The notes below the pieces were generated by a model. It saw nothing but the letters and a program-made list of their open reading frames with translations. It did not search any database and was not told the origin of the DNA. This document shows positions 1 to 41,828 of a DNA stretch of 41,828 bases, in pieces (positions within the stretch are counted from its first letter, which is position 1; the number at the start of each line of letters is the position of its first letter). The stretch covers positions 1-41,828 of the IMG/VR virus record IMGVR_UViG_3300031999_000064. One strand, written 5' to 3'. This DNA is from a virus. The translations under genes and the position numbers were made by a program.

Positions 1-127
1 CAGCGGCACCAAATACCCCAGCATCGGGCGAGTTGGAAGTTTATGCCGATAATTCCGCAGTACCGAAGATGTGCACAAAAGACCCAGCAGGCAACGCGAT
101 CAAATACGCTCCGGTTCTCTCTGCATT
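1..127. repeat. Terminal overlap, left copy
   Basis: Bases 1-127 are identical to 41702-41828. The length, 127, is a common largest k-mer in short-read assembly, so this looks like the overlap left when a circular contig is written out linearly rather than a biological terminal repeat. An open reading frame runs through the join without a break, which supports a circular or circularly permuted genome of 41,701 bp. Confidence 0.95.
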
Positions 128-617
128 CAGCACCGCAACGGTATCCGCCGGATTCGCTTCCAATACCTATCTGGTAGGGTCGGGCATCCCGGTTCCGACA
201 ACCTTGGGACCAGGAACCACCTACTACTGTATCTTCGATATGGTGAAGACGGCAGCCGGAACCGCCACCCCAATTATCACCGTGGTGTTCGGAGTTAACG
301 GCACCACGGGAGATACGGCCCGTCTCACATTCACATTCGCAGTAGGATCGGGAGTTGCTGACACGGGGATGATCGAGGTCTGGGTGCACTTCCGCACGGT
401 GGGTGGATCCGGGGTTGCGGTTGGTGTTTGCAGGATCACCCACTCCCTCGCGGCAACCGGACTCACCACAACAGGAGCCTCAGGATCAGGGCAGATCGCG
501 GTGGTCTCCAGCGCCTTTGATACCACAATCGCAAACAGCAAGATCGGGGTGTGTTTCAACGGAGGAACGTCGTTCTCAGGAACCTGCACCCTTTGTGAAG
601 CACAGATGGTCGTATAA
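3..617 (+). CDS. Fibre/appendage protein, 3' part of gene spanning the circle join
   Basis: This is the larger part of a 214-residue protein whose start lies at 41674; codons continue in frame across the join, so the first complete codon here is at 3. The N-terminal end (Ser-Arg-Leu-Thr-Leu then an Ala/Pro-rich stretch and ELEVYADN) resembles the attachment segment of phage fibre proteins, and the rest is Gly/Thr/Val-rich with alternating hydrophobic residues, as in beta-sandwich (jelly-roll) tips. It follows two other small fibre-like genes and the collagen-bearing head protein. A head or tail fibre, possibly a receptor or sugar binder, is inferred. It ends in TAA at 615-617. Confidence 0.7.
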   Translation, partial: AAPNTPASGELEVYADNSAVPKMCTKDPAGNAIKYAPVLSAFSTATVSAGFASNTYLVGSGIPVPTTLGPGTTYYCIFDMVKTAAGTATPIITVVFGVNGTTGDTARLTFTFAVGSGVADTGMIEVWVHFRTVGGSGVAVGVCRITHSLAATGLTTTGASGSGQIAVVSSAFDTTIANSKIGVCFNGGTSFSGTCTLCEAQMVV

Positions 618-689
618 GGAGACAATGACCCCCCCCAATTTCCCCATAAAATATATATATCCTCTTCTCAAATATTACTATTGGTAATA

Positions 690-821
690 ATGCGCCTTAA
701 ACTTCGTAAAATCATTCAGCAAATCAAGCGGCATGAGTTTGGGCAGTCCACTCCTTCACAGTATCCTATCCCTGATCCCGGGCACCGCAGGGCCGCCCAT
801 GCCTCGATGTGTATCCGGTAA
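690..821 (+). CDS. Possible 43-residue basic protein
   Basis: A short frame starts at ATG 690, about 35 bp after the AT-rich box at 649-660, and ends in TAA. The N-terminal half is basic (MRLKLRKIIQQIKRHEFG) and the rest is unremarkable. A 78-codon frame on the opposite strand (716-952) overlaps it, and neither has a recognisable family or a strong ribosome-binding site. It may be only part of a regulatory or noncoding RNA region. Confidence 0.22.
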   Translation: MRLKLRKIIQQIKRHEFGQSTPSQYPIPDPGHRRAAHASMCIR

Positions 822-833
822 TCCTCTCTTTTT

Positions 834-847
834 TCTGGTATACCAGA
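834..847. promoter_or_regulatory. Palindrome TCTGGTATACCAGA, possible operator
   Basis: This is a perfect 14-bp inverted repeat with a GGTATACC core at 837-844. The same 8-bp palindromic core returns at 883-890. The pair flanks the middle TATA-like box of the late control region, as expected of a dimeric repressor or activator site. No binding protein can be assigned. Confidence 0.45.
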
Positions 848-882
848 TTTTCCATCACTACCGTCTGAAATATATCTTTTAA

Positions 883-890
883 GGTATACC
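883..890. promoter_or_regulatory. Second GGTATACC palindrome, possible operator
   Basis: This is an 8-bp palindrome identical to the core of the 834-847 site and 46 bp downstream of it (centre to centre), between the TATA-like boxes at about 870 and 901. The spacing is a little over four helical turns, which would allow looping or cooperative binding. The role is inferred. Confidence 0.4.
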
Positions 891-969
891 GTCGGCATTC
901 TATTATATCCTTTTTGAGCGCCAATAGTATCAATGGCAGCCAGAAAACCCATTTTTGCCGGGTGGTGCC

Positions 970-2322
970 ATGCCTAAAGGTCAATGGACGCCCCCCGATG
1001 CCGGAGAGGATGCCCCGGCGGAAGTCAAAGACATCCTTGCCAAAGTCTATTCTGATTTCCGTGATGAACATCCCGCTGAAGATCCTGCCGTAAAAGCCCA
1101 GGGTGCGCAGATCGCATGGGGGGCTGTCAAACGGGCCGGCTGGGAAAAGGGTGCTGAGGGCAAGTGGGTAAAAAAACCCGCCAAAGAATCCGCAGTATTC
1201 GATTCCCCATTCTCGCGTTTCCGGTTGGTTGAGGCCGGCAAGAAAGGCGAACTTCTCATCGATGTCCATATCATCGGCCCCGGTTGGGGATCGTCCGGCT
1301 ACTACTCCGAGGCCGTCCTGAAAAAAGCCTGCGAGAGTGGCGTGTATCCCGAGGGGATGCACATGCACATCGACCACCCCACCCGGGCGGCAGAGAAAGA
1401 GCAACCCGCCCGGACCATCAAGGGAGAATCACCACTCGCCGCTGTCCTGACCGAAGCCGGGCATTACGACCCGAAAGGATGGGATGGCCCCGGTGTCTAC
1501 GCAAAGGCCCGCGTCCTCCCGCCATTCATCGAGGACATCAAGGCCATGGACGGTCACATCGGGATCTCGCATTACGTATCCGGTACGTCAGAGGTCGGAG
1601 AAGCCGAGGGGAAGAAAGGCCCCATCATCAAGGAGCTGATCGCGGATTCCCTGAATACCGTTGACTTTGTCACGGTACCCGGTGCAGGAGGCCACTATCG
1701 CACGCTGTTTTCGGAGATGAAGGTCGGACGACAGGACCCGATTGGAAACATGGACAACACAGGAGAAAAAATGGCAGACAAACAGGAATCACTTACGCTC
1801 TCGGAGGTTCGCACGAACCACCCGGAGATTTTCGAGGAGATGAAAAGAACTCTCTCGGAAGAGCTGAAGATCGATGTTGCTACCAAGGACCAGACCAAGA
1901 AACTGGCCGAGGCAGCGGATAAGATCAAGGCGCTGGAACAGGAGAACAGGGATCTCAAGGTGAAGATCGCGGAGACCAAAGCCCGCGAGTACGTCGCTAC
2001 TGAGATTGCCAAGGCCAAAATCCCCGAGACATCGGGCAAGATCCTCACGGAATCGCTCGTGAAGCTCGTCATCCTCACGGAAGATGGCGAGATCGACGCC
2101 CTAAAGTTCGGGCAGATCGTCACCGAGGCCATCAAGGCCAAACAGGACGAGATCGCCGCGATCAAGAAAGAGAGCGGGATTACCGGCAATGGAGTACCAG
2201 CCGCACCCCTTGGGGATGGCAAGAAAACTCTGATTGAGTCTTTCGTTGCGATGAATATCGCAGTCGGGAAGACCAAGGAAGAGGCACAAAGACTCGCTGA
2301 AATTGCAGCGGGAGGTCGTTGA
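970..2322 (+). CDS. Prohead protease-scaffold with N-terminal ChaB-like domain
   Basis: This 450-residue protein shows three parts. Residues 15-70 resemble the ChaB family (the AQIAWGAVKRAGW segment). Residues 80-250 look like a capsid maturation serine protease: a His cluster at 131-136 (MHMHIDHP), Ser200-His201 in HIGISHYVSG and the segment DFVTVPGAGG near 232-241. Residues 268-450 are charged, helical, coiled-coil sequence typical of scaffolding. It sits just before the decoration and major capsid genes, the normal place. I chose ATG 970 over TTG 955 because GGTGGT lies at the right distance before it. The exact protease clan is uncertain; the catalytic residues are proposed from pattern only. 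Confidence 0.8.
   Translation: MPKGQWTPPDAGEDAPAEVKDILAKVYSDFRDEHPAEDPAVKAQGAQIAWGAVKRAGWEKGAEGKWVKKPAKESAVFDSPFSRFRLVEAGKKGELLIDVHIIGPGWGSSGYYSEAVLKKACESGVYPEGMHMHIDHPTRAAEKEQPARTIKGESPLAAVLTEAGHYDPKGWDGPGVYAKARVLPPFIEDIKAMDGHIGISHYVSGTSEVGEAEGKKGPIIKELIADSLNTVDFVTVPGAGGHYRTLFSEMKVGRQDPIGNMDNTGEKMADKQESLTLSEVRTNHPEIFEEMKRTLSEELKIDVATKDQTKKLAEAADKIKALEQENRDLKVKIAETKAREYVATEIAKAKIPETSGKILTESLVKLVILTEDGEIDALKFGQIVTEAIKAKQDEIAAIKKESGITGNGVPAAPLGDGKKTLIESFVAMNIAVGKTKEEAQRLAEIAAGGR
1771..2322 (+). CDS. Nested scaffold protein from internal in-frame start
   Basis: Inside the protease gene, ATG 1771 (residue 268) is in frame and preceded by AGGAG at 1761-1765, a five-base spacing that is as good as any ribosome site in the window. 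It begins exactly where the protease part ends and the coiled-coil part begins (MADKQESLTLSE), and would give a free 183-residue scaffold. This is the arrangement of lambda C and Nu3. Independent translation is inferred from the site. Confidence 0.6.
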   Translation: MADKQESLTLSEVRTNHPEIFEEMKRTLSEELKIDVATKDQTKKLAEAADKIKALEQENRDLKVKIAETKAREYVATEIAKAKIPETSGKILTESLVKLVILTEDGEIDALKFGQIVTEAIKAKQDEIAAIKKESGITGNGVPAAPLGDGKKTLIESFVAMNIAVGKTKEEAQRLAEIAAGGR

Positions 2323-2324
2323 AA

Positions 2325-3278
2325 ATGTGTGAATATTCAGCAACCGGCAAGACTGCCGGAGAAGAGGGGTCGAGCACTTATGAGGGCCGGCACCTAACGG
2401 TCGTGGAGAGCGAACTCGTCCACAAGTCCGGTAATGCAGGCGGGTTCGTCATCAAGGGCGATCCGGTCATCCACAGCACCACAGCAGGTGTTATTACGGT
2501 TGGTGTTGCCTTCAAGACCGCAGCAGCCGCAACAGATCTCATCGCAATCGATACCGAGGGCATCTGGTATCTGACTGCTTATGATCTGAACGATGTCGGG
2601 AATTCTGCAATTATCGCAGGGAACCAAATATACATCAACCGCACCACTGCGGTACTCAGCAAGATCTCCAACACCGTGACAAACATTCCCTTCGGGTATG
2701 CACTCGGCCCGGTCAGCAACACCGGCTCCGGTGGAATCGTTGCGATCAAGGTGCATTTCGGAGAGGACCAGAGTTACGTATGGGGAACCGACGCGAACCC
2801 AAAGATCGTCGCCACCACCTTATACGGTACGCAACTCACAACCTCTATGGGAAGCGGTCACACCGAAGGTCTCTGGGCTTATGGAGGGGGGCACCTCACA
2901 GGAACCACAAACGGCCATGTTTATGGTCGTTCTGAATGGATCAACGTTGATGACACGGCAGTTCTCACAGCCGGAAACATCATCGTTCCCCACGATACCG
3001 GGGTTTACACCGGGGTCGCTCATGCAAATGCAAGGATCATCTTCGGTGGTCAGCACATGGCCGTCCTCGCGGGAGTACCTGCATCCATCCATGCATGGAG
3101 ACTTAACGTCTCCCAGAATATCGGGCGTATCACTGCGTTAATTGCAGCGGGTAATCCCGAATCGGTCGGATGGGTTGCCGGTGCAGGGACTTCAGGAACA
3201 CAGGTCGGATATATTCCAATTGCGGATATCGTCGGCCCGGGAGTCGTCTTTGTTCGTTGCTATTCGAGTGCCACTTAA
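2325..3278 (+). CDS. Capsid decoration-like protein (DUF2190-like N-terminal part)
   Basis: The protein has 317 residues. About residues 20-150 have the pattern of the small DUF2190 phage capsid proteins: a GDPVIHSTTAGVITVGVAF strand pair, then an EGIWYLTAYD region and GNQIYIN, then IPFGYALGP. The second half (about 155-317) is Gly/Thr/His-rich beta sequence that I do not recognise. It lies between scaffold and major capsid, a usual place for decoration or cement proteins. ATG 2325 is preferred to TTG 2319 because GGAGGT at 2311-2316 is eight bases before it and only two before the TTG. The gene overlaps nothing but follows the protease stop by two bases. Confidence 0.55.
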   Translation: MCEYSATGKTAGEEGSSTYEGRHLTVVESELVHKSGNAGGFVIKGDPVIHSTTAGVITVGVAFKTAAAATDLIAIDTEGIWYLTAYDLNDVGNSAIIAGNQIYINRTTAVLSKISNTVTNIPFGYALGPVSNTGSGGIVAIKVHFGEDQSYVWGTDANPKIVATTLYGTQLTTSMGSGHTEGLWAYGGGHLTGTTNGHVYGRSEWINVDDTAVLTAGNIIVPHDTGVYTGVAHANARIIFGGQHMAVLAGVPASIHAWRLNVSQNIGRITALIAAGNPESVGWVAGAGTSGTQVGYIPIADIVGPGVVFVRCYSSAT

Positions 3279-3290
3279 ACAGGTTTTCCC

Positions 3291-3518
3291 ATGAATGCCA
3301 AAGAAGAACTGGAAAAGCGGCTGGAAAAATTCAACCAGACTCTCGCAGGCAAGGTATACGACCGCCTGAAACTGACCCGACAGATCGAAGATCTTGATCA
3401 GGATATCGGGCAACTGGAAGGAGCTATCATAGCCGCAAATTCCATCATGGCTGACATGAGGACCGAAGAGGCAATCCTGAAAGCAACACAACCAGAACCA
3501 ACCAAAGGAGGCAACTGA
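3291..3518 (+). CDS. Small coiled-coil protein before the major capsid gene
   Basis: This 75-residue protein is highly charged and probably helical, with heptad-like Leu/Ile spacing (LEKRLEKFNQ, LTRQIEDLDQDIGQL) and a loose Pro/Gly end. No family is recognised. Its place two bases before the major capsid gene suggests a head-assembly helper or minor head protein. Confidence 0.65.
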   Translation: MNAKEELEKRLEKFNQTLAGKVYDRLKLTRQIEDLDQDIGQLEGAIIAANSIMADMRTEEAILKATQPEPTKGGN

Positions 3519-3520
3519 AA

Positions 3521-4663
3521 ATGTCTGAAGACTTACTCAAATTAATGGAGAACTGGACCGGATTCACAAAAGTCCGCGGTGCTCCCGTACAGGAACAGGC
3601 CCTCGCAGCAACCGTCGACCTGATCATGAACAAAGACCGGCTCTCAAAGCGGATGCACGAGGCCCGGCTTGAAGAGGCCATCACGACCTCGGATTTCCCA
3701 TACCTGTTCGGTCAGGTCATCGACCGGCAACTCCTTGCAAACTACAAGGCGATCTATGCTGACTGGAAATCCTATGTCAAAATGTCAACCGTCCCGGACT
3801 TCAACACCGTAAGGCGCGAGAAGCTCCACGGTAGCGATAACCATCTGGAAGAGGTGCCGGAGAAGGGTGAATACCAGCCGGTGACCCCGACTAACTGCCG
3901 GTACACCTACAACGTCAAGAAATACGGGCGGCAGTTCGATATCTCATGGGAAAGCCTGATCAATGATTCCCTCGGGGCGTTCAACGACATCCCGACCCGG
4001 TTCGCAACGGCGGCCCTGCGCAGTGAAGCCCGGTTCGTAACCGGTCTCTTTGCAGGCGGCACGCAGGGAGGCAACCTCTCTCTATTCGGGGATCACACCA
4101 TCACAGATTGTGGTCAGGTAGTTACCAATTCCGGGCATCTTCCACTGACAATCGCCAACCTCGAGGCCACACTCGCACTCATGGCAGCCCAGACGGATCC
4201 CAATGGCGAACCCATCGGTGTCATCGGGAAGCACCTCGTCGTGCCCCCGGCACTGGAATTCACCGCCCGGGCGATCCTGACCTCAGCATTGAGCCAGTGG
4301 ACCGATACCGCAGCGGCAACCAACTTCCCACTGCCGACGACAAACATCATCCCCCAGCTGGGACTCCAGCTCCATGTGGATCCGTTCCTGCCGATCATCA
4401 ACACTCACAGTTCAAACCTCGGCTGGTTCGTATTCGCGGATCCAGCTCAGGGTGCAGCACTGGAATTCGCATACCTTCGCGGCTATGAATCCCCAGAGGT
4501 CGTCATGAAGGCCAGCAACAAGGTTGCAGTCGGCGGCGGCGGGCTCTCTTCACCATTCACCGGTGATTTCGAGACCGACAATGTGATGTACCGTGTCCGG
4601 CACGTGTTCGGCGGGGTCCAGATGGATCCCAGGTTCGCGTACTTCCAGGAAGGGCAGGCATAA
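3521..4663 (+). CDS. Major capsid protein
   Basis: The protein has 380 residues, normal for HK97-fold capsid proteins. Signs of the family are an N-terminal helical arm, a middle segment with YGRQFDISWESLINDSLGAF followed by AALRSEARFV, a beta-rich central domain and a C-terminal aromatic-rich end (MYRVRHVFGGVQMDPRFAYF). This most resembles Mu-like and related major head proteins. An AAAGGAGG sequence lies before the ATG. Protease-scaffold, decoration and connector genes surround it in the canonical order. The fold assignment rests on pattern and order. Confidence 0.85.
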   Translation: MSEDLLKLMENWTGFTKVRGAPVQEQALAATVDLIMNKDRLSKRMHEARLEEAITTSDFPYLFGQVIDRQLLANYKAIYADWKSYVKMSTVPDFNTVRREKLHGSDNHLEEVPEKGEYQPVTPTNCRYTYNVKKYGRQFDISWESLINDSLGAFNDIPTRFATAALRSEARFVTGLFAGGTQGGNLSLFGDHTITDCGQVVTNSGHLPLTIANLEATLALMAAQTDPNGEPIGVIGKHLVVPPALEFTARAILTSALSQWTDTAAATNFPLPTTNIIPQLGLQLHVDPFLPIINTHSSNLGWFVFADPAQGAALEFAYLRGYESPEVVMKASNKVAVGGGGLSSPFTGDFETDNVMYRVRHVFGGVQMDPRFAYFQEGQA

Positions 4664-4692
4664 CCCTCCATCATTTTTCGGAGTGATGGAAG

Positions 4693-4845
4693 ATGGCCAA
4701 CTGTAATGTGGCAATCTACGAGGGAGTGGGTGCAGTAACCGCAGCACGCGCCTTGATCATAACGATCGATGATGCGAAACTGCTTGCGGTTGCGATGTGC
4801 GCACCTGCAGATTCACCGATCGTGATGGTTGCCTATAAGACGTGA
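4693..4845 (+). CDS. Small hydrophobic protein after capsid gene
   Basis: This 50-residue frame fills the gap between capsid and connector genes. It is Ala/Val/Ile-rich (MANCNVAIYEGVGAVTAARA) with an alternating pattern more like beta strands than a membrane helix. GGAG lies about nine bases before ATG 4693 and the stop is nine bases before the next start. Function is unknown; a minor head protein is possible. Confidence 0.55.
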   Translation: MANCNVAIYEGVGAVTAARALIITIDDAKLLAVAMCAPADSPIVMVAYKT

Positions 4846-4854
4846 GGGTGAAGG

Positions 4855-5211
4855 ATGGTCTTCACCTACGATCTCACAACCAGCAGAGGCAAAGTCCGGC
4901 TCTATGCGCAAGATACCATAACAGCGAATGCCATCTTTTCCGACGATGAGATCGATGCATTCCTGACCGCAAACAGCAGCAATGTTTACCTTGCCGCCGC
5001 CGATGCACTGGACATCATCGCCGCCAACCAGGCATATGTTCTGAAGGTCATCACTAACAACGGCCTCAGCACCAATGGCCCTGCAGTATCAGCCGCACTC
5101 AGGGAAACTGCAAAGACATGGCGCGAGAAGGCACTCAGTAACATTGGCACGACTGATACCGGTGTCATCATCGTTCCGAATCCGGATGATCCATATCTCA
5201 GCTTGAGGTGA
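4855..5211 (+). CDS. Head-tail connector (adaptor, HK97 gp6-like)
   Basis: The protein has 118 residues and is mostly helical. The N-terminal pattern (TSRGKVRLYAQDT, then FSDDEIDAFLTAN) is typical of gp6-like adaptors that bind below the portal ring. It is the first of the connector series capsid - adaptor - stopper - gp10-like - terminator. Its TGA overlaps the GTG codon upstream of the next gene. Confidence 0.7.
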   Translation: MVFTYDLTTSRGKVRLYAQDTITANAIFSDDEIDAFLTANSSNVYLAAADALDIIAANQAYVLKVITNNGLSTNGPAVSAALRETAKTWREKALSNIGTTDTGVIIVPNPDDPYLSLR

Positions 5212-5213
5212 TC

Positions 5214-5591
5214 ATGCAGAGTTCATTCATTGATTCACGGAGGAACGCAGCGCTGACAACCAACTTCCATCCGTCGCTCTGCACGATCCAGGCATACGTT
5301 GATGGCGTGGATACATACGGGCAACCCACACAGACCTGGGCAAACCTTGCCGGGCACGTGGATATCCCCTGTAGCATTGCGCTCTCATCGGGTCGAGAAG
5401 TCAAGGGACGGGAGAACGAGTATGGCATCACCACACACCGGATCGCCCTGAATGGCGTCTATCCCACTATCACGCGGTTGCACCGGGCCATCGTGGACGG
5501 CGTGACCTACGAGATCCAGTACTCCAGCCCACCCGGACATGCGAACTCGATCACGATGCTGGACTGTAACCTTGCATCGGGAGGGGTATAA
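5214..5591 (+). CDS. Head-tail joining protein (stopper-like)
   Basis: The protein has 126 residues and is beta-rich, with the GVDTYGQPTQTWANLAGHVDIPC pattern common to head-closure/joining proteins of the SPP1 gp16 type. GAGGTGA immediately upstream favours ATG 5214; GTG 5208 would add two residues. It would plug the portal-adaptor channel until the tail joins. Position between adaptor and gp10-like gene supports this. Confidence 0.65.
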   Translation: MQSSFIDSRRNAALTTNFHPSLCTIQAYVDGVDTYGQPTQTWANLAGHVDIPCSIALSSGREVKGRENEYGITTHRIALNGVYPTITRLHRAIVDGVTYEIQYSSPPGHANSITMLDCNLASGGV

Positions 5592-5797
5592 TGGAAGGAA
5601 GAAAAGATGAAGATCTAACCGATCACGACCTCTTGATCCGGATTGATGGGAAACTCGACGGCGCTCTTGTCTGTCTTTCAGACCACGAAACACGGATCAG
5701 GAAAGTCGAAGGTAGTCTGATTAAAGTCCTCGGAATCGGTGCCCTTGCCGGATTCATTGCCGGTCGGATTAGTCAGTTCTTTGGAGGCAATCCCTGA
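5591..5797 (+). CDS. Small coiled-coil plus membrane-helix protein
   Basis: The 68-residue protein has a charged N-terminal helix (residues 1-40) and a C-terminal hydrophobic helix at about 43-60 (LIKVLGIGALAGFIAGRI). This is the layout of XhlA-type haemolysin/holin accessory proteins, but the place, between two connector genes, is unusual for lysis. Start and stop overlap both neighbours by one base (TAATG and TGATGA). It may be a membrane-associated assembly factor or part of a lysis system. Confidence 0.6.
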   Translation: MEGRKDEDLTDHDLLIRIDGKLDGALVCLSDHETRIRKVEGSLIKVLGIGALAGFIAGRISQFFGGNP

Positions 5798-6162
5798 TGA
5801 GCGAGATCAAAGGCATGGTGGAACTCAAGAAGGCATTCGGGGACCTTGCAAAGATGGCAGAGAAGAATCAGGAAACCGCCTTGAAACTTGCAGCGAATGA
5901 GTATAAGAACGACGTGCAGGAAATCACTCCATACTTAACCGGCACCCTTCGGCGTTCGATCCACGTCGAACCCGTTTCGCCCTCTAAAATGCTGGTCGGA
6001 ACGGATCTCAAGTACGCTCGCAGGCTGGAATATGGGTTCGTTGGTGCTGATAAAATCGGCAGGGTTTACAACCAGGCACCCCATCCGTACTTCCGCCCGC
6101 CACTGGATACCAACTTCAAAAAGTATCAGGAAATCTATCTGGGGGCGTTAGGCCGTGCGTGA
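5797..6162 (+). CDS. HK97 gp10-like tail-completion protein
   Basis: The 121-residue protein shows the family's hallmarks: an N-terminal helix, TPYLTGTLRRSIHVE (the P-x-x-T-G-x-L-R-x-S motif), VGTDLKYARRLEYG, and a PHPYFRPPLD motif before a final helix. Such proteins act at the head-tail interface or on the tail terminator. It overlaps the next gene by eight bases. Confidence 0.85.
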   Translation: MSEIKGMVELKKAFGDLAKMAEKNQETALKLAANEYKNDVQEITPYLTGTLRRSIHVEPVSPSKMLVGTDLKYARRLEYGFVGADKIGRVYNQAPHPYFRPPLDTNFKKYQEIYLGALGRA

Positions 6163-6571
6163 TATCGTCCTGGCAGTGATCACCCGTCTCAAGGCGGATC
6201 CGGCAGTGACGGGAGTTGTCAGTACGCGGGTATATCGCCGCAACCTTCCGGCCAATCCGACATTCCCGGCGATCACCGTTACACGGATCGACAAAATCCG
6301 GGATAACCAGAAGAGCAACACCGGACGGTATGCAGATGCCCGGATCCAATGCACGGCATGGGCATCAAGTGATGGGATCGCAGAAGATCTTTCAGAACTA
6401 ATCGCCGATTCCCTGAATCGCACCGTGAACACGGCATTGAGCACCGGCACCACAACCGCCGCCGTCTATGTCGTCAGCATCTTCGACAATGGCGGAGTAC
6501 CGGATGAGAACACCGATATCCCCCTCTATATGGAGCATCGGGATTTCATGATCAAGTATTCGTACAAATGA
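6155..6571 (+). CDS. Tail terminator-like protein (DUF3168-type)
   Basis: The protein has 138 residues and begins with GTG 6155 inside the previous gene. MRDIVLAVITRLKAD, a short gap, VYRRNLPANPTFPAITVTRI and a late Y-M-E-H-R-D-F strand match the general layout of minor tail/terminator proteins that cap the tail tube. It is directly before the tube protein, the expected place. Confidence 0.65.
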   Translation: MRDIVLAVITRLKADPAVTGVVSTRVYRRNLPANPTFPAITVTRIDKIRDNQKSNTGRYADARIQCTAWASSDGIAEDLSELIADSLNRTVNTALSTGTTTAAVYVVSIFDNGGVPDENTDIPLYMEHRDFMIKYSYK

Positions 6572-6585
6572 GGTAGGAAAAAACC

Positions 6586-7356
6586 ATGACAGATCAGGCA
6601 GTGAGCTCCTTAGGAGTTCAGATTCTTGCAGACGGGCAGGTATACGGAGAAATCTTTGATGTATCAGTCCCGAAGCTCAGTATCGACAAAAAGGAATACA
6701 AAAACCAAAACGCAACCGGGGGGATCTCCGGGCAGGTTGCCGGATGGGCGAAACTCGACGATCTTAAGTTCAAGATCAATTATACCGGCTCGGTATCCCA
6801 GCGGGCACTCCTGACCGATGCATACGCCCGGACAAAACGCCTGTGGACAATCGTCATGCCAGAAACCTTCGTGGCATCGGATGGCAGTTCGGACGGGTTT
6901 ACGTTCACCGGTTTCATATCAGAAGTCGGCCCGAAAGCAGACGGGGAAGGTGTAATCGAGCAGGAGATCTCGGTTGCAGTTGACGGCAAAATGACACCTG
7001 TAACCGTACGAGCAGCCGGATTAACCGGGGCATTCTTTACTGTTGTGGACGACGACGCCCACACACTCACACCAGTTCCTGCAGCAGCCGCAGCCGTGTA
7101 TGATTATACCTGTACGGCATTCCATTCAGGCACGGCAGGACTTAACACCACCACCGTGGTTATCACTCCGACGGCAGCCGTTGGAACAATTTATGTCAAT
7201 GGTACGGTTGTTGCATCCGCCGCACCGTCGGGGGCGATCTCAATCGGGCAGAACATCGGCGATCAGACCATGATATCAATTGTTGTCACAGCCCCCTCAA
7301 AACTCCCGAAGATCTACTGGATCCGGGTAGTCACTGGCAGCGCTGCATACGCATAA
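6586..7356 (+). CDS. Major tail (tube) protein with C-terminal Ig/cadherin-like domain
   Basis: The protein has 256 residues. Residues 1-145 have tube-protein character (beta-rich, with an early GQVYGEIFDVSVPKLSIDKKE segment and a GFTFTGFISEVGPK hairpin). From about 150 an Ala/Pro linker leads to a separate domain with DYTCTAFHSGTAGLNTTTVV and IVVTAPSKLPKIYWIRV, resembling cadherin-like or Big-type decoration domains seen on other tail tubes. It precedes the frameshifted chaperone and tape measure, as in lambda-like tails. AGGTAGG precedes the ATG. Confidence 0.8.
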   Translation: MTDQAVSSLGVQILADGQVYGEIFDVSVPKLSIDKKEYKNQNATGGISGQVAGWAKLDDLKFKINYTGSVSQRALLTDAYARTKRLWTIVMPETFVASDGSSDGFTFTGFISEVGPKADGEGVIEQEISVAVDGKMTPVTVRAAGLTGAFFTVVDDDAHTLTPVPAAAAAVYDYTCTAFHSGTAGLNTTTVVITPTAAVGTIYVNGTVVASAAPSGAISIGQNIGDQTMISIVVTAPSKLPKIYWIRVVTGSAAYA

Positions 7357-7367
7357 TCGGGTGACGT

Positions 7368-7781
7368 ATGGACGGTCGGAAACACTCAATTTTTGAGGTT
7401 GGCGGCAATGTCTATAACCTCCGGCTCTCGTTCAATGCAATGTGCATGTATACCGAGAATATCGGGCCAATTGCAGATATCCAGAACAAACCCCTGCCGG
7501 CATACCGGGGTTTGATCTGGGCGGGTATCAACGCATACGGCAACCAGACGATTACCGTTGAAGAGGCCGGAGATCTCTGTGAAGATTTCATTGAAGAGAA
7601 GGGACTGGTTAAATTCCAGAGTACCATGAAAGGGATCCTCGAAGCATCATGGATGAGCGATAAGAACGTCGGGGGGACTGATACGGGAAACTCCCAAAAA
7701 CCTTCGCTGAAATCATCGAAGAGTACGAACGTCTCGCCTACGGGATCGGCGGTCTCACCCCCGGCGAGTTCTGGGACTTAA
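7368..7781 (+). CDS. Tail assembly chaperone, short form (gpG-like)
   Basis: The 137-residue zero-frame product begins with a tube-protein-binding-like domain (MDGRKHSIFEVGGNVYNLRL, then a helix with AMCMYTENIG). From about residue 105 the sequence becomes Ser/Pro/Thr-rich and unprotein-like, which is the mark of reading past a frameshift site. The real continuation is in the -1 frame (next entry). It lies between tube and tape-measure genes, the universal place of this pair. Confidence 0.8.
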   Translation: MDGRKHSIFEVGGNVYNLRLSFNAMCMYTENIGPIADIQNKPLPAYRGLIWAGINAYGNQTITVEEAGDLCEDFIEEKGLVKFQSTMKGILEASWMSDKNVGGTDTGNSQKPSLKSSKSTNVSPTGSAVSPPASSGT

Positions 7782-8026
7782 CCCCGGCGGAATTCGTCCC
7801 GTATATTGAAACCCGGATCAAGTGGCAGAAGGAGCAGACAAAGATGGAAAACGAACGGTTCGGTCTAATCGCAGCGACAATACGCAATGCCTTCCGAGGG
7901 AAAGGCGATAAGATAGCTCAGCCGTCGGATTTCTTCACATCTGCCAAACCGGAAATTAAGAAACCTACCCTCCAGCAGATTTATGATAAAATACAGATGT
8001 GTTGCTCTGCATTAGGGGGTAAATGA
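7700..8026 (+). CDS. Tail assembly chaperone extension (gpT-like), made by -1 frameshift
   Basis: This -1 frame has no good start upstream. From about 7682 it reads into FAEIIEEYERLAYGIGG, LTPGEFWDLTPAEFVPYIE and a charged helix, a typical gpT/GT C-terminal pattern. A stop in this frame at 7679-7681 limits the shift to between 7682 and the zero-frame stop at 7781. The best slippery place is CCCAAAAAC at 7693-7701, where Lys codon AAA can slip one base back. Fusion there gives a protein of about 219 residues. The exact shift site is inferred. It ends overlapping the tape-measure start (ATGA). Confidence 0.75.
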   Translation, partial: TFAEIIEEYERLAYGIGGLTPGEFWDLTPAEFVPYIETRIKWQKEQTKMENERFGLIAATIRNAFRGKGDKIAQPSDFFTSAKPEIKKPTLQQIYDKIQMCCSALGGK

Positions 8027-9615
8027 TGGGTTTTGAGGCGTTTGTCAATGGTATTGCATTCCCGATCACTTCCGATATCCGGGGGTTGGTTGAAGGTCTC
8101 GGGCAGGTTGACGCGAAACTCACCGCACAGGAGCAGGCATTCGCACGCGGGACAAAAGTAATCCAGGATTGGGGGCTGAAGGCCGGGATCGCTCTCACCG
8201 GCGTTGGTGTTGGTATCACTGCCCTATCAGAATCCGCTCTCAAAACTAATGCTGGGCTTGGTTCAACCGCGATCACAATGGGGGTGACTACGGAGGAGCT
8301 GCGAAACCTTGCCATAGCTACGGCTAATGCAGATACACCTCTGATAGAGGTGACAAAAACCTTCGATTTATTATCCCGTTCCGGTATCAAATCAACAAAA
8401 GATCTGTCATCAATTACTAATGCATTAGATGCTCTTGCAGATGCAACTGGAAATACAACAGACGCAACCACAGAAATGATGATTCCTGCCTTAAATGCAT
8501 TCAATATCCCCCTCACTGATGCCGGGAAACACACCGATTCCCTGACATACATGATGAAAAACAGTACCCTCGGACTCGAGGATTTCTCCGCTGCTATGAA
8601 ACGCATGGCCCCGAATATTCAGGCGTCCGGGATGTCTATGGATCAAGTGATTACCGTCCTGATGACGCTGGAAAGCAAGGGTATCAAAGGACGGGCTGCA
8701 CTTACCCTGCTCAACGCGGGCTTCACCGCGATGGAAAAGGCAACCGCTGACGGAACCGACAAAACCGCTGCATTCAATACCGCTCTCGGGATCACTACCG
8801 AAGAACTTGCCAAAAACGAAGTCAATTCGGCAAAACTCACAGGCACGACAAAGAAATATGCCGATGTTGCCAATGCAGGGATCGGCACAACCACTGCTTT
8901 GCAAGTCGAGATTGAAAAACTCACACTCGCCGCCGGGACAACCCTCGAACCGTTCAATAGTTTAGGAGTGGCACTGGCAGCAGCAGGCCCGCTTATGATG
9001 GCGCTCACTCAGCTTCCCGCGATGATCGGACTGGTTAATGCGGCGATGCTATTCCTTGCAGCGAACCCGATCGTGCTGGTGATTGCAGCAATAGCGGCGA
9101 TCGTTATTATTCTTGTCCTCCTTGAACAAAAATTCAAATGGATTGAGGCGGCAACAGCGATTCTTGGTATTGCATGGAGCGGACTGTGGAGCGGAATGAC
9201 CAGTGTTGTGACCGGGGCGGCGAACCTGATCACCGGTACTATTAACCTCATGGTCAGCGGCATTAAGTGGGCAGTCAACATCGTGATCGACGGTATCAAC
9301 TCCATGATCCGGGGTATTAATATGATACGCATTAACATCCCGGGCTGGTTGGGGGGCGGTACGTTAGGTTTTAATATTGCGCAGATCCCCCGGCTGGCAC
9401 AGGGGGCGATTGTCACATCTCCCACTATTGCTATGGTCGGGGAGGCCGGACCCGAGGCCATCGTGCCACTCTCGCGTGGTGGAGGAGCTGCAGGAGGCAT
9501 CACAATCACAGGCAACACATTCAACGTCCGGAATGATCAGGACATCAAACTGATCGCCGTGGAACTAAAGGGCCTCATCGACCGTGAGAACCGCAGTATA
9601 GGGAGCGCATCATGA
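8023..9615 (+). CDS. Tail tape measure protein
   Basis: The protein has 530 residues. It shows the usual layout: N-terminal helices with a Gly-rich hydrophobic stretch (AGIALTGVGVGITALSESA), repeated TTEELRNLAIATANAD-like helical segments seen in phage tape measures, hydrophobic segments at about 310-390 that may insert in the host membrane, and the late motif MVGEAGPEAIVPLSRGGG. At roughly 1.5 angstroms per residue the tail would be about 80 nm, short for a siphovirus; that length is an estimate. The start ATG overlaps the previous stop. Confidence 0.9.
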   Translation: MMGFEAFVNGIAFPITSDIRGLVEGLGQVDAKLTAQEQAFARGTKVIQDWGLKAGIALTGVGVGITALSESALKTNAGLGSTAITMGVTTEELRNLAIATANADTPLIEVTKTFDLLSRSGIKSTKDLSSITNALDALADATGNTTDATTEMMIPALNAFNIPLTDAGKHTDSLTYMMKNSTLGLEDFSAAMKRMAPNIQASGMSMDQVITVLMTLESKGIKGRAALTLLNAGFTAMEKATADGTDKTAAFNTALGITTEELAKNEVNSAKLTGTTKKYADVANAGIGTTTALQVEIEKLTLAAGTTLEPFNSLGVALAAAGPLMMALTQLPAMIGLVNAAMLFLAANPIVLVIAAIAAIVIILVLLEQKFKWIEAATAILGIAWSGLWSGMTSVVTGAANLITGTINLMVSGIKWAVNIVIDGINSMIRGINMIRINIPGWLGGGTLGFNIAQIPRLAQGAIVTSPTIAMVGEAGPEAIVPLSRGGGAAGGITITGNTFNVRNDQDIKLIAVELKGLIDRENRSIGSAS

Positions 9616-10187
9616 CGGATAACGGCGGATTTACAATTGATGGGATTCCCGCAACTACATACGGGATCACACTCGCATACGCACCCGGTCAGCCATTGCT
9701 TCCCGAGACCAGGGATCGCACGGCAGAGATCACCGGCAAAGCGGGAGCATACTGGTTCGATTCTGATCTCGGTCCTCGCGCATTCTCCTTGCCCTGCAGG
9801 TTCACAGGTGCAGCGGATTCAGCAGCCCTGGATACTCTGATCCGGACTTTCGCCCGGGTGCTTGTGCATGTGCACGGGCGCCCGCGTATGCTCTCGCTGG
9901 TCTTTGATGATGCCCCCACCTTTACCTATATGGTGCGGTATGCCGGGCAAATTCCATTTGACCGCGCCTGGTTAGGTTGTTCTGAGTTCACGCTGAATCT
10001 GGTTGCAGACGATCCCTATGCTTATGAAGCAGAGGACAACACGACTGCGAACCTCACGGGAGATCCCGAATCAATGACCGTAACATCCAGCGGGAATGTC
10101 GAAACCCCCGCAAAGATTTGCATTACGAACAACGGTGCCAACCCGATCGTTGGCTTCACAATCAAAACCAATTACGAGGTGACCTAA
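9612..10187 (+). CDS. Distal tail protein (Dit-like)
   Basis: The protein has 191 residues. The N-terminal half (DGIPATTYGITLAYAPGQPL, then a GPRAFSLPCRFTG strand) and the middle part (FDDAPTFTYMVRYAGQI, then CSEFTLNLVADDPYAYE) match the N-terminal ring domain of Dit/SPP1 gp19.1-like tail proteins. It follows the tape measure by an ATGA overlap, which is the expected order. The sequence is short, so a C-terminal sugar-binding domain is probably absent. Confidence 0.75.
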   Translation: MTDNGGFTIDGIPATTYGITLAYAPGQPLLPETRDRTAEITGKAGAYWFDSDLGPRAFSLPCRFTGAADSAALDTLIRTFARVLVHVHGRPRMLSLVFDDAPTFTYMVRYAGQIPFDRAWLGCSEFTLNLVADDPYAYEAEDNTTANLTGDPESMTVTSSGNVETPAKICITNNGANPIVGFTIKTNYEVT

Positions 10188-10188
10188 A

Positions 10189-10614
10189 ATGGTGGTATAT
10201 GAAGGACTTTCAGAGTATGCAATCAAGAAACTCCTTGATGAAGTGATGGGAAAGACAGCATTCGCACTGCCGACAGTGTGGGTAGCACTCTACAACGGAA
10301 ATCCGTTCGTAGCGGGAACAGAACTGGCAGCACCCCCCGCAACAGATTACGCAAGGGAGGCCTGCGCGGGGAAATGGGGGGCGGCGTCATTCGCATCTCC
10401 GGTCGGTACAATTGCCAATAATGCGGATATCGACTTCGGTGTTGCCGGTGCAGCATGGGGAACCGTCGATTACATGGCGATCTTCGATGCCGATACCGGG
10501 GGTAACATGCTCGCGGCTGGCCCGCTTGAAGTATCCCGGTCGGTCCAACTGAACGATCCGGTGAAGTTCCCGACCGGGGAACTCAAAGTAAGGTTAACGC
10601 AGGCAACAGTTTAA
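10189..10614 (+). CDS. Tail-fibre-associated protein
   Basis: The protein has 141 residues. The sequence GLSEYAIKKLLDEVMGKTAFALPTVWVALYNG, then DYAREACAG, then AAWGTVDYMAIFDADTGGNMLAAGPL follows the pattern of a common small phage structural family often annotated as tail fibre protein; that name is an association, not a shown function. A GAGGTGA sequence precedes the ATG. It lies between the distal tail protein and the large fibre. Confidence 0.6.
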   Translation: MVVYEGLSEYAIKKLLDEVMGKTAFALPTVWVALYNGNPFVAGTELAAPPATDYAREACAGKWGAASFASPVGTIANNADIDFGVAGAAWGTVDYMAIFDADTGGNMLAAGPLEVSRSVQLNDPVKFPTGELKVRLTQATV

Positions 10615-10626
10615 GGCGGCTGGATA

Positions 10627-10974
10627 ATGCCCCCTGTGGTTGATAATGTGATTGACGATCCGGCTGTAATATCGGATGAAGAATCCGTTGAGATCCCGGT
10701 GATCTGTAGGGTGTGCGGCAAAGAGATCAATACTTTCGCGGGTGAAGGAGTGATATACCGGCGCCTCAATTCAGCAGCTCCGTTTGGGTTCGGGGGGGTT
10801 ACTACCCGTGCAATTATCAAAAGTGCTGATGTCAGGACGGACGAGAAAACCGGGAGAAAACTACTCCCTCTTTCGGCAAAGGATCCGAATACCAGCGATC
10901 AGTTCTCAGGTCCGTTTTGCACGAAATGTTACCCGATGCAGAAATTCGAACCACTAAAAACAGGGGTGAACTAA
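10627..10974 (+). CDS. Zinc-ribbon protein in the tail module
   Basis: The 115-residue protein has a CRVCGKEI pair near residue 28 and a CTKCYP pair near residue 98, so one zinc ribbon could be formed with a long loop between. The rest is unremarkable. A zinc protein among tail genes could be a minor tail part or an assembly factor. No family is recognised. Its TAA is directly before the next ATG. Confidence 0.65.
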   Translation: MPPVVDNVIDDPAVISDEESVEIPVICRVCGKEINTFAGEGVIYRRLNSAAPFGFGGVTTRAIIKSADVRTDEKTGRKLLPLSAKDPNTSDQFSGPFCTKCYPMQKFEPLKTGVN

Positions 10975-13900
10975 ATGGTGTTAACCTTAAAATCTTTTTC
11001 AGATGTGATAGGATACAAAGACAATAATGGGTTCGAGAGGCAGACGCACTTCGATAAGGCACAGAATGACCTGACCGGCGCTTACGACCCGACCGGGACT
11101 CCCACTTGGGCAGCCGGGGCATATACCCTCGATTCCGCTGAGATGATGACCAAGGATCTGTGGGTGCAATCCACTACGGGAAAATGGGAGATGGTCATCT
11201 CCTTTGAGACGGCATGGGCATCGAACCAATACGCACGTCTTATTTATGGGAGTAACAGCACTTTTTACATCACGCGAAAAGCAGGAAATGAAATCTGGTT
11301 ATCTCTGACCGTCAATGGTTCGACACTTATAGCTGATACCGATACTGGCGTCACCCTCGCGGATTCCACGTATGCCCGGGCGTCTGTAACCTACGACGGC
11401 ACGAACTGGCAGATGTACTGGGCGGATGTGGCAGTCGGGGCGGCAACGGCGGGGAATGCACCAGCAAACCCTCATATCGGTGTAATGGCTTTTAGCACAC
11501 AGATCAAGTGTATCGATCTTTCCTACTCTCCAAATGTTGCCTATTCCGACGCCACGCCCGGTACAAACATCGCCCGGTACGCACAGGTTATCGGTACGAT
11601 TGCAGATAACGCTGGAAACCTCAACCTTACGGCGGCCGACAACGCCAAGGTGGGGGAACGATTACGATCCTATCAGTTTGAAAATGGATCGAGATTAAAG
11701 AAACTCACCCTGCCAGCAACCTGCCATACCGGTGATTACGTTAATATTAAACTCTGTGCAACGGGCGATCTCCTTCTTGGATACGGTCTCGGAGTCATTC
11801 GTCAGGCAGATACCACATGGCATATTTGCACGATTAAAGATGTAACGGTGACTGATACCGGAATCGAGGTCGCGGGACTTGCTGACGGGAATGCCTTTTA
11901 TATTGAGGGTCAATGGGATCCGGACCGCGGTGTACTCTATGGATACGTCTGGAAGACCACTCAATCGGGCACCCCGGATATTACGGTCTATGATGCAACC
12001 TACAATTACGGATATACCGGCGTTGTGGGGTTTGCGTCTTCCGGGAACGGTTCAAAGATCTATCAACTCAACACCGTGACAATCCGGTCGAACTGTATTA
12101 TGGGGAGAACCAACGTCTCGGTAACGCAGACCGGGTTTGTGTTCGTCCCGGCAGGTATCGGGCAATTCGTCACTACCGGAACGTGGGGTTTTGCCGGTGT
12201 AACGTTATCATGCACGGCAGCTGGGAATTGCACACTTCCATTCCAGACGACCATCGGTGTCCACACATTTACTCCGACACTGGCAAATGGGACGGACTAC
12301 TATTACTTCGGGGGATATAGGATAAAGTTCGTTGCCTCTGGTGGAAATACGTGTGTTATCACTCTTGAAACGACAGCCGGTGTTGCTCAAGGAACGGGCT
12401 CGCTCACGGTCACGACAACCGCCGGAGCGTTCGCAAACCCGATTGTTATCACCGAAACTGCATCTGCGATCACGGTCACGGTCTCCGGTGCGACCGGCAC
12501 GATCACATCGGGAACCACGACCAGTACCAACGCCTATCCAAAACTCACCGTCGGAACGGCGACCTGTTCATTTGACAATTACTCGTTCTCCGGCACCCGG
12601 TATTACATGACACCAATTCTCCGGGGTGCGCAGAAAGGACGGGCACTCATCGGTGGGGTGGATACTCCCTGCACGGAGTTTAGTGGGGATTTTGATTGGG
12701 ATTGGAGTAATGAATGTACCAATTCTGGGTCAACGTGGGATACAGTAAACGGACGAATGTACCCTACCACGGCAAAATCGGTGATAATAAATTCGGTACA
12801 GTTTGGGTATGGGGTATATATCTTTGACCAGTATTCAACAGTTAGCCAAACTACCCATTTGTCAGGGATAATGTTTGGGAAATCGTCGCTCAGTATAACA
12901 AATGGTGCAGATGGTATCCCTAATGACAATTATTATCTCTGGTCTTGCGGAAGGGTTGGATATCAATACGATACTTTGTATAAAGTCGTTGCGGGGGTTC
13001 CGACAGTAATAACTACTGGGGGTACATTCATCCATAATTTACGACGGTATGTAATCGTCGTCTGGACTGCTGGAAATATCAAAGTGTATATAACATCTGA
13101 TTTATCAAATTGGGGAACTGCCAGTATGGATATCAATGATGCAACGTACACAAGTGGTTTTATAGGAGTGGAGAAATGTGCTGCGGGTTCCCCGATTTAT
13201 ATCTATAATATAATGATCAACGCCCTTGAAAGCACCTCCACCAATGGAGTAGCAAAATCAATTGCCGGGATTGCGCACGGAGGAATTTATGGAATCGATC
13301 CGTGGTTAGGCGTCAAATTCACAAAAGTCGCAGGAGATTCTGATCTTTTTTCTCTCAAAGCAAAGTACGGGTTATCGACGCTCACTTCGGGGGATTATAC
13401 CCTGTGGTTCAAGAATAATACCGATAATACATCGATAATGGCAGACGGTTCGGGAACAAAATCCGTCACAGAAACCTATGATGATGAGTACAAAACGGAT
13501 GAACGTACCCTGATATTAGGTACCGGAGATACCGGAGATGAGATATGGCTCTTACTTTCGCAGGCCGAATCAGGAACGGCCCCGCCGGTATATCTCACGG
13601 AATTCTCATTTGCCCGTGTGCTTTCGTCGTATGTCAATACCGATTCGGAGATTTATGCTGCAATCGAAACGATGTCCCGGCTGTTGAGTTCATATCTTGA
13701 TACCTCTGTAGATGTGTACTCGTGGTTACAGGTCGATGCGCTTCTGAAATCATATATCAATACCAGTTCCGATATCGACGCTCTGCTTGCATTCATCGAA
13801 TCGCTCACGTTCACTTTCTCGGGCACTCTCGTAAATGGAAAGACAATCTGCATTGATGGCCGGGATTTCACCGTAAAGAACAACGGAAATAATGCAATTG

Positions 13901-14019
13901 CCGATTTCACCGGGGATTTCCCCTCGATATTCCCCGGCACAAACGAAGTGGTATATACTGATGATGAAGGATCGAGAACAGTTCAGATCGTAATAACCAA
14001 AAAAGACCGGGTGGTTTAA
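10975..14019 (+). CDS. Large tail/baseplate fibre with lectin-like domains
   Basis: This 1014-residue protein is beta-rich almost throughout. About residues 40-190 and again 200-380 show concanavalin/LamG-like strands (YARASVTYDGTNWQMYWADV; YVNIKLCATGDLLLGYG). A Thr/Ala-rich linker segment at 395-540 looks Ig-like. Near 879-945 three copies of a 20-21-residue unit begin LSSYVNT, LSSYLDT and LKSYINT, probably helical and perhaps trimerising. The last 80 residues form a compact beta domain. Sugar or receptor binding is inferred. It follows the distal tail gene and precedes the hub, split from it only by the HNH insertion. Confidence 0.65.
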   Translation: MVLTLKSFSDVIGYKDNNGFERQTHFDKAQNDLTGAYDPTGTPTWAAGAYTLDSAEMMTKDLWVQSTTGKWEMVISFETAWASNQYARLIYGSNSTFYITRKAGNEIWLSLTVNGSTLIADTDTGVTLADSTYARASVTYDGTNWQMYWADVAVGAATAGNAPANPHIGVMAFSTQIKCIDLSYSPNVAYSDATPGTNIARYAQVIGTIADNAGNLNLTAADNAKVGERLRSYQFENGSRLKKLTLPATCHTGDYVNIKLCATGDLLLGYGLGVIRQADTTWHICTIKDVTVTDTGIEVAGLADGNAFYIEGQWDPDRGVLYGYVWKTTQSGTPDITVYDATYNYGYTGVVGFASSGNGSKIYQLNTVTIRSNCIMGRTNVSVTQTGFVFVPAGIGQFVTTGTWGFAGVTLSCTAAGNCTLPFQTTIGVHTFTPTLANGTDYYYFGGYRIKFVASGGNTCVITLETTAGVAQGTGSLTVTTTAGAFANPIVITETASAITVTVSGATGTITSGTTTSTNAYPKLTVGTATCSFDNYSFSGTRYYMTPILRGAQKGRALIGGVDTPCTEFSGDFDWDWSNECTNSGSTWDTVNGRMYPTTAKSVIINSVQFGYGVYIFDQYSTVSQTTHLSGIMFGKSSLSITNGADGIPNDNYYLWSCGRVGYQYDTLYKVVAGVPTVITTGGTFIHNLRRYVIVVWTAGNIKVYITSDLSNWGTASMDINDATYTSGFIGVEKCAAGSPIYIYNIMINALESTSTNGVAKSIAGIAHGGIYGIDPWLGVKFTKVAGDSDLFSLKAKYGLSTLTSGDYTLWFKNNTDNTSIMADGSGTKSVTETYDDEYKTDERTLILGTGDTGDEIWLLLSQAESGTAPPVYLTEFSFARVLSSYVNTDSEIYAAIETMSRLLSSYLDTSVDVYSWLQVDALLKSYINTSSDIDALLAFIESLTFTFSGTLVNGKTICIDGRDFTVKNNGNNAIADFTGDFPSIFPGTNEVVYTDDEGSRTVQIVITKKDRVV

Positions 14020-14065
14020 TATGAGATTCAAACTACCAAACATAATCATTTTAACGTCGGAGAAC

Positions 14066-14081
14066 CTATAATAATATAAGA
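14066..14081 (+). promoter_or_regulatory. TATA-like box for the HNH gene
   Basis: The sequence CTATAATAATATAAG ends about 16-20 bp before ATG 14097, and the region has no clear ribosome site before that ATG. This fits an archaeal TATA box with a leaderless or nearly leaderless transcript. It suggests the endonuclease gene brought its own promoter. Inferred from position only. Confidence 0.4.
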
Positions 14082-14096
14082 AAGTATCGGGGATAA

Positions 14097-14774
14097 ATGC
14101 CAGCACCAAAAGATCCTGTGAAGTATGCGGAATGGATCAAGAAAAATAGCGAGGCACATAAAGGAAAACATCCCTCGGAAATAACCCGTCGTAAAACAAG
14201 CGATTCATTAAAAGGAATCCCAAAATCTAAAGATCATGTTCGCAAAGTTAGAGAGGCACTAATTGGAAGGAAACTGTCCCCCGATGCGTTGCAAAAAAAT
14301 ATAGAGTCTCATAAAAACCCCTCGGAAGAGACCCGAAATAAATTAAGGATGGCGAATTTGGGGAAATGCCACACCAAAGATACACGAATCAAAATGAGCG
14401 AATCTCATAAAGGAGAGAAATCGTACCAGTGGCGCGGGGGGATCTCTTTTGAACCATATTGTCCAAAGTTCACGAAAGAATTTAAAGAGCGCGTCCGTGC
14501 CTTTTTTGGATATACCTGCCCGGAATGTGGGACTCCTCAAAACGGAAAGAAATTATCTGTGCATCATGTGAACTTCCGGAAGGATTCTTGCTGTGCCGAT
14601 GATGTGGCACCGTTGTTTATCCCTCTTTGTATTCCATGTCACACGAAAACTAATCATAATCGTGAGTACTGGCAGAACCATTTCACCGAGATGATTAACG
14701 GATTTTATGGGGAGAAGTGCTACTTCACAAAGGAGGAAATGAAAAATTATGAGTTATCAAATTTGGTTGTTTGA
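14097..14774 (+). CDS. Free-standing HNH homing endonuclease with NUMOD3 repeats
   Basis: The protein has 225 residues. The first 110 hold about four NUMOD3-type DNA-binding repeats (HKGKHPSEITRRKTSDSLKG; GRKLSPDALQKNIESHKNPS; TRNKLRMANLGK; KDTRIKMSESHKGEKS). The C-terminal half is an HNH nuclease with a CPECG zinc pair, the HHVNFRKD motif, a CIPCH pair and H-N-H residues (TKTNHNREYW). The gene is more AT-rich than its neighbours, lies alone between fibre and hub genes, and its last 26 bases overlap the hub start. These are marks of a homing gene that inserted between tail genes; it probably cuts the same intergenic site in rival viruses. Confidence 0.85.
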   Translation: MPAPKDPVKYAEWIKKNSEAHKGKHPSEITRRKTSDSLKGIPKSKDHVRKVREALIGRKLSPDALQKNIESHKNPSEETRNKLRMANLGKCHTKDTRIKMSESHKGEKSYQWRGGISFEPYCPKFTKEFKERVRAFFGYTCPECGTPQNGKKLSVHHVNFRKDSCCADDVAPLFIPLCIPCHTKTNHNREYWQNHFTEMINGFYGEKCYFTKEEMKNYELSNLVV

Positions 14775-17277
14775 TTCGTCCGGAAACAAGGTTGCCTATC
14801 TTCAGAATGCCTATAATGTGAAGAGAATTGAGAAGATTAATGCCGTCCCTTCATTGTCCTTTTCATACCCGAATGATGATACCAATGCGGCAAAAACCGC
14901 CCTCATTACGACGGCATATACCGCAAAAGTGTGGAATACAATAAAGAACCGATTCGAGGGATTGTACTACCTCCAAGATGCGACAGAAAAATGGGATGGT
15001 TCGGACTCCGTTATTGAGGCGTACTACATCGGCGCAATGGGGTGGTTGCTGAAAGAAGATAATATCGTTTACGACACCGGATCCACCCCGCACACACCAA
15101 CAACCATAATTACGGAACTCTTGGCAAAACAGGAACGCACCCCGGCGATCACTGTTGGCACAATCCAGCCAACGACGGCGTTTGCCTTCGCTATAGAGGG
15201 GGCAAACCTCTTGAACGCTGTCCTCAAATGCGTGGAATATTTGGGGGGATATATGAACGTCGATGATACCGGCGCACTGAACTGGTATAACGAACCATCA
15301 ACCACAACCCCCACAAGAGAGATCAGGTACAAAAAGAATTTGTCCGGCGTAACGAGAAAGCGCGATTTCGGCACGGTTTACAATAAGGTGTATGCTTACG
15401 GATACGGCGAGGGGGACGCACAATTAACGCTCATCGATGCGGGAGAGACATACGATTATATTGAGGATGCCGGTCCCGGTTCATCCCAGGCGCTGTATGG
15501 CGTACAAATCAAACGTATTACTGATAAAAGAATAATCCACCCCTCGACGCTCTTACGGTGGGCACAGAAATTTTTAGCGACGTATAAAGACCCGGTTTAT
15601 TATTACTCCGTGTCGCTGGTTAACCTCGCAGAACATTCCGATTTCTCGTTTGATTACGAGAGCATCAGCGTTGGTCAGATCGTGCGGGTAGTCAACAGCG
15701 ATTTAAACAACCTCACCGTCAATGTGAAAATCGTTTCCATTGAAATCAATCTTTCACGACCGGAAGAGATTTCGGTTGAATTGGCGAACGCTACCAAAAC
15801 ACTCTCGGACTCCTTCTCGGGTTTGCAGCGATACCAGAATATTGCTGAGAATATGGCCTGCCAGATTTCGGCGGGAAATGTAATTGTCCAGGGCACGTTC
15901 ACGGTAGATGGATGGAGAAGTGCGGGAGTTACGACAATTGATGGCGGGCAAATCACGGCTGATACTATTACCGCAACCCAGATCGCATCCGGTACGATCA
16001 CAACAACGGAACTTAATTTCACCCCTATCCTCGGAACAACAGTGATCGCTTCCATCAATGCCAGCGCTGAAGGAATCACCATTAACGGGAACAGGATTAA
16101 GGTAAATGGTGATTGCACCTTTTCAGCGGGATACGATCCGACCGGCAAGATCACAACATTCTGCCAGGCTGCGATACCTACCTCAATCGCCGCCGGCGAT
16201 CTCTGGGTGCATTCAGATGATGCAAATAAACTGTACCGGGCAGCGATCGCGGGCGCAGATGCGATTACTGCAGGGGAATGGGAGACCGTCCGGGATACGG
16301 ATATCGCCCAGGCACTCGCGGATGCCAGCACCGCCCAAGATGCTGCCGACGATGCACAGGGAGACGCCACAACCGCGCTTAACACGCTCTCCGACATGGC
16401 GGCCGACTCAAAAATTGTGCCCTCGGAAAAACTCGTCCTCAAACCCGAATGGGATGCCATAAATGCTGAGGCAGCGGGGATCGTGGCACAGGCGGACGCC
16501 TTTTCGGTCTCTCATGTGGATTACTCGGCTGCCTATGCTGCCCTGAACACGTACCTCAACACCACTCTCACGGTCTTCGCAAACATGGCAGCTACCACGA
16601 CCATTGTGCGGGCTACCTGGGATACTAACTGGAATACTTATTACGCCGAACGAACCGACCTGCTCAATGCCATCGCAGCTCAGGCCAAGGCGATTGCGGA
16701 CGGGAAGATCACTGCTGGCGGGGCGGCCGCCGATGTGAACGCGAATGCAACCACCATATCAGGCGGGAAAATCACCGCGAACACCATCGATTGTGATCGG
16801 CTCACCACATCCACCATCAACGCGAAGACGATCACGCTCGGAACCACCGGGGGAGCTGCAATTATACAATCCTTCAATTACTGGGCCGGAAATGCGGGAT
16901 GGCAGATTCTGGCAGATGGGACGGCAGAATTTAATGTTATAACTGTGCGGGGTACGATATACGCAACCGCCGGAGAATTTACTGGGACCCTAAAAGCCAC
17001 AAATATTGAATCCGGGAAAACCCTGACGGTAAATGGGACGATACAATCGGCAAATTACGTCCACGAAACAAGTGGCTGGCAGATCACTGGTGCAGGGATT
17101 GCCCATTTTGGCGATATCTCCGGAATTAATATTACTGCTCTGTCTGCGGTATATACTCCTGCTTGTGTTCTCAATAAACCCTTCTATCCGGCAATCTATG
17201 GGACACTGCAGACAACCGATGGGGACAATCTGATCTGGTACGACAAAGACGGGCATCCCCACACGATTGTAGCATGA
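14749..17277 (+). CDS. Tail hub / central fibre (Prophage_tail, Tal-like)
   Basis: The protein has 842 residues. About residues 1-370 resemble phage tail hub proteins (MSYQIWLFDSSGNKVAYLQ; KINAVPSLSFSYPNDD; an FATVYNKVYAYGYG-like strand region; then SVGQIVRVVNSDLN). Residues 385-430 carry the IDGGQITADTITATQIASGTITTTEL pattern of central tail spikes. Residues 500-700 form a long Ala-rich helix, perhaps a trimer stalk, and a beta domain ends the protein. No peptidoglycan hydrolase motif is visible. GGAGG lies 12 bases before ATG 14749, inside the HNH gene. Confidence 0.75.
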   Translation: MSYQIWLFDSSGNKVAYLQNAYNVKRIEKINAVPSLSFSYPNDDTNAAKTALITTAYTAKVWNTIKNRFEGLYYLQDATEKWDGSDSVIEAYYIGAMGWLLKEDNIVYDTGSTPHTPTTIITELLAKQERTPAITVGTIQPTTAFAFAIEGANLLNAVLKCVEYLGGYMNVDDTGALNWYNEPSTTTPTREIRYKKNLSGVTRKRDFGTVYNKVYAYGYGEGDAQLTLIDAGETYDYIEDAGPGSSQALYGVQIKRITDKRIIHPSTLLRWAQKFLATYKDPVYYYSVSLVNLAEHSDFSFDYESISVGQIVRVVNSDLNNLTVNVKIVSIEINLSRPEEISVELANATKTLSDSFSGLQRYQNIAENMACQISAGNVIVQGTFTVDGWRSAGVTTIDGGQITADTITATQIASGTITTTELNFTPILGTTVIASINASAEGITINGNRIKVNGDCTFSAGYDPTGKITTFCQAAIPTSIAAGDLWVHSDDANKLYRAAIAGADAITAGEWETVRDTDIAQALADASTAQDAADDAQGDATTALNTLSDMAADSKIVPSEKLVLKPEWDAINAEAAGIVAQADAFSVSHVDYSAAYAALNTYLNTTLTVFANMAATTTIVRATWDTNWNTYYAERTDLLNAIAAQAKAIADGKITAGGAAADVNANATTISGGKITANTIDCDRLTTSTINAKTITLGTTGGAAIIQSFNYWAGNAGWQILADGTAEFNVITVRGTIYATAGEFTGTLKATNIESGKTLTVNGTIQSANYVHETSGWQITGAGIAHFGDISGINITALSAVYTPACVLNKPFYPAIYGTLQTTDGDNLIWYDKDGHPHTIVA

Positions 17278-17298
17278 TAAAAAAGGGAGATCAGAGGT

Positions 17299-17559
17299 TC
17301 ATGGAGATTTCAGATATATCCGATACGTTGTAATATTATTTTCATGAACGAACGGCGAATTGGTATCCATTCCGAAAGAATCATGATCTAATGAGATGGG
17401 CAACCGATCAACATCAACCATCTGATCCCCCGAGTAAGAGATAATCTCGGCAGTAACGCCCTGTTGTTTCTGGTACTGCATCCCTGCGACGAACGCACCA
17501 ATCAAAAGCGCTGCGATAATCGCAATTACTAAGCATTTTATTTTGATATCTGTGTGCAT
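17299..17559 (-). CDS. Small single-pass membrane protein
   Basis: The protein has 86 residues: a short basic N-terminus (MHTDIKIK), a membrane helix at about 9-27 (CLVIAIIAALLIGAFVAGM) and an external domain of about 58 residues. A perfect GGAGGAAAC stands before the ATG, the clearest ribosome site in this region. It overlaps the previous reverse gene by 22 bases and ends facing the tail hub gene. Lying next to the integrase, it could be expressed in the lysogen, for example for superinfection exclusion; this is inference. Confidence 0.7.
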   Translation of the reverse strand: MHTDIKIKCLVIAIIAALLIGAFVAGMQYQKQQGVTAEIISYSGDQMVDVDRLPISLDHDSFGMDTNSPFVHENNITTYRIYLKSP

Positions 17560-17768
17560 GTTTCCTCCGCTTTGGATATTGGTTTGTTCTCAGTAGGTGG
17601 TTGTGTCTTGAAGGCCACGATTACGAGCGCCCGTGCCGCTTCATCAAGTGAGAGGGAACCACTCACCAAATAGTTTATGTTTCCTACCTCATCACTGGTT
17701 TTTACAATAGTGAGAATTTCAATATCCATTGTATTATCATTGTAGGTATCTTCATATTTAAACCCCAC
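17538..17768 (-). CDS. Small acidic protein upstream of membrane protein
   Basis: The frame encodes about 76 residues (YEDTYNDNTMDIEILTIVKTSDEVG then a helix SLDEAARALVIVAFK). No family is recognised. The start is uncertain: GTG 17768 lies about 24 bp from a TATA-like box on this strand (17788-17795) and would be leaderless; TTG 17774 or ATG 17729 are alternatives. It probably forms a two-gene reverse unit with the membrane protein. Confidence 0.5.
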   Translation of the reverse strand: MGFKYEDTYNDNTMDIEILTIVKTSDEVGNINYLVSGSLSLDEAARALVIVAFKTQPPTENKPISKAEETCTQISK

Positions 17769-17774
17769 ATACAA

Positions 17775-17817
17775 CAGTTATCACTATTTTTTATACTCCT
17801 GAGCTCAGTTCCTGAGC
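17775..17817. promoter_or_regulatory. Divergent promoter between reverse pair and integrase
   Basis: Only 43 bp separate the two divergent genes. One AT-rich element at 17786-17795 reads as a TATA box both ways (TTTTTTATAC forward, GTATAAAAAA reverse). The forward integrase start GTG 17818 is about 26 bp from its centre, which suggests a leaderless transcript. A perfect palindrome CTGAGCTCAG at 17799-17808 and a repeat of CCTGAG at 17798-17803 and 17811-17816 lie between box and start, where an operator would block transcription. Confidence 0.45.
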
Positions 17818-18846
17818 GTGTACTCCGTTGCTCAATATCTCAGGATGCTGCGGCTCGCCAAACGTGCGCCCGGCACTCTCAAACTGTACGAGAAGGTGTT
17901 CCGGCATTATGCCGCGTTCCTGGATGTACCGCTGACTGAAATCCACGATCACCTTTTGCCGGAGAACCTTATTAAATATTCAGAGTCCCGCCCGGGGAAA
18001 AGCACAAGGACGACAAAAGTTTATCTCTCGATCCTGCACCGTTTCATGGAGATTAACGGTGTGTTCTTCGATCCTCTGGAACTTAATATCGTCAGAGCGC
18101 TGAGCACGGAGGACCTAGACGACAAACCACTTGAATTGTCTACCCTGCAGAAGATGATGGATCTCGCCAGCGTGCACGGGAAAGCGATCCTCTCAACCCT
18201 GATCTCAACCGGGATGCGCCGGAAGGAATGTTCCCTGCTGCTGCTCTCCGATCTGGATAAAGACCTAATCAGGATTAGGAACGAGATCGCCAAGGGTGGA
18301 CGCGGGGGAACTGTCTATCTCACTTCTGAAGCCCGGGAGTATCTTGATCTCTGGCTGAAGGAACGACCCAACTACTTGGAACGGGTCAAAAGGAAACGGT
18401 TCTCTGAGTACCGACCGAAAGACGACCAGCGCCTCTTTGCCTGTGGTGATTTTACAATGCGCGATATCTTCCACCGTCTGTATATGAAGGTGGACGGCGA
18501 GAGAGGGAAGTATCGGGATCGCTGCACTCTCCACTCATGCCGGAAATATTTCCGCACGCATGCCGTGAAGACCATGCCGCTGGATCTGGTTGAGAAGATT
18601 TTGAGGCATACCGGATACCTCACCAGCTCATATGTCAGGATCTCCGATGCGGAAGCGCGCCGGGTGTTCCACGAAGGCGAGCATGTGCTGTATATCACGA
18701 GAAAGGATCAGCGCCTTTCCGATACCAAAATAGATTTGCTGGAACGGAAAAATAAGGAGTTGTCGGAGAAGGTCGGAGAGATTTCCGATCTGAAGGGGCG
18801 CCTATTATTGCTGGAACTCTATGCGGAAAAGGGGAAAAAACCATAA
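17818..18846 (+). CDS. int: Tyrosine recombinase (integrase)
   Basis: The protein has 342 residues. Residues 1-95 are a SAM-like core-binding domain (TLKLYEKVFRHYAAFL). The catalytic domain shows Arg134 in STGMRRKE, Lys159 in EIAKGGRGG, His239-x-x-Arg242 (HSCRKYF), His264 in LRHTGY and nucleophile Tyr272 in SSYVRI. All six expected positions are present, so it should be active. A charged coiled coil ends the protein (LERKNKELSEKVGEISDLK), perhaps for multimerisation. GTG 17818 was chosen because of the TATA spacing; ATG 17845 is possible. It makes the virus temperate. The frame has no tRNA-like part, and I could not identify the attachment site. Confidence 0.9.
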   Translation: MYSVAQYLRMLRLAKRAPGTLKLYEKVFRHYAAFLDVPLTEIHDHLLPENLIKYSESRPGKSTRTTKVYLSILHRFMEINGVFFDPLELNIVRALSTEDLDDKPLELSTLQKMMDLASVHGKAILSTLISTGMRRKECSLLLLSDLDKDLIRIRNEIAKGGRGGTVYLTSEAREYLDLWLKERPNYLERVKRKRFSEYRPKDDQRLFACGDFTMRDIFHRLYMKVDGERGKYRDRCTLHSCRKYFRTHAVKTMPLDLVEKILRHTGYLTSSYVRISDAEARRVFHEGEHVLYITRKDQRLSDTKIDLLERKNKELSEKVGEISDLKGRLLLLELYAEKGKKP

Positions 18847-18859
18847 TACATTTTCCCAG

Positions 18860-19198
18860 TCATTCGCAGGCAAGACCGTTTTTATCCCGGTCTAATTGGT
18901 GGATATCTCCCTTTCCAGAGGTTTTACAATAATCATAACAGGATTGTGCTGCTGTATGTGTGGAGAAATCATCGCAATTATACCGGTTATAAGAACAATC
19001 GCAGATCGTTTCGGGATTATTTAATTGGGATGTTGTTACGGATGGCGGTTCGTGAATAACGACCGGTTTAAAAGATATCGTAACCGCTGGGGGAGGTGAT
19101 GATGTCAGTGTATCTGCTCTGGGGGAACCACACCCCGCCAAAGTAATCATTATAAAGATAAAATAAATTACGAGAATCTCTTTTATATCCGGGGCCAT
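18860..19198 (-). CDS. Lipoprotein with Excalibur-like C-terminal domain
   Basis: The 112-residue protein starts with a lipoprotein signal: hydrophobic ILVIYFIFIMITLAG then Cys23 (L-A-G-C lipobox). A Ser/Pro/Thr linker (about 25-65) leads to a C-terminal domain with five cysteines and the end DRDKNGLACE, the DxDxxGxxCE motif of the Excalibur calcium-binding family. GAGGT lies seven bases before the ATG. It faces the integrase tail to tail and lies alone on this strand, so it may be a lysogenic-conversion gene that changes the cell surface. That role is inferred. Confidence 0.75.
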   Translation of the reverse strand: MAPDIKEILVIYFIFIMITLAGCGSPRADTLTSSPPPAVTISFKPVVIHEPPSVTTSQLNNPETICDCSYNRYNCDDFSTHTAAQSCYDYCKTSGKGDIHQLDRDKNGLACE

Positions 19199-19303
19199 AA
19201 GGTAACCTCAGTACTGATCCGATATCAACATTTCATTTTCACTCCGCGTCCGGCATCAATTAATTATGTGATAATATAATTCCCTCCCGGATGGTGTGGA
19301 ATC

Positions 19304-19432
19304 ATGTCGATGTATTCTGATGAAGAGGTTATCAGTGCACTGCAAAAACTCTATGATGAAAAAAAGATTATTTTCGTTGAATCTTCTTTGCAACGTCGGG
19401 ATCATCAAGGAGAACAAGTAATTTCTCCTTAA
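19304..19432 (+). CDS. Possible 42-residue protein antisense to RHH gene end
   Basis: ATG 19304 lies about 28 bp after the TATA-like sequence ATAATATAAT (19271-19280), so a leaderless transcript is possible. The peptide is acidic and helical (MSMYSDEEVISALQKLYDEK, then KIIFVESSL), protein-like in composition. Its last 65 bases overlap the 3' end of the reverse RHH gene. It could be a small protein or an antisense transcript. No family is recognised. Confidence 0.33.
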   Translation: MSMYSDEEVISALQKLYDEKKIIFVESSLQRRDHQGEQVISP

Positions 19433-19607
19433 GTTCATAGTCGGGTTCTATCGGACGATCCATCTCCTTGTCAATAAGAGATCTGATAAAATCTGACATG
19501 TTCCGATATTTTTTCGTCTTGATAAATCGAGTCTCTACCTCTTCTTTGAACTCATCCGGAACTCTCGTTCCGATATATTCCCCTTGTTGTGCCTTCTCTT
19601 CACTCAT
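19368..19607 (-). CDS. RHH-type regulator facing the early operon
   Basis: Starting at MSEEK (ATG 19607) the protein has 79 residues. The N-terminal part has a strand GEYIGTRVPDEFKEEVETRF followed by NMSDFIRSLIDKEM, the strand-helix-helix of ribbon-helix-helix repressors, and a helical tail. An upstream ATG at 19634 would add nine residues, but a TATA-like box (TTTATAAAA, 19634-19643 reading back) is about 30 bp from 19607 and would make that start nearly leaderless. Divergent to the early operon, it is the best candidate for the lysogeny repressor. Confidence 0.65.
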   Translation of the reverse strand: MSEEKAQQGEYIGTRVPDEFKEEVETRFIKTKKYRNMSDFIRSLIDKEMDRPIEPDYELKEKLLVLLDDPDVAKKIQRK

Positions 19608-19741
19608 AAACCGAATTATAACATTATCTAACATTTTATAAAAACCTTCTCTCTCCTATTTGATTGATTTGATAGAACAATCTAACAAAGTATTTATACC
19701 CCTAACAACTAGTAATATCTATCAAATCTAACAGGTGAGAA
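19608..19741. promoter_or_regulatory. Divergent early/lysogeny control region with ATCTAACA repeats
   Basis: The region has a reverse TATA-like box at 19634-19643 and a forward one at about 19691-19698 (TATTTATA). The octamer ATCTAACA occurs at 19626-19633, 19680-19687 and 19726-19733, with CCTAACA at 19701-19707. One repeat lies over or beside each promoter, and three are spaced 21 and 25 bp, about two helical turns. Direct repeats of this sort are typical operators of RHH proteins, two of which are encoded on either side. GGTGAG precedes the forward ATG 19742. Confidence 0.55.
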
Positions 19742-19900
19742 ATGGAGGAACAAAAATACTTGGGTTGGAGGGCCGAGGAGGCCGAGGTCAAACTCGCAGA
19801 AGAAGTCAGGAAAAAGACCGGCGAACGGTCAATATCTGCCGTCCTCAGCAAATCCCTGAAGCATTACGCTAAAGCCAATGGCGTGAAGGTGCCGGCATGA
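19742..19900 (+). CDS. Small RHH-like protein, first early gene
   Basis: The 52-residue protein (LGWRAEEAEVKLAEEVRKKT, then SISAVLSKSLKHYAK) has a short strand and two helices as in compact RHH regulators. GGTGAG at 19734-19739 lies two bases before the ATG. As first gene of the forward operon it may act as a Cro-like counter-regulator to the reverse RHH protein. Its stop overlaps the next start (ATGA). Confidence 0.6.
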   Translation: MEEQKYLGWRAEEAEVKLAEEVRKKTGERSISAVLSKSLKHYAKANGVKVPA

Positions 19901-20061
19901 TCGATGTGCGGACTGTCCCTCAATCGGCTGTGGACTGGTTCCTGTCGAAATTCCCTGAGGCACAGAGTAACGTTGAGGAATGGAAGAAAAATGGCGAGAT
20001 CATCGTCGAACAAAGGAAGGTGTGTGAGACCAATGGAGATAACGGAAAACCAAAAAACTGA
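19897..20061 (+). CDS. Small early protein
   Basis: This 54-residue frame starts with ATG overlapping the previous TGA. It is rich in Trp, Lys and Glu (VDWFLSKFPEAQSNVEEWKK) and probably helical. No family is recognised. Its last 29 bases overlap the next gene in another frame, so one of the two starts may be different. Confidence 0.5.
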   Translation: MIDVRTVPQSAVDWFLSKFPEAQSNVEEWKKNGEIIVEQRKVCETNGDNGKPKN

Positions 20062-20359
20062 TGGCAGCCCCGATCCGCGCTTGGAAGCCAAGGATGGGGA
20101 GACTGCCGGTACTGAGTCAGAACACGGAAAGTTAATTGTTTGCCCGCCCGATGCAGCCCTTCGTGACTGCGCCGGGTGCCGGATCATGGCCGCATGTAAG
20201 GCCGATATCCGCGCGTACCAGGCACAGACGTATGGGATCATTGACGCGGAAGAGAGCAACCGCGCCCTGCAGATAGTGGCGCAGCTCAGGCGGAAGAGAA
20301 TCCACGATGAGATTACGAGCATCCAAAGGGCGCACGGTCTGGTGGGGCGGTCGTCATGA
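20033..20359 (+). CDS. Cys-rich early protein
   Basis: From ATG 20033 the protein has 108 residues. A cysteine group C-x8-C-x2-C-x5-C (CPPDAALRDCAGCRIMAAC) suggests a bound zinc or iron-sulphur group; it is followed by a helical basic part (IVAQLRRKRIHDEI). The frame is open further upstream, but those codons overlap the previous gene. Function is unknown. The stop overlaps the next start. Confidence 0.55.
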   Translation: MEITENQKTDGSPDPRLEAKDGETAGTESEHGKLIVCPPDAALRDCAGCRIMAACKADIRAYQAQTYGIIDAEESNRALQIVAQLRRKRIHDEITSIQRAHGLVGRSS

Positions 20360-20553
20360 CACGGATCTGCCCGAAGATCAACGCCCCATGTAAGTACTGC
20401 TCGAATGAGTCAAAGGGCGCGTGGTGCAACAACGACGGCAGGCACTATGTATCAGAGTTGACCGAGTGCCCGATACCGGGTGCCCGAGCCACGCCACTGG
20501 TGCCGTTTGAACTGTCAGAACTTCAGTGGATGTCGCGGAGGGAAACAGCATGA
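20356..20553 (+). CDS. Small zinc-finger-like protein
   Basis: The 65-residue protein has five cysteines and a histidine (ICPKINAPCKYCSNESKGAWC, then a late C-P), enough for one metal site. It overlaps both neighbours by four bases. It belongs to the set of tiny Cys-rich early proteins of this virus. Function is unknown. Confidence 0.6.
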   Translation: MTRICPKINAPCKYCSNESKGAWCNNDGRHYVSELTECPIPGARATPLVPFELSELQWMSRRETA

Positions 20554-20738
20554 GCCCCTACGACATCACCGAGGAGCCGATTGATTGGGATCGTGAAAAA
20601 CTCCTCGCCATCCAACGGGAAGACCGTGCAGACAGGATCGCCGCTGACAAAAAAGACGAGGAACCTCTCACCCCGCAGAGCATCCAGGAGATCATCACCC
20701 GGCAAGACGAACCGCTGGATCCGGAGGCCGAATCATGA
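20550..20738 (+). CDS. Small acidic early protein
   Basis: The 62-residue protein is strongly charged (PIDWDREKLLAIQREDRADR; DEPLDPEAES) and has no recognised family. GGAGGG lies eight bases before ATG 20550, which also overlaps the previous stop. It may be a DNA mimic or a binding partner, but nothing shows this directly. Confidence 0.55.
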   Translation: MSPYDITEEPIDWDREKLLAIQREDRADRIAADKKDEEPLTPQSIQEIITRQDEPLDPEAES

Positions 20739-21181
20739 TGACCCCCCAGGAAGAAATGCGGGACCTGAATGTCAACCCGCTGCCTCCGGTCGTAATCATG
20801 GACCCGCTCGCAGAGGTATGGTGTCTGGATGGGCAGATCGCCGCACTGCAGGAAGAGATCTCTTCTCTCACGCAGAAACGCACCGAAGCGCTGGACTACG
20901 CGGTTCAGAACCACATCACGGAGGACGGGAAGTACCGGCTCGATGTGAAATCCCGGAAGACCCGTGCGCTCGATGTGGCGCGGTTCCGTGAGGCGTTCCC
21001 GGAAGAATATATGATCGTCTGCGATATCGAACGCCGTGAAAAAGAAGAGGCCCTCAACCATCTCGGAGAGAGGATCAACCTCACGCTAGTTGACAAACTC
21101 GTGAAAAAACCCATCCTGGAAGCGGCGCCGGGTGTCATAACAGTCAAGGAGTCCCTGACCTATCAGGTGGTGCCTCTATGA
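20735..21181 (+). CDS. Coiled-coil early protein
   Basis: The protein has 148 residues. Residues 30-55 form a heptad-rich helix (LDGQIAALQEEISSLTQKRT), followed by a mixed region with YRLDVKSRKTRALDVARFRE and another helix. The C-terminal VKESLTYQVV shares the VKESLT hexapeptide with two places in the protein at 22638-23585. It lies just before an OB-like protein, so a recombination or replication role is possible but not shown. I do not recognise the family. Confidence 0.55.
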   Translation: MMTPQEEMRDLNVNPLPPVVIMDPLAEVWCLDGQIAALQEEISSLTQKRTEALDYAVQNHITEDGKYRLDVKSRKTRALDVARFREAFPEEYMIVCDIERREKEEALNHLGERINLTLVDKLVKKPILEAAPGVITVKESLTYQVVPL

Positions 21182-21951
21182 TCGGCACTCTAAATGACAA
21201 GGGTATGAACGATGCCGGGGTAATGGTTGCCCGGATCGATGAAAAACCCTATGAGGTTCTATCCTACGTCCTGCCGTTCCTGGAGAAACTCGAAAAAGGA
21301 TTGCAGGTCGAGGTCACACTCAACAAAGACCATAAAATCAGCAAGATCTCCCGCGCAAAAGGACAGCAACGGAACCCGAGCACTCAAGTTGCGATGGACA
21401 AGGCCGGATTCGGTCCCGAGACAAAGCAGGAGGAACGGAAAGATTGCACGTCCTCTATTACTCCTGCCGCAAACCCGTCGAATTCAACGGGATTAAAAAC
21501 CGTCGAAGGGCAGATCACCGCGATCAACTACGAGAAGCGGGGGATTGCCATCAAGGATAAGGTGGGAAATACTCACCCATTTTACTGGTCGGAAACCTTC
21601 AAGATGGTCAATTACAAAGGCGAGCCCCTGCAGCAGTGGTGGTTCGTCCGGATCACGGCGGAACTCCAGAAAAGTGACGATACCTGGTGGGTGACAGCAC
21701 AGGAATATTTCAAGAAACCGGATGACTGGCCGCGGAGTCAAGGAAAAGGAGGCGGGGGACGCCACTCAGCGGAAGAGAACCGTCTGATCGTCTTCCAGTG
21801 CACCTACAAGGAGTGCTGCGAGACGGTGCGGCAGCAGATGATGGCCATCGGGCAGGAGTTCGATGAGGCGGAATACAACCGCGTGATGGACATCGCCGTT
21901 GCCAGAGCCATCAAGGACGGCAAGGCGCTCATTGAGGCCGGGGGTGCGTGA
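21178..21951 (+). CDS. Possible OB-fold (single-strand DNA-binding-like) protein
   Basis: The protein has 257 residues. Residues 108-175 look like a five-strand barrel (TVEGQITAINYEKRGIAIKD, GNTHPFYWSETFKMVNY, WWFVRITAELQK), rich in exposed Trp, Tyr and Phe as in OB-fold single-strand binders. Gly-rich residues 186-195 follow, then a helical end with CTYKECCETVRQQM. The first 60 residues are also beta-rich. No family match is claimed; it is the best guess in the window for a DNA-binding replication or recombination protein. Confidence 0.45.
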   Translation: MIGTLNDKGMNDAGVMVARIDEKPYEVLSYVLPFLEKLEKGLQVEVTLNKDHKISKISRAKGQQRNPSTQVAMDKAGFGPETKQEERKDCTSSITPAANPSNSTGLKTVEGQITAINYEKRGIAIKDKVGNTHPFYWSETFKMVNYKGEPLQQWWFVRITAELQKSDDTWWVTAQEYFKKPDDWPRSQGKGGGGRHSAEENRLIVFQCTYKECCETVRQQMMAIGQEFDEAEYNRVMDIAVARAIKDGKALIEAGGA

Positions 21952-22097
21952 TGCCCGATATCATCACCCCCGCCCTTTTTGCGACCTTTGAACGGCGCAC
22001 CTGTGTTAAATGCGGGGCAACTGTCGTCGCATTCCCGAATGAGAAAGATCCCGTCTGCCAGAATTGCGGGCGATCCGGTAAGGAGAAGGTGCCCTGA
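21951..22097 (+). CDS. Tiny zinc-ribbon protein
   Basis: The 48-residue protein has CVKCG at residues 18-22 and CQNCG at 36-40, a complete zinc ribbon. Its ATG overlaps the preceding TGA by one base and its own stop is shared with the next ATG. Such ribbons bind nucleic acid or protein; no target is shown. Confidence 0.65.
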   Translation: MPDIITPALFATFERRTCVKCGATVVAFPNEKDPVCQNCGRSGKEKVP

Positions 22098-22216
22098 TGC
22101 GGAAAAAGTTGCTGTTCTGCGTGATCTGCCAGTGCTTCGTTGCCCACCAGGTCTTCCTGCGCGGGATCGGGTGCACGCCCGTGCACCGGTGCCTGCAGTG
22201 CCGGAGGGAGGCGTGA
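22097..22216 (+). CDS. Tiny Cys-rich protein
   Basis: The 39-residue protein has CVICQC near the start and CLQCRREA at the end, with a short hydrophobic middle. It would bind one zinc ion. TGATG overlaps join it to both neighbours, which supports its being a real gene in a translated chain. Function is unknown. Confidence 0.6.
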   Translation: MRKKLLFCVICQCFVAHQVFLRGIGCTPVHRCLQCRREA

Positions 22217-22368
22217 TGTCTGTCTTTCAGTGTGGTGCCTGTGATGGTACCATCTGCACGCTGGTAATTGTGGGCAACGACGATCTCATCGATGGTGACG
22301 ATCTGGCCTGCCCGAGACGCACGACGAATTACCTCCCGGAATGGAGGAAACTCACGGAGGTGAAATAG
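22216..22368 (+). CDS. Tiny Cys-containing protein
   Basis: The 50-residue protein starts with MSVFQCGACDGTICTLVIVG (three cysteines), then an acidic loop and a late CPRR, so one zinc site is possible. The pattern resembles minimal treble-clef or ribbon proteins. It is coupled to the preceding gene by TGATG and ends directly before the next start. Confidence 0.6.
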   Translation: MSVFQCGACDGTICTLVIVGNDDLIDGDDLACPRRTTNYLPEWRKLTEVK

Positions 22369-22641
22369 ATGGTAATTCATGAGCTGAAATGCTGGCCAAA
22401 TTTTTTCCATGCAATATGGAACCGGAACAAGACGTTTGAATATCGGATAAATGATCGCGGATTCTCTCTCTATGACACGCTCTGGTTGAGGGAGTTCGAT
22501 CCGAAATCCGAGACCTATACCGGCCGGGAGATCACCGGGAAAATCATTTACCTGCTTTCATCGGCTGATCTCGGAACACTCGGAGAGTATGTGATCATGC
22601 AGATGGATGATATCTTCTGCTTTAAGGCGGGATCGTCATGA
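22369..22641 (+). CDS. ASCH/DUF3850-like protein
   Basis: The 90-residue protein has the pattern of DUF3850 (ASCH/PUA-like fold): HELKCWPNFFHAIWNRNKTFEYRIND, GFSLYDTLWLREFDP, YTGREITGKIIYLLS and a late YVIMQMDD strand. Family members bind RNA or modified nucleotides; in viruses they are common early genes of unknown role. GGAGGTGAAA precedes the ATG. Confidence 0.8.
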   Translation: MVIHELKCWPNFFHAIWNRNKTFEYRINDRGFSLYDTLWLREFDPKSETYTGREITGKIIYLLSSADLGTLGEYVIMQMDDIFCFKAGSS

Positions 22642-23585
22642 CCTATTGCATTGACTTTTTCCGAAAGTTCAAAAAGGAGGGGAACTTCTGCGGGCTGGAC
22701 AAGAGCCAGGTCTCGCGGTTGATGGCGTACCTTGAGATTGTCGAGGCGCTGGTCAAACAGAAGATCCCGGAAGAACAGATATACGAGAACTTCACGGTCA
22801 AGGCAGCTGAACCGCTGATCTCTGCGAAAGGCGAGGCCCATACGGACGGTCTGAACTATGTGGCCGCTACGCTCAAGGATGGTAAACAAGTTACCGAAAA
22901 AGACCTCAAATCGACCCTGAAAAGTTGCATTAATGCAACTATTAGTGGTGGGTCAGCGACGGTAAAACCGAAAAAGAGAGAACCCTACAACGGCACTCCA
23001 CAGAAACCGCCCACGGCACAGGTTAAAGCACCGTTGCCAGTGGAGAAACCAGTAGTCAAGGAATCCTTGACAGTTCCCCCGGCCGCCCCGATTGCACAGA
23101 CCCTCAAGGAAAAGTATGGTGGAGATACGTTCGCAAAAAGTGAACAACCGGCAACTGTCAAGGAATCCCTTACAGTTCAACCGGCGCCCGAGTTCCCCTG
23201 GCATTGTGGGGTTGCGCCCTGTCCAGATGGTAAGAACTATATTTCAATTGATAAAATTCGCGGGAAGGTATGCAATCTATTCGGTGATATTGGATTACCC
23301 TGCGATCAGCTCGCAAAAGAAAGGTGCCCGGTTTTAATCCGAATAAACAAGGCAAAAGAGGGGGGGGTTGTGCCAGCCTCGGATATCGATTCGCTTACGG
23401 GCGGCAGGTTCGTAAAATTGGCGCCGGTCAAAATCACCAAAGCCCCGATGACAATCTCTTTTCAACCCTCCCAAAAGCAGCAGGGATTTATCGAACGGTT
23501 GGTTGCGTCCGGTGAGTTCGAGACACCGGTGGAATTCATCGGCTTTTTGGTCGATGGTGCGATGGAACAGGAAGGAGGTGCATGA
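22638..23585 (+). CDS. Multi-part early protein with Cys cluster
   Basis: The protein has 315 residues. Residues 15-60 include DKSQVSRLMAYLEIVEALVK, which faintly resembles the ParB/KorB helix-turn-helix. Residues 110-180 are a Pro/Lys-rich linker that twice contains VKESLTV (140-146 and 174-180). Residues 188-232 carry five cysteines (190, 195, 212, 222, 230), a likely metal site, and a helical end follows. Function is unknown; DNA binding is plausible. The same hexapeptide is found at the end of the 20735-21181 product, suggesting a shared partner. Confidence 0.55.
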   Translation: MTYCIDFFRKFKKEGNFCGLDKSQVSRLMAYLEIVEALVKQKIPEEQIYENFTVKAAEPLISAKGEAHTDGLNYVAATLKDGKQVTEKDLKSTLKSCINATISGGSATVKPKKREPYNGTPQKPPTAQVKAPLPVEKPVVKESLTVPPAAPIAQTLKEKYGGDTFAKSEQPATVKESLTVQPAPEFPWHCGVAPCPDGKNYISIDKIRGKVCNLFGDIGLPCDQLAKERCPVLIRINKAKEGGVVPASDIDSLTGGRFVKLAPVKITKAPMTISFQPSQKQQGFIERLVASGEFETPVEFIGFLVDGAMEQEGGA

Positions 23586-23764
23586 TGAAAATCTCTAAAG
23601 AGACCGCATTGAAAACACTCAGAGATGCGGTGCTCACCGAGTTTCTGATGTATTCGTCAGATGTGGTCGATATACCCACACACGTACAATTATGCACTGC
23701 TTTTCAACGGCTCACAGTTCTCGCAGAGAAAAGCACACTATCAGAATTTGAGGGGGCGGACTGA
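23582..23764 (+). CDS. Small helical early protein
   Basis: The 60-residue protein begins with MMKISKETALKTLRDAVLTE and is likely all helical. A strong GGAGG precedes it and the start (ATG 23582 or 23585) overlaps the previous stop. It has no recognised family; its end overlaps the next ATG by one base. Confidence 0.6.
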   Translation: MMKISKETALKTLRDAVLTEFLMYSSDVVDIPTHVQLCTAFQRLTVLAEKSTLSEFEGAD

Positions 23765-24981
23765 TGGACATCGAATGTGATATCCGCATCCGGAACGCAA
23801 CCCCGGAGGAGCTGCAACGGCTGTTCATCGGCATGCAGATGGAACGCGCCGTTTTGGGCAAACTCTCCCGCCACAAAGGAGCGCCGCAAAACTTCCAGAA
23901 CCCCATCTGGTCGGATGAAGAGAAGACCGCGATCGCGGGGTGCAAGGACGAAAACGAGGCGTGGGATCGCTATCATGAAGGTTTCCCGGAGTCCGCCCGC
24001 ACACGGGATGCCGTCCGGAGGAAATTCCAGAATCTGAAAGACGAGGAGCCGGCCCCGGCACCAGAACCGGAGAAGAAGGAACCCGTCAAACCCGTTGAAA
24101 CGGCACAGGCAAAACTGAAAAAGATTGCGAAACCCTCGAAACGAGACGCCGCCATAAAGAACGCACAGGCGCCGCGGTGGACCGACCCGGAAAAAGAGAT
24201 CGTCAAAAAGCACCTGGATGATCCGGATTTCACCGGCGCCTGGAAAGAATATCAGGAAAAGTTCCCCGGCCAGCGGAACGAGCACTCCGTGTACCTGAAG
24301 TGGTATGCCTATAAACAGCAGGGGAAGAAAGACAAGCCGGAGTCGGGGAAGAAGAAGATCGATGCCCGGAAAATCAAGCAGAAAATCCGTCCGGAACATG
24401 GGTTCTGGAACAAATGGCAGATCCCCTTCAGATCCGATACACAAAAGCACGAGTACCAGGAGGCGTATGCGCTCTGCCGGAAATACGGCAAACCGTACCC
24501 AGAAGCACTCGCGCTCTCGCAGGCAACTGGTAAAAAGAAACCCACAAAAAAGACCGGAGGCAAGCAGGGAGGCAGGGAGATCCCGTGTCTCTATTGTAAG
24601 AAGATCCTCAATTCTCACGGCATGCATATCCACGTCAAAAAGAGGCACCCGGAGAGATTCGACGAGTTCATGAAGACCCCGGACCGGTTGCACCACGGAA
24701 TCCATACCACACCAGCGCCCGCCAAAGAGGTCAAGGAGATCCCCGCGACCCGTGCACCGGAAGTGACTACAAAGTCACTACAAAGTGACCCCGGTCCAGC
24801 ACCCATCCATCAAGGAGACAGGGTCCGGCACACCACAAAATATCCATTATTTCCCGGTATCGGAACGGTCAAGAAGATCTCTCTCAAGGGGGATGAGGTC
24901 CTTGTGGATTTCGGCTCCGGCACCGAATGGACGGATCTGAAGAACCTTGAGGTCGTGCCGGTGGAGGCGAAGGCATCATGA
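23764..24981 (+). CDS. Myb/SANT-like, C2H2 zinc-finger and Tudor/SH3-like protein
   Basis: The protein has 405 residues in clear parts. Residues 48-92 and 138-184 are two Myb/SANT-like helices-with-Trp units (WSDEEKTAIAG...AWDRYHEGFP; WTDPEKEIVKK...AWKEYQEKFP). Residues 270-300 form a C2H2 finger: Cys275-x2-Cys278-x11-His290-x4-His295. Residues 348-398 read as a Tudor/CarD-like SH3 barrel (GDRVRHTTKYPLFPGIGTVKKI, then VDFGSGTEWTDL). Charged Lys/Pro/Glu linkers join them. It should bind DNA, perhaps as a transcription or replication factor. The domain calls come from pattern; function is unknown. Confidence 0.7.
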   Translation: MDIECDIRIRNATPEELQRLFIGMQMERAVLGKLSRHKGAPQNFQNPIWSDEEKTAIAGCKDENEAWDRYHEGFPESARTRDAVRRKFQNLKDEEPAPAPEPEKKEPVKPVETAQAKLKKIAKPSKRDAAIKNAQAPRWTDPEKEIVKKHLDDPDFTGAWKEYQEKFPGQRNEHSVYLKWYAYKQQGKKDKPESGKKKIDARKIKQKIRPEHGFWNKWQIPFRSDTQKHEYQEAYALCRKYGKPYPEALALSQATGKKKPTKKTGGKQGGREIPCLYCKKILNSHGMHIHVKKRHPERFDEFMKTPDRLHHGIHTTPAPAKEVKEIPATRAPEVTTKSLQSDPGPAPIHQGDRVRHTTKYPLFPGIGTVKKISLKGDEVLVDFGSGTEWTDLKNLEVVPVEAKAS

Positions 24982-25208
24982 CGGACGGCAACCGTGGGAA
25001 ATCCAATGCACGGCTCCGGATCCGTCTTGACCAGATGATCGCCGCAGTACCAATCGGTGCGGAGATAAAAACAGATTCCGTAGCGCAGGAATTCCAGAGG
25101 GCGCATAAAGGACTGATCATGAACACCCGGCGGGCGAGTATGTTGATCCGCGAACGGGAAGATGTCGTGTGGGTGGACAACGGACTCTGGCAGAAGGTGG
25201 GGAGATGA
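24978..25208 (+). CDS. Small winged-helix-like protein
   Basis: The 76-residue protein is basic with a helix-turn-helix feel: RLRIRLDQMIAAVPIGAEIKTDSVAQEF, then MNTRRASMLIREREDVVWVDNG, the last part like a wing. It lies between two DNA-binding proteins and overlaps both by four bases. A regulator is likely, but no family is firmly recognised. Confidence 0.6.
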   Translation: MTDGNRGKSNARLRIRLDQMIAAVPIGAEIKTDSVAQEFQRAHKGLIMNTRRASMLIREREDVVWVDNGLWQKVGR

Positions 25209-26035
25209 CCGGCGACCTCGTTCCTCTCTTTGAGGGCAAGGAGATCCGGGCAATCGAAGTTAGGGGTGATATTTGGATACCCTTGGCAGATATCGCAAAT
25301 GCCTGGGGAATCGATCGGAGCACCCCAGACAAGATCATTGAGCGGAATGATGAGGTCTTCCGCGGGTTGTTTTCCATCGTCCTTGATGTAACGTCAACCC
25401 CGATGAGTTGCCTCAATGAACGGGGTTTGTACCTGATGATGGGGAAAATATCCGCATCCCGTTTGAAGAACCCGGAAGCAAAGGCAGCAATCATCCGGTT
25501 CCAGCGGTGGGTACCCGATCTGATCCAGCGGTACCGGAAAAAGGAGATCGTGCAGGTTGTCTCAATAGACGGCATCAAGGCCGAGCTCCTGCAGGCCGGG
25601 GAATTTGCGGACACTTGTAAGAAGTCCCCGGAATTGTTCCAGGCAGCGATCTTGCGGTCGCACGGCAAGATAGTGTTGGCCGACACCCTGCTCGCGAGTG
25701 CGCCGGCCCTCATCCATGGTGAACAGGGGTGGTTCAATGTATCCCAGCTGGTCGCCATGTGCAACGATCCCGATCTGACGCCCGAACGGTTGAACTGGTA
25801 CCTGTGCAACAACCCCAAGGATCCGGAGCGCCGCCCGTTCCAGTACAGGGATCCGAACCGGCTCTGGCGCCTTACCTCGCTGGGGAAGGAGCACGGCCGG
25901 GAGTACTGGTACACGGCACCATCGCAACACCAGGAGATCCGGATCGCGTGGCGCGAGAGCATCCTGTATGCATCCGGCCTGAAACGCCCGATTACGAACG
26001 ATCAGGCGGCACTGCCGGCGAGGGCGGGATCTTGA
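25205..26035 (+). CDS. Bro-N antirepressor-like protein
   Basis: From ATG 25205 the protein has 276 residues. Residues 8-115 match the Bro-N/phage antirepressor pattern: EIRAIEVRGDIWIPLADIANAWGI, a middle turn, CLNERGLYLMMGKI and NPEAKAAIIRFQRWVPD. The C-terminal half has a second region with WFNVSQLVAMCNDP and LWRLTSLGKEHGREYW, like an accessory DNA-binding domain. It would counter the lysogeny repressor on induction. The first base overlap with the prior gene (ATGA) fixes the start. Confidence 0.8.
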   Translation: MTGDLVPLFEGKEIRAIEVRGDIWIPLADIANAWGIDRSTPDKIIERNDEVFRGLFSIVLDVTSTPMSCLNERGLYLMMGKISASRLKNPEAKAAIIRFQRWVPDLIQRYRKKEIVQVVSIDGIKAELLQAGEFADTCKKSPELFQAAILRSHGKIVLADTLLASAPALIHGEQGWFNVSQLVAMCNDPDLTPERLNWYLCNNPKDPERRPFQYRDPNRLWRLTSLGKEHGREYWYTAPSQHQEIRIAWRESILYASGLKRPITNDQAALPARAGS

Positions 26036-26436
26036 TGACAGAAGAAAAAACCCTTTATGAAATAGCAAAAGAGATCCGTGCCAAATGTCCCCCGGATACC
26101 ATGTTCTTCGAACAGGTCCAGATCTACGTCCAGACACGCATCAAATATGAGGATCGAAAAGGAACCTGGGAAGTCCGGGCGCCGGAACTGACATGGAAAC
26201 TAAAGACCGGTGATTGTTCCGAGATGTCGCTCCTGATTGTGGAGATGCTCAAGAGCCAGGGGTTCCCGGCGGAATACATCTGGGGAACTTATGATGGAGA
26301 TGTACTTCATGCTCGTGTCCAGGTTATTCTGAAAGGGAAGACTTACTTCATCGATGCCCTGGATGGTCGATTGAAAAATAACTTCAATCGTATGGGCCGG
26401 GGCCTGCACCCACAAGAAAGGATCGTGTACCAATGA
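26035..26436 (+). CDS. Transglutaminase-like cysteine protein
   Basis: The protein has 133 residues. The triad of the transglutaminase-like fold is visible: Cys61 in LKTGDCSEMSLLIVEMLKS, His92 in VLHARVQV and Asp107 in YFIDALDG. Its size is close to the minimal catalytic core. In methanogen viruses such as psiM2, cysteine peptidases of this fold cut pseudomurein, but those carry wall-binding repeats that are missing here, so an intracellular peptidase or amidase role is equally possible. It overlaps both neighbours. Confidence 0.7.
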   Translation: MTEEKTLYEIAKEIRAKCPPDTMFFEQVQIYVQTRIKYEDRKGTWEVRAPELTWKLKTGDCSEMSLLIVEMLKSQGFPAEYIWGTYDGDVLHARVQVILKGKTYFIDALDGRLKNNFNRMGRGLHPQERIVYQ

Positions 26437-26561
26437 TGCCCATCTCCAGCTACCTTGTGGAGGCGGCCCTGTATGGCGGCCTCCTTGGGTTCGCGATCCT
26501 TATACTGTCCTGTGCCATGGGATTCGGCGGGCTGCTGATCTATCTGATGTTCGGATGGTGA
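26433..26561 (+). CDS. Tiny membrane protein
   Basis: The 42-residue protein is almost entirely hydrophobic (LVEAALYGGLLGFAILIL; FGGLLIYLMFGW), one or two membrane helices with no charged loop. Start and stop are joined to both neighbours by overlaps. It could be a small holin-like peptide beside the transglutaminase-like protein; inference. Confidence 0.55.
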   Translation: MMPISSYLVEAALYGGLLGFAILILSCAMGFGGLLIYLMFGW

Positions 26562-26731
26562 TGGTGATGGGCAAAAAGAAGCGGGCATTACTCAGCCGGT
26601 TGACCGTCTCCCAAGAGATGAGGGAACTGACCCTGGCGTTTAAACAGGACGTCAAGCGATACCATGGGGATATCCCGGTGCACGTGCTATTCGAGCACCG
26701 GGCAATGAGGCTGGAGGGGATACCGGGATGA
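26561..26731 (+). CDS. Small basic early protein
   Basis: The 56-residue protein is basic (MGKKKRALLSRLTVSQEMRE) and mostly helical, with no recognised family. ATG 26561 shares its A with the previous stop; ATG 26567 is an alternative with a nearby GGTGATG. Nucleic-acid binding is possible from charge alone. Confidence 0.55.
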   Translation: MVMGKKKRALLSRLTVSQEMRELTLAFKQDVKRYHGDIPVHVLFEHRAMRLEGIPG

Positions 26732-26904
26732 GCGATCCAATCTATTGCGATATCCCCCACTGCCACAATCTTGCGACATATGAACTGGAATGGCAAGAAA
26801 AGGATGGTTTCGCATCCGTAACAACTTGTGATGAACATTTCCCAACCGATCCAGAAATTGTGAAATGTTACTGCAATATCAGGAAATTGGGGGTACTGGG
26901 ATGA
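26728..26904 (+). CDS. Small Cys/His protein
   Basis: The 58-residue protein has cysteines and histidines in a CDIPHCHNLATYEL, CDEHF pattern like small treble-clef zinc proteins, and two more cysteines at the end (CYC). The ATGA overlaps on both sides support its reading. It fits the virus's family of zinc micro-proteins. Confidence 0.6.
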   Translation: MSDPIYCDIPHCHNLATYELEWQEKDGFASVTTCDEHFPTDPEIVKCYCNIRKLGVLG

Positions 26905-27071
26905 GCGAAGAATACCTCGATTGTAATGACGAGATTTTGAAAAACAACCAATCCCCCGAAGAGGCATGTAAAGCACGGATCTGGAACCGCTTAAATAATC
27001 AAAAAAATATCCCTTTCGATGATCCCGAATACAAGAGATTGAGAGAATTCTTTTTCGGTGATGCACCATGA
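26901..27071 (+). CDS. Small acidic early protein
   Basis: The 56-residue protein (MSEEYLDCNDEILKNNQSPE, then PFDDPEYKRLREFFF) is acidic and likely helical. ATG 26901 overlaps the previous stop. No family is recognised. Confidence 0.55.
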   Translation: MSEEYLDCNDEILKNNQSPEEACKARIWNRLNNQKNIPFDDPEYKRLREFFFGDAP

Positions 27072-27244
27072 TCTGCCCTAAATGCGGACATCAAATAAAA
27101 CCGGATCGTGATTGTACTCCATTCACTTCTGAAGTAGTATCCAGATCCGCACTTCATGCCTATGCAGTACTTGGGAATGTCAGCCTTGGAGATGATCCGA
27201 ACCCGATCAATTCCACTGGAACGGTGAAAAGAGGTGGTCTATGA
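27068..27244 (+). CDS. Small zinc-ribbon-start protein
   Basis: The 58-residue protein starts with MICPKCGHQIKPDRDC, a half zinc ribbon, and then becomes Ser/Gly/Asn-rich with no second Cys pair, so it may bind metal as a dimer or be a decayed ribbon. It is joined to the previous gene by ATGA and ends where the tight operon chain is broken. Confidence 0.5.
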   Translation: MICPKCGHQIKPDRDCTPFTSEVVSRSALHAYAVLGNVSLGDDPNPINSTGTVKRGGL

Positions 27245-27354
27245 TCAATTCTGAACCTTTTGCCTTACCTTACCTTACCTTAGTATTTCTTTCTAAGGAA
27301 GGAAGGAAGGAAGGAAAAGAGAACGGACTCGAAACAAGGGGGTCTCTTTTTTGA
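27241..27354 (+). CDS. Doubtful 37-residue frame over a repeat tract
   Basis: The frame starts at ATG overlapping the previous stop, but its middle is encoded by the CCTTA and GGAA repeats (LPYLTLVFLSKEGRKEGKE), so composition gives no support. It would bridge the only gap of over 100 bp in this part of the operon. It could equally be noncoding with a regulatory role. Confidence 0.25.
   Translation: MINSEPFALPYLTLVFLSKEGRKEGKENGLETRGSLF
27263..27316. repeat. Two neighbouring microsatellites with hairpin
   Basis: CCTTA is repeated four times at 27263-27282 and GGAA five times at 27297-27316. The last CCTTAG (27278-27283) can pair with CTAAGG (27293-27298) to form a six-base-pair stem with a nine-base loop. 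The tract is pyrimidine-rich then purine-rich on one strand and lies about 50 bp before the next sure start (27366). Slippage could change expression of the downstream gene; that is inference. Confidence 0.6.
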
Positions 27355-27365
27355 CCGGAGAGAGG

Positions 27366-27824
27366 ATGGTCAAAACCTCCGTCCATATCCCGGAGGATCT
27401 ATATCTTCTCGCCCGGCATTGCGGTCTAAAAAACCTCAACGAGTTTGTCCGGGATGCTCTTCAGGGATTCGTTGACGGACAAGAGGAACCGGTAACTGAT
27501 ACGGTTGCTGTCCGTGCCCGGCAGATAGCAGTCAATCTTCGTTTAAAATCACTGCAACAACGCAAGATCATCCAGGATGCAGAACTTAACCGGGAATTGA
27601 AAGAACAAGAAACCCGGGACCGGGCAGAACTCATCCGGCAAGTCACTCTCGCGGAAGTCCGGGCGCAGAAGTTCACGGCAGATCACCTTCCTGATTTTGA
27701 CAACCAGTACTTCACTGCCGAGGGTATCCGGAAAAAACTGGTCGACGAGATCTCTCACCGGTGCCAGATCGACCTGCAATGGAAAGACGTGGATCAGTAC
27801 GTCAGAATGGCGGTGCGGGCATGA
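27366..27824 (+). CDS. RHH-type protein with long coiled coil
   Basis: From ATG 27366 the protein has 152 residues. Residues 1-40 (VKTSVHIPEDLYLLARHCGL, then NEFVRDALQGF) form a strand-helix-helix RHH unit. Residues 50-110 are a charged coiled coil (LKSLQQRKIIQDAELNRELK). A GGAG six bases upstream supports the ATG; TTG 27351 is possible. It follows the microsatellite tract and probably regulates transcription. Confidence 0.65.
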   Translation: MVKTSVHIPEDLYLLARHCGLKNLNEFVRDALQGFVDGQEEPVTDTVAVRARQIAVNLRLKSLQQRKIIQDAELNRELKEQETRDRAELIRQVTLAEVRAQKFTADHLPDFDNQYFTAEGIRKKLVDEISHRCQIDLQWKDVDQYVRMAVRA

Positions 27825-28012
27825 ACTCCAGGATCGGAATGATCGAATTTGCGGGTCCCGGCTCAGATGTGAAGATCATCTATCTGATCTGCAAGTGCCA
27901 GTGTGGTAAGACCGCGACCCGCGCCATCCCATGCCCGGCAGATCTGGCAGAACACCCACCCGGGACGTTTGTCGGAGTAAACGAATTCGGGCGGCTGGAG
28001 GCCGAGGCATGA
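27821..28012 (+). CDS. Small Cys-containing protein
   Basis: The 63-residue protein has a Cys-Lys-Cys-Gln-Cys group (ICKCQCGKTATRAIPCP) with a fourth Cys near 38, enough for one metal site, between beta-like ends. It is joined to neighbours by ATGA overlaps. No family is recognised. Confidence 0.55.
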   Translation: MNSRIGMIEFAGPGSDVKIIYLICKCQCGKTATRAIPCPADLAEHPPGTFVGVNEFGRLEAEA

Positions 28013-28461
28013 CCTCAATTTATGATAATTACGGTGAACGGGCACGGGAGCACCTGAAAGAAGAGTTCAGTGCCAGCAGTATCCAGCGCGATATCGAGTA
28101 TGCTGAACGGGATACCAAAGACATCACCGCCTTTATCGCGGCAGCCAAAGCACAGATCGCCGTCATTGAAAAGACTGTATTTAAACGGTATATCGACTTC
28201 AAAAAAGGCAAGGATTACTATGCCGGCAAAATCGAGTTCTCCGCTTCGGTCTATCGCGTACCACAGGTGCCGGGAAACGAACGGCTGAAAGTCTACGAAT
28301 CCGATGATAGCCGGCGATGGGTAGGTAACGACAAGAAAAAAGAGGCTCTTGAATTCGTTTTGGCACTTATCAGGAAATATCCCGATGCTGAATTAATCGG
28401 GACTGCAGCCGAACTCTGCCAGAAAGTGCAGAAGAAAAAGCAGGACGTGATCCCGATATGA
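28009..28461 (+). CDS. Unknown helical early protein
   Basis: The protein has 150 residues. The first 65 are helical (MTSIYDNYGERAREHLKEEF; AFIAAAKAQIAVIEKTVFK); the middle part is beta-like with KIEFSASVYRVPQVPG; a final helix ends in KVQKKKQDV. I do not recognise the family. It overlaps both neighbours by four bases. Confidence 0.55.
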   Translation: MTSIYDNYGERAREHLKEEFSASSIQRDIEYAERDTKDITAFIAAAKAQIAVIEKTVFKRYIDFKKGKDYYAGKIEFSASVYRVPQVPGNERLKVYESDDSRRWVGNDKKKEALEFVLALIRKYPDAELIGTAAELCQKVQKKKQDVIPI

Positions 28462-28634
28462 CCCTCAAATCCTTAAGGGGAGTCGCCGGTCGTGTTGAGG
28501 CAACCGATGAGGAAATATTGTCTGCATACAAAAATGGAATGTTCCTGAATCAAATTCGAAATCATTTTAAAGTGGGGTTGCCGCGATTACGGAAAATTGT
28601 TCGGGAATACGAAATACAAGGTGTTGACGCATGA
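28458..28634 (+). CDS. Small helix-turn-helix protein
   Basis: The 58-residue protein shows a resolvase-like helix-turn-helix: EATDEEILSAYKNGMFLNQI, then RNHFKVGLPRLRKIVRE, with acidic first helix and basic recognition helix. It is joined by ATGA on both sides. A small DNA-binding regulator is likely. Confidence 0.65.
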   Translation: MTLKSLRGVAGRVEATDEEILSAYKNGMFLNQIRNHFKVGLPRLRKIVREYEIQGVDA

Positions 28635-28735
28635 CCCCCTCCGAGCGCGCCCTGTGGATCGTGATCGGGTCGATGGTGCTGTTCATGCTGGTCGTGACGA
28701 TCTGGACCCGGTGGTGGTGGTTTGTGTGGCTGTAA
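28631..28735 (+). CDS. Tiny Trp-rich membrane peptide
   Basis: The 34-residue peptide is one membrane helix (LWIVIGSMVLFMLVVTIW) followed by WTRWWWFVWL, with six Trp in the last eleven residues. Such an end would sit at the membrane surface. It is joined to the previous gene by ATGA and overlaps the next. A membrane-disturbing or holin-like action is a guess. Confidence 0.5.
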   Translation: MTPSERALWIVIGSMVLFMLVVTIWTRWWWFVWL

Positions 28736-29238
28736 CCGCAACAACCTGCCCGGCAGAGATCGCCCGGATCGGACGGCAGGCACTCCACGAAGAATGGTGG
28801 GCAGACCCGGAATATATCCATCTAACAACACTCTGGCTCGTTGGACGCACTTGCGAATATTGCGGCAAATCTGCGACGCTTGTTCATCACGATGCCGAAT
28901 GGATGTATCGCACGAAAGAGGCTTACTACGATCCCACGAACTGGACGGCCTGCTGTGGCACCTGTCACCGGATGTATCGGAAAGGACTGGTCATCTGTCC
29001 CGCATGCCGGAAGCATTACATCATCCGGACAAGCGAGAAGTGCCGGTGGTGCCGGGGTCTCATGCAGGTCAGCCGCAAGACTGGCCGGGTGTATCCGAAA
29101 TCGACGACATACAGGCGCCGGCATCCCTGCGGCAAGAACCTGGGACAGCAACGGTGTACCCAGAAAGGCGTATGCTGTTATAGTCCACGGAAAGCGGCGG
29201 AAGGGTGCCGGGCGTTTGTGGCGAGGGTGAAGGTATGA
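28726..29238 (+). CDS. HNH/zinc-ribbon nuclease-like protein
   Basis: From GTG 28726 the protein has about 170 residues; GGTGGTGG eight bases before supports this start, but GTG 28711 cannot be ruled out. It has an HNH-like core: CEYCGKSATLVHHDAEW, then NWTACCGTCHRMYRKG, followed by a second zinc pair (CPACRKHY; CRWCRG) and a Cys-rich basic end. HNH proteins in this position may be recombination nucleases, homing genes or anti-host enzymes. The C-terminal NH residues are less clear than in the other two HNH genes. Confidence 0.65.
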   Translation: MAVTATTCPAEIARIGRQALHEEWWADPEYIHLTTLWLVGRTCEYCGKSATLVHHDAEWMYRTKEAYYDPTNWTACCGTCHRMYRKGLVICPACRKHYIIRTSEKCRWCRGLMQVSRKTGRVYPKSTTYRRRHPCGKNLGQQRCTQKGVCCYSPRKAAEGCRAFVARVKV

Positions 29239-29339
29239 GTGAAGAAGGAATCCCCTGCCTTGTCCCGTGCTGGCCGATCTGTTGCGACGATTGCCCATTT
29301 GGTGAACTTGGAGACAAACCAGAAGAGGTGCCGGCATGA
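29235..29339 (+). CDS. Tiny Cys-rich protein before methyltransferase
   Basis: The 34-residue protein has five cysteines in 14 residues (C7, C12, C16, C17, C20; ending in CCDDC), and an acidic end. It would bind zinc or an iron-sulphur cluster. ATGA overlaps on both sides support translation. Function is unknown. Confidence 0.5.
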   Translation: MSEEGIPCLVPCWPICCDDCPFGELGDKPEEVPA

Positions 29340-30730
29340 TCGAAGCGAAGCCAGTTGTCGTTGATATGTTCTGCGGCAGCGGAGGTGAGAGCCAGGGAAT
29401 CAACTGGTCAGCAGAGAAAGCCGGGGTTTCAATCGAAATGTTCGCCATCAATCATTGGGAACGAGCCATTGAAACACACCGGGCCAACTTTCCCTATGCG
29501 GAGCATATCTGCCGGGATGTACGGGATATCGACCCATCTTCACTGGTGCCGGGCCGGAAGATTGCCTTACTGTGGGCCAGTCCTGCATGTACTCATTTCT
29601 CCGTTGCCCGTGGCGGCAAGCCGATGGACGACCAGAGTAGGGTAACTCCGTTCACCATCCTTGACTGGCTCGACAAGCTGACTATTGATCGGGTCATCAT
29701 CGAGAATGTGCCGGAGTTCCGTTCGTGGGGGCCGCTTGATGAACGGACGCACCGCCCAGTACCTGAGGCCAAGGGCGATACCTTTAACGCCTTTATCACC
29801 ATGATTCGGGGACTAGGGTACGCTGTGGATTGGAATGTCCTCAATGCCGCAGACTATGGTGCACCAACTACCCGCCGAAGATTGTTTATTCAGGCAGTAA
29901 GGACTGGAAGCGAGAAGACCATACTCTGGCCGAAGGTGACGCACCAACAAGGAACCGGGAATGTTTCCACCAGTGGAATGCCATTGTGGGTTTCTGCCCG
30001 AAAGATCATCGACTGGTCACTCCCTACGCAAATTATCGACGAAAGATCCAAACCACTCGCCGCGAATACCATGAAGCGCATCTTCCGGGGGATCGAGAAA
30101 TATTGGGGAGAGTACGCCACGCCGTTCCTGGTGCGCTACAACGGCGGAGTGAACAGGGTTCACTCGATAGACGATCCCTTACCCGTTTTGGATACATCGA
30201 ACCGCTACGGACTTGTACAGCCACTTGTGATGCAACTTGGGCAGACATCCAGCAAGGGCAGGACGAGAAGCATCGACGAGCCATTAGCGACAGTCGTCAC
30301 TAAAGAAGAAGCCTGCCTGATCGAGCCACTATTCATCCCTCAGCACTCATGCGGCGAAGTGCGCCCGACGACAGGGCCACTCTCTACCATAGCGACAAAA
30401 GGAGCAATCGGTCTTGTGGAGCCCCTGATAATGGAGTATTACGGACAAGGTGTGTGTCACCCGGTATCAAAACCGGTACCAGTCATCACGACAAAGGATC
30501 GGTTTGCATTGATCTCTCCTGAAAATATCTCTTCAAAAAACGTCCGCCTTGGTTTCAGGATGCTGAAGCCGCACGAACTGGCGGCGGCGCAGAGTTTTCC
30601 ACGGGAATATATCTTCACCGGAAATCGTGCCGATGTCGTCAAGCAGATTGGGAATTCCGTATGCCCGAAAATAGCCGAGGCATTGACCTCAGACTACATG
30701 AGAGAACTAGTATCAATTTCAGGAGTGTGA
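29336..30730 (+). CDS. DNA (cytosine-5) methyltransferase
   Basis: The protein has 464 residues with the family motifs in order: I (DMFCGSGG, 10-17), IV with catalytic Cys85 in WASPACTHFS (a SPAC variant of the usual PPC), VI (ENV, 123-125), VIII (TRRRLF, about 179-184), and X (GNSVCPKIAEAL, about 439). The target-recognition part (215-400) holds four similar units of 32-36 residues starting PFLV, PLVM, PLFI and PLIM, each with a D/K-P-L/V-P-V-x-T-K-like end. No restriction gene is next to it, so it probably protects viral DNA from host restriction. Confidence 0.9.
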   Translation: MIEAKPVVVDMFCGSGGESQGINWSAEKAGVSIEMFAINHWERAIETHRANFPYAEHICRDVRDIDPSSLVPGRKIALLWASPACTHFSVARGGKPMDDQSRVTPFTILDWLDKLTIDRVIIENVPEFRSWGPLDERTHRPVPEAKGDTFNAFITMIRGLGYAVDWNVLNAADYGAPTTRRRLFIQAVRTGSEKTILWPKVTHQQGTGNVSTSGMPLWVSARKIIDWSLPTQIIDERSKPLAANTMKRIFRGIEKYWGEYATPFLVRYNGGVNRVHSIDDPLPVLDTSNRYGLVQPLVMQLGQTSSKGRTRSIDEPLATVVTKEEACLIEPLFIPQHSCGEVRPTTGPLSTIATKGAIGLVEPLIMEYYGQGVCHPVSKPVPVITTKDRFALISPENISSKNVRLGFRMLKPHELAAAQSFPREYIFTGNRADVVKQIGNSVCPKIAEALTSDYMRELVSISGV

Positions 30731-30736
30731 AAACCA

Positions 30737-30919
30737 ATGAAAGTCAGCGAATTGATCGAGCACCTCAAGACACTGGATCAGGATCTTGAGGTCTGGTATG
30801 TGGCGGAGTACGCCTGCGAGGGCATCTACAAGGCAACAGTCAATGAGATCCGCCGGTATGTGCTGGAGGACAAGAAGGGTGAGGACATGCCCGTCTGCCT
30901 GTTAGGTGAAGCGCCATGA
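30737..30919 (+). CDS. Small conserved phage-type protein
   Basis: The 60-residue protein begins with MKVSELIEHLKTLDQDLEVW, a pattern I have seen in many short phage proteins of unknown function, and has an acidic DKKGEDMPV end. GTGTGA lies ahead of the ATG. It overlaps the next gene by four bases. Confidence 0.6.
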   Translation: MKVSELIEHLKTLDQDLEVWYVAEYACEGIYKATVNEIRRYVLEDKKGEDMPVCLLGEAP

Positions 30920-31065
30920 CCGACAAGTATCCCGACGACTGCAAATCCCGCGACGGCAAGAGTCCTCTCATGTGCAAGATCTTCAATATGTCCTGCGCAT
31001 TTTTCCATACCTGCATTTTCGGTCATAAGGATGGGAAGTGCTGCTACTATGAGGCAAAACCATGA
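30916..31065 (+). CDS. Tiny Cys-rich protein
   Basis: The 49-residue protein has cysteines at 10, 20, 27, 33, 42 and 43 (with H31 and H38), enough for one or two metal sites. It is joined to both neighbours by ATGA. This and the three following proteins form a run of four Cys-rich micro-proteins. Function is unknown. Confidence 0.55.
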   Translation: MTDKYPDDCKSRDGKSPLMCKIFNMSCAFFHTCIFGHKDGKCCYYEAKP

Positions 31066-31271
31066 TCGAGGTATGGAAATTTCTCGGAAATCACTGTCGT
31101 GATTGTGAAGTGATGAAACGACCACTGAAACCGGGTCAAGATTTTCATTGCGAGAAGACCGTTTGGCTGTCTGATTCGTGCTTCCATGAGTCCGGGCATT
31201 ACCACGAAACGGTGCCGGAAGATTTCAGATGTGAAAAATTCCCAAATGGATTGCAGGAGGGGAAATCATGA
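31062..31271 (+). CDS. Small Cys-rich protein
   Basis: The 69-residue protein (IEVWKFLGNHCRDCEVMKRP; FHCEKTVWLSDSCFHESGHYH) has five cysteines and four histidines spaced for a zinc site. It overlaps both neighbours by four bases and has no recognised family. Confidence 0.6.
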   Translation: MIEVWKFLGNHCRDCEVMKRPLKPGQDFHCEKTVWLSDSCFHESGHYHETVPEDFRCEKFPNGLQEGKS

Positions 31272-31450
31272 CCATCCCCTGCCAGTGCGGCCCCGGCAAC
31301 TGTCTCCTCAATCCCCCCACGGGCGGCTGCACGAACCGCGATCACCTGCGAGCAGAAGGGCGCCGGTATCTGTACCGGAACGTGGCCTGCGAAGCCAAGA
31401 AGCTCAGCGGGCTGGAGAAGCATATGCCGGATGTCCGGGGGTGGACGTGA
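31268..31450 (+). CDS. Small Cys-rich protein
   Basis: The 60-residue protein starts with MTIPCQCGPGNCLLNP and has a further CTNRDH, so a metal site is likely; a basic helix follows (RRYLYRNVACEAKKL). It is joined by ATGA to the previous gene and shares one base with the next start. Confidence 0.55.
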   Translation: MTIPCQCGPGNCLLNPPTGGCTNRDHLRAEGRRYLYRNVACEAKKLSGLEKHMPDVRGWT

Positions 31451-31593
31451 TGAGTCGTAATATCCAGAAAACCCGTGCCCGAACCGAGAACCTCCCGCCA
31501 TGTTGGGGGCATCACGATGAGCGGGATATCGTCTGCGCTGAGTGTGTGATTGAGATGTGTTGCGAGATCAATAGGAGGTTGATGGAGCCATGA
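31450..31593 (+). CDS. Tiny Cys-rich protein
   Basis: The 47-residue protein carries CWGHHDERDIVCAECVIEMCC, a compact Cys/His group like minimal zinc fingers. TGATG connects it to the previous gene and ATGA to the next. It is the last of the run of four Cys-rich micro-proteins before the DUF5131 gene. Confidence 0.55.
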   Translation: MSRNIQKTRARTENLPPCWGHHDERDIVCAECVIEMCCEINRRLMEP

Positions 31594-32363
31594 ACCTTGA
31601 CAAGAACATCGGATGGTGCACGCATACACACAACATCGGGACGGGTTGCCTCAACCAAGAACTCGGTATCTGCAACGTTGCCGCCTGTTACGCCCGGCAG
31701 ACTGCAGAGAATCCCTTTTACCGGAAGGCATTCCCCTATAGGTTCGAGCCGCATTTCTACGAGGAGCGGATTTGGCAGATCCAGAAACTCAAGAAACCTG
31801 CGATCATCTTCATGGACTCCATGAGTGATACCTTCGGCTCGTGGTGGACGGACGAACAAATCCTAAAAGTCCTGCATATCATGGATTGCTACCGGGGAGT
31901 ACACTGGCATAAGTACGTTGTGCTGACCAAAAACCCCATCAGAATGGCATTTGCATTACGTGATTACATGAATTCTGAAGGAGCAGACCGATTAAAAAAT
32001 GTCTACTTTGGGGTTTCTGTTACCGGGCAGGATGGAATGATTGAAAGGGATCGGCTGGTTTTCCTGCGGAAAATCGGATCGATGGATTATAAAACGGTAA
32101 TCTCGATGGAACCTCTACTGTATGACCCGGCAGAGCTCATCAAACACGCCGGTGGTATTGGATGGACAGACTGGGTGATCATAGGGGGGCAAACGAAACC
32201 AACAGTATACCCAGATCAAAAATGGATCACGTGTATTTCAAACTGGTATCCAGATATAACGAACCCCATCTTCATAAAAGAGAACGTCGGTTCCACTGAA
32301 TATCCGGAACATAGATTCCCAACCGATCTCCTACCGATAGCGCAGGCATGGGGGAAAGCGTAA
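31590..32363 (+). CDS. Phage Gp37/Gp68 (DUF5131) protein
   Basis: The protein has 257 residues. It shows the family's N-terminal NIGWCTHTHNIGTGC followed by CNVAACYAR (a Cys cluster that may bind an iron-sulphur group as in radical-SAM barrels), IIFMDSMSDTFGSW, YVVLTKNP, VYFGVSVTGQD, ISMEPLLYD and WVIIGGQTKP, strands of a TIM barrel in the right order. The family is common in phages and mobile elements; its reaction is not established as far as I know. The stop overlaps the next start (TAATG). Confidence 0.85.
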   Translation: MNLDKNIGWCTHTHNIGTGCLNQELGICNVAACYARQTAENPFYRKAFPYRFEPHFYEERIWQIQKLKKPAIIFMDSMSDTFGSWWTDEQILKVLHIMDCYRGVHWHKYVVLTKNPIRMAFALRDYMNSEGADRLKNVYFGVSVTGQDGMIERDRLVFLRKIGSMDYKTVISMEPLLYDPAELIKHAGGIGWTDWVIIGGQTKPTVYPDQKWITCISNWYPDITNPIFIKENVGSTEYPEHRFPTDLLPIAQAWGKA

Positions 32364-32872
32364 TGCATAAAATCATCACCATCTGGATCGGCCGGGGCGC
32401 GGACAACAGCGGCCGCAAACACAAGTCACTCCCATACACCGATACCGAAATGTCCATTGAGGATTCAACCACCAAGATCAAACAGCTCCTCAAGAAGTTC
32501 GGCTGCCAGACCATTATCGACTACCAGAAAGAAGGGATGGATCCAAAACACGGGGCGCTCTCCTACAACACCATCGGTTTTGAGAAAGACGGTCTGAAGT
32601 ATATGATCGAGTTCCCGATCACGTTCGTCGAGCATTCGCTGGGGAAGCGCCTGAATATGGGTATCTCTGGCCGCATCGTCTACAACCGCATCAAGGCACT
32701 TCTGGTCGATGCAGAGATCGAGTACCTCACGTTCCACGAGGCGATGCTGCCATACCTGGCGCTCCAGACCCCACACGGCACGATGTCCGTCATGGATGTA
32801 GTGCAATCGCAGATTGAGGCAATCAAGAAAGGCACGAGCGGCCTGTTCCTGCTGCCGGGCGGTGATCGATGA
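32363..32872 (+). CDS. Unknown early protein after DUF5131 gene
   Basis: The 169-residue protein has an N-terminal strand (MHKIITIWIGRGADNSGRKH), a helix, a middle beta region (GALSYNTIGFEKDGLKYMIEFPI) and a C-terminal helical part (AIKKGTSGLFLLPG). I do not recognise the family. It begins one base inside the previous stop, so it is probably translated together with the DUF5131 protein. Confidence 0.55.
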   Translation: MHKIITIWIGRGADNSGRKHKSLPYTDTEMSIEDSTTKIKQLLKKFGCQTIIDYQKEGMDPKHGALSYNTIGFEKDGLKYMIEFPITFVEHSLGKRLNMGISGRIVYNRIKALLVDAEIEYLTFHEAMLPYLALQTPHGTMSVMDVVQSQIEAIKKGTSGLFLLPGGDR

Positions 32873-33120
32873 GCGAAACATTCCGCGGGAAGTGGGTATT
32901 CCCCACACTCAAACGAAATAAACGGGCGCACCTGATGTCAGACGAAACCACCACCTTTTGCGGGCGGACACTCCTTCATGCACGACCAGCCGATCAGCTC
33001 GGATCATGGGATCCGGAAGAGCATCCGGACTCGGTCTGCCAGTCATGTCTGGAATGGTGGCGCGTGATGAAGCCGAAACCACCCGCACCCACCCGCACGC
33101 GCTCAAAACCACCCGCGTAA
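32869..33120 (+). CDS. Small zinc protein ending the early operon
   Basis: The 83-residue protein has one early Cys (TTFCGRTLLHARP), a CQSC pair at about 57-60 and a Trp-Trp pair, then a Pro/Lys/Arg-rich basic tail (KPKPPAPTRTRSKPP). Zinc binding and nucleic-acid contact are plausible. It is the last gene in the overlapping chain; a 66-bp gap with a palindrome follows. Confidence 0.6.
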   Translation: MSETFRGKWVFPTLKRNKRAHLMSDETTTFCGRTLLHARPADQLGSWDPEEHPDSVCQSCLEWWRVMKPKPPAPTRTRSKPPA

Positions 33121-33158
33121 TACTTCCATATCCCCTTTCTCTCTATTCTCCTATTGTA

Positions 33159-33176
33159 TTCCCGATTAATCGGGAA
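33159..33176. promoter_or_regulatory. 18-bp perfect palindrome before membrane-protein gene
   Basis: TTCCCGATTAATCGGGAA is a perfect inverted repeat, ending 10 bp before ATG 33187, and overlaps the GGAAGGA ribosome site. As DNA it would suit a dimeric regulator; as RNA it would fold into a hairpin that hides the ribosome site. A pyrimidine-rich stretch (33131-33152) precedes it, where early transcripts may end. The control role is inferred. Confidence 0.5.
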
Positions 33177-33186
33177 GGAAACTGTC

Positions 33187-33864
33187 ATGACAGACATTCA
33201 GACCTACATTATCCCCCTCCTGCTCATCTCGGGCCTCGTATATGGCGTCGCGATGTGGATCGTCAGGAAGATCCAGGCGGGGGAGAAATTCGATGCAAAC
33301 AAGATCCTCCAGACAATGGGGATCGCAGCCATTGCGGGAGCCACACTCTATTTGGCCACGGGAGCAATCCCGTCACTCGATGCGCTCCTAACCCAGATGG
33401 CCACGATCGCCCCGAACGATCCATCCCTTGTGGGATTGGGCGCGATTGTTTTCGGACTCTTTGAGCAGTATATCTTAAAGGGAAAACTCGGGACCACTCC
33501 GATTATCACCAGTCCTGCACCTGCAACGAACCCTCTACAGACCGTGACCATGGCGCTTGTTCAGGTAAATACCTACGGGCAGTATGAAGTGGGGCAATTC
33601 AAGGTATTTGTCCCCTACAAGGACGTCGGTATCGACCCATCAAAATACCCGGTGGGATCGATGGACTGGCAACACGCCTGTAGCAATGTACTCGCCGCAG
33701 AGGGCGGATACAGCGACCTTGCCACTGCCACGGGAAAACCTTGCCCACCCAACCCGCTCGAAAAGGAAGCACTGAAAGCTGCGGCAGCTCTCGCAACATT
33801 CCAAGGATTATCCGGCAAGGGTGTGGCGAACATCCAAGAGAATCTCCAAGTCGTTGGCGCGTAA
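33187..33864 (+). CDS. Three-helix membrane protein with soluble domain
   Basis: The 225-residue protein has hydrophobic segments at about 5-27, 44-64 and 79-97, then about 125 residues of soluble, partly beta, domain (VPYKDVGIDPSKYPVG; DWQHACSNVLAAEGG). It stands apart from the early chain, with its own palindrome-containing leader, just before the packaging genes, which suggests late expression. A holin or host-exit protein is a candidate role; other membrane roles remain possible. No family is recognised. Confidence 0.65.
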   Translation: MTDIQTYIIPLLLISGLVYGVAMWIVRKIQAGEKFDANKILQTMGIAAIAGATLYLATGAIPSLDALLTQMATIAPNDPSLVGLGAIVFGLFEQYILKGKLGTTPIITSPAPATNPLQTVTMALVQVNTYGQYEVGQFKVFVPYKDVGIDPSKYPVGSMDWQHACSNVLAAEGGYSDLATATGKPCPPNPLEKEALKAAAALATFQGLSGKGVANIQENLQVVGA

Positions 33865-34063
33865 CGCGATACGATCAACCCCGCCCCGCCTCATCAGGAC
33901 CGGACAAAGGTGTGACGGATCATGCCGTCGCCGGGGCATCCCCCTGTAGGATGACGGGTTTTTGGTTTCACACGCCTTCCCCCATCATCTCTCGGGGCAT
34001 ATGACAATGCTATCGCACATCCCCTCCAAGAAATTGCCCCTTACGTGTAACCGTTTACTATGA
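33865..34063 (+). terminator. 199-bp noncoding gap with hairpins and T-run
   Basis: No gene is seen here. Two short stems are visible: ATGCC/GGCAT at about 33921-33938 and CATCC/GGATG at about 33938-33954, the second followed by ACGGG and five Ts at 33959-33963. This fits a transcription end for the membrane-protein gene; archaeal stops mainly need the T-run. GGGGCAT occurs twice (about 33933 and 33994). A small RNA cannot be excluded. Confidence 0.35.
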
Positions 34064-34336
34064 ATGGCGCGGGTCACATCCGCCCGGGGGCATCAGGTGA
34101 AAAAGTTGGTCTGTCAGAACTGCGTTGAAAATGAAACCTGCCCGGACTGCGAGAAGCCCCACCCTGCCGACATCCACACGACACCACCGAACCGATATTT
34201 TGGCACCGACACGCCTTTTGGGGTGGTTGATCTCCGCACTCCCGAAATGAGGATCACACAGCTCGAAAAGGACGTTCACGATCTCAAGAATCAGATACAG
34301 GCACTGATGATGAAACTGGAGCTGGTGGGAAAATGA
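34064..34336 (+). CDS. Zinc-finger plus coiled-coil protein
   Basis: The frame from ATG 34064 has 90 residues; GTG 34097 is an equally good start and would begin at VKKLVCQNC. It has CQNC and CPDC pairs close together (a zinc ribbon) and a C-terminal coiled coil (RITQLEKDVHDLKNQIQAL). It begins the small group that leads into the terminase genes. Function is unknown. Confidence 0.55.
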   Translation: MARVTSARGHQVKKLVCQNCVENETCPDCEKPHPADIHTTPPNRYFGTDTPFGVVDLRTPEMRITQLEKDVHDLKNQIQALMMKLELVGK

Positions 34337-34518
34337 ACTCCCTTAAACCGTTGGACAAATCCACCCCCTGCGGTCATCGCCCCGAGGACATGCCCTGCGA
34401 GACGTGCCGGCAATATGCCTGTCGTGTGTATGCAGATCGCCCCGCACCGAAACGCGAGATCCCCGCGTGGTTGAGGAACGCCGTCGGACTGAAAATGGTG
34501 GACAAAAAAGATGGCTGA
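34333..34518 (+). CDS. Small zinc protein
   Basis: The 61-residue protein (STPCGHRPEDMPCETCRQYAC) has four cysteines and a histidine in a short span, enough for one zinc ion, and a basic end. The start overlaps the previous stop and its end overlaps the next gene by eight bases. Confidence 0.6.
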   Translation: MNSLKPLDKSTPCGHRPEDMPCETCRQYACRVYADRPAPKREIPAWLRNAVGLKMVDKKDG

Positions 34519-34837
34519 CGACATCGAATTTTTAGGTGATTTCAGCGGGTTCCGGTTCCGTGTTGGTAACGAGGTTCTGCAGGTCGAGATGGATGCCAAG
34601 GGGTTTCTGGTATTGAACACGAAAGACGATCTGGTTCTACGGTATGGGACGTGGGAAGAGTTTCAGGCGACGTATCCTGAGATTGCCATATTGATGGTGC
34701 AGCAGGTCCGGCGCAAGATGAATGAGACGATTGCCGTCGTCCAGCAATGGCAGGTACAGGACGCGATGCCGGAAGTGATGCCGGTGCCGGCTCCCCTAGA
34801 GAACGGCGATTGTATGTATCACCGAGCATATCAATGA
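34511..34837 (+). CDS. Unknown protein before terminase group
   Basis: The 108-residue protein begins with beta-like sequence (DIEFLGDFSGFRFRVGNEVL; GFLVLNTKDDLVLRYGTWEE) and ends with a helix (VRRKMNETIAVVQQWQVQ) and a Pro-rich part. No family is recognised. It overlaps the next gene by four bases. Confidence 0.6.
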   Translation: MADDIEFLGDFSGFRFRVGNEVLQVEMDAKGFLVLNTKDDLVLRYGTWEEFQATYPEIAILMVQQVRRKMNETIAVVQQWQVQDAMPEVMPVPAPLENGDCMYHRAYQ

Positions 34838-35109
34838 CAGGACTCGCCTCGGTTCTCGGACTCGTTCTCGCTATAGGGGGGTCTATTCTTGGTCTTGTGG
34901 GTGCGTGGGGAACATCAAGTAAAAATACCAGGATCCGGCATCTCGGGTTCACTTGCTGGATTTTCAATTCACCGATGATTGTAATCTCGCTCATAGGGAT
35001 AGCAACCGGATTCTGGGAAGGACTAACGGCATGGGCATTTGTTCCGCTGAACCTGGCGTACTGGTACACCGCGACAAGAGGATTCAGGAATACAAGGGAG
35101 GCGCGGTGA
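34834..35109 (+). CDS. Three-helix membrane protein, holin candidate
   Basis: The 91-residue protein has hydrophobic helices at about 4-24, 38-60 and 65-82, with a basic loop (SSKNTRIRH) and a basic tail (TRGFRNTREAR). Size, three helices and charged C-terminus fit class I holins, and the place right before the terminase is seen in some phages. This is inferred from layout only. It ends one base before the terminase small-subunit start. Confidence 0.55.
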   Translation: MTGLASVLGLVLAIGGSILGLVGAWGTSSKNTRIRHLGFTCWIFNSPMIVISLIGIATGFWEGLTAWAFVPLNLAYWYTATRGFRNTREAR

Positions 35110-35110
35110 G

Positions 35111-35563
35111 ATGCCCCGGACATGTTCGATCTGTGCCAACAAAGCGTGCCATGAGATAGATACCGCACTCGTCAGTGGAACCGTGTCAATAAGGGACATA
35201 GCGAGCCAATACCGTGTCGGACGGACAGCCTTATCGCGCCACGTGAAAGGCGGGCATGTTGCAGCAAAGATCCAACTGGCAAAAAAGGCACACGAGGCCG
35301 TCGCAGGGGAGAACCTCCTCCAGCGGATAGAGAGGAGATATAAACGCCTTCAGGAGATGGCAGACAAGCATAAACAATGGGGAGAACTTGAAAAGGAATT
35401 GAAGGTCTACCACGAGGAAGCGGGTTTTATGAAGATAGAGGGTATGGCAACCGGGGCCTTCAAGGAGAAGATTGAACACTCTGGCAACATGAACATCACC
35501 GGACAGATGAGCGACGAGGAGGTGGAGACCCGTGCAAATGCAATCCTCTCGAAGCGTAAGTGA
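35111..35563 (+). CDS. terS: Terminase small subunit-like protein
   Basis: The 150-residue protein begins with CSICANKACHEIDTALVSG, a short Cys motif, then a helix-turn-helix (SIRDIASQYRVGRTALSRHV) and a long coiled coil (RIERRYKRLQEMADKHKQWG), the general layout of small terminase rings. It is directly before the large terminase, with 32 bases of overlap that include the large subunit's ribosome site. It should select viral DNA for packaging. Confidence 0.75.
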   Translation: MPRTCSICANKACHEIDTALVSGTVSIRDIASQYRVGRTALSRHVKGGHVAAKIQLAKKAHEAVAGENLLQRIERRYKRLQEMADKHKQWGELEKELKVYHEEAGFMKIEGMATGAFKEKIEHSGNMNITGQMSDEEVETRANAILSKRK

Positions 35564-37565
35564 TCTTGAAATCCTCCGGGAATATGCGACCCGGTGGACG
35601 TTCCTTGCGCATCCCGGGCAGATCCCACCTACTGATCGGGCATGGTTCTGTTACCTCATGCGATCTGGGCGTGGGGGCGGCAAGACCCGGGCCGGTGCAG
35701 AGTGGATCCTGAAAAGAGTCCGGCAGGGATACAAACATATCGCACTCATCGGACAGACGGCAGCGGACATTAGGGATACAATGGTCGAACTGGGTCCCTC
35801 CAGCATCATGAAGATCGCCCGACCGGAAGAAAGACCGGTTTATGAACCCTCAAAACGGCGGCTTACATTCCCCAACGGTGCAGTTGCCACTACCTTCACC
35901 GGGGAGGAACCCGATCAGCTGAGAGGACCCGCCCATGACACGGTCTGGATCGACGAACTCGCCAAGTTCAAGTATCCCGAGGAGACGTGGGACAACATGG
36001 AGATGGGTCTCCGGCTCGGCAACAACCCCCAGATCTTCTGCACCACAACACCCCGCCCGATCCCGATCATCAAGCGCCTGGTTAAGGACCCAACCACGAT
36101 CGATGTCCGGTTCTCCACTTCTCAAAATGCCGAGAACCTCTCCCCGATATTCCTGAAGCGCATCCAGGAGCGGTATGCGGGCACCCGGTTGGGGCGGCAG
36201 GAGCTGGAGGGGGAGGTCCTTGAGGATAACCCCAATGCACTCTGGCAACGTGATGTAATCGAGAACCTCCGGGTCCGTGAGGCCCCGCTGTTGATCCGGG
36301 TGGTCGAGGGTATCGATCCGGCAGTCACCGGGAACGAGACCTCCGATGAAACAGGCATTATTATCGGGGGTATGGCAGCGAATGGGCATGGGTACATCCT
36401 CGAGGACGCATCCCTGCAGGCGTCCCCCGCGGAATGGGCCAGGGCAGCCGTCCGGGTATTCCATTCCTGGAAAGCGGATCGGGTTATCGGAGAGGTCAAT
36501 AATGGCGGCGATCTCGTAGAGGTCAATATCCGCACCGTTGACCGGAACATCCCTTTCACCGCGGTTCATGCTTCCCGCGGGAAGGTGATCCGGGCGGAAC
36601 CCGTGGCGGCTCTGTATGAGCAGGGCCGGATCCACCATGTCGGCACATTCCCGGAACTTGAGGACCAGATGTGTCTTTCTGGGGATACTTTAATTTCAAC
36701 TGAACAAGGTCGTCGTGAAATCTCAACCATAAAAAAAGGAGAGAAGGTATGGACAAGAAACGGATTAAAATCCGTTATTTGGTCTGGAATAACTGGCACC
36801 GACGAGGTTGTCTATGATATCAAAACATCTGATAATGTTCACTTACTCGCCACGGGGGGACATCTTATATATACCAAAAACAGAGGGTTCATCAGGACTG
36901 TAAATTTACAATCCGGAGATGAACTCAAAACATGGAAAAATATGGCCCCAGAACATATTGGGGCGGGCACTATTGGGCAGTGGATAACAAAGGGTATTAC
37001 CGTAACAAAAGGGCTGGTGGATTATTACACCGGATTATCTGGGAACAAACCAACGGTCCCATTCCCGTGGATATTCTCATCCACCACAAAGATGGTAATC
37101 CCCTCAATAACAATCTCGGTAATCTCGAACCGGTTACCGTCTCAAAACACAAGCTCACTCACCCCGGTGGTTTCGCAATATGGTCACCCGAACGACACAG
37201 CATCAAACAAAAAGGGATGTGGAGGGACCGGAAACCTCAAACCAAAACCTGTGTGTCTTGCGGATCAACTTTTGAATCTACCGGAATGCGGGCGAAGTTC
37301 TGCAACAAAAAATGCAGACGCAAGTACTATTATCAACATCAGAAAACACCCGCATAAAATTCCCGTTTTTAATTTAAAGATTGAATCGCAACCAGAATTT
37401 TACGCCAACGGTATCCTAGTGCATAATTGCGACTGGGTGCCCGGCGGCAAGAGTCCGGATCGCATGGATGCCCTGGTCTGGATGATCTGGGAATTATTCG
37501 GGCTTGGATTGAAGGAAGAACAGCAGCAGCGAGTGTATGTGATCCACGATGACACAGAAATTTGA
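35532..37565 (+). CDS. terL: Terminase large subunit interrupted by an intein
   Basis: The frame has 677 codons: N-extein 1-380, intein 381-632, C-extein 633-677. The ATPase shows Walker A (SGRGGGKT, 45-52) and Walker B (VWIDE, 138-142). The nuclease shows Asp262 (EGIDPAVTG), an acidic strand (EVNNGGD, 321-327) and the final SPDRMDALVW after the intein. Spliced length would be 425 residues, normal for the family. GTG 35532 was chosen because GGAGGT stands eight bases before it; ATG 35538 is possible. The protein packages and cuts DNA. The intein sits between DQM and CDW, a conserved place near the nuclease active site. Confidence 0.9.
   Translation: MQMQSSRSVSDLEILREYATRWTFLAHPGQIPPTDRAWFCYLMRSGRGGGKTRAGAEWILKRVRQGYKHIALIGQTAADIRDTMVELGPSSIMKIARPEERPVYEPSKRRLTFPNGAVATTFTGEEPDQLRGPAHDTVWIDELAKFKYPEETWDNMEMGLRLGNNPQIFCTTTPRPIPIIKRLVKDPTTIDVRFSTSQNAENLSPIFLKRIQERYAGTRLGRQELEGEVLEDNPNALWQRDVIENLRVREAPLLIRVVEGIDPAVTGNETSDETGIIIGGMAANGHGYILEDASLQASPAEWARAAVRVFHSWKADRVIGEVNNGGDLVEVNIRTVDRNIPFTAVHASRGKVIRAEPVAALYEQGRIHHVGTFPELEDQMCLSGDTLISTEQGRREISTIKKGEKVWTRNGLKSVIWSGITGTDEVVYDIKTSDNVHLLATGGHLIYTKNRGFIRTVNLQSGDELKTWKNMAPEHIGAGTIGQWITKGITVTKGLVDYYTGLSGNKPTVPFPWIFSSTTKMVIPSITISVISNRLPSQNTSSLTPVVSQYGHPNDTASNKKGCGGTGNLKPKPVCLADQLLNLPECGRSSATKNADASTIINIRKHPHKIPVFNLKIESQPEFYANGILVHNCDWVPGGKSPDRMDALVWMIWELFGLGLKEEQQQRVYVIHDDTEI
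36672..37427 (+). mobile_element. Intein in the terminase (252 residues)
   Basis: Intein marks: first residue Cys381 with CLSGDTLI (block A), LLATGGHLIY with T-x-x-H (block B, intein residues 61-64), VFNLKI then EFYANGILVHN (blocks F and G) and Cys633 as the next residue. The exteins fit without gap: LEDQM then CDWVPGG. Residues 87-229 of this frame look unlike protein (Ser/Thr/Pro-rich) because that DNA codes for an HNH protein in another frame. The true splicing parts are therefore only about 86 and 25 residues, slightly shorter than usual minimal inteins, so activity is likely but unproven. Confidence 0.88.
36932..37357 (+). CDS. HNH homing endonuclease nested out of frame in the intein
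   Basis: The protein has 141 residues and its own ATG and TAA. It has the phage HNH pattern: TYWGGHYWAVDNKGYYRNKR, LLHRIIWEQTNGPIP, then HHKDGNPLNNNLGNLEPVTV with a late His (HKLTH), and a C-terminal zinc group (CVSCGSTF; FCNKKCRRKYY). It lies in the -1 frame relative to the terminase/intein reading. GGAG (36915-36918) lies 13 bases before the ATG. It starts just after intein block B and stops at the beginning of block F, thus filling the linker. It probably drives homing of the intein. Confidence 0.87.
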   Translation: MEKYGPRTYWGGHYWAVDNKGYYRNKRAGGLLHRIIWEQTNGPIPVDILIHHKDGNPLNNNLGNLEPVTVSKHKLTHPGGFAIWSPERHSIKQKGMWRDRKPQTKTCVSCGSTFESTGMRAKFCNKKCRRKYYYQHQKTPA

Positions 37566-37574
37566 GGATTAAAA

Positions 37575-37886
37575 ATGGCAACAACAAAACAGATAGCAAA
37601 AAAGGAACCCGTAAAGCAGGTAGAACAGATGGTGGCACCGGACGAGCAGGCCCCCACCACGATCAAGCTCAAACCGGAAACCAAGGGCCGGCTTGAGATC
37701 CTGAAAGGAATGCTTGGCCAACCCGATTATGATAGCACCGTGAGCCGGCTGATCGACATGATCCCGCAGAAACTGAGCACCGAGCAGGAGGTCCATCTTG
37801 TGATGACGCAATCAAAATTCATGTGGTTGCGGGCTCACCAGGATAATTGTGATTGTCGGCGGTTCTTAGATGAAGCGAAGGTGTGA
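37575..37886 (+). CDS. RHH-like protein between terminase and portal
   Basis: The 103-residue protein has a Lys-rich start, then TTIKLKPETKGRLEILKGM and YDSTVSRLIDMIPQKL, a strand-helix-helix like RHH proteins, and a Cys-Asp-Cys end. GAGGA precedes the ATG. DNA-binding proteins are not usual in this place; it could control late genes or help packaging. It overlaps the GTG codon before the portal start. Confidence 0.6.
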   Translation: MATTKQIAKKEPVKQVEQMVAPDEQAPTTIKLKPETKGRLEILKGMLGQPDYDSTVSRLIDMIPQKLSTEQEVHLVMTQSKFMWLRAHQDNCDCRRFLDEAKV

Positions 37887-37888
37887 GG

Positions 37889-39445
37889 ATGGCCCGCAAA
37901 AAGGACACGCAATCACACTCACCCGCACCCGACCCGCTCCTAAAAATGCATGAGGACCTGATGATCCGGTACAACAACCTCGCACTGGAAATGGAGCAGC
38001 GGATGGGCGGCGGGCAATTCTCCGAGTCTCTCTCGGATCTTGATTGGGCCAACCGGGTCGATAAGGATTTCCTCTGGATCCGTACCTCAGGAGCCAACGC
38101 CCCGCAGTTCCGGTACATGACCAAAGAGATCATCGATATGTACGCCGATATCGCGGCTTTCATGGCGGTCTACAACCCATTAATCAAACGGATTGTCGAT
38201 GTCAAAACGCAGTTCACATTCGCCCTTGATTATTCCATCACGTCCGATACCGGACAGGATGCAATCGATGAAATTAAGGATAATGACCTGAACAAACAGG
38301 CATTCTTCGGGCACCAGGCAATCGCGGATATCGATGGGGAACTCCAGCGGTCCGGTAATGTCTTCATCGCAATATGGCCGGATAATAAGCAGGTCCGGGC
38401 ATGGAGTAATTATGAGATCCGGGATATCGTAACGGATTCCGAGGATGCCTGCAGGCCGCTGTTTTACCTGCGTTCATGGCTGGATGATAAAGGAAGCGAG
38501 CACCGGAAGGCATACCCATCGGTGTTCGCACAGCCGGGAGATATGCCAAAAGGCAAGACGGCGCTCTCACACCTTGGCAGCAATTACGAGGTCGACCGGG
38601 ACGCCGTAGTTTATCACATGAGCGCCAAGAAAGGTATCAAACAGAAGTTCGCGCTCTCTGAGTTGGTCGCCGTCTGCCGGTGGGCAAAACCTCATGAGAA
38701 ATACCTCGAGGATTTCGCTGCGATTGTGGCGGCCCTCCGGAAATACTCACACCTCATGACTACCAAGGGCACTGCCTCACAGGCATCCGCTATAGCCACG
38801 CAGTTCAAGGGCAATACCGAACAGATGGGCACTCCCCTTCAGAGTCAACCCACCGGCTCGATGGTTGTAGCTCAGGAAGGTAACGATCTCCGGGTCGTGG
38901 ACGCAGGAAGTGGAAAGATTGTGGGGATTGAGGGGGCCCGGTCATTCCTGCTGATGGTCTCCGCTGCATCCGGGGTACCGGAAACATACCTTACGATGGA
39001 CCCGAGTACTGGCAATCTCGCCACGGCAAAGCAGATCTCACCGGTTTTCATTATGCTCATCCAGGAGCGGCAGACCGCCTGGAAGAACGCACTGACGATC
39101 ATTTTCAAGATACTGCTGGAATCCGAGGAGTTCGAAGCATCCTTCCCGCCTATCCGGGATAACATTGATGCTTACGTTGCCAATGTCAATGCATTCGCCC
39201 GGACATCTCAGGGTACATGGACGGGAGCAGTCCAGCCGGTCGATTATATCAAGGCGGCATACGAGGCGCTGGAATGGAAACTCCCCGACAAGGAAACCAT
39301 CGATGCGATGGCGGCTGAGCTGGAGACATCCTCACCACCATCAATGTCTCCCGGCGGAATAGATACCGGGCTGGATGCTATAGCACAGGCGGCAAATGGA
39401 TTGATGGAAGCGGTGAAGGCAGAGGCCGCAAAGACGAAGGAGTAA
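37889..39445 (+). CDS. Portal protein
   Basis: From ATG 37889 the protein has 518 residues, normal for portals. Signs are the N-terminal MYADIAAFMAVYNPLIKRIVDVK region, FFGHQAIADIDGELQRSGNVFIAIW (wing strands), a YHMSAKKG turn, YSHLMTTKGTASQAS and MDPSTGNLATAKQISPVF before a long helix. The order terminase - portal - Mu F-like protein supports it. GTG 37883 would add two residues; GGTG seven bases before favours the ATG. The ring forms the DNA entry vertex. Confidence 0.85.
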   Translation: MARKKDTQSHSPAPDPLLKMHEDLMIRYNNLALEMEQRMGGGQFSESLSDLDWANRVDKDFLWIRTSGANAPQFRYMTKEIIDMYADIAAFMAVYNPLIKRIVDVKTQFTFALDYSITSDTGQDAIDEIKDNDLNKQAFFGHQAIADIDGELQRSGNVFIAIWPDNKQVRAWSNYEIRDIVTDSEDACRPLFYLRSWLDDKGSEHRKAYPSVFAQPGDMPKGKTALSHLGSNYEVDRDAVVYHMSAKKGIKQKFALSELVAVCRWAKPHEKYLEDFAAIVAALRKYSHLMTTKGTASQASAIATQFKGNTEQMGTPLQSQPTGSMVVAQEGNDLRVVDAGSGKIVGIEGARSFLLMVSAASGVPETYLTMDPSTGNLATAKQISPVFIMLIQERQTAWKNALTIIFKILLESEEFEASFPPIRDNIDAYVANVNAFARTSQGTWTGAVQPVDYIKAAYEALEWKLPDKETIDAMAAELETSSPPSMSPGGIDTGLDAIAQAANGLMEAVKAEAAKTKE

Positions 39446-39448
39446 ATT

Positions 39449-39589
39449 ATGAAAGTTCTCATCGGTGAAACATGCTGTCCTGTAATCTGTGCAGCAACTG
39501 GGTTAAAAATAAGATGTACCGGGAGAAAGTGCCCCGCATATGATAATTCACAGCGGCTATGTGATATTGGTGAGAGATCAGATAGATGA
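39449..39589 (+). CDS. Tiny Cys-rich protein between portal and Mu F genes
   Basis: The 46-residue protein (MKVLIGETCCPVICAATG; CTGRKCPAYDNS; C near 38) has six cysteines. GGAG lies seven bases before its ATG and its stop overlaps the next ATG, so it is very likely translated. The zinc or disulphide role is unknown. It is the only Cys-rich micro-protein inside the late head genes. Confidence 0.6.
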   Translation: MKVLIGETCCPVICAATGLKIRCTGRKCPAYDNSQRLCDIGERSDR

Positions 39590-41007
39590 CCCTCTCTGAA
39601 GCCGCCGCCCAACTCTCCCGTGCCGCAATCGCCATGAAAAAGCGCCGGGAAAAGGATGCGCTCGCCCGGAAGCACCGGAAGAAGATCGCCGCATTTTTCC
39701 GCAGGCAGAAGGGACTGGTACTGGAAGAGATGGGTAAACAGAAGTATCTCTTTTCCGAGTCGTTCCAAAGGCTGACAGAAGAGACGATTATTGATTTCAC
39801 GGTGCAGAACTGGGATCGGATCTGGGAGGATATCTCTAACCTCAGTACCAAGGATCTCCAGACCCTGATTGCCTCAGCAGAAGCGGACGGCCTGATAAAC
39901 GGTGCGTTGCAGCTCAAAAATTCTTTACCGTTCGACGCAAAGACCAATTTCAATCTCGCAAATCCCCGCGCAGTGCAATGGTTTTCTGACAATGGCGGCA
40001 GCCTGCAATACATCAAAAATATTCAGGATACCACGCGGGATCAACTTCAGGTTATTATTACCAAGGCCATCGACGAGGGCAAATCCTATACCCAGACCGC
40101 AAAAGAAATTAGCGATAAGTTCGATGGGTTCAGCCGTGATCGCGCCCAACTGATCGCCGTCTACGAGACCGGGCAGGCATATGAGGAGGGCAACATGCTC
40201 TTCTCGCAATCCCTGAAAGATGACGGTATTGTGATGGAAAAAAAGTGGATGACCAGCCATGATGATAGGGTCAGGCCGGAGCACCAAGCCAACGAGGCCG
40301 AGGGCTGGATCCCCATCGACCAGTACCACGGAACGGGCGATTATATTCCACCATCCGACCCGGGGTGCCGTTGCTATGAGATTTACGAACAAGCCACCAC
40401 TCAGGAAGTGGTGTTCATTCCCCCAGTTCCACGGCAACCCATCAGGGAAGAGATTAAACCAACTCCTGAAATTATCATCGGTGAACAAGGTCTACCGGGG
40501 ATTAAAGGGGAGAAGGGCGATCCGGGTGAAAACATTAAGGGTGATAAAGGGGATTCCGGGGAATCCATAAAAGGTGACAAGGGAGACAAAGGCGACCCCG
40601 GAGAAAGTATTGTTGGACCGACAGGTCCACCCGGCAAATCTATCAAAGGCGATAAAGGGGAAAAAGGAGATACCGGCAAATCTATCAAAGGCGATCCCGG
40701 CAAGAAAGGAGACGAGGGCCCACCCGGCCAATATCCCGATCCGTTGAACCTCGATGATCTCAGTAACGTTTCAATTACCAGTCCTATCGAGAATCAGGTC
40801 TTACAATACGAACTGGGAAGATGGACGAATAAGGATCTTAAACCGACAGTAAACGTCATCGGAGGAGGCGGTGGGAGTGGCCCAAAAGGGGATAAAGGAG
40901 ATCCGGGCCCACCGTTAAGTCAACCGCCCGCAGAGCATTACAAAGTGACCAACCTGTATGTCAATGCACAGACAGGTAAACTTGAAGTGGAATATGAAAT
41001 CCCATGA
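39586..41007 (+). CDS. Mu F/SPP1 gp7-like head protein fused to collagen-like fibre
   Basis: The protein has 473 residues. The Mu F-like part (about 125-263) ends with the family motif KKWMTSHDDRVRPEHQ, then YIPPSDPGCRCYEI. A Pro-rich hinge (275-298) leads to collagen-like Gly-x-y repeats at about 302-382 and a short second run at 432-443. Between them is LDDLSNVSITSP with QVLQYELGRW, a fibre-attachment pattern, and the end (TGKLEVEYEIP) resembles the end of the next gene's product. The fusion would place trimeric collagen rods on a minor head protein, perhaps at the portal vertex. That reading is inferred from the domains. Confidence 0.85.
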   Translation: MTLSEAAAQLSRAAIAMKKRREKDALARKHRKKIAAFFRRQKGLVLEEMGKQKYLFSESFQRLTEETIIDFTVQNWDRIWEDISNLSTKDLQTLIASAEADGLINGALQLKNSLPFDAKTNFNLANPRAVQWFSDNGGSLQYIKNIQDTTRDQLQVIITKAIDEGKSYTQTAKEISDKFDGFSRDRAQLIAVYETGQAYEEGNMLFSQSLKDDGIVMEKKWMTSHDDRVRPEHQANEAEGWIPIDQYHGTGDYIPPSDPGCRCYEIYEQATTQEVVFIPPVPRQPIREEIKPTPEIIIGEQGLPGIKGEKGDPGENIKGDKGDSGESIKGDKGDKGDPGESIVGPTGPPGKSIKGDKGEKGDTGKSIKGDPGKKGDEGPPGQYPDPLNLDDLSNVSITSPIENQVLQYELGRWTNKDLKPTVNVIGGGGGSGPKGDKGDPGPPLSQPPAEHYKVTNLYVNAQTGKLEVEYEIP

Positions 41008-41021
41008 ATGGAGGTTAAGAA

Positions 41022-41441
41022 ATGGCTATAGTTTCAATGCAGTTAGATCCGAATGCCGCATCTTACACTGACGATCAGATCGTAGGTAAGATAAATGCCG
41101 CGAGTGCTCAGATAACCAGAGCCGGTTCTGTGGCGGCGGCTGCAAGACCAATCGCCGCCGGTGAAGTGGATGCAACCGCACTCGCTGCAGGGGCAATCAA
41201 AACAAAACTCGGTACGGAATCCGATGGCAACAAACTCGTCTCGGCATCTCTGGCTGCCGCAGCAGGTGTGACGAATGCACAGGTCGCTACCGGATTAGCG
41301 AAAGCGAATCTCGATGCGCTGGCTGATGTAGACCGGGGTTACATCAAGACTGCTCCTACGACTTCAGAGTTCAAGGTCGTATCAATCCAACGGGATGCTA
41401 CCGGCAAACTTGACGTGGACTTCGATAACGTGGCAGTATAA
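41022..41441 (+). CDS. Fibre-like protein
   Basis: The 139-residue protein has an Ala-rich helical middle (TALAAGAIKTKLG; AAAAGVTNAQVATGLAKAN) and a short beta end (ATGKLDVDFDNV) similar to the last residues of the collagen-bearing protein. It is likely a trimeric stalk or tip that assembles with that protein. GGAGGT precedes the ATG. Confidence 0.6.
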   Translation: MAIVSMQLDPNAASYTDDQIVGKINAASAQITRAGSVAAAARPIAAGEVDATALAAGAIKTKLGTESDGNKLVSASLAAAAGVTNAQVATGLAKANLDALADVDRGYIKTAPTTSEFKVVSIQRDATGKLDVDFDNVAV

Positions 41442-41443
41442 TT

Positions 41444-41677
41444 ATGTCTGTCACAAGTGAGAAGCTCGCTTCAGCGGAACTTGTGGGCGGGACACAAACT
41501 GCCCTTCATTCTCACGCAGGTGGTGGGGGTCTCCCAGACCTTATTGTCGGTAAACTCGCACCCGCGGACAACGTCACAATTGCCACCGGATATTGGGGTC
41601 TGTCGGTCGGATCGTATAAAATTCCGAACGGCAAATTCCTAAAAATCGAAAATGGAGCATCAATGAGGATTCTATGA
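41444..41677 (+). CDS. Small fibre-associated protein
   Basis: The 77-residue protein includes the HSHAGGGG segment frequent in phage fibre proteins and a beta-rich rest (YWGLSVGSYKIPNGKFLKIE). It lies between two fibre-like genes, with its stop overlapping the next ATG. A role in fibre or decoration assembly is likely. Confidence 0.6.
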   Translation: MSVTSEKLASAELVGGTQTALHSHAGGGGLPDLIVGKLAPADNVTIATGYWGLSVGSYKIPNGKFLKIENGASMRIL

Positions 41678-41828
41678 GCAGACTTACACTAACACAACAG
41701 GCAGCGGCACCAAATACCCCAGCATCGGGCGAGTTGGAAGTTTATGCCGATAATTCCGCAGTACCGAAGATGTGCACAAAAGACCCAGCAGGCAACGCGA
41801 TCAAATACGCTCCGGTTCTCTCTGCATT
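41674..41828 (+). CDS. Fibre/appendage protein, 5' part of gene spanning the circle join
   Basis: ATG 41674 overlaps the previous stop (ATGA). The frame begins MSRLTLTQQAAAPNTPASGE and continues into base 3 of this window, giving a 214-residue product on the circle. The evidence for its fibre nature is given at the other part. The last 127 bases here repeat bases 1-127. Confidence 0.75.
   Translation, partial: MSRLTLTQQAAAPNTPASGELEVYADNSAVPKMCTKDPAGNAIKYAPVLSA
41702..41828. repeat. Terminal overlap, right copy
   Basis: Identical to 1-127. It shows that the contig closes on itself; no base difference was seen between the copies. Confidence 0.95.

Follow-up and report, generated by a model that had tools for sequence, protein, structure and literature searches.

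Canonical endonuclease inteins carry a LAGLIDADG or HNH domain that is read in frame with the intein itself. A different organisation was reportedly described by Dassa et al. in 2009 for fractured genes, in which the intein is split and a homing gene lies between its two halves. A further case is the ShiLan insertion (PMC11855218), where an HNH gene lies out of frame within a phage methylase. Its authors could find no splicing domain and expect the host protein to retain the insert; Applejack is likewise cited for such an arrangement (PMC12613952). Here we describe a viral locus that has features in common with all of these systems. It lies in IMG/VR record IMGVR_UViG_3300031999_000064, of which the whole stretch analysed (41,828 nucleotides) is referred to as the window, and consists of a terminase large subunit gene, an intein in the frame of this gene, and an HNH gene that is nested in the intein in another frame (Table 1).

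The terminase intein and its nested HNH gene

The host frame is free of stops from 35511 to 37562, i.e. straight through the intein, and matches the Pfam families Terminase_6N (3e-24) and Terminase_6C (9e-11) as well as Intein_splicing and Hint_2. The first-pass annotation had stated that the intein is read through in the terminase frame and that this frame is kept open over the 426 bp of the HNH gene, and the terminase reading frame indeed runs across both without interruption. The intein starts with Cys1, possesses the T-x-x-H motif of block B and terminates in H251-N252 followed by Cys, which provides the C-terminal Asn-Cys; C1, T61, H64 and N252 are invariant across 31 aligned inteins. A HINT fold is predicted, and an empty allele, a further hallmark of inteins, is present in a relative (L067). 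Protein splicing of the window intein is inferred from these sequence features.

Table 1. Positions of the terminase, intein and HNH features in the window
Feature	Position	Strand	Remarks
Terminase large subunit gene with in-frame intein	35532..37565	+	677 aa; exteins 425 aa
Intein, 252 aa	36672..37427	+	Between ELEDQM and CDWVPG; Intein_splicing/Hint_2
N-terminal splicing region of the intein, residues 1-86, blocks A and B	36672..36929	+	
Block B, T61-x-x-H64	36852..36863	+	
Shine-Dalgarno-like GGAGATGA	36915..36922	+	9 nt before the HNH ATG; overlaps intein Gly-Asp codons
HNH endonuclease gene, 141 aa	36932..37357	+	-1 frame of terminase/intein; ATG to TAA
Intein linker, host-frame reading, residues 97-214	36960..37313	+	Predicted disordered
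HNH_3 domain, HNH residues 32-73 (IHHKDGNPLNNN..NL)	37025..37150	+	
Cys4 zinc-finger-like region of the HNH	37250..37315	+	C107, C110, C124, C128, invariant
C-terminal splicing region, blocks F and G (IPVFNLKIESQPEFYANGILVHN)	37359..37427	+	TIGR01443 intein_Cterm
+1 Cys of the C-extein	37428..37430	+	Splicing nucleophile; present already in the empty allele L067

The nested gene spans intein residues 87 to 229, and its -1 frame matches HNH_3 (Pfam, 5e-15) and an HNH profile of PHROG (5e-20). No endonuclease family match was found in the host-frame reading of the linker, the HNH lying in the -1 frame. The gene is complete with its own ATG and TAA, precisely as it had been delimited at first, and its frame is closed just upstream by an in-frame TGA (36920-36922). 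The ribosome site that had been claimed for it is real but modest, and another IMG/VR contig with the same layout (L001) carries AAGGAGATGTGA at this place. Among 29 nested HNH genes, H51/H52, N60/N64 and the four Cys are invariant, and the window gene possesses both the HNH_3 motif and the Cys4 zinc finger of an HNH homing endonuclease. Site-specific cleavage of the empty allele and homing are its probable activities, the homing reading resting on the empty site and on the scattered distribution of the insert.

The AlphaFold model of the intein, obtained with 31 nested inteins, reaches a pLDDT above 90 at residues 1-90 and 215-252 (about 95 or more in the C-terminal splicing region) and falls below 50 at residues 97-214. 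A confident HINT fold with a disordered linker in between is thus predicted, which essentially bears out the earlier remark that residues 87-229 do not resemble an intein. The best PDB matches of the intein model are inteins, headed by gp41-1 (TM 0.86 by target length), a split intein of the fractured-gene set. The HNH model has a mean pLDDT of 87, and its nearest solved structure is I-HmuI, with a probability of 0.91 but an E-value of only 0.04.

Two other genes of the window may be recorded here. A head-morphogenesis-like protein (39586-41007) has a tail of collagen-like GXY repeats (GPPGKSIKGDKGEKGD), and a DNA methyltransferase (29336-30730) possesses about 190 residues beyond the aligned span of the phrog_363 profile, which suggests an internal insertion; no HNH of the nested family was found in this methyltransferase.

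Occurrence of the layout among relatives

The terminase site of the window is likewise occupied in L001, by a 252-aa intein that is 41% identical and harbours, at the same offset, an HNH gene whose product is 71% identical. The same site is empty in L067, where ELEDQM is directly followed by CNWVPG, while in the window the intein stands between ELEDQM and CDWVPG. The L067 terminase is 91% identical to that of the window at the protein level (best segment) and the DNA flanks are 83-84% identical; no clear co-conversion tract was seen in the terminase flanks of the two. Related terminases with and without the insert, for which a search had been proposed as a check, are thus both at hand. A sequencing or frame error as the cause of the window layout was considered and is excluded, because L001 repeats intein, site and offset, as does the family as a whole. 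The contig of the empty allele L067 additionally contains a free-standing partial HNH relative (L036, 3911-4207). A more distant terminase (L070/L071, 3830-6847) holds two inteins, each with its own out-of-frame HNH, at the positions LYEQ/C and SPDRMDA/C, which flank the insertion site of the window.

Profile models of the two splicing regions, N-terminal and C-terminal, served to sort the HNH relatives from viral contigs and named phages, and cases with less than 90% HNH identity were counted as independent. At 90 loci the intein is uninterrupted and encloses the HNH gene in a different frame (86 with the common offset, 4 with the other), the remaining relatives comprising 3 fractured cases, 1 in-frame case (L045) and 40 without a detected intein. 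There are 66 independent nested cases, 64 in the -1 offset and 2 in the other, to which the first intein of L070/L071 has to be added; as all relatives were collected by the similarity of their HNH, these counts are not frequencies for all inteins. The arrangement, initially regarded as an isolated oddity, is therefore recurrent and not rare within this HNH family (66 independent loci).

Terminases predominate among the hosts and represent several families (Terminase_6, Terminase_3 and GpA). One host is a DegT/DnrJ/EryC1 aminotransferase (L015, 3072-6239) with two inteins, one of which contains an out-of-frame HNH and the other a LAGLIDADG that is read in frame. Among named phages the layout occurs in Tetrasphaera phage TJE1 (L149), Acinetobacter phage Highwayman (L147) and a Rhodobacteraceae phage (L152). 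In the records of all three, this place is annotated as terminase without any HNH, the terL of TJE1 and that of Highwayman being filed as single genes. These phages surfaced with the nested HNHs of L034 and L003 as queries; the window HNH as query gave no match among 50,697 phage records. A scan of genome contigs yielded only three relatives, of which one is nested (L155, a Parabacteroides MAG). The layout is widespread in viruses and seems to be little described. At one locus (L185, 159-1045) the intein changes frame, its N half being in the HNH frame and its C half in the one normally used by the host, and the indel in its linker may be either real or a read error.

Constraint on the two frames and synthesis of the HNH protein

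When the window HNH was recoded with synonymous codons, the host frame stayed open in only 1-3% of the trials, and for 31 nested genes the average was 0.8% (extein codon usage) or 2.3% (own usage). Across the 64 independent HNH genes of the common offset not a single host-frame stop was observed, against 182.3 expected, while the unused frame of the same genes, which serves as a built-in control, contains 1181 stops against 1158 expected. In free-standing relatives the same frame has 11 stops against 10.7 expected (BP10, L148), 7 against 6.7 (L197) and 7 against 6.0 (L160); the Vibrio fractured case has 13 against about 10. As stops are absent from the nested genes and occur about as expected in the free-standing ones, we conclude that selection keeps the host frame open for read-through of the intein. 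Synonymous recoding also leads one to expect about 5 stops in the common frame but 17 in the other, so that avoidance of stops largely explains the strong frame preference of the nested HNH genes.

Of the two overlapping products it is the HNH that is conserved. Between the window and L001 the HNH frame is 68% identical and the linker 27%, with 37, 30 and 93 differences at the first, second and third positions of the HNH codons (93 of 160 at the third). Similarly, L027 and L033 share 84% in the HNH and 65% in the linker, and other pairs agree. Apart from the avoidance of stops, the linker residues drift. In L012/L030/L208, where the HNH frame possibly extends over the N-terminal blocks, the situation is reversed, with conservation in the host frame and fewer changes at third positions; constraint on the HNH is in these loci inseparable from host-frame conservation over block B. 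The initial proposal that a separate homing-type HNH gene resides in a mini-intein, its DNA doubling as a dispensable linker, gains support from the complete splicing domain that is predicted to fold, from the disordered and drifting linker, and from the conserved HNH frame.

In 59 of the 66 HNH frames an ATG precedes the conserved core, in most cases with a stop within about 12 codons upstream of it. No ATG, GTG or TTG start was found in the upstream region searched for the nested HNHs of L028, L155 and L212. Shine-Dalgarno-like matches of at least 4 bases accompany 64% of the chosen nested starts, compared with 30% of same-frame control ATGs (p=3e-6), and are absent at 36% of the chosen starts. 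The type found in the window is not general, since only 9 of 59 genes have a GGAGAT/GGTGA/GGAGG-type sequence near the start. Canonical slippery heptamers near the HNH start show no phase bias (30/25/32). The upstream ATGs, the Shine-Dalgarno enrichment and the lack of a slippery-site bias favour internal initiation over frameshifting as the way in which the HNH is probably made. At the other end of the gene, the HNH stop is built from the Tyr/Phe-Asn/Asp codons of block F in 12 of 31 genes, and in these the intein motif therefore supplies the stop.

Proposed working, alternatives and relation to known systems

The locus very probably represents a cis-splicing mini-intein whose homing endonuclease is a separate HNH gene, located in the -1 frame across the linker. 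The whole terminase frame would be translated, whereupon the HINT domain would remove the 252 residues and join ELEDQM to CDWVPG. Other ribosomes would initiate at the ATG at 36932 behind GGAGATGA, a step for which there is some sequence support, and would produce a free HNH. During co-infection this protein would cleave intein-less terminase alleles such as that of L067, and repair would copy the element in. The comparison of relatives shows that selection maintains both the HNH protein and the stop-free host frame, with the linker left to drift.

Alternatively, programmed -1 ribosomal frameshifting within the intein could yield a terminase-IntN-HNH fusion, in which case the HNH would not be a separate cistron. 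The position of 64 of the 66 independent nested genes in the -1 frame, the commonest direction of frameshifting, would suit this explanation, but the same preference is expected from stop avoidance anyway. Moreover, slippery heptamers lack a phase bias, the nested gene of two independent loci lies in the other frame, and most HNH frames have a stop a few codons before the ATG together with Shine-Dalgarno enrichment there, so we regard frameshifting as unlikely. It is next to impossible that sequencing or assembly errors displaced an ordinary in-frame HNH intein: the one in-frame relative (L045, with a DNA-polymerase-like host) and the indel that L185 may hold would agree with such errors, whereas the recurrence of one offset in 64 independent loci, including TJE1 and Highwayman, the HNH's own start and stop, and the selection against stops in the host frame all disagree.

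The HNH could also be a dead relic in a fixed intein, the open host frame being a leftover, as might be suspected from phage BL3 (L154), which keeps only an HNH remnant. Such decay is very unlikely given that the HNH residues are better conserved than those of the linker and most changes fall on third positions, that H51/H52, N60/N64 and the four Cys are invariant in 29 nested genes, and that empty and occupied sites are mixed. Finally, the predominance of terminases among the hosts might hint at a packaging accessory of the terminase instead of a homing enzyme, HNH proteins, such as those beside terminase genes, being known as packaging partners (Kala et al. 2014, cited in PMC12613952). We give this role very little credence, as the same HNH family occurs in the intein of a DegT aminotransferase (L015), close relatives such as L067 have a terminase without the insert, and the HNH position corresponds exactly to the usual insertion point of intein endonucleases.

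Besides its nested state, this HNH family is found free-standing and between the halves of split inteins. A free HNH relative is encoded beside the terminase of BP10 (L148), and that of Poludnitsa (L153) is also free-standing. In the Vibrio phages 1.245.O and 1.238 (L150/L151, 191-3919) the terminase is split and the HNH lies between the intein halves, and in Brochothrix phage BL3 (L154, 1900-2600) the terminase intein is broken by stops and only the zinc-finger end of the HNH is left between the halves; all three fractured relatives do carry host-frame stops. In the records of the two Vibrio phages the HNH is unannotated, and a downstream 'hedgehog/hint domain protein' looks like IntC plus C-extein. 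The HNH tree mixes the three states and is poorly resolved, its well-supported branches forcing at least 3 label changes; nesting and fracture may interconvert.

The chances are even, in our estimation, that 'nested-cistron inteins' form a distinct class of composite mobile elements, in which free HNH genes have repeatedly entered mini-inteins in an overlapping frame or have long co-evolved with them, and in which selection holds the host frame open because the host protein, usually a terminase, is essential. If so, loss of this openness would lead to fractured genes and split inteins, and the class would bridge free-standing homing genes, cis-splicing inteins and natural split inteins, with a testable route to the last of these. 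The layout indicates that the homing enzyme of an intein need not be a fused endonuclease domain and can instead be encoded by a separate gene that overlaps the intein. It also provides a large natural dual-coding set, with conservation in one frame and no more than freedom from stops in the other. The HNH is hidden by standard annotation (e.g. in the terL of TJE1 and Highwayman). A study by Gosselin et al. from 2025 reportedly deals, by its title, with actinobacteriophage inteins of 'non-canonical architecture' and may describe related layouts. A full-text literature search covering few subscription papers turned up no description of an HNH nested out of frame in an intein that splices in cis, and we provisionally regard this combination as new.

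Like that of the ShiLan insertion, the HNH of the window lies out of frame within a host gene that stays open, and its disjunct distribution suggests homing. Unlike in ShiLan, the intein around this HNH is complete and possesses every catalytic block, and the insert should therefore be removed from the host protein. With fractured genes the locus shares an independent homing gene at the endonuclease position of the intein; in those genes, however, stops part IntN from IntC (14 of them in the Vibrio case), whereas the window frame is kept open, so that splicing can take place in cis. Free-standing phage HNH homing genes (I-HmuI/HNH_3 type, PHROG 15471) display the same HNH and zinc-finger architecture, but the window gene is nested and constrained to leave the host frame stop-free. 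The combination of a HINT domain with an endonuclease at the same insertion point, finally, is that of canonical endonuclease inteins, from which the window differs in that its endonuclease is encoded in another frame and stands outside the intein polypeptide; the aminotransferase of L015 has inteins of both kinds.
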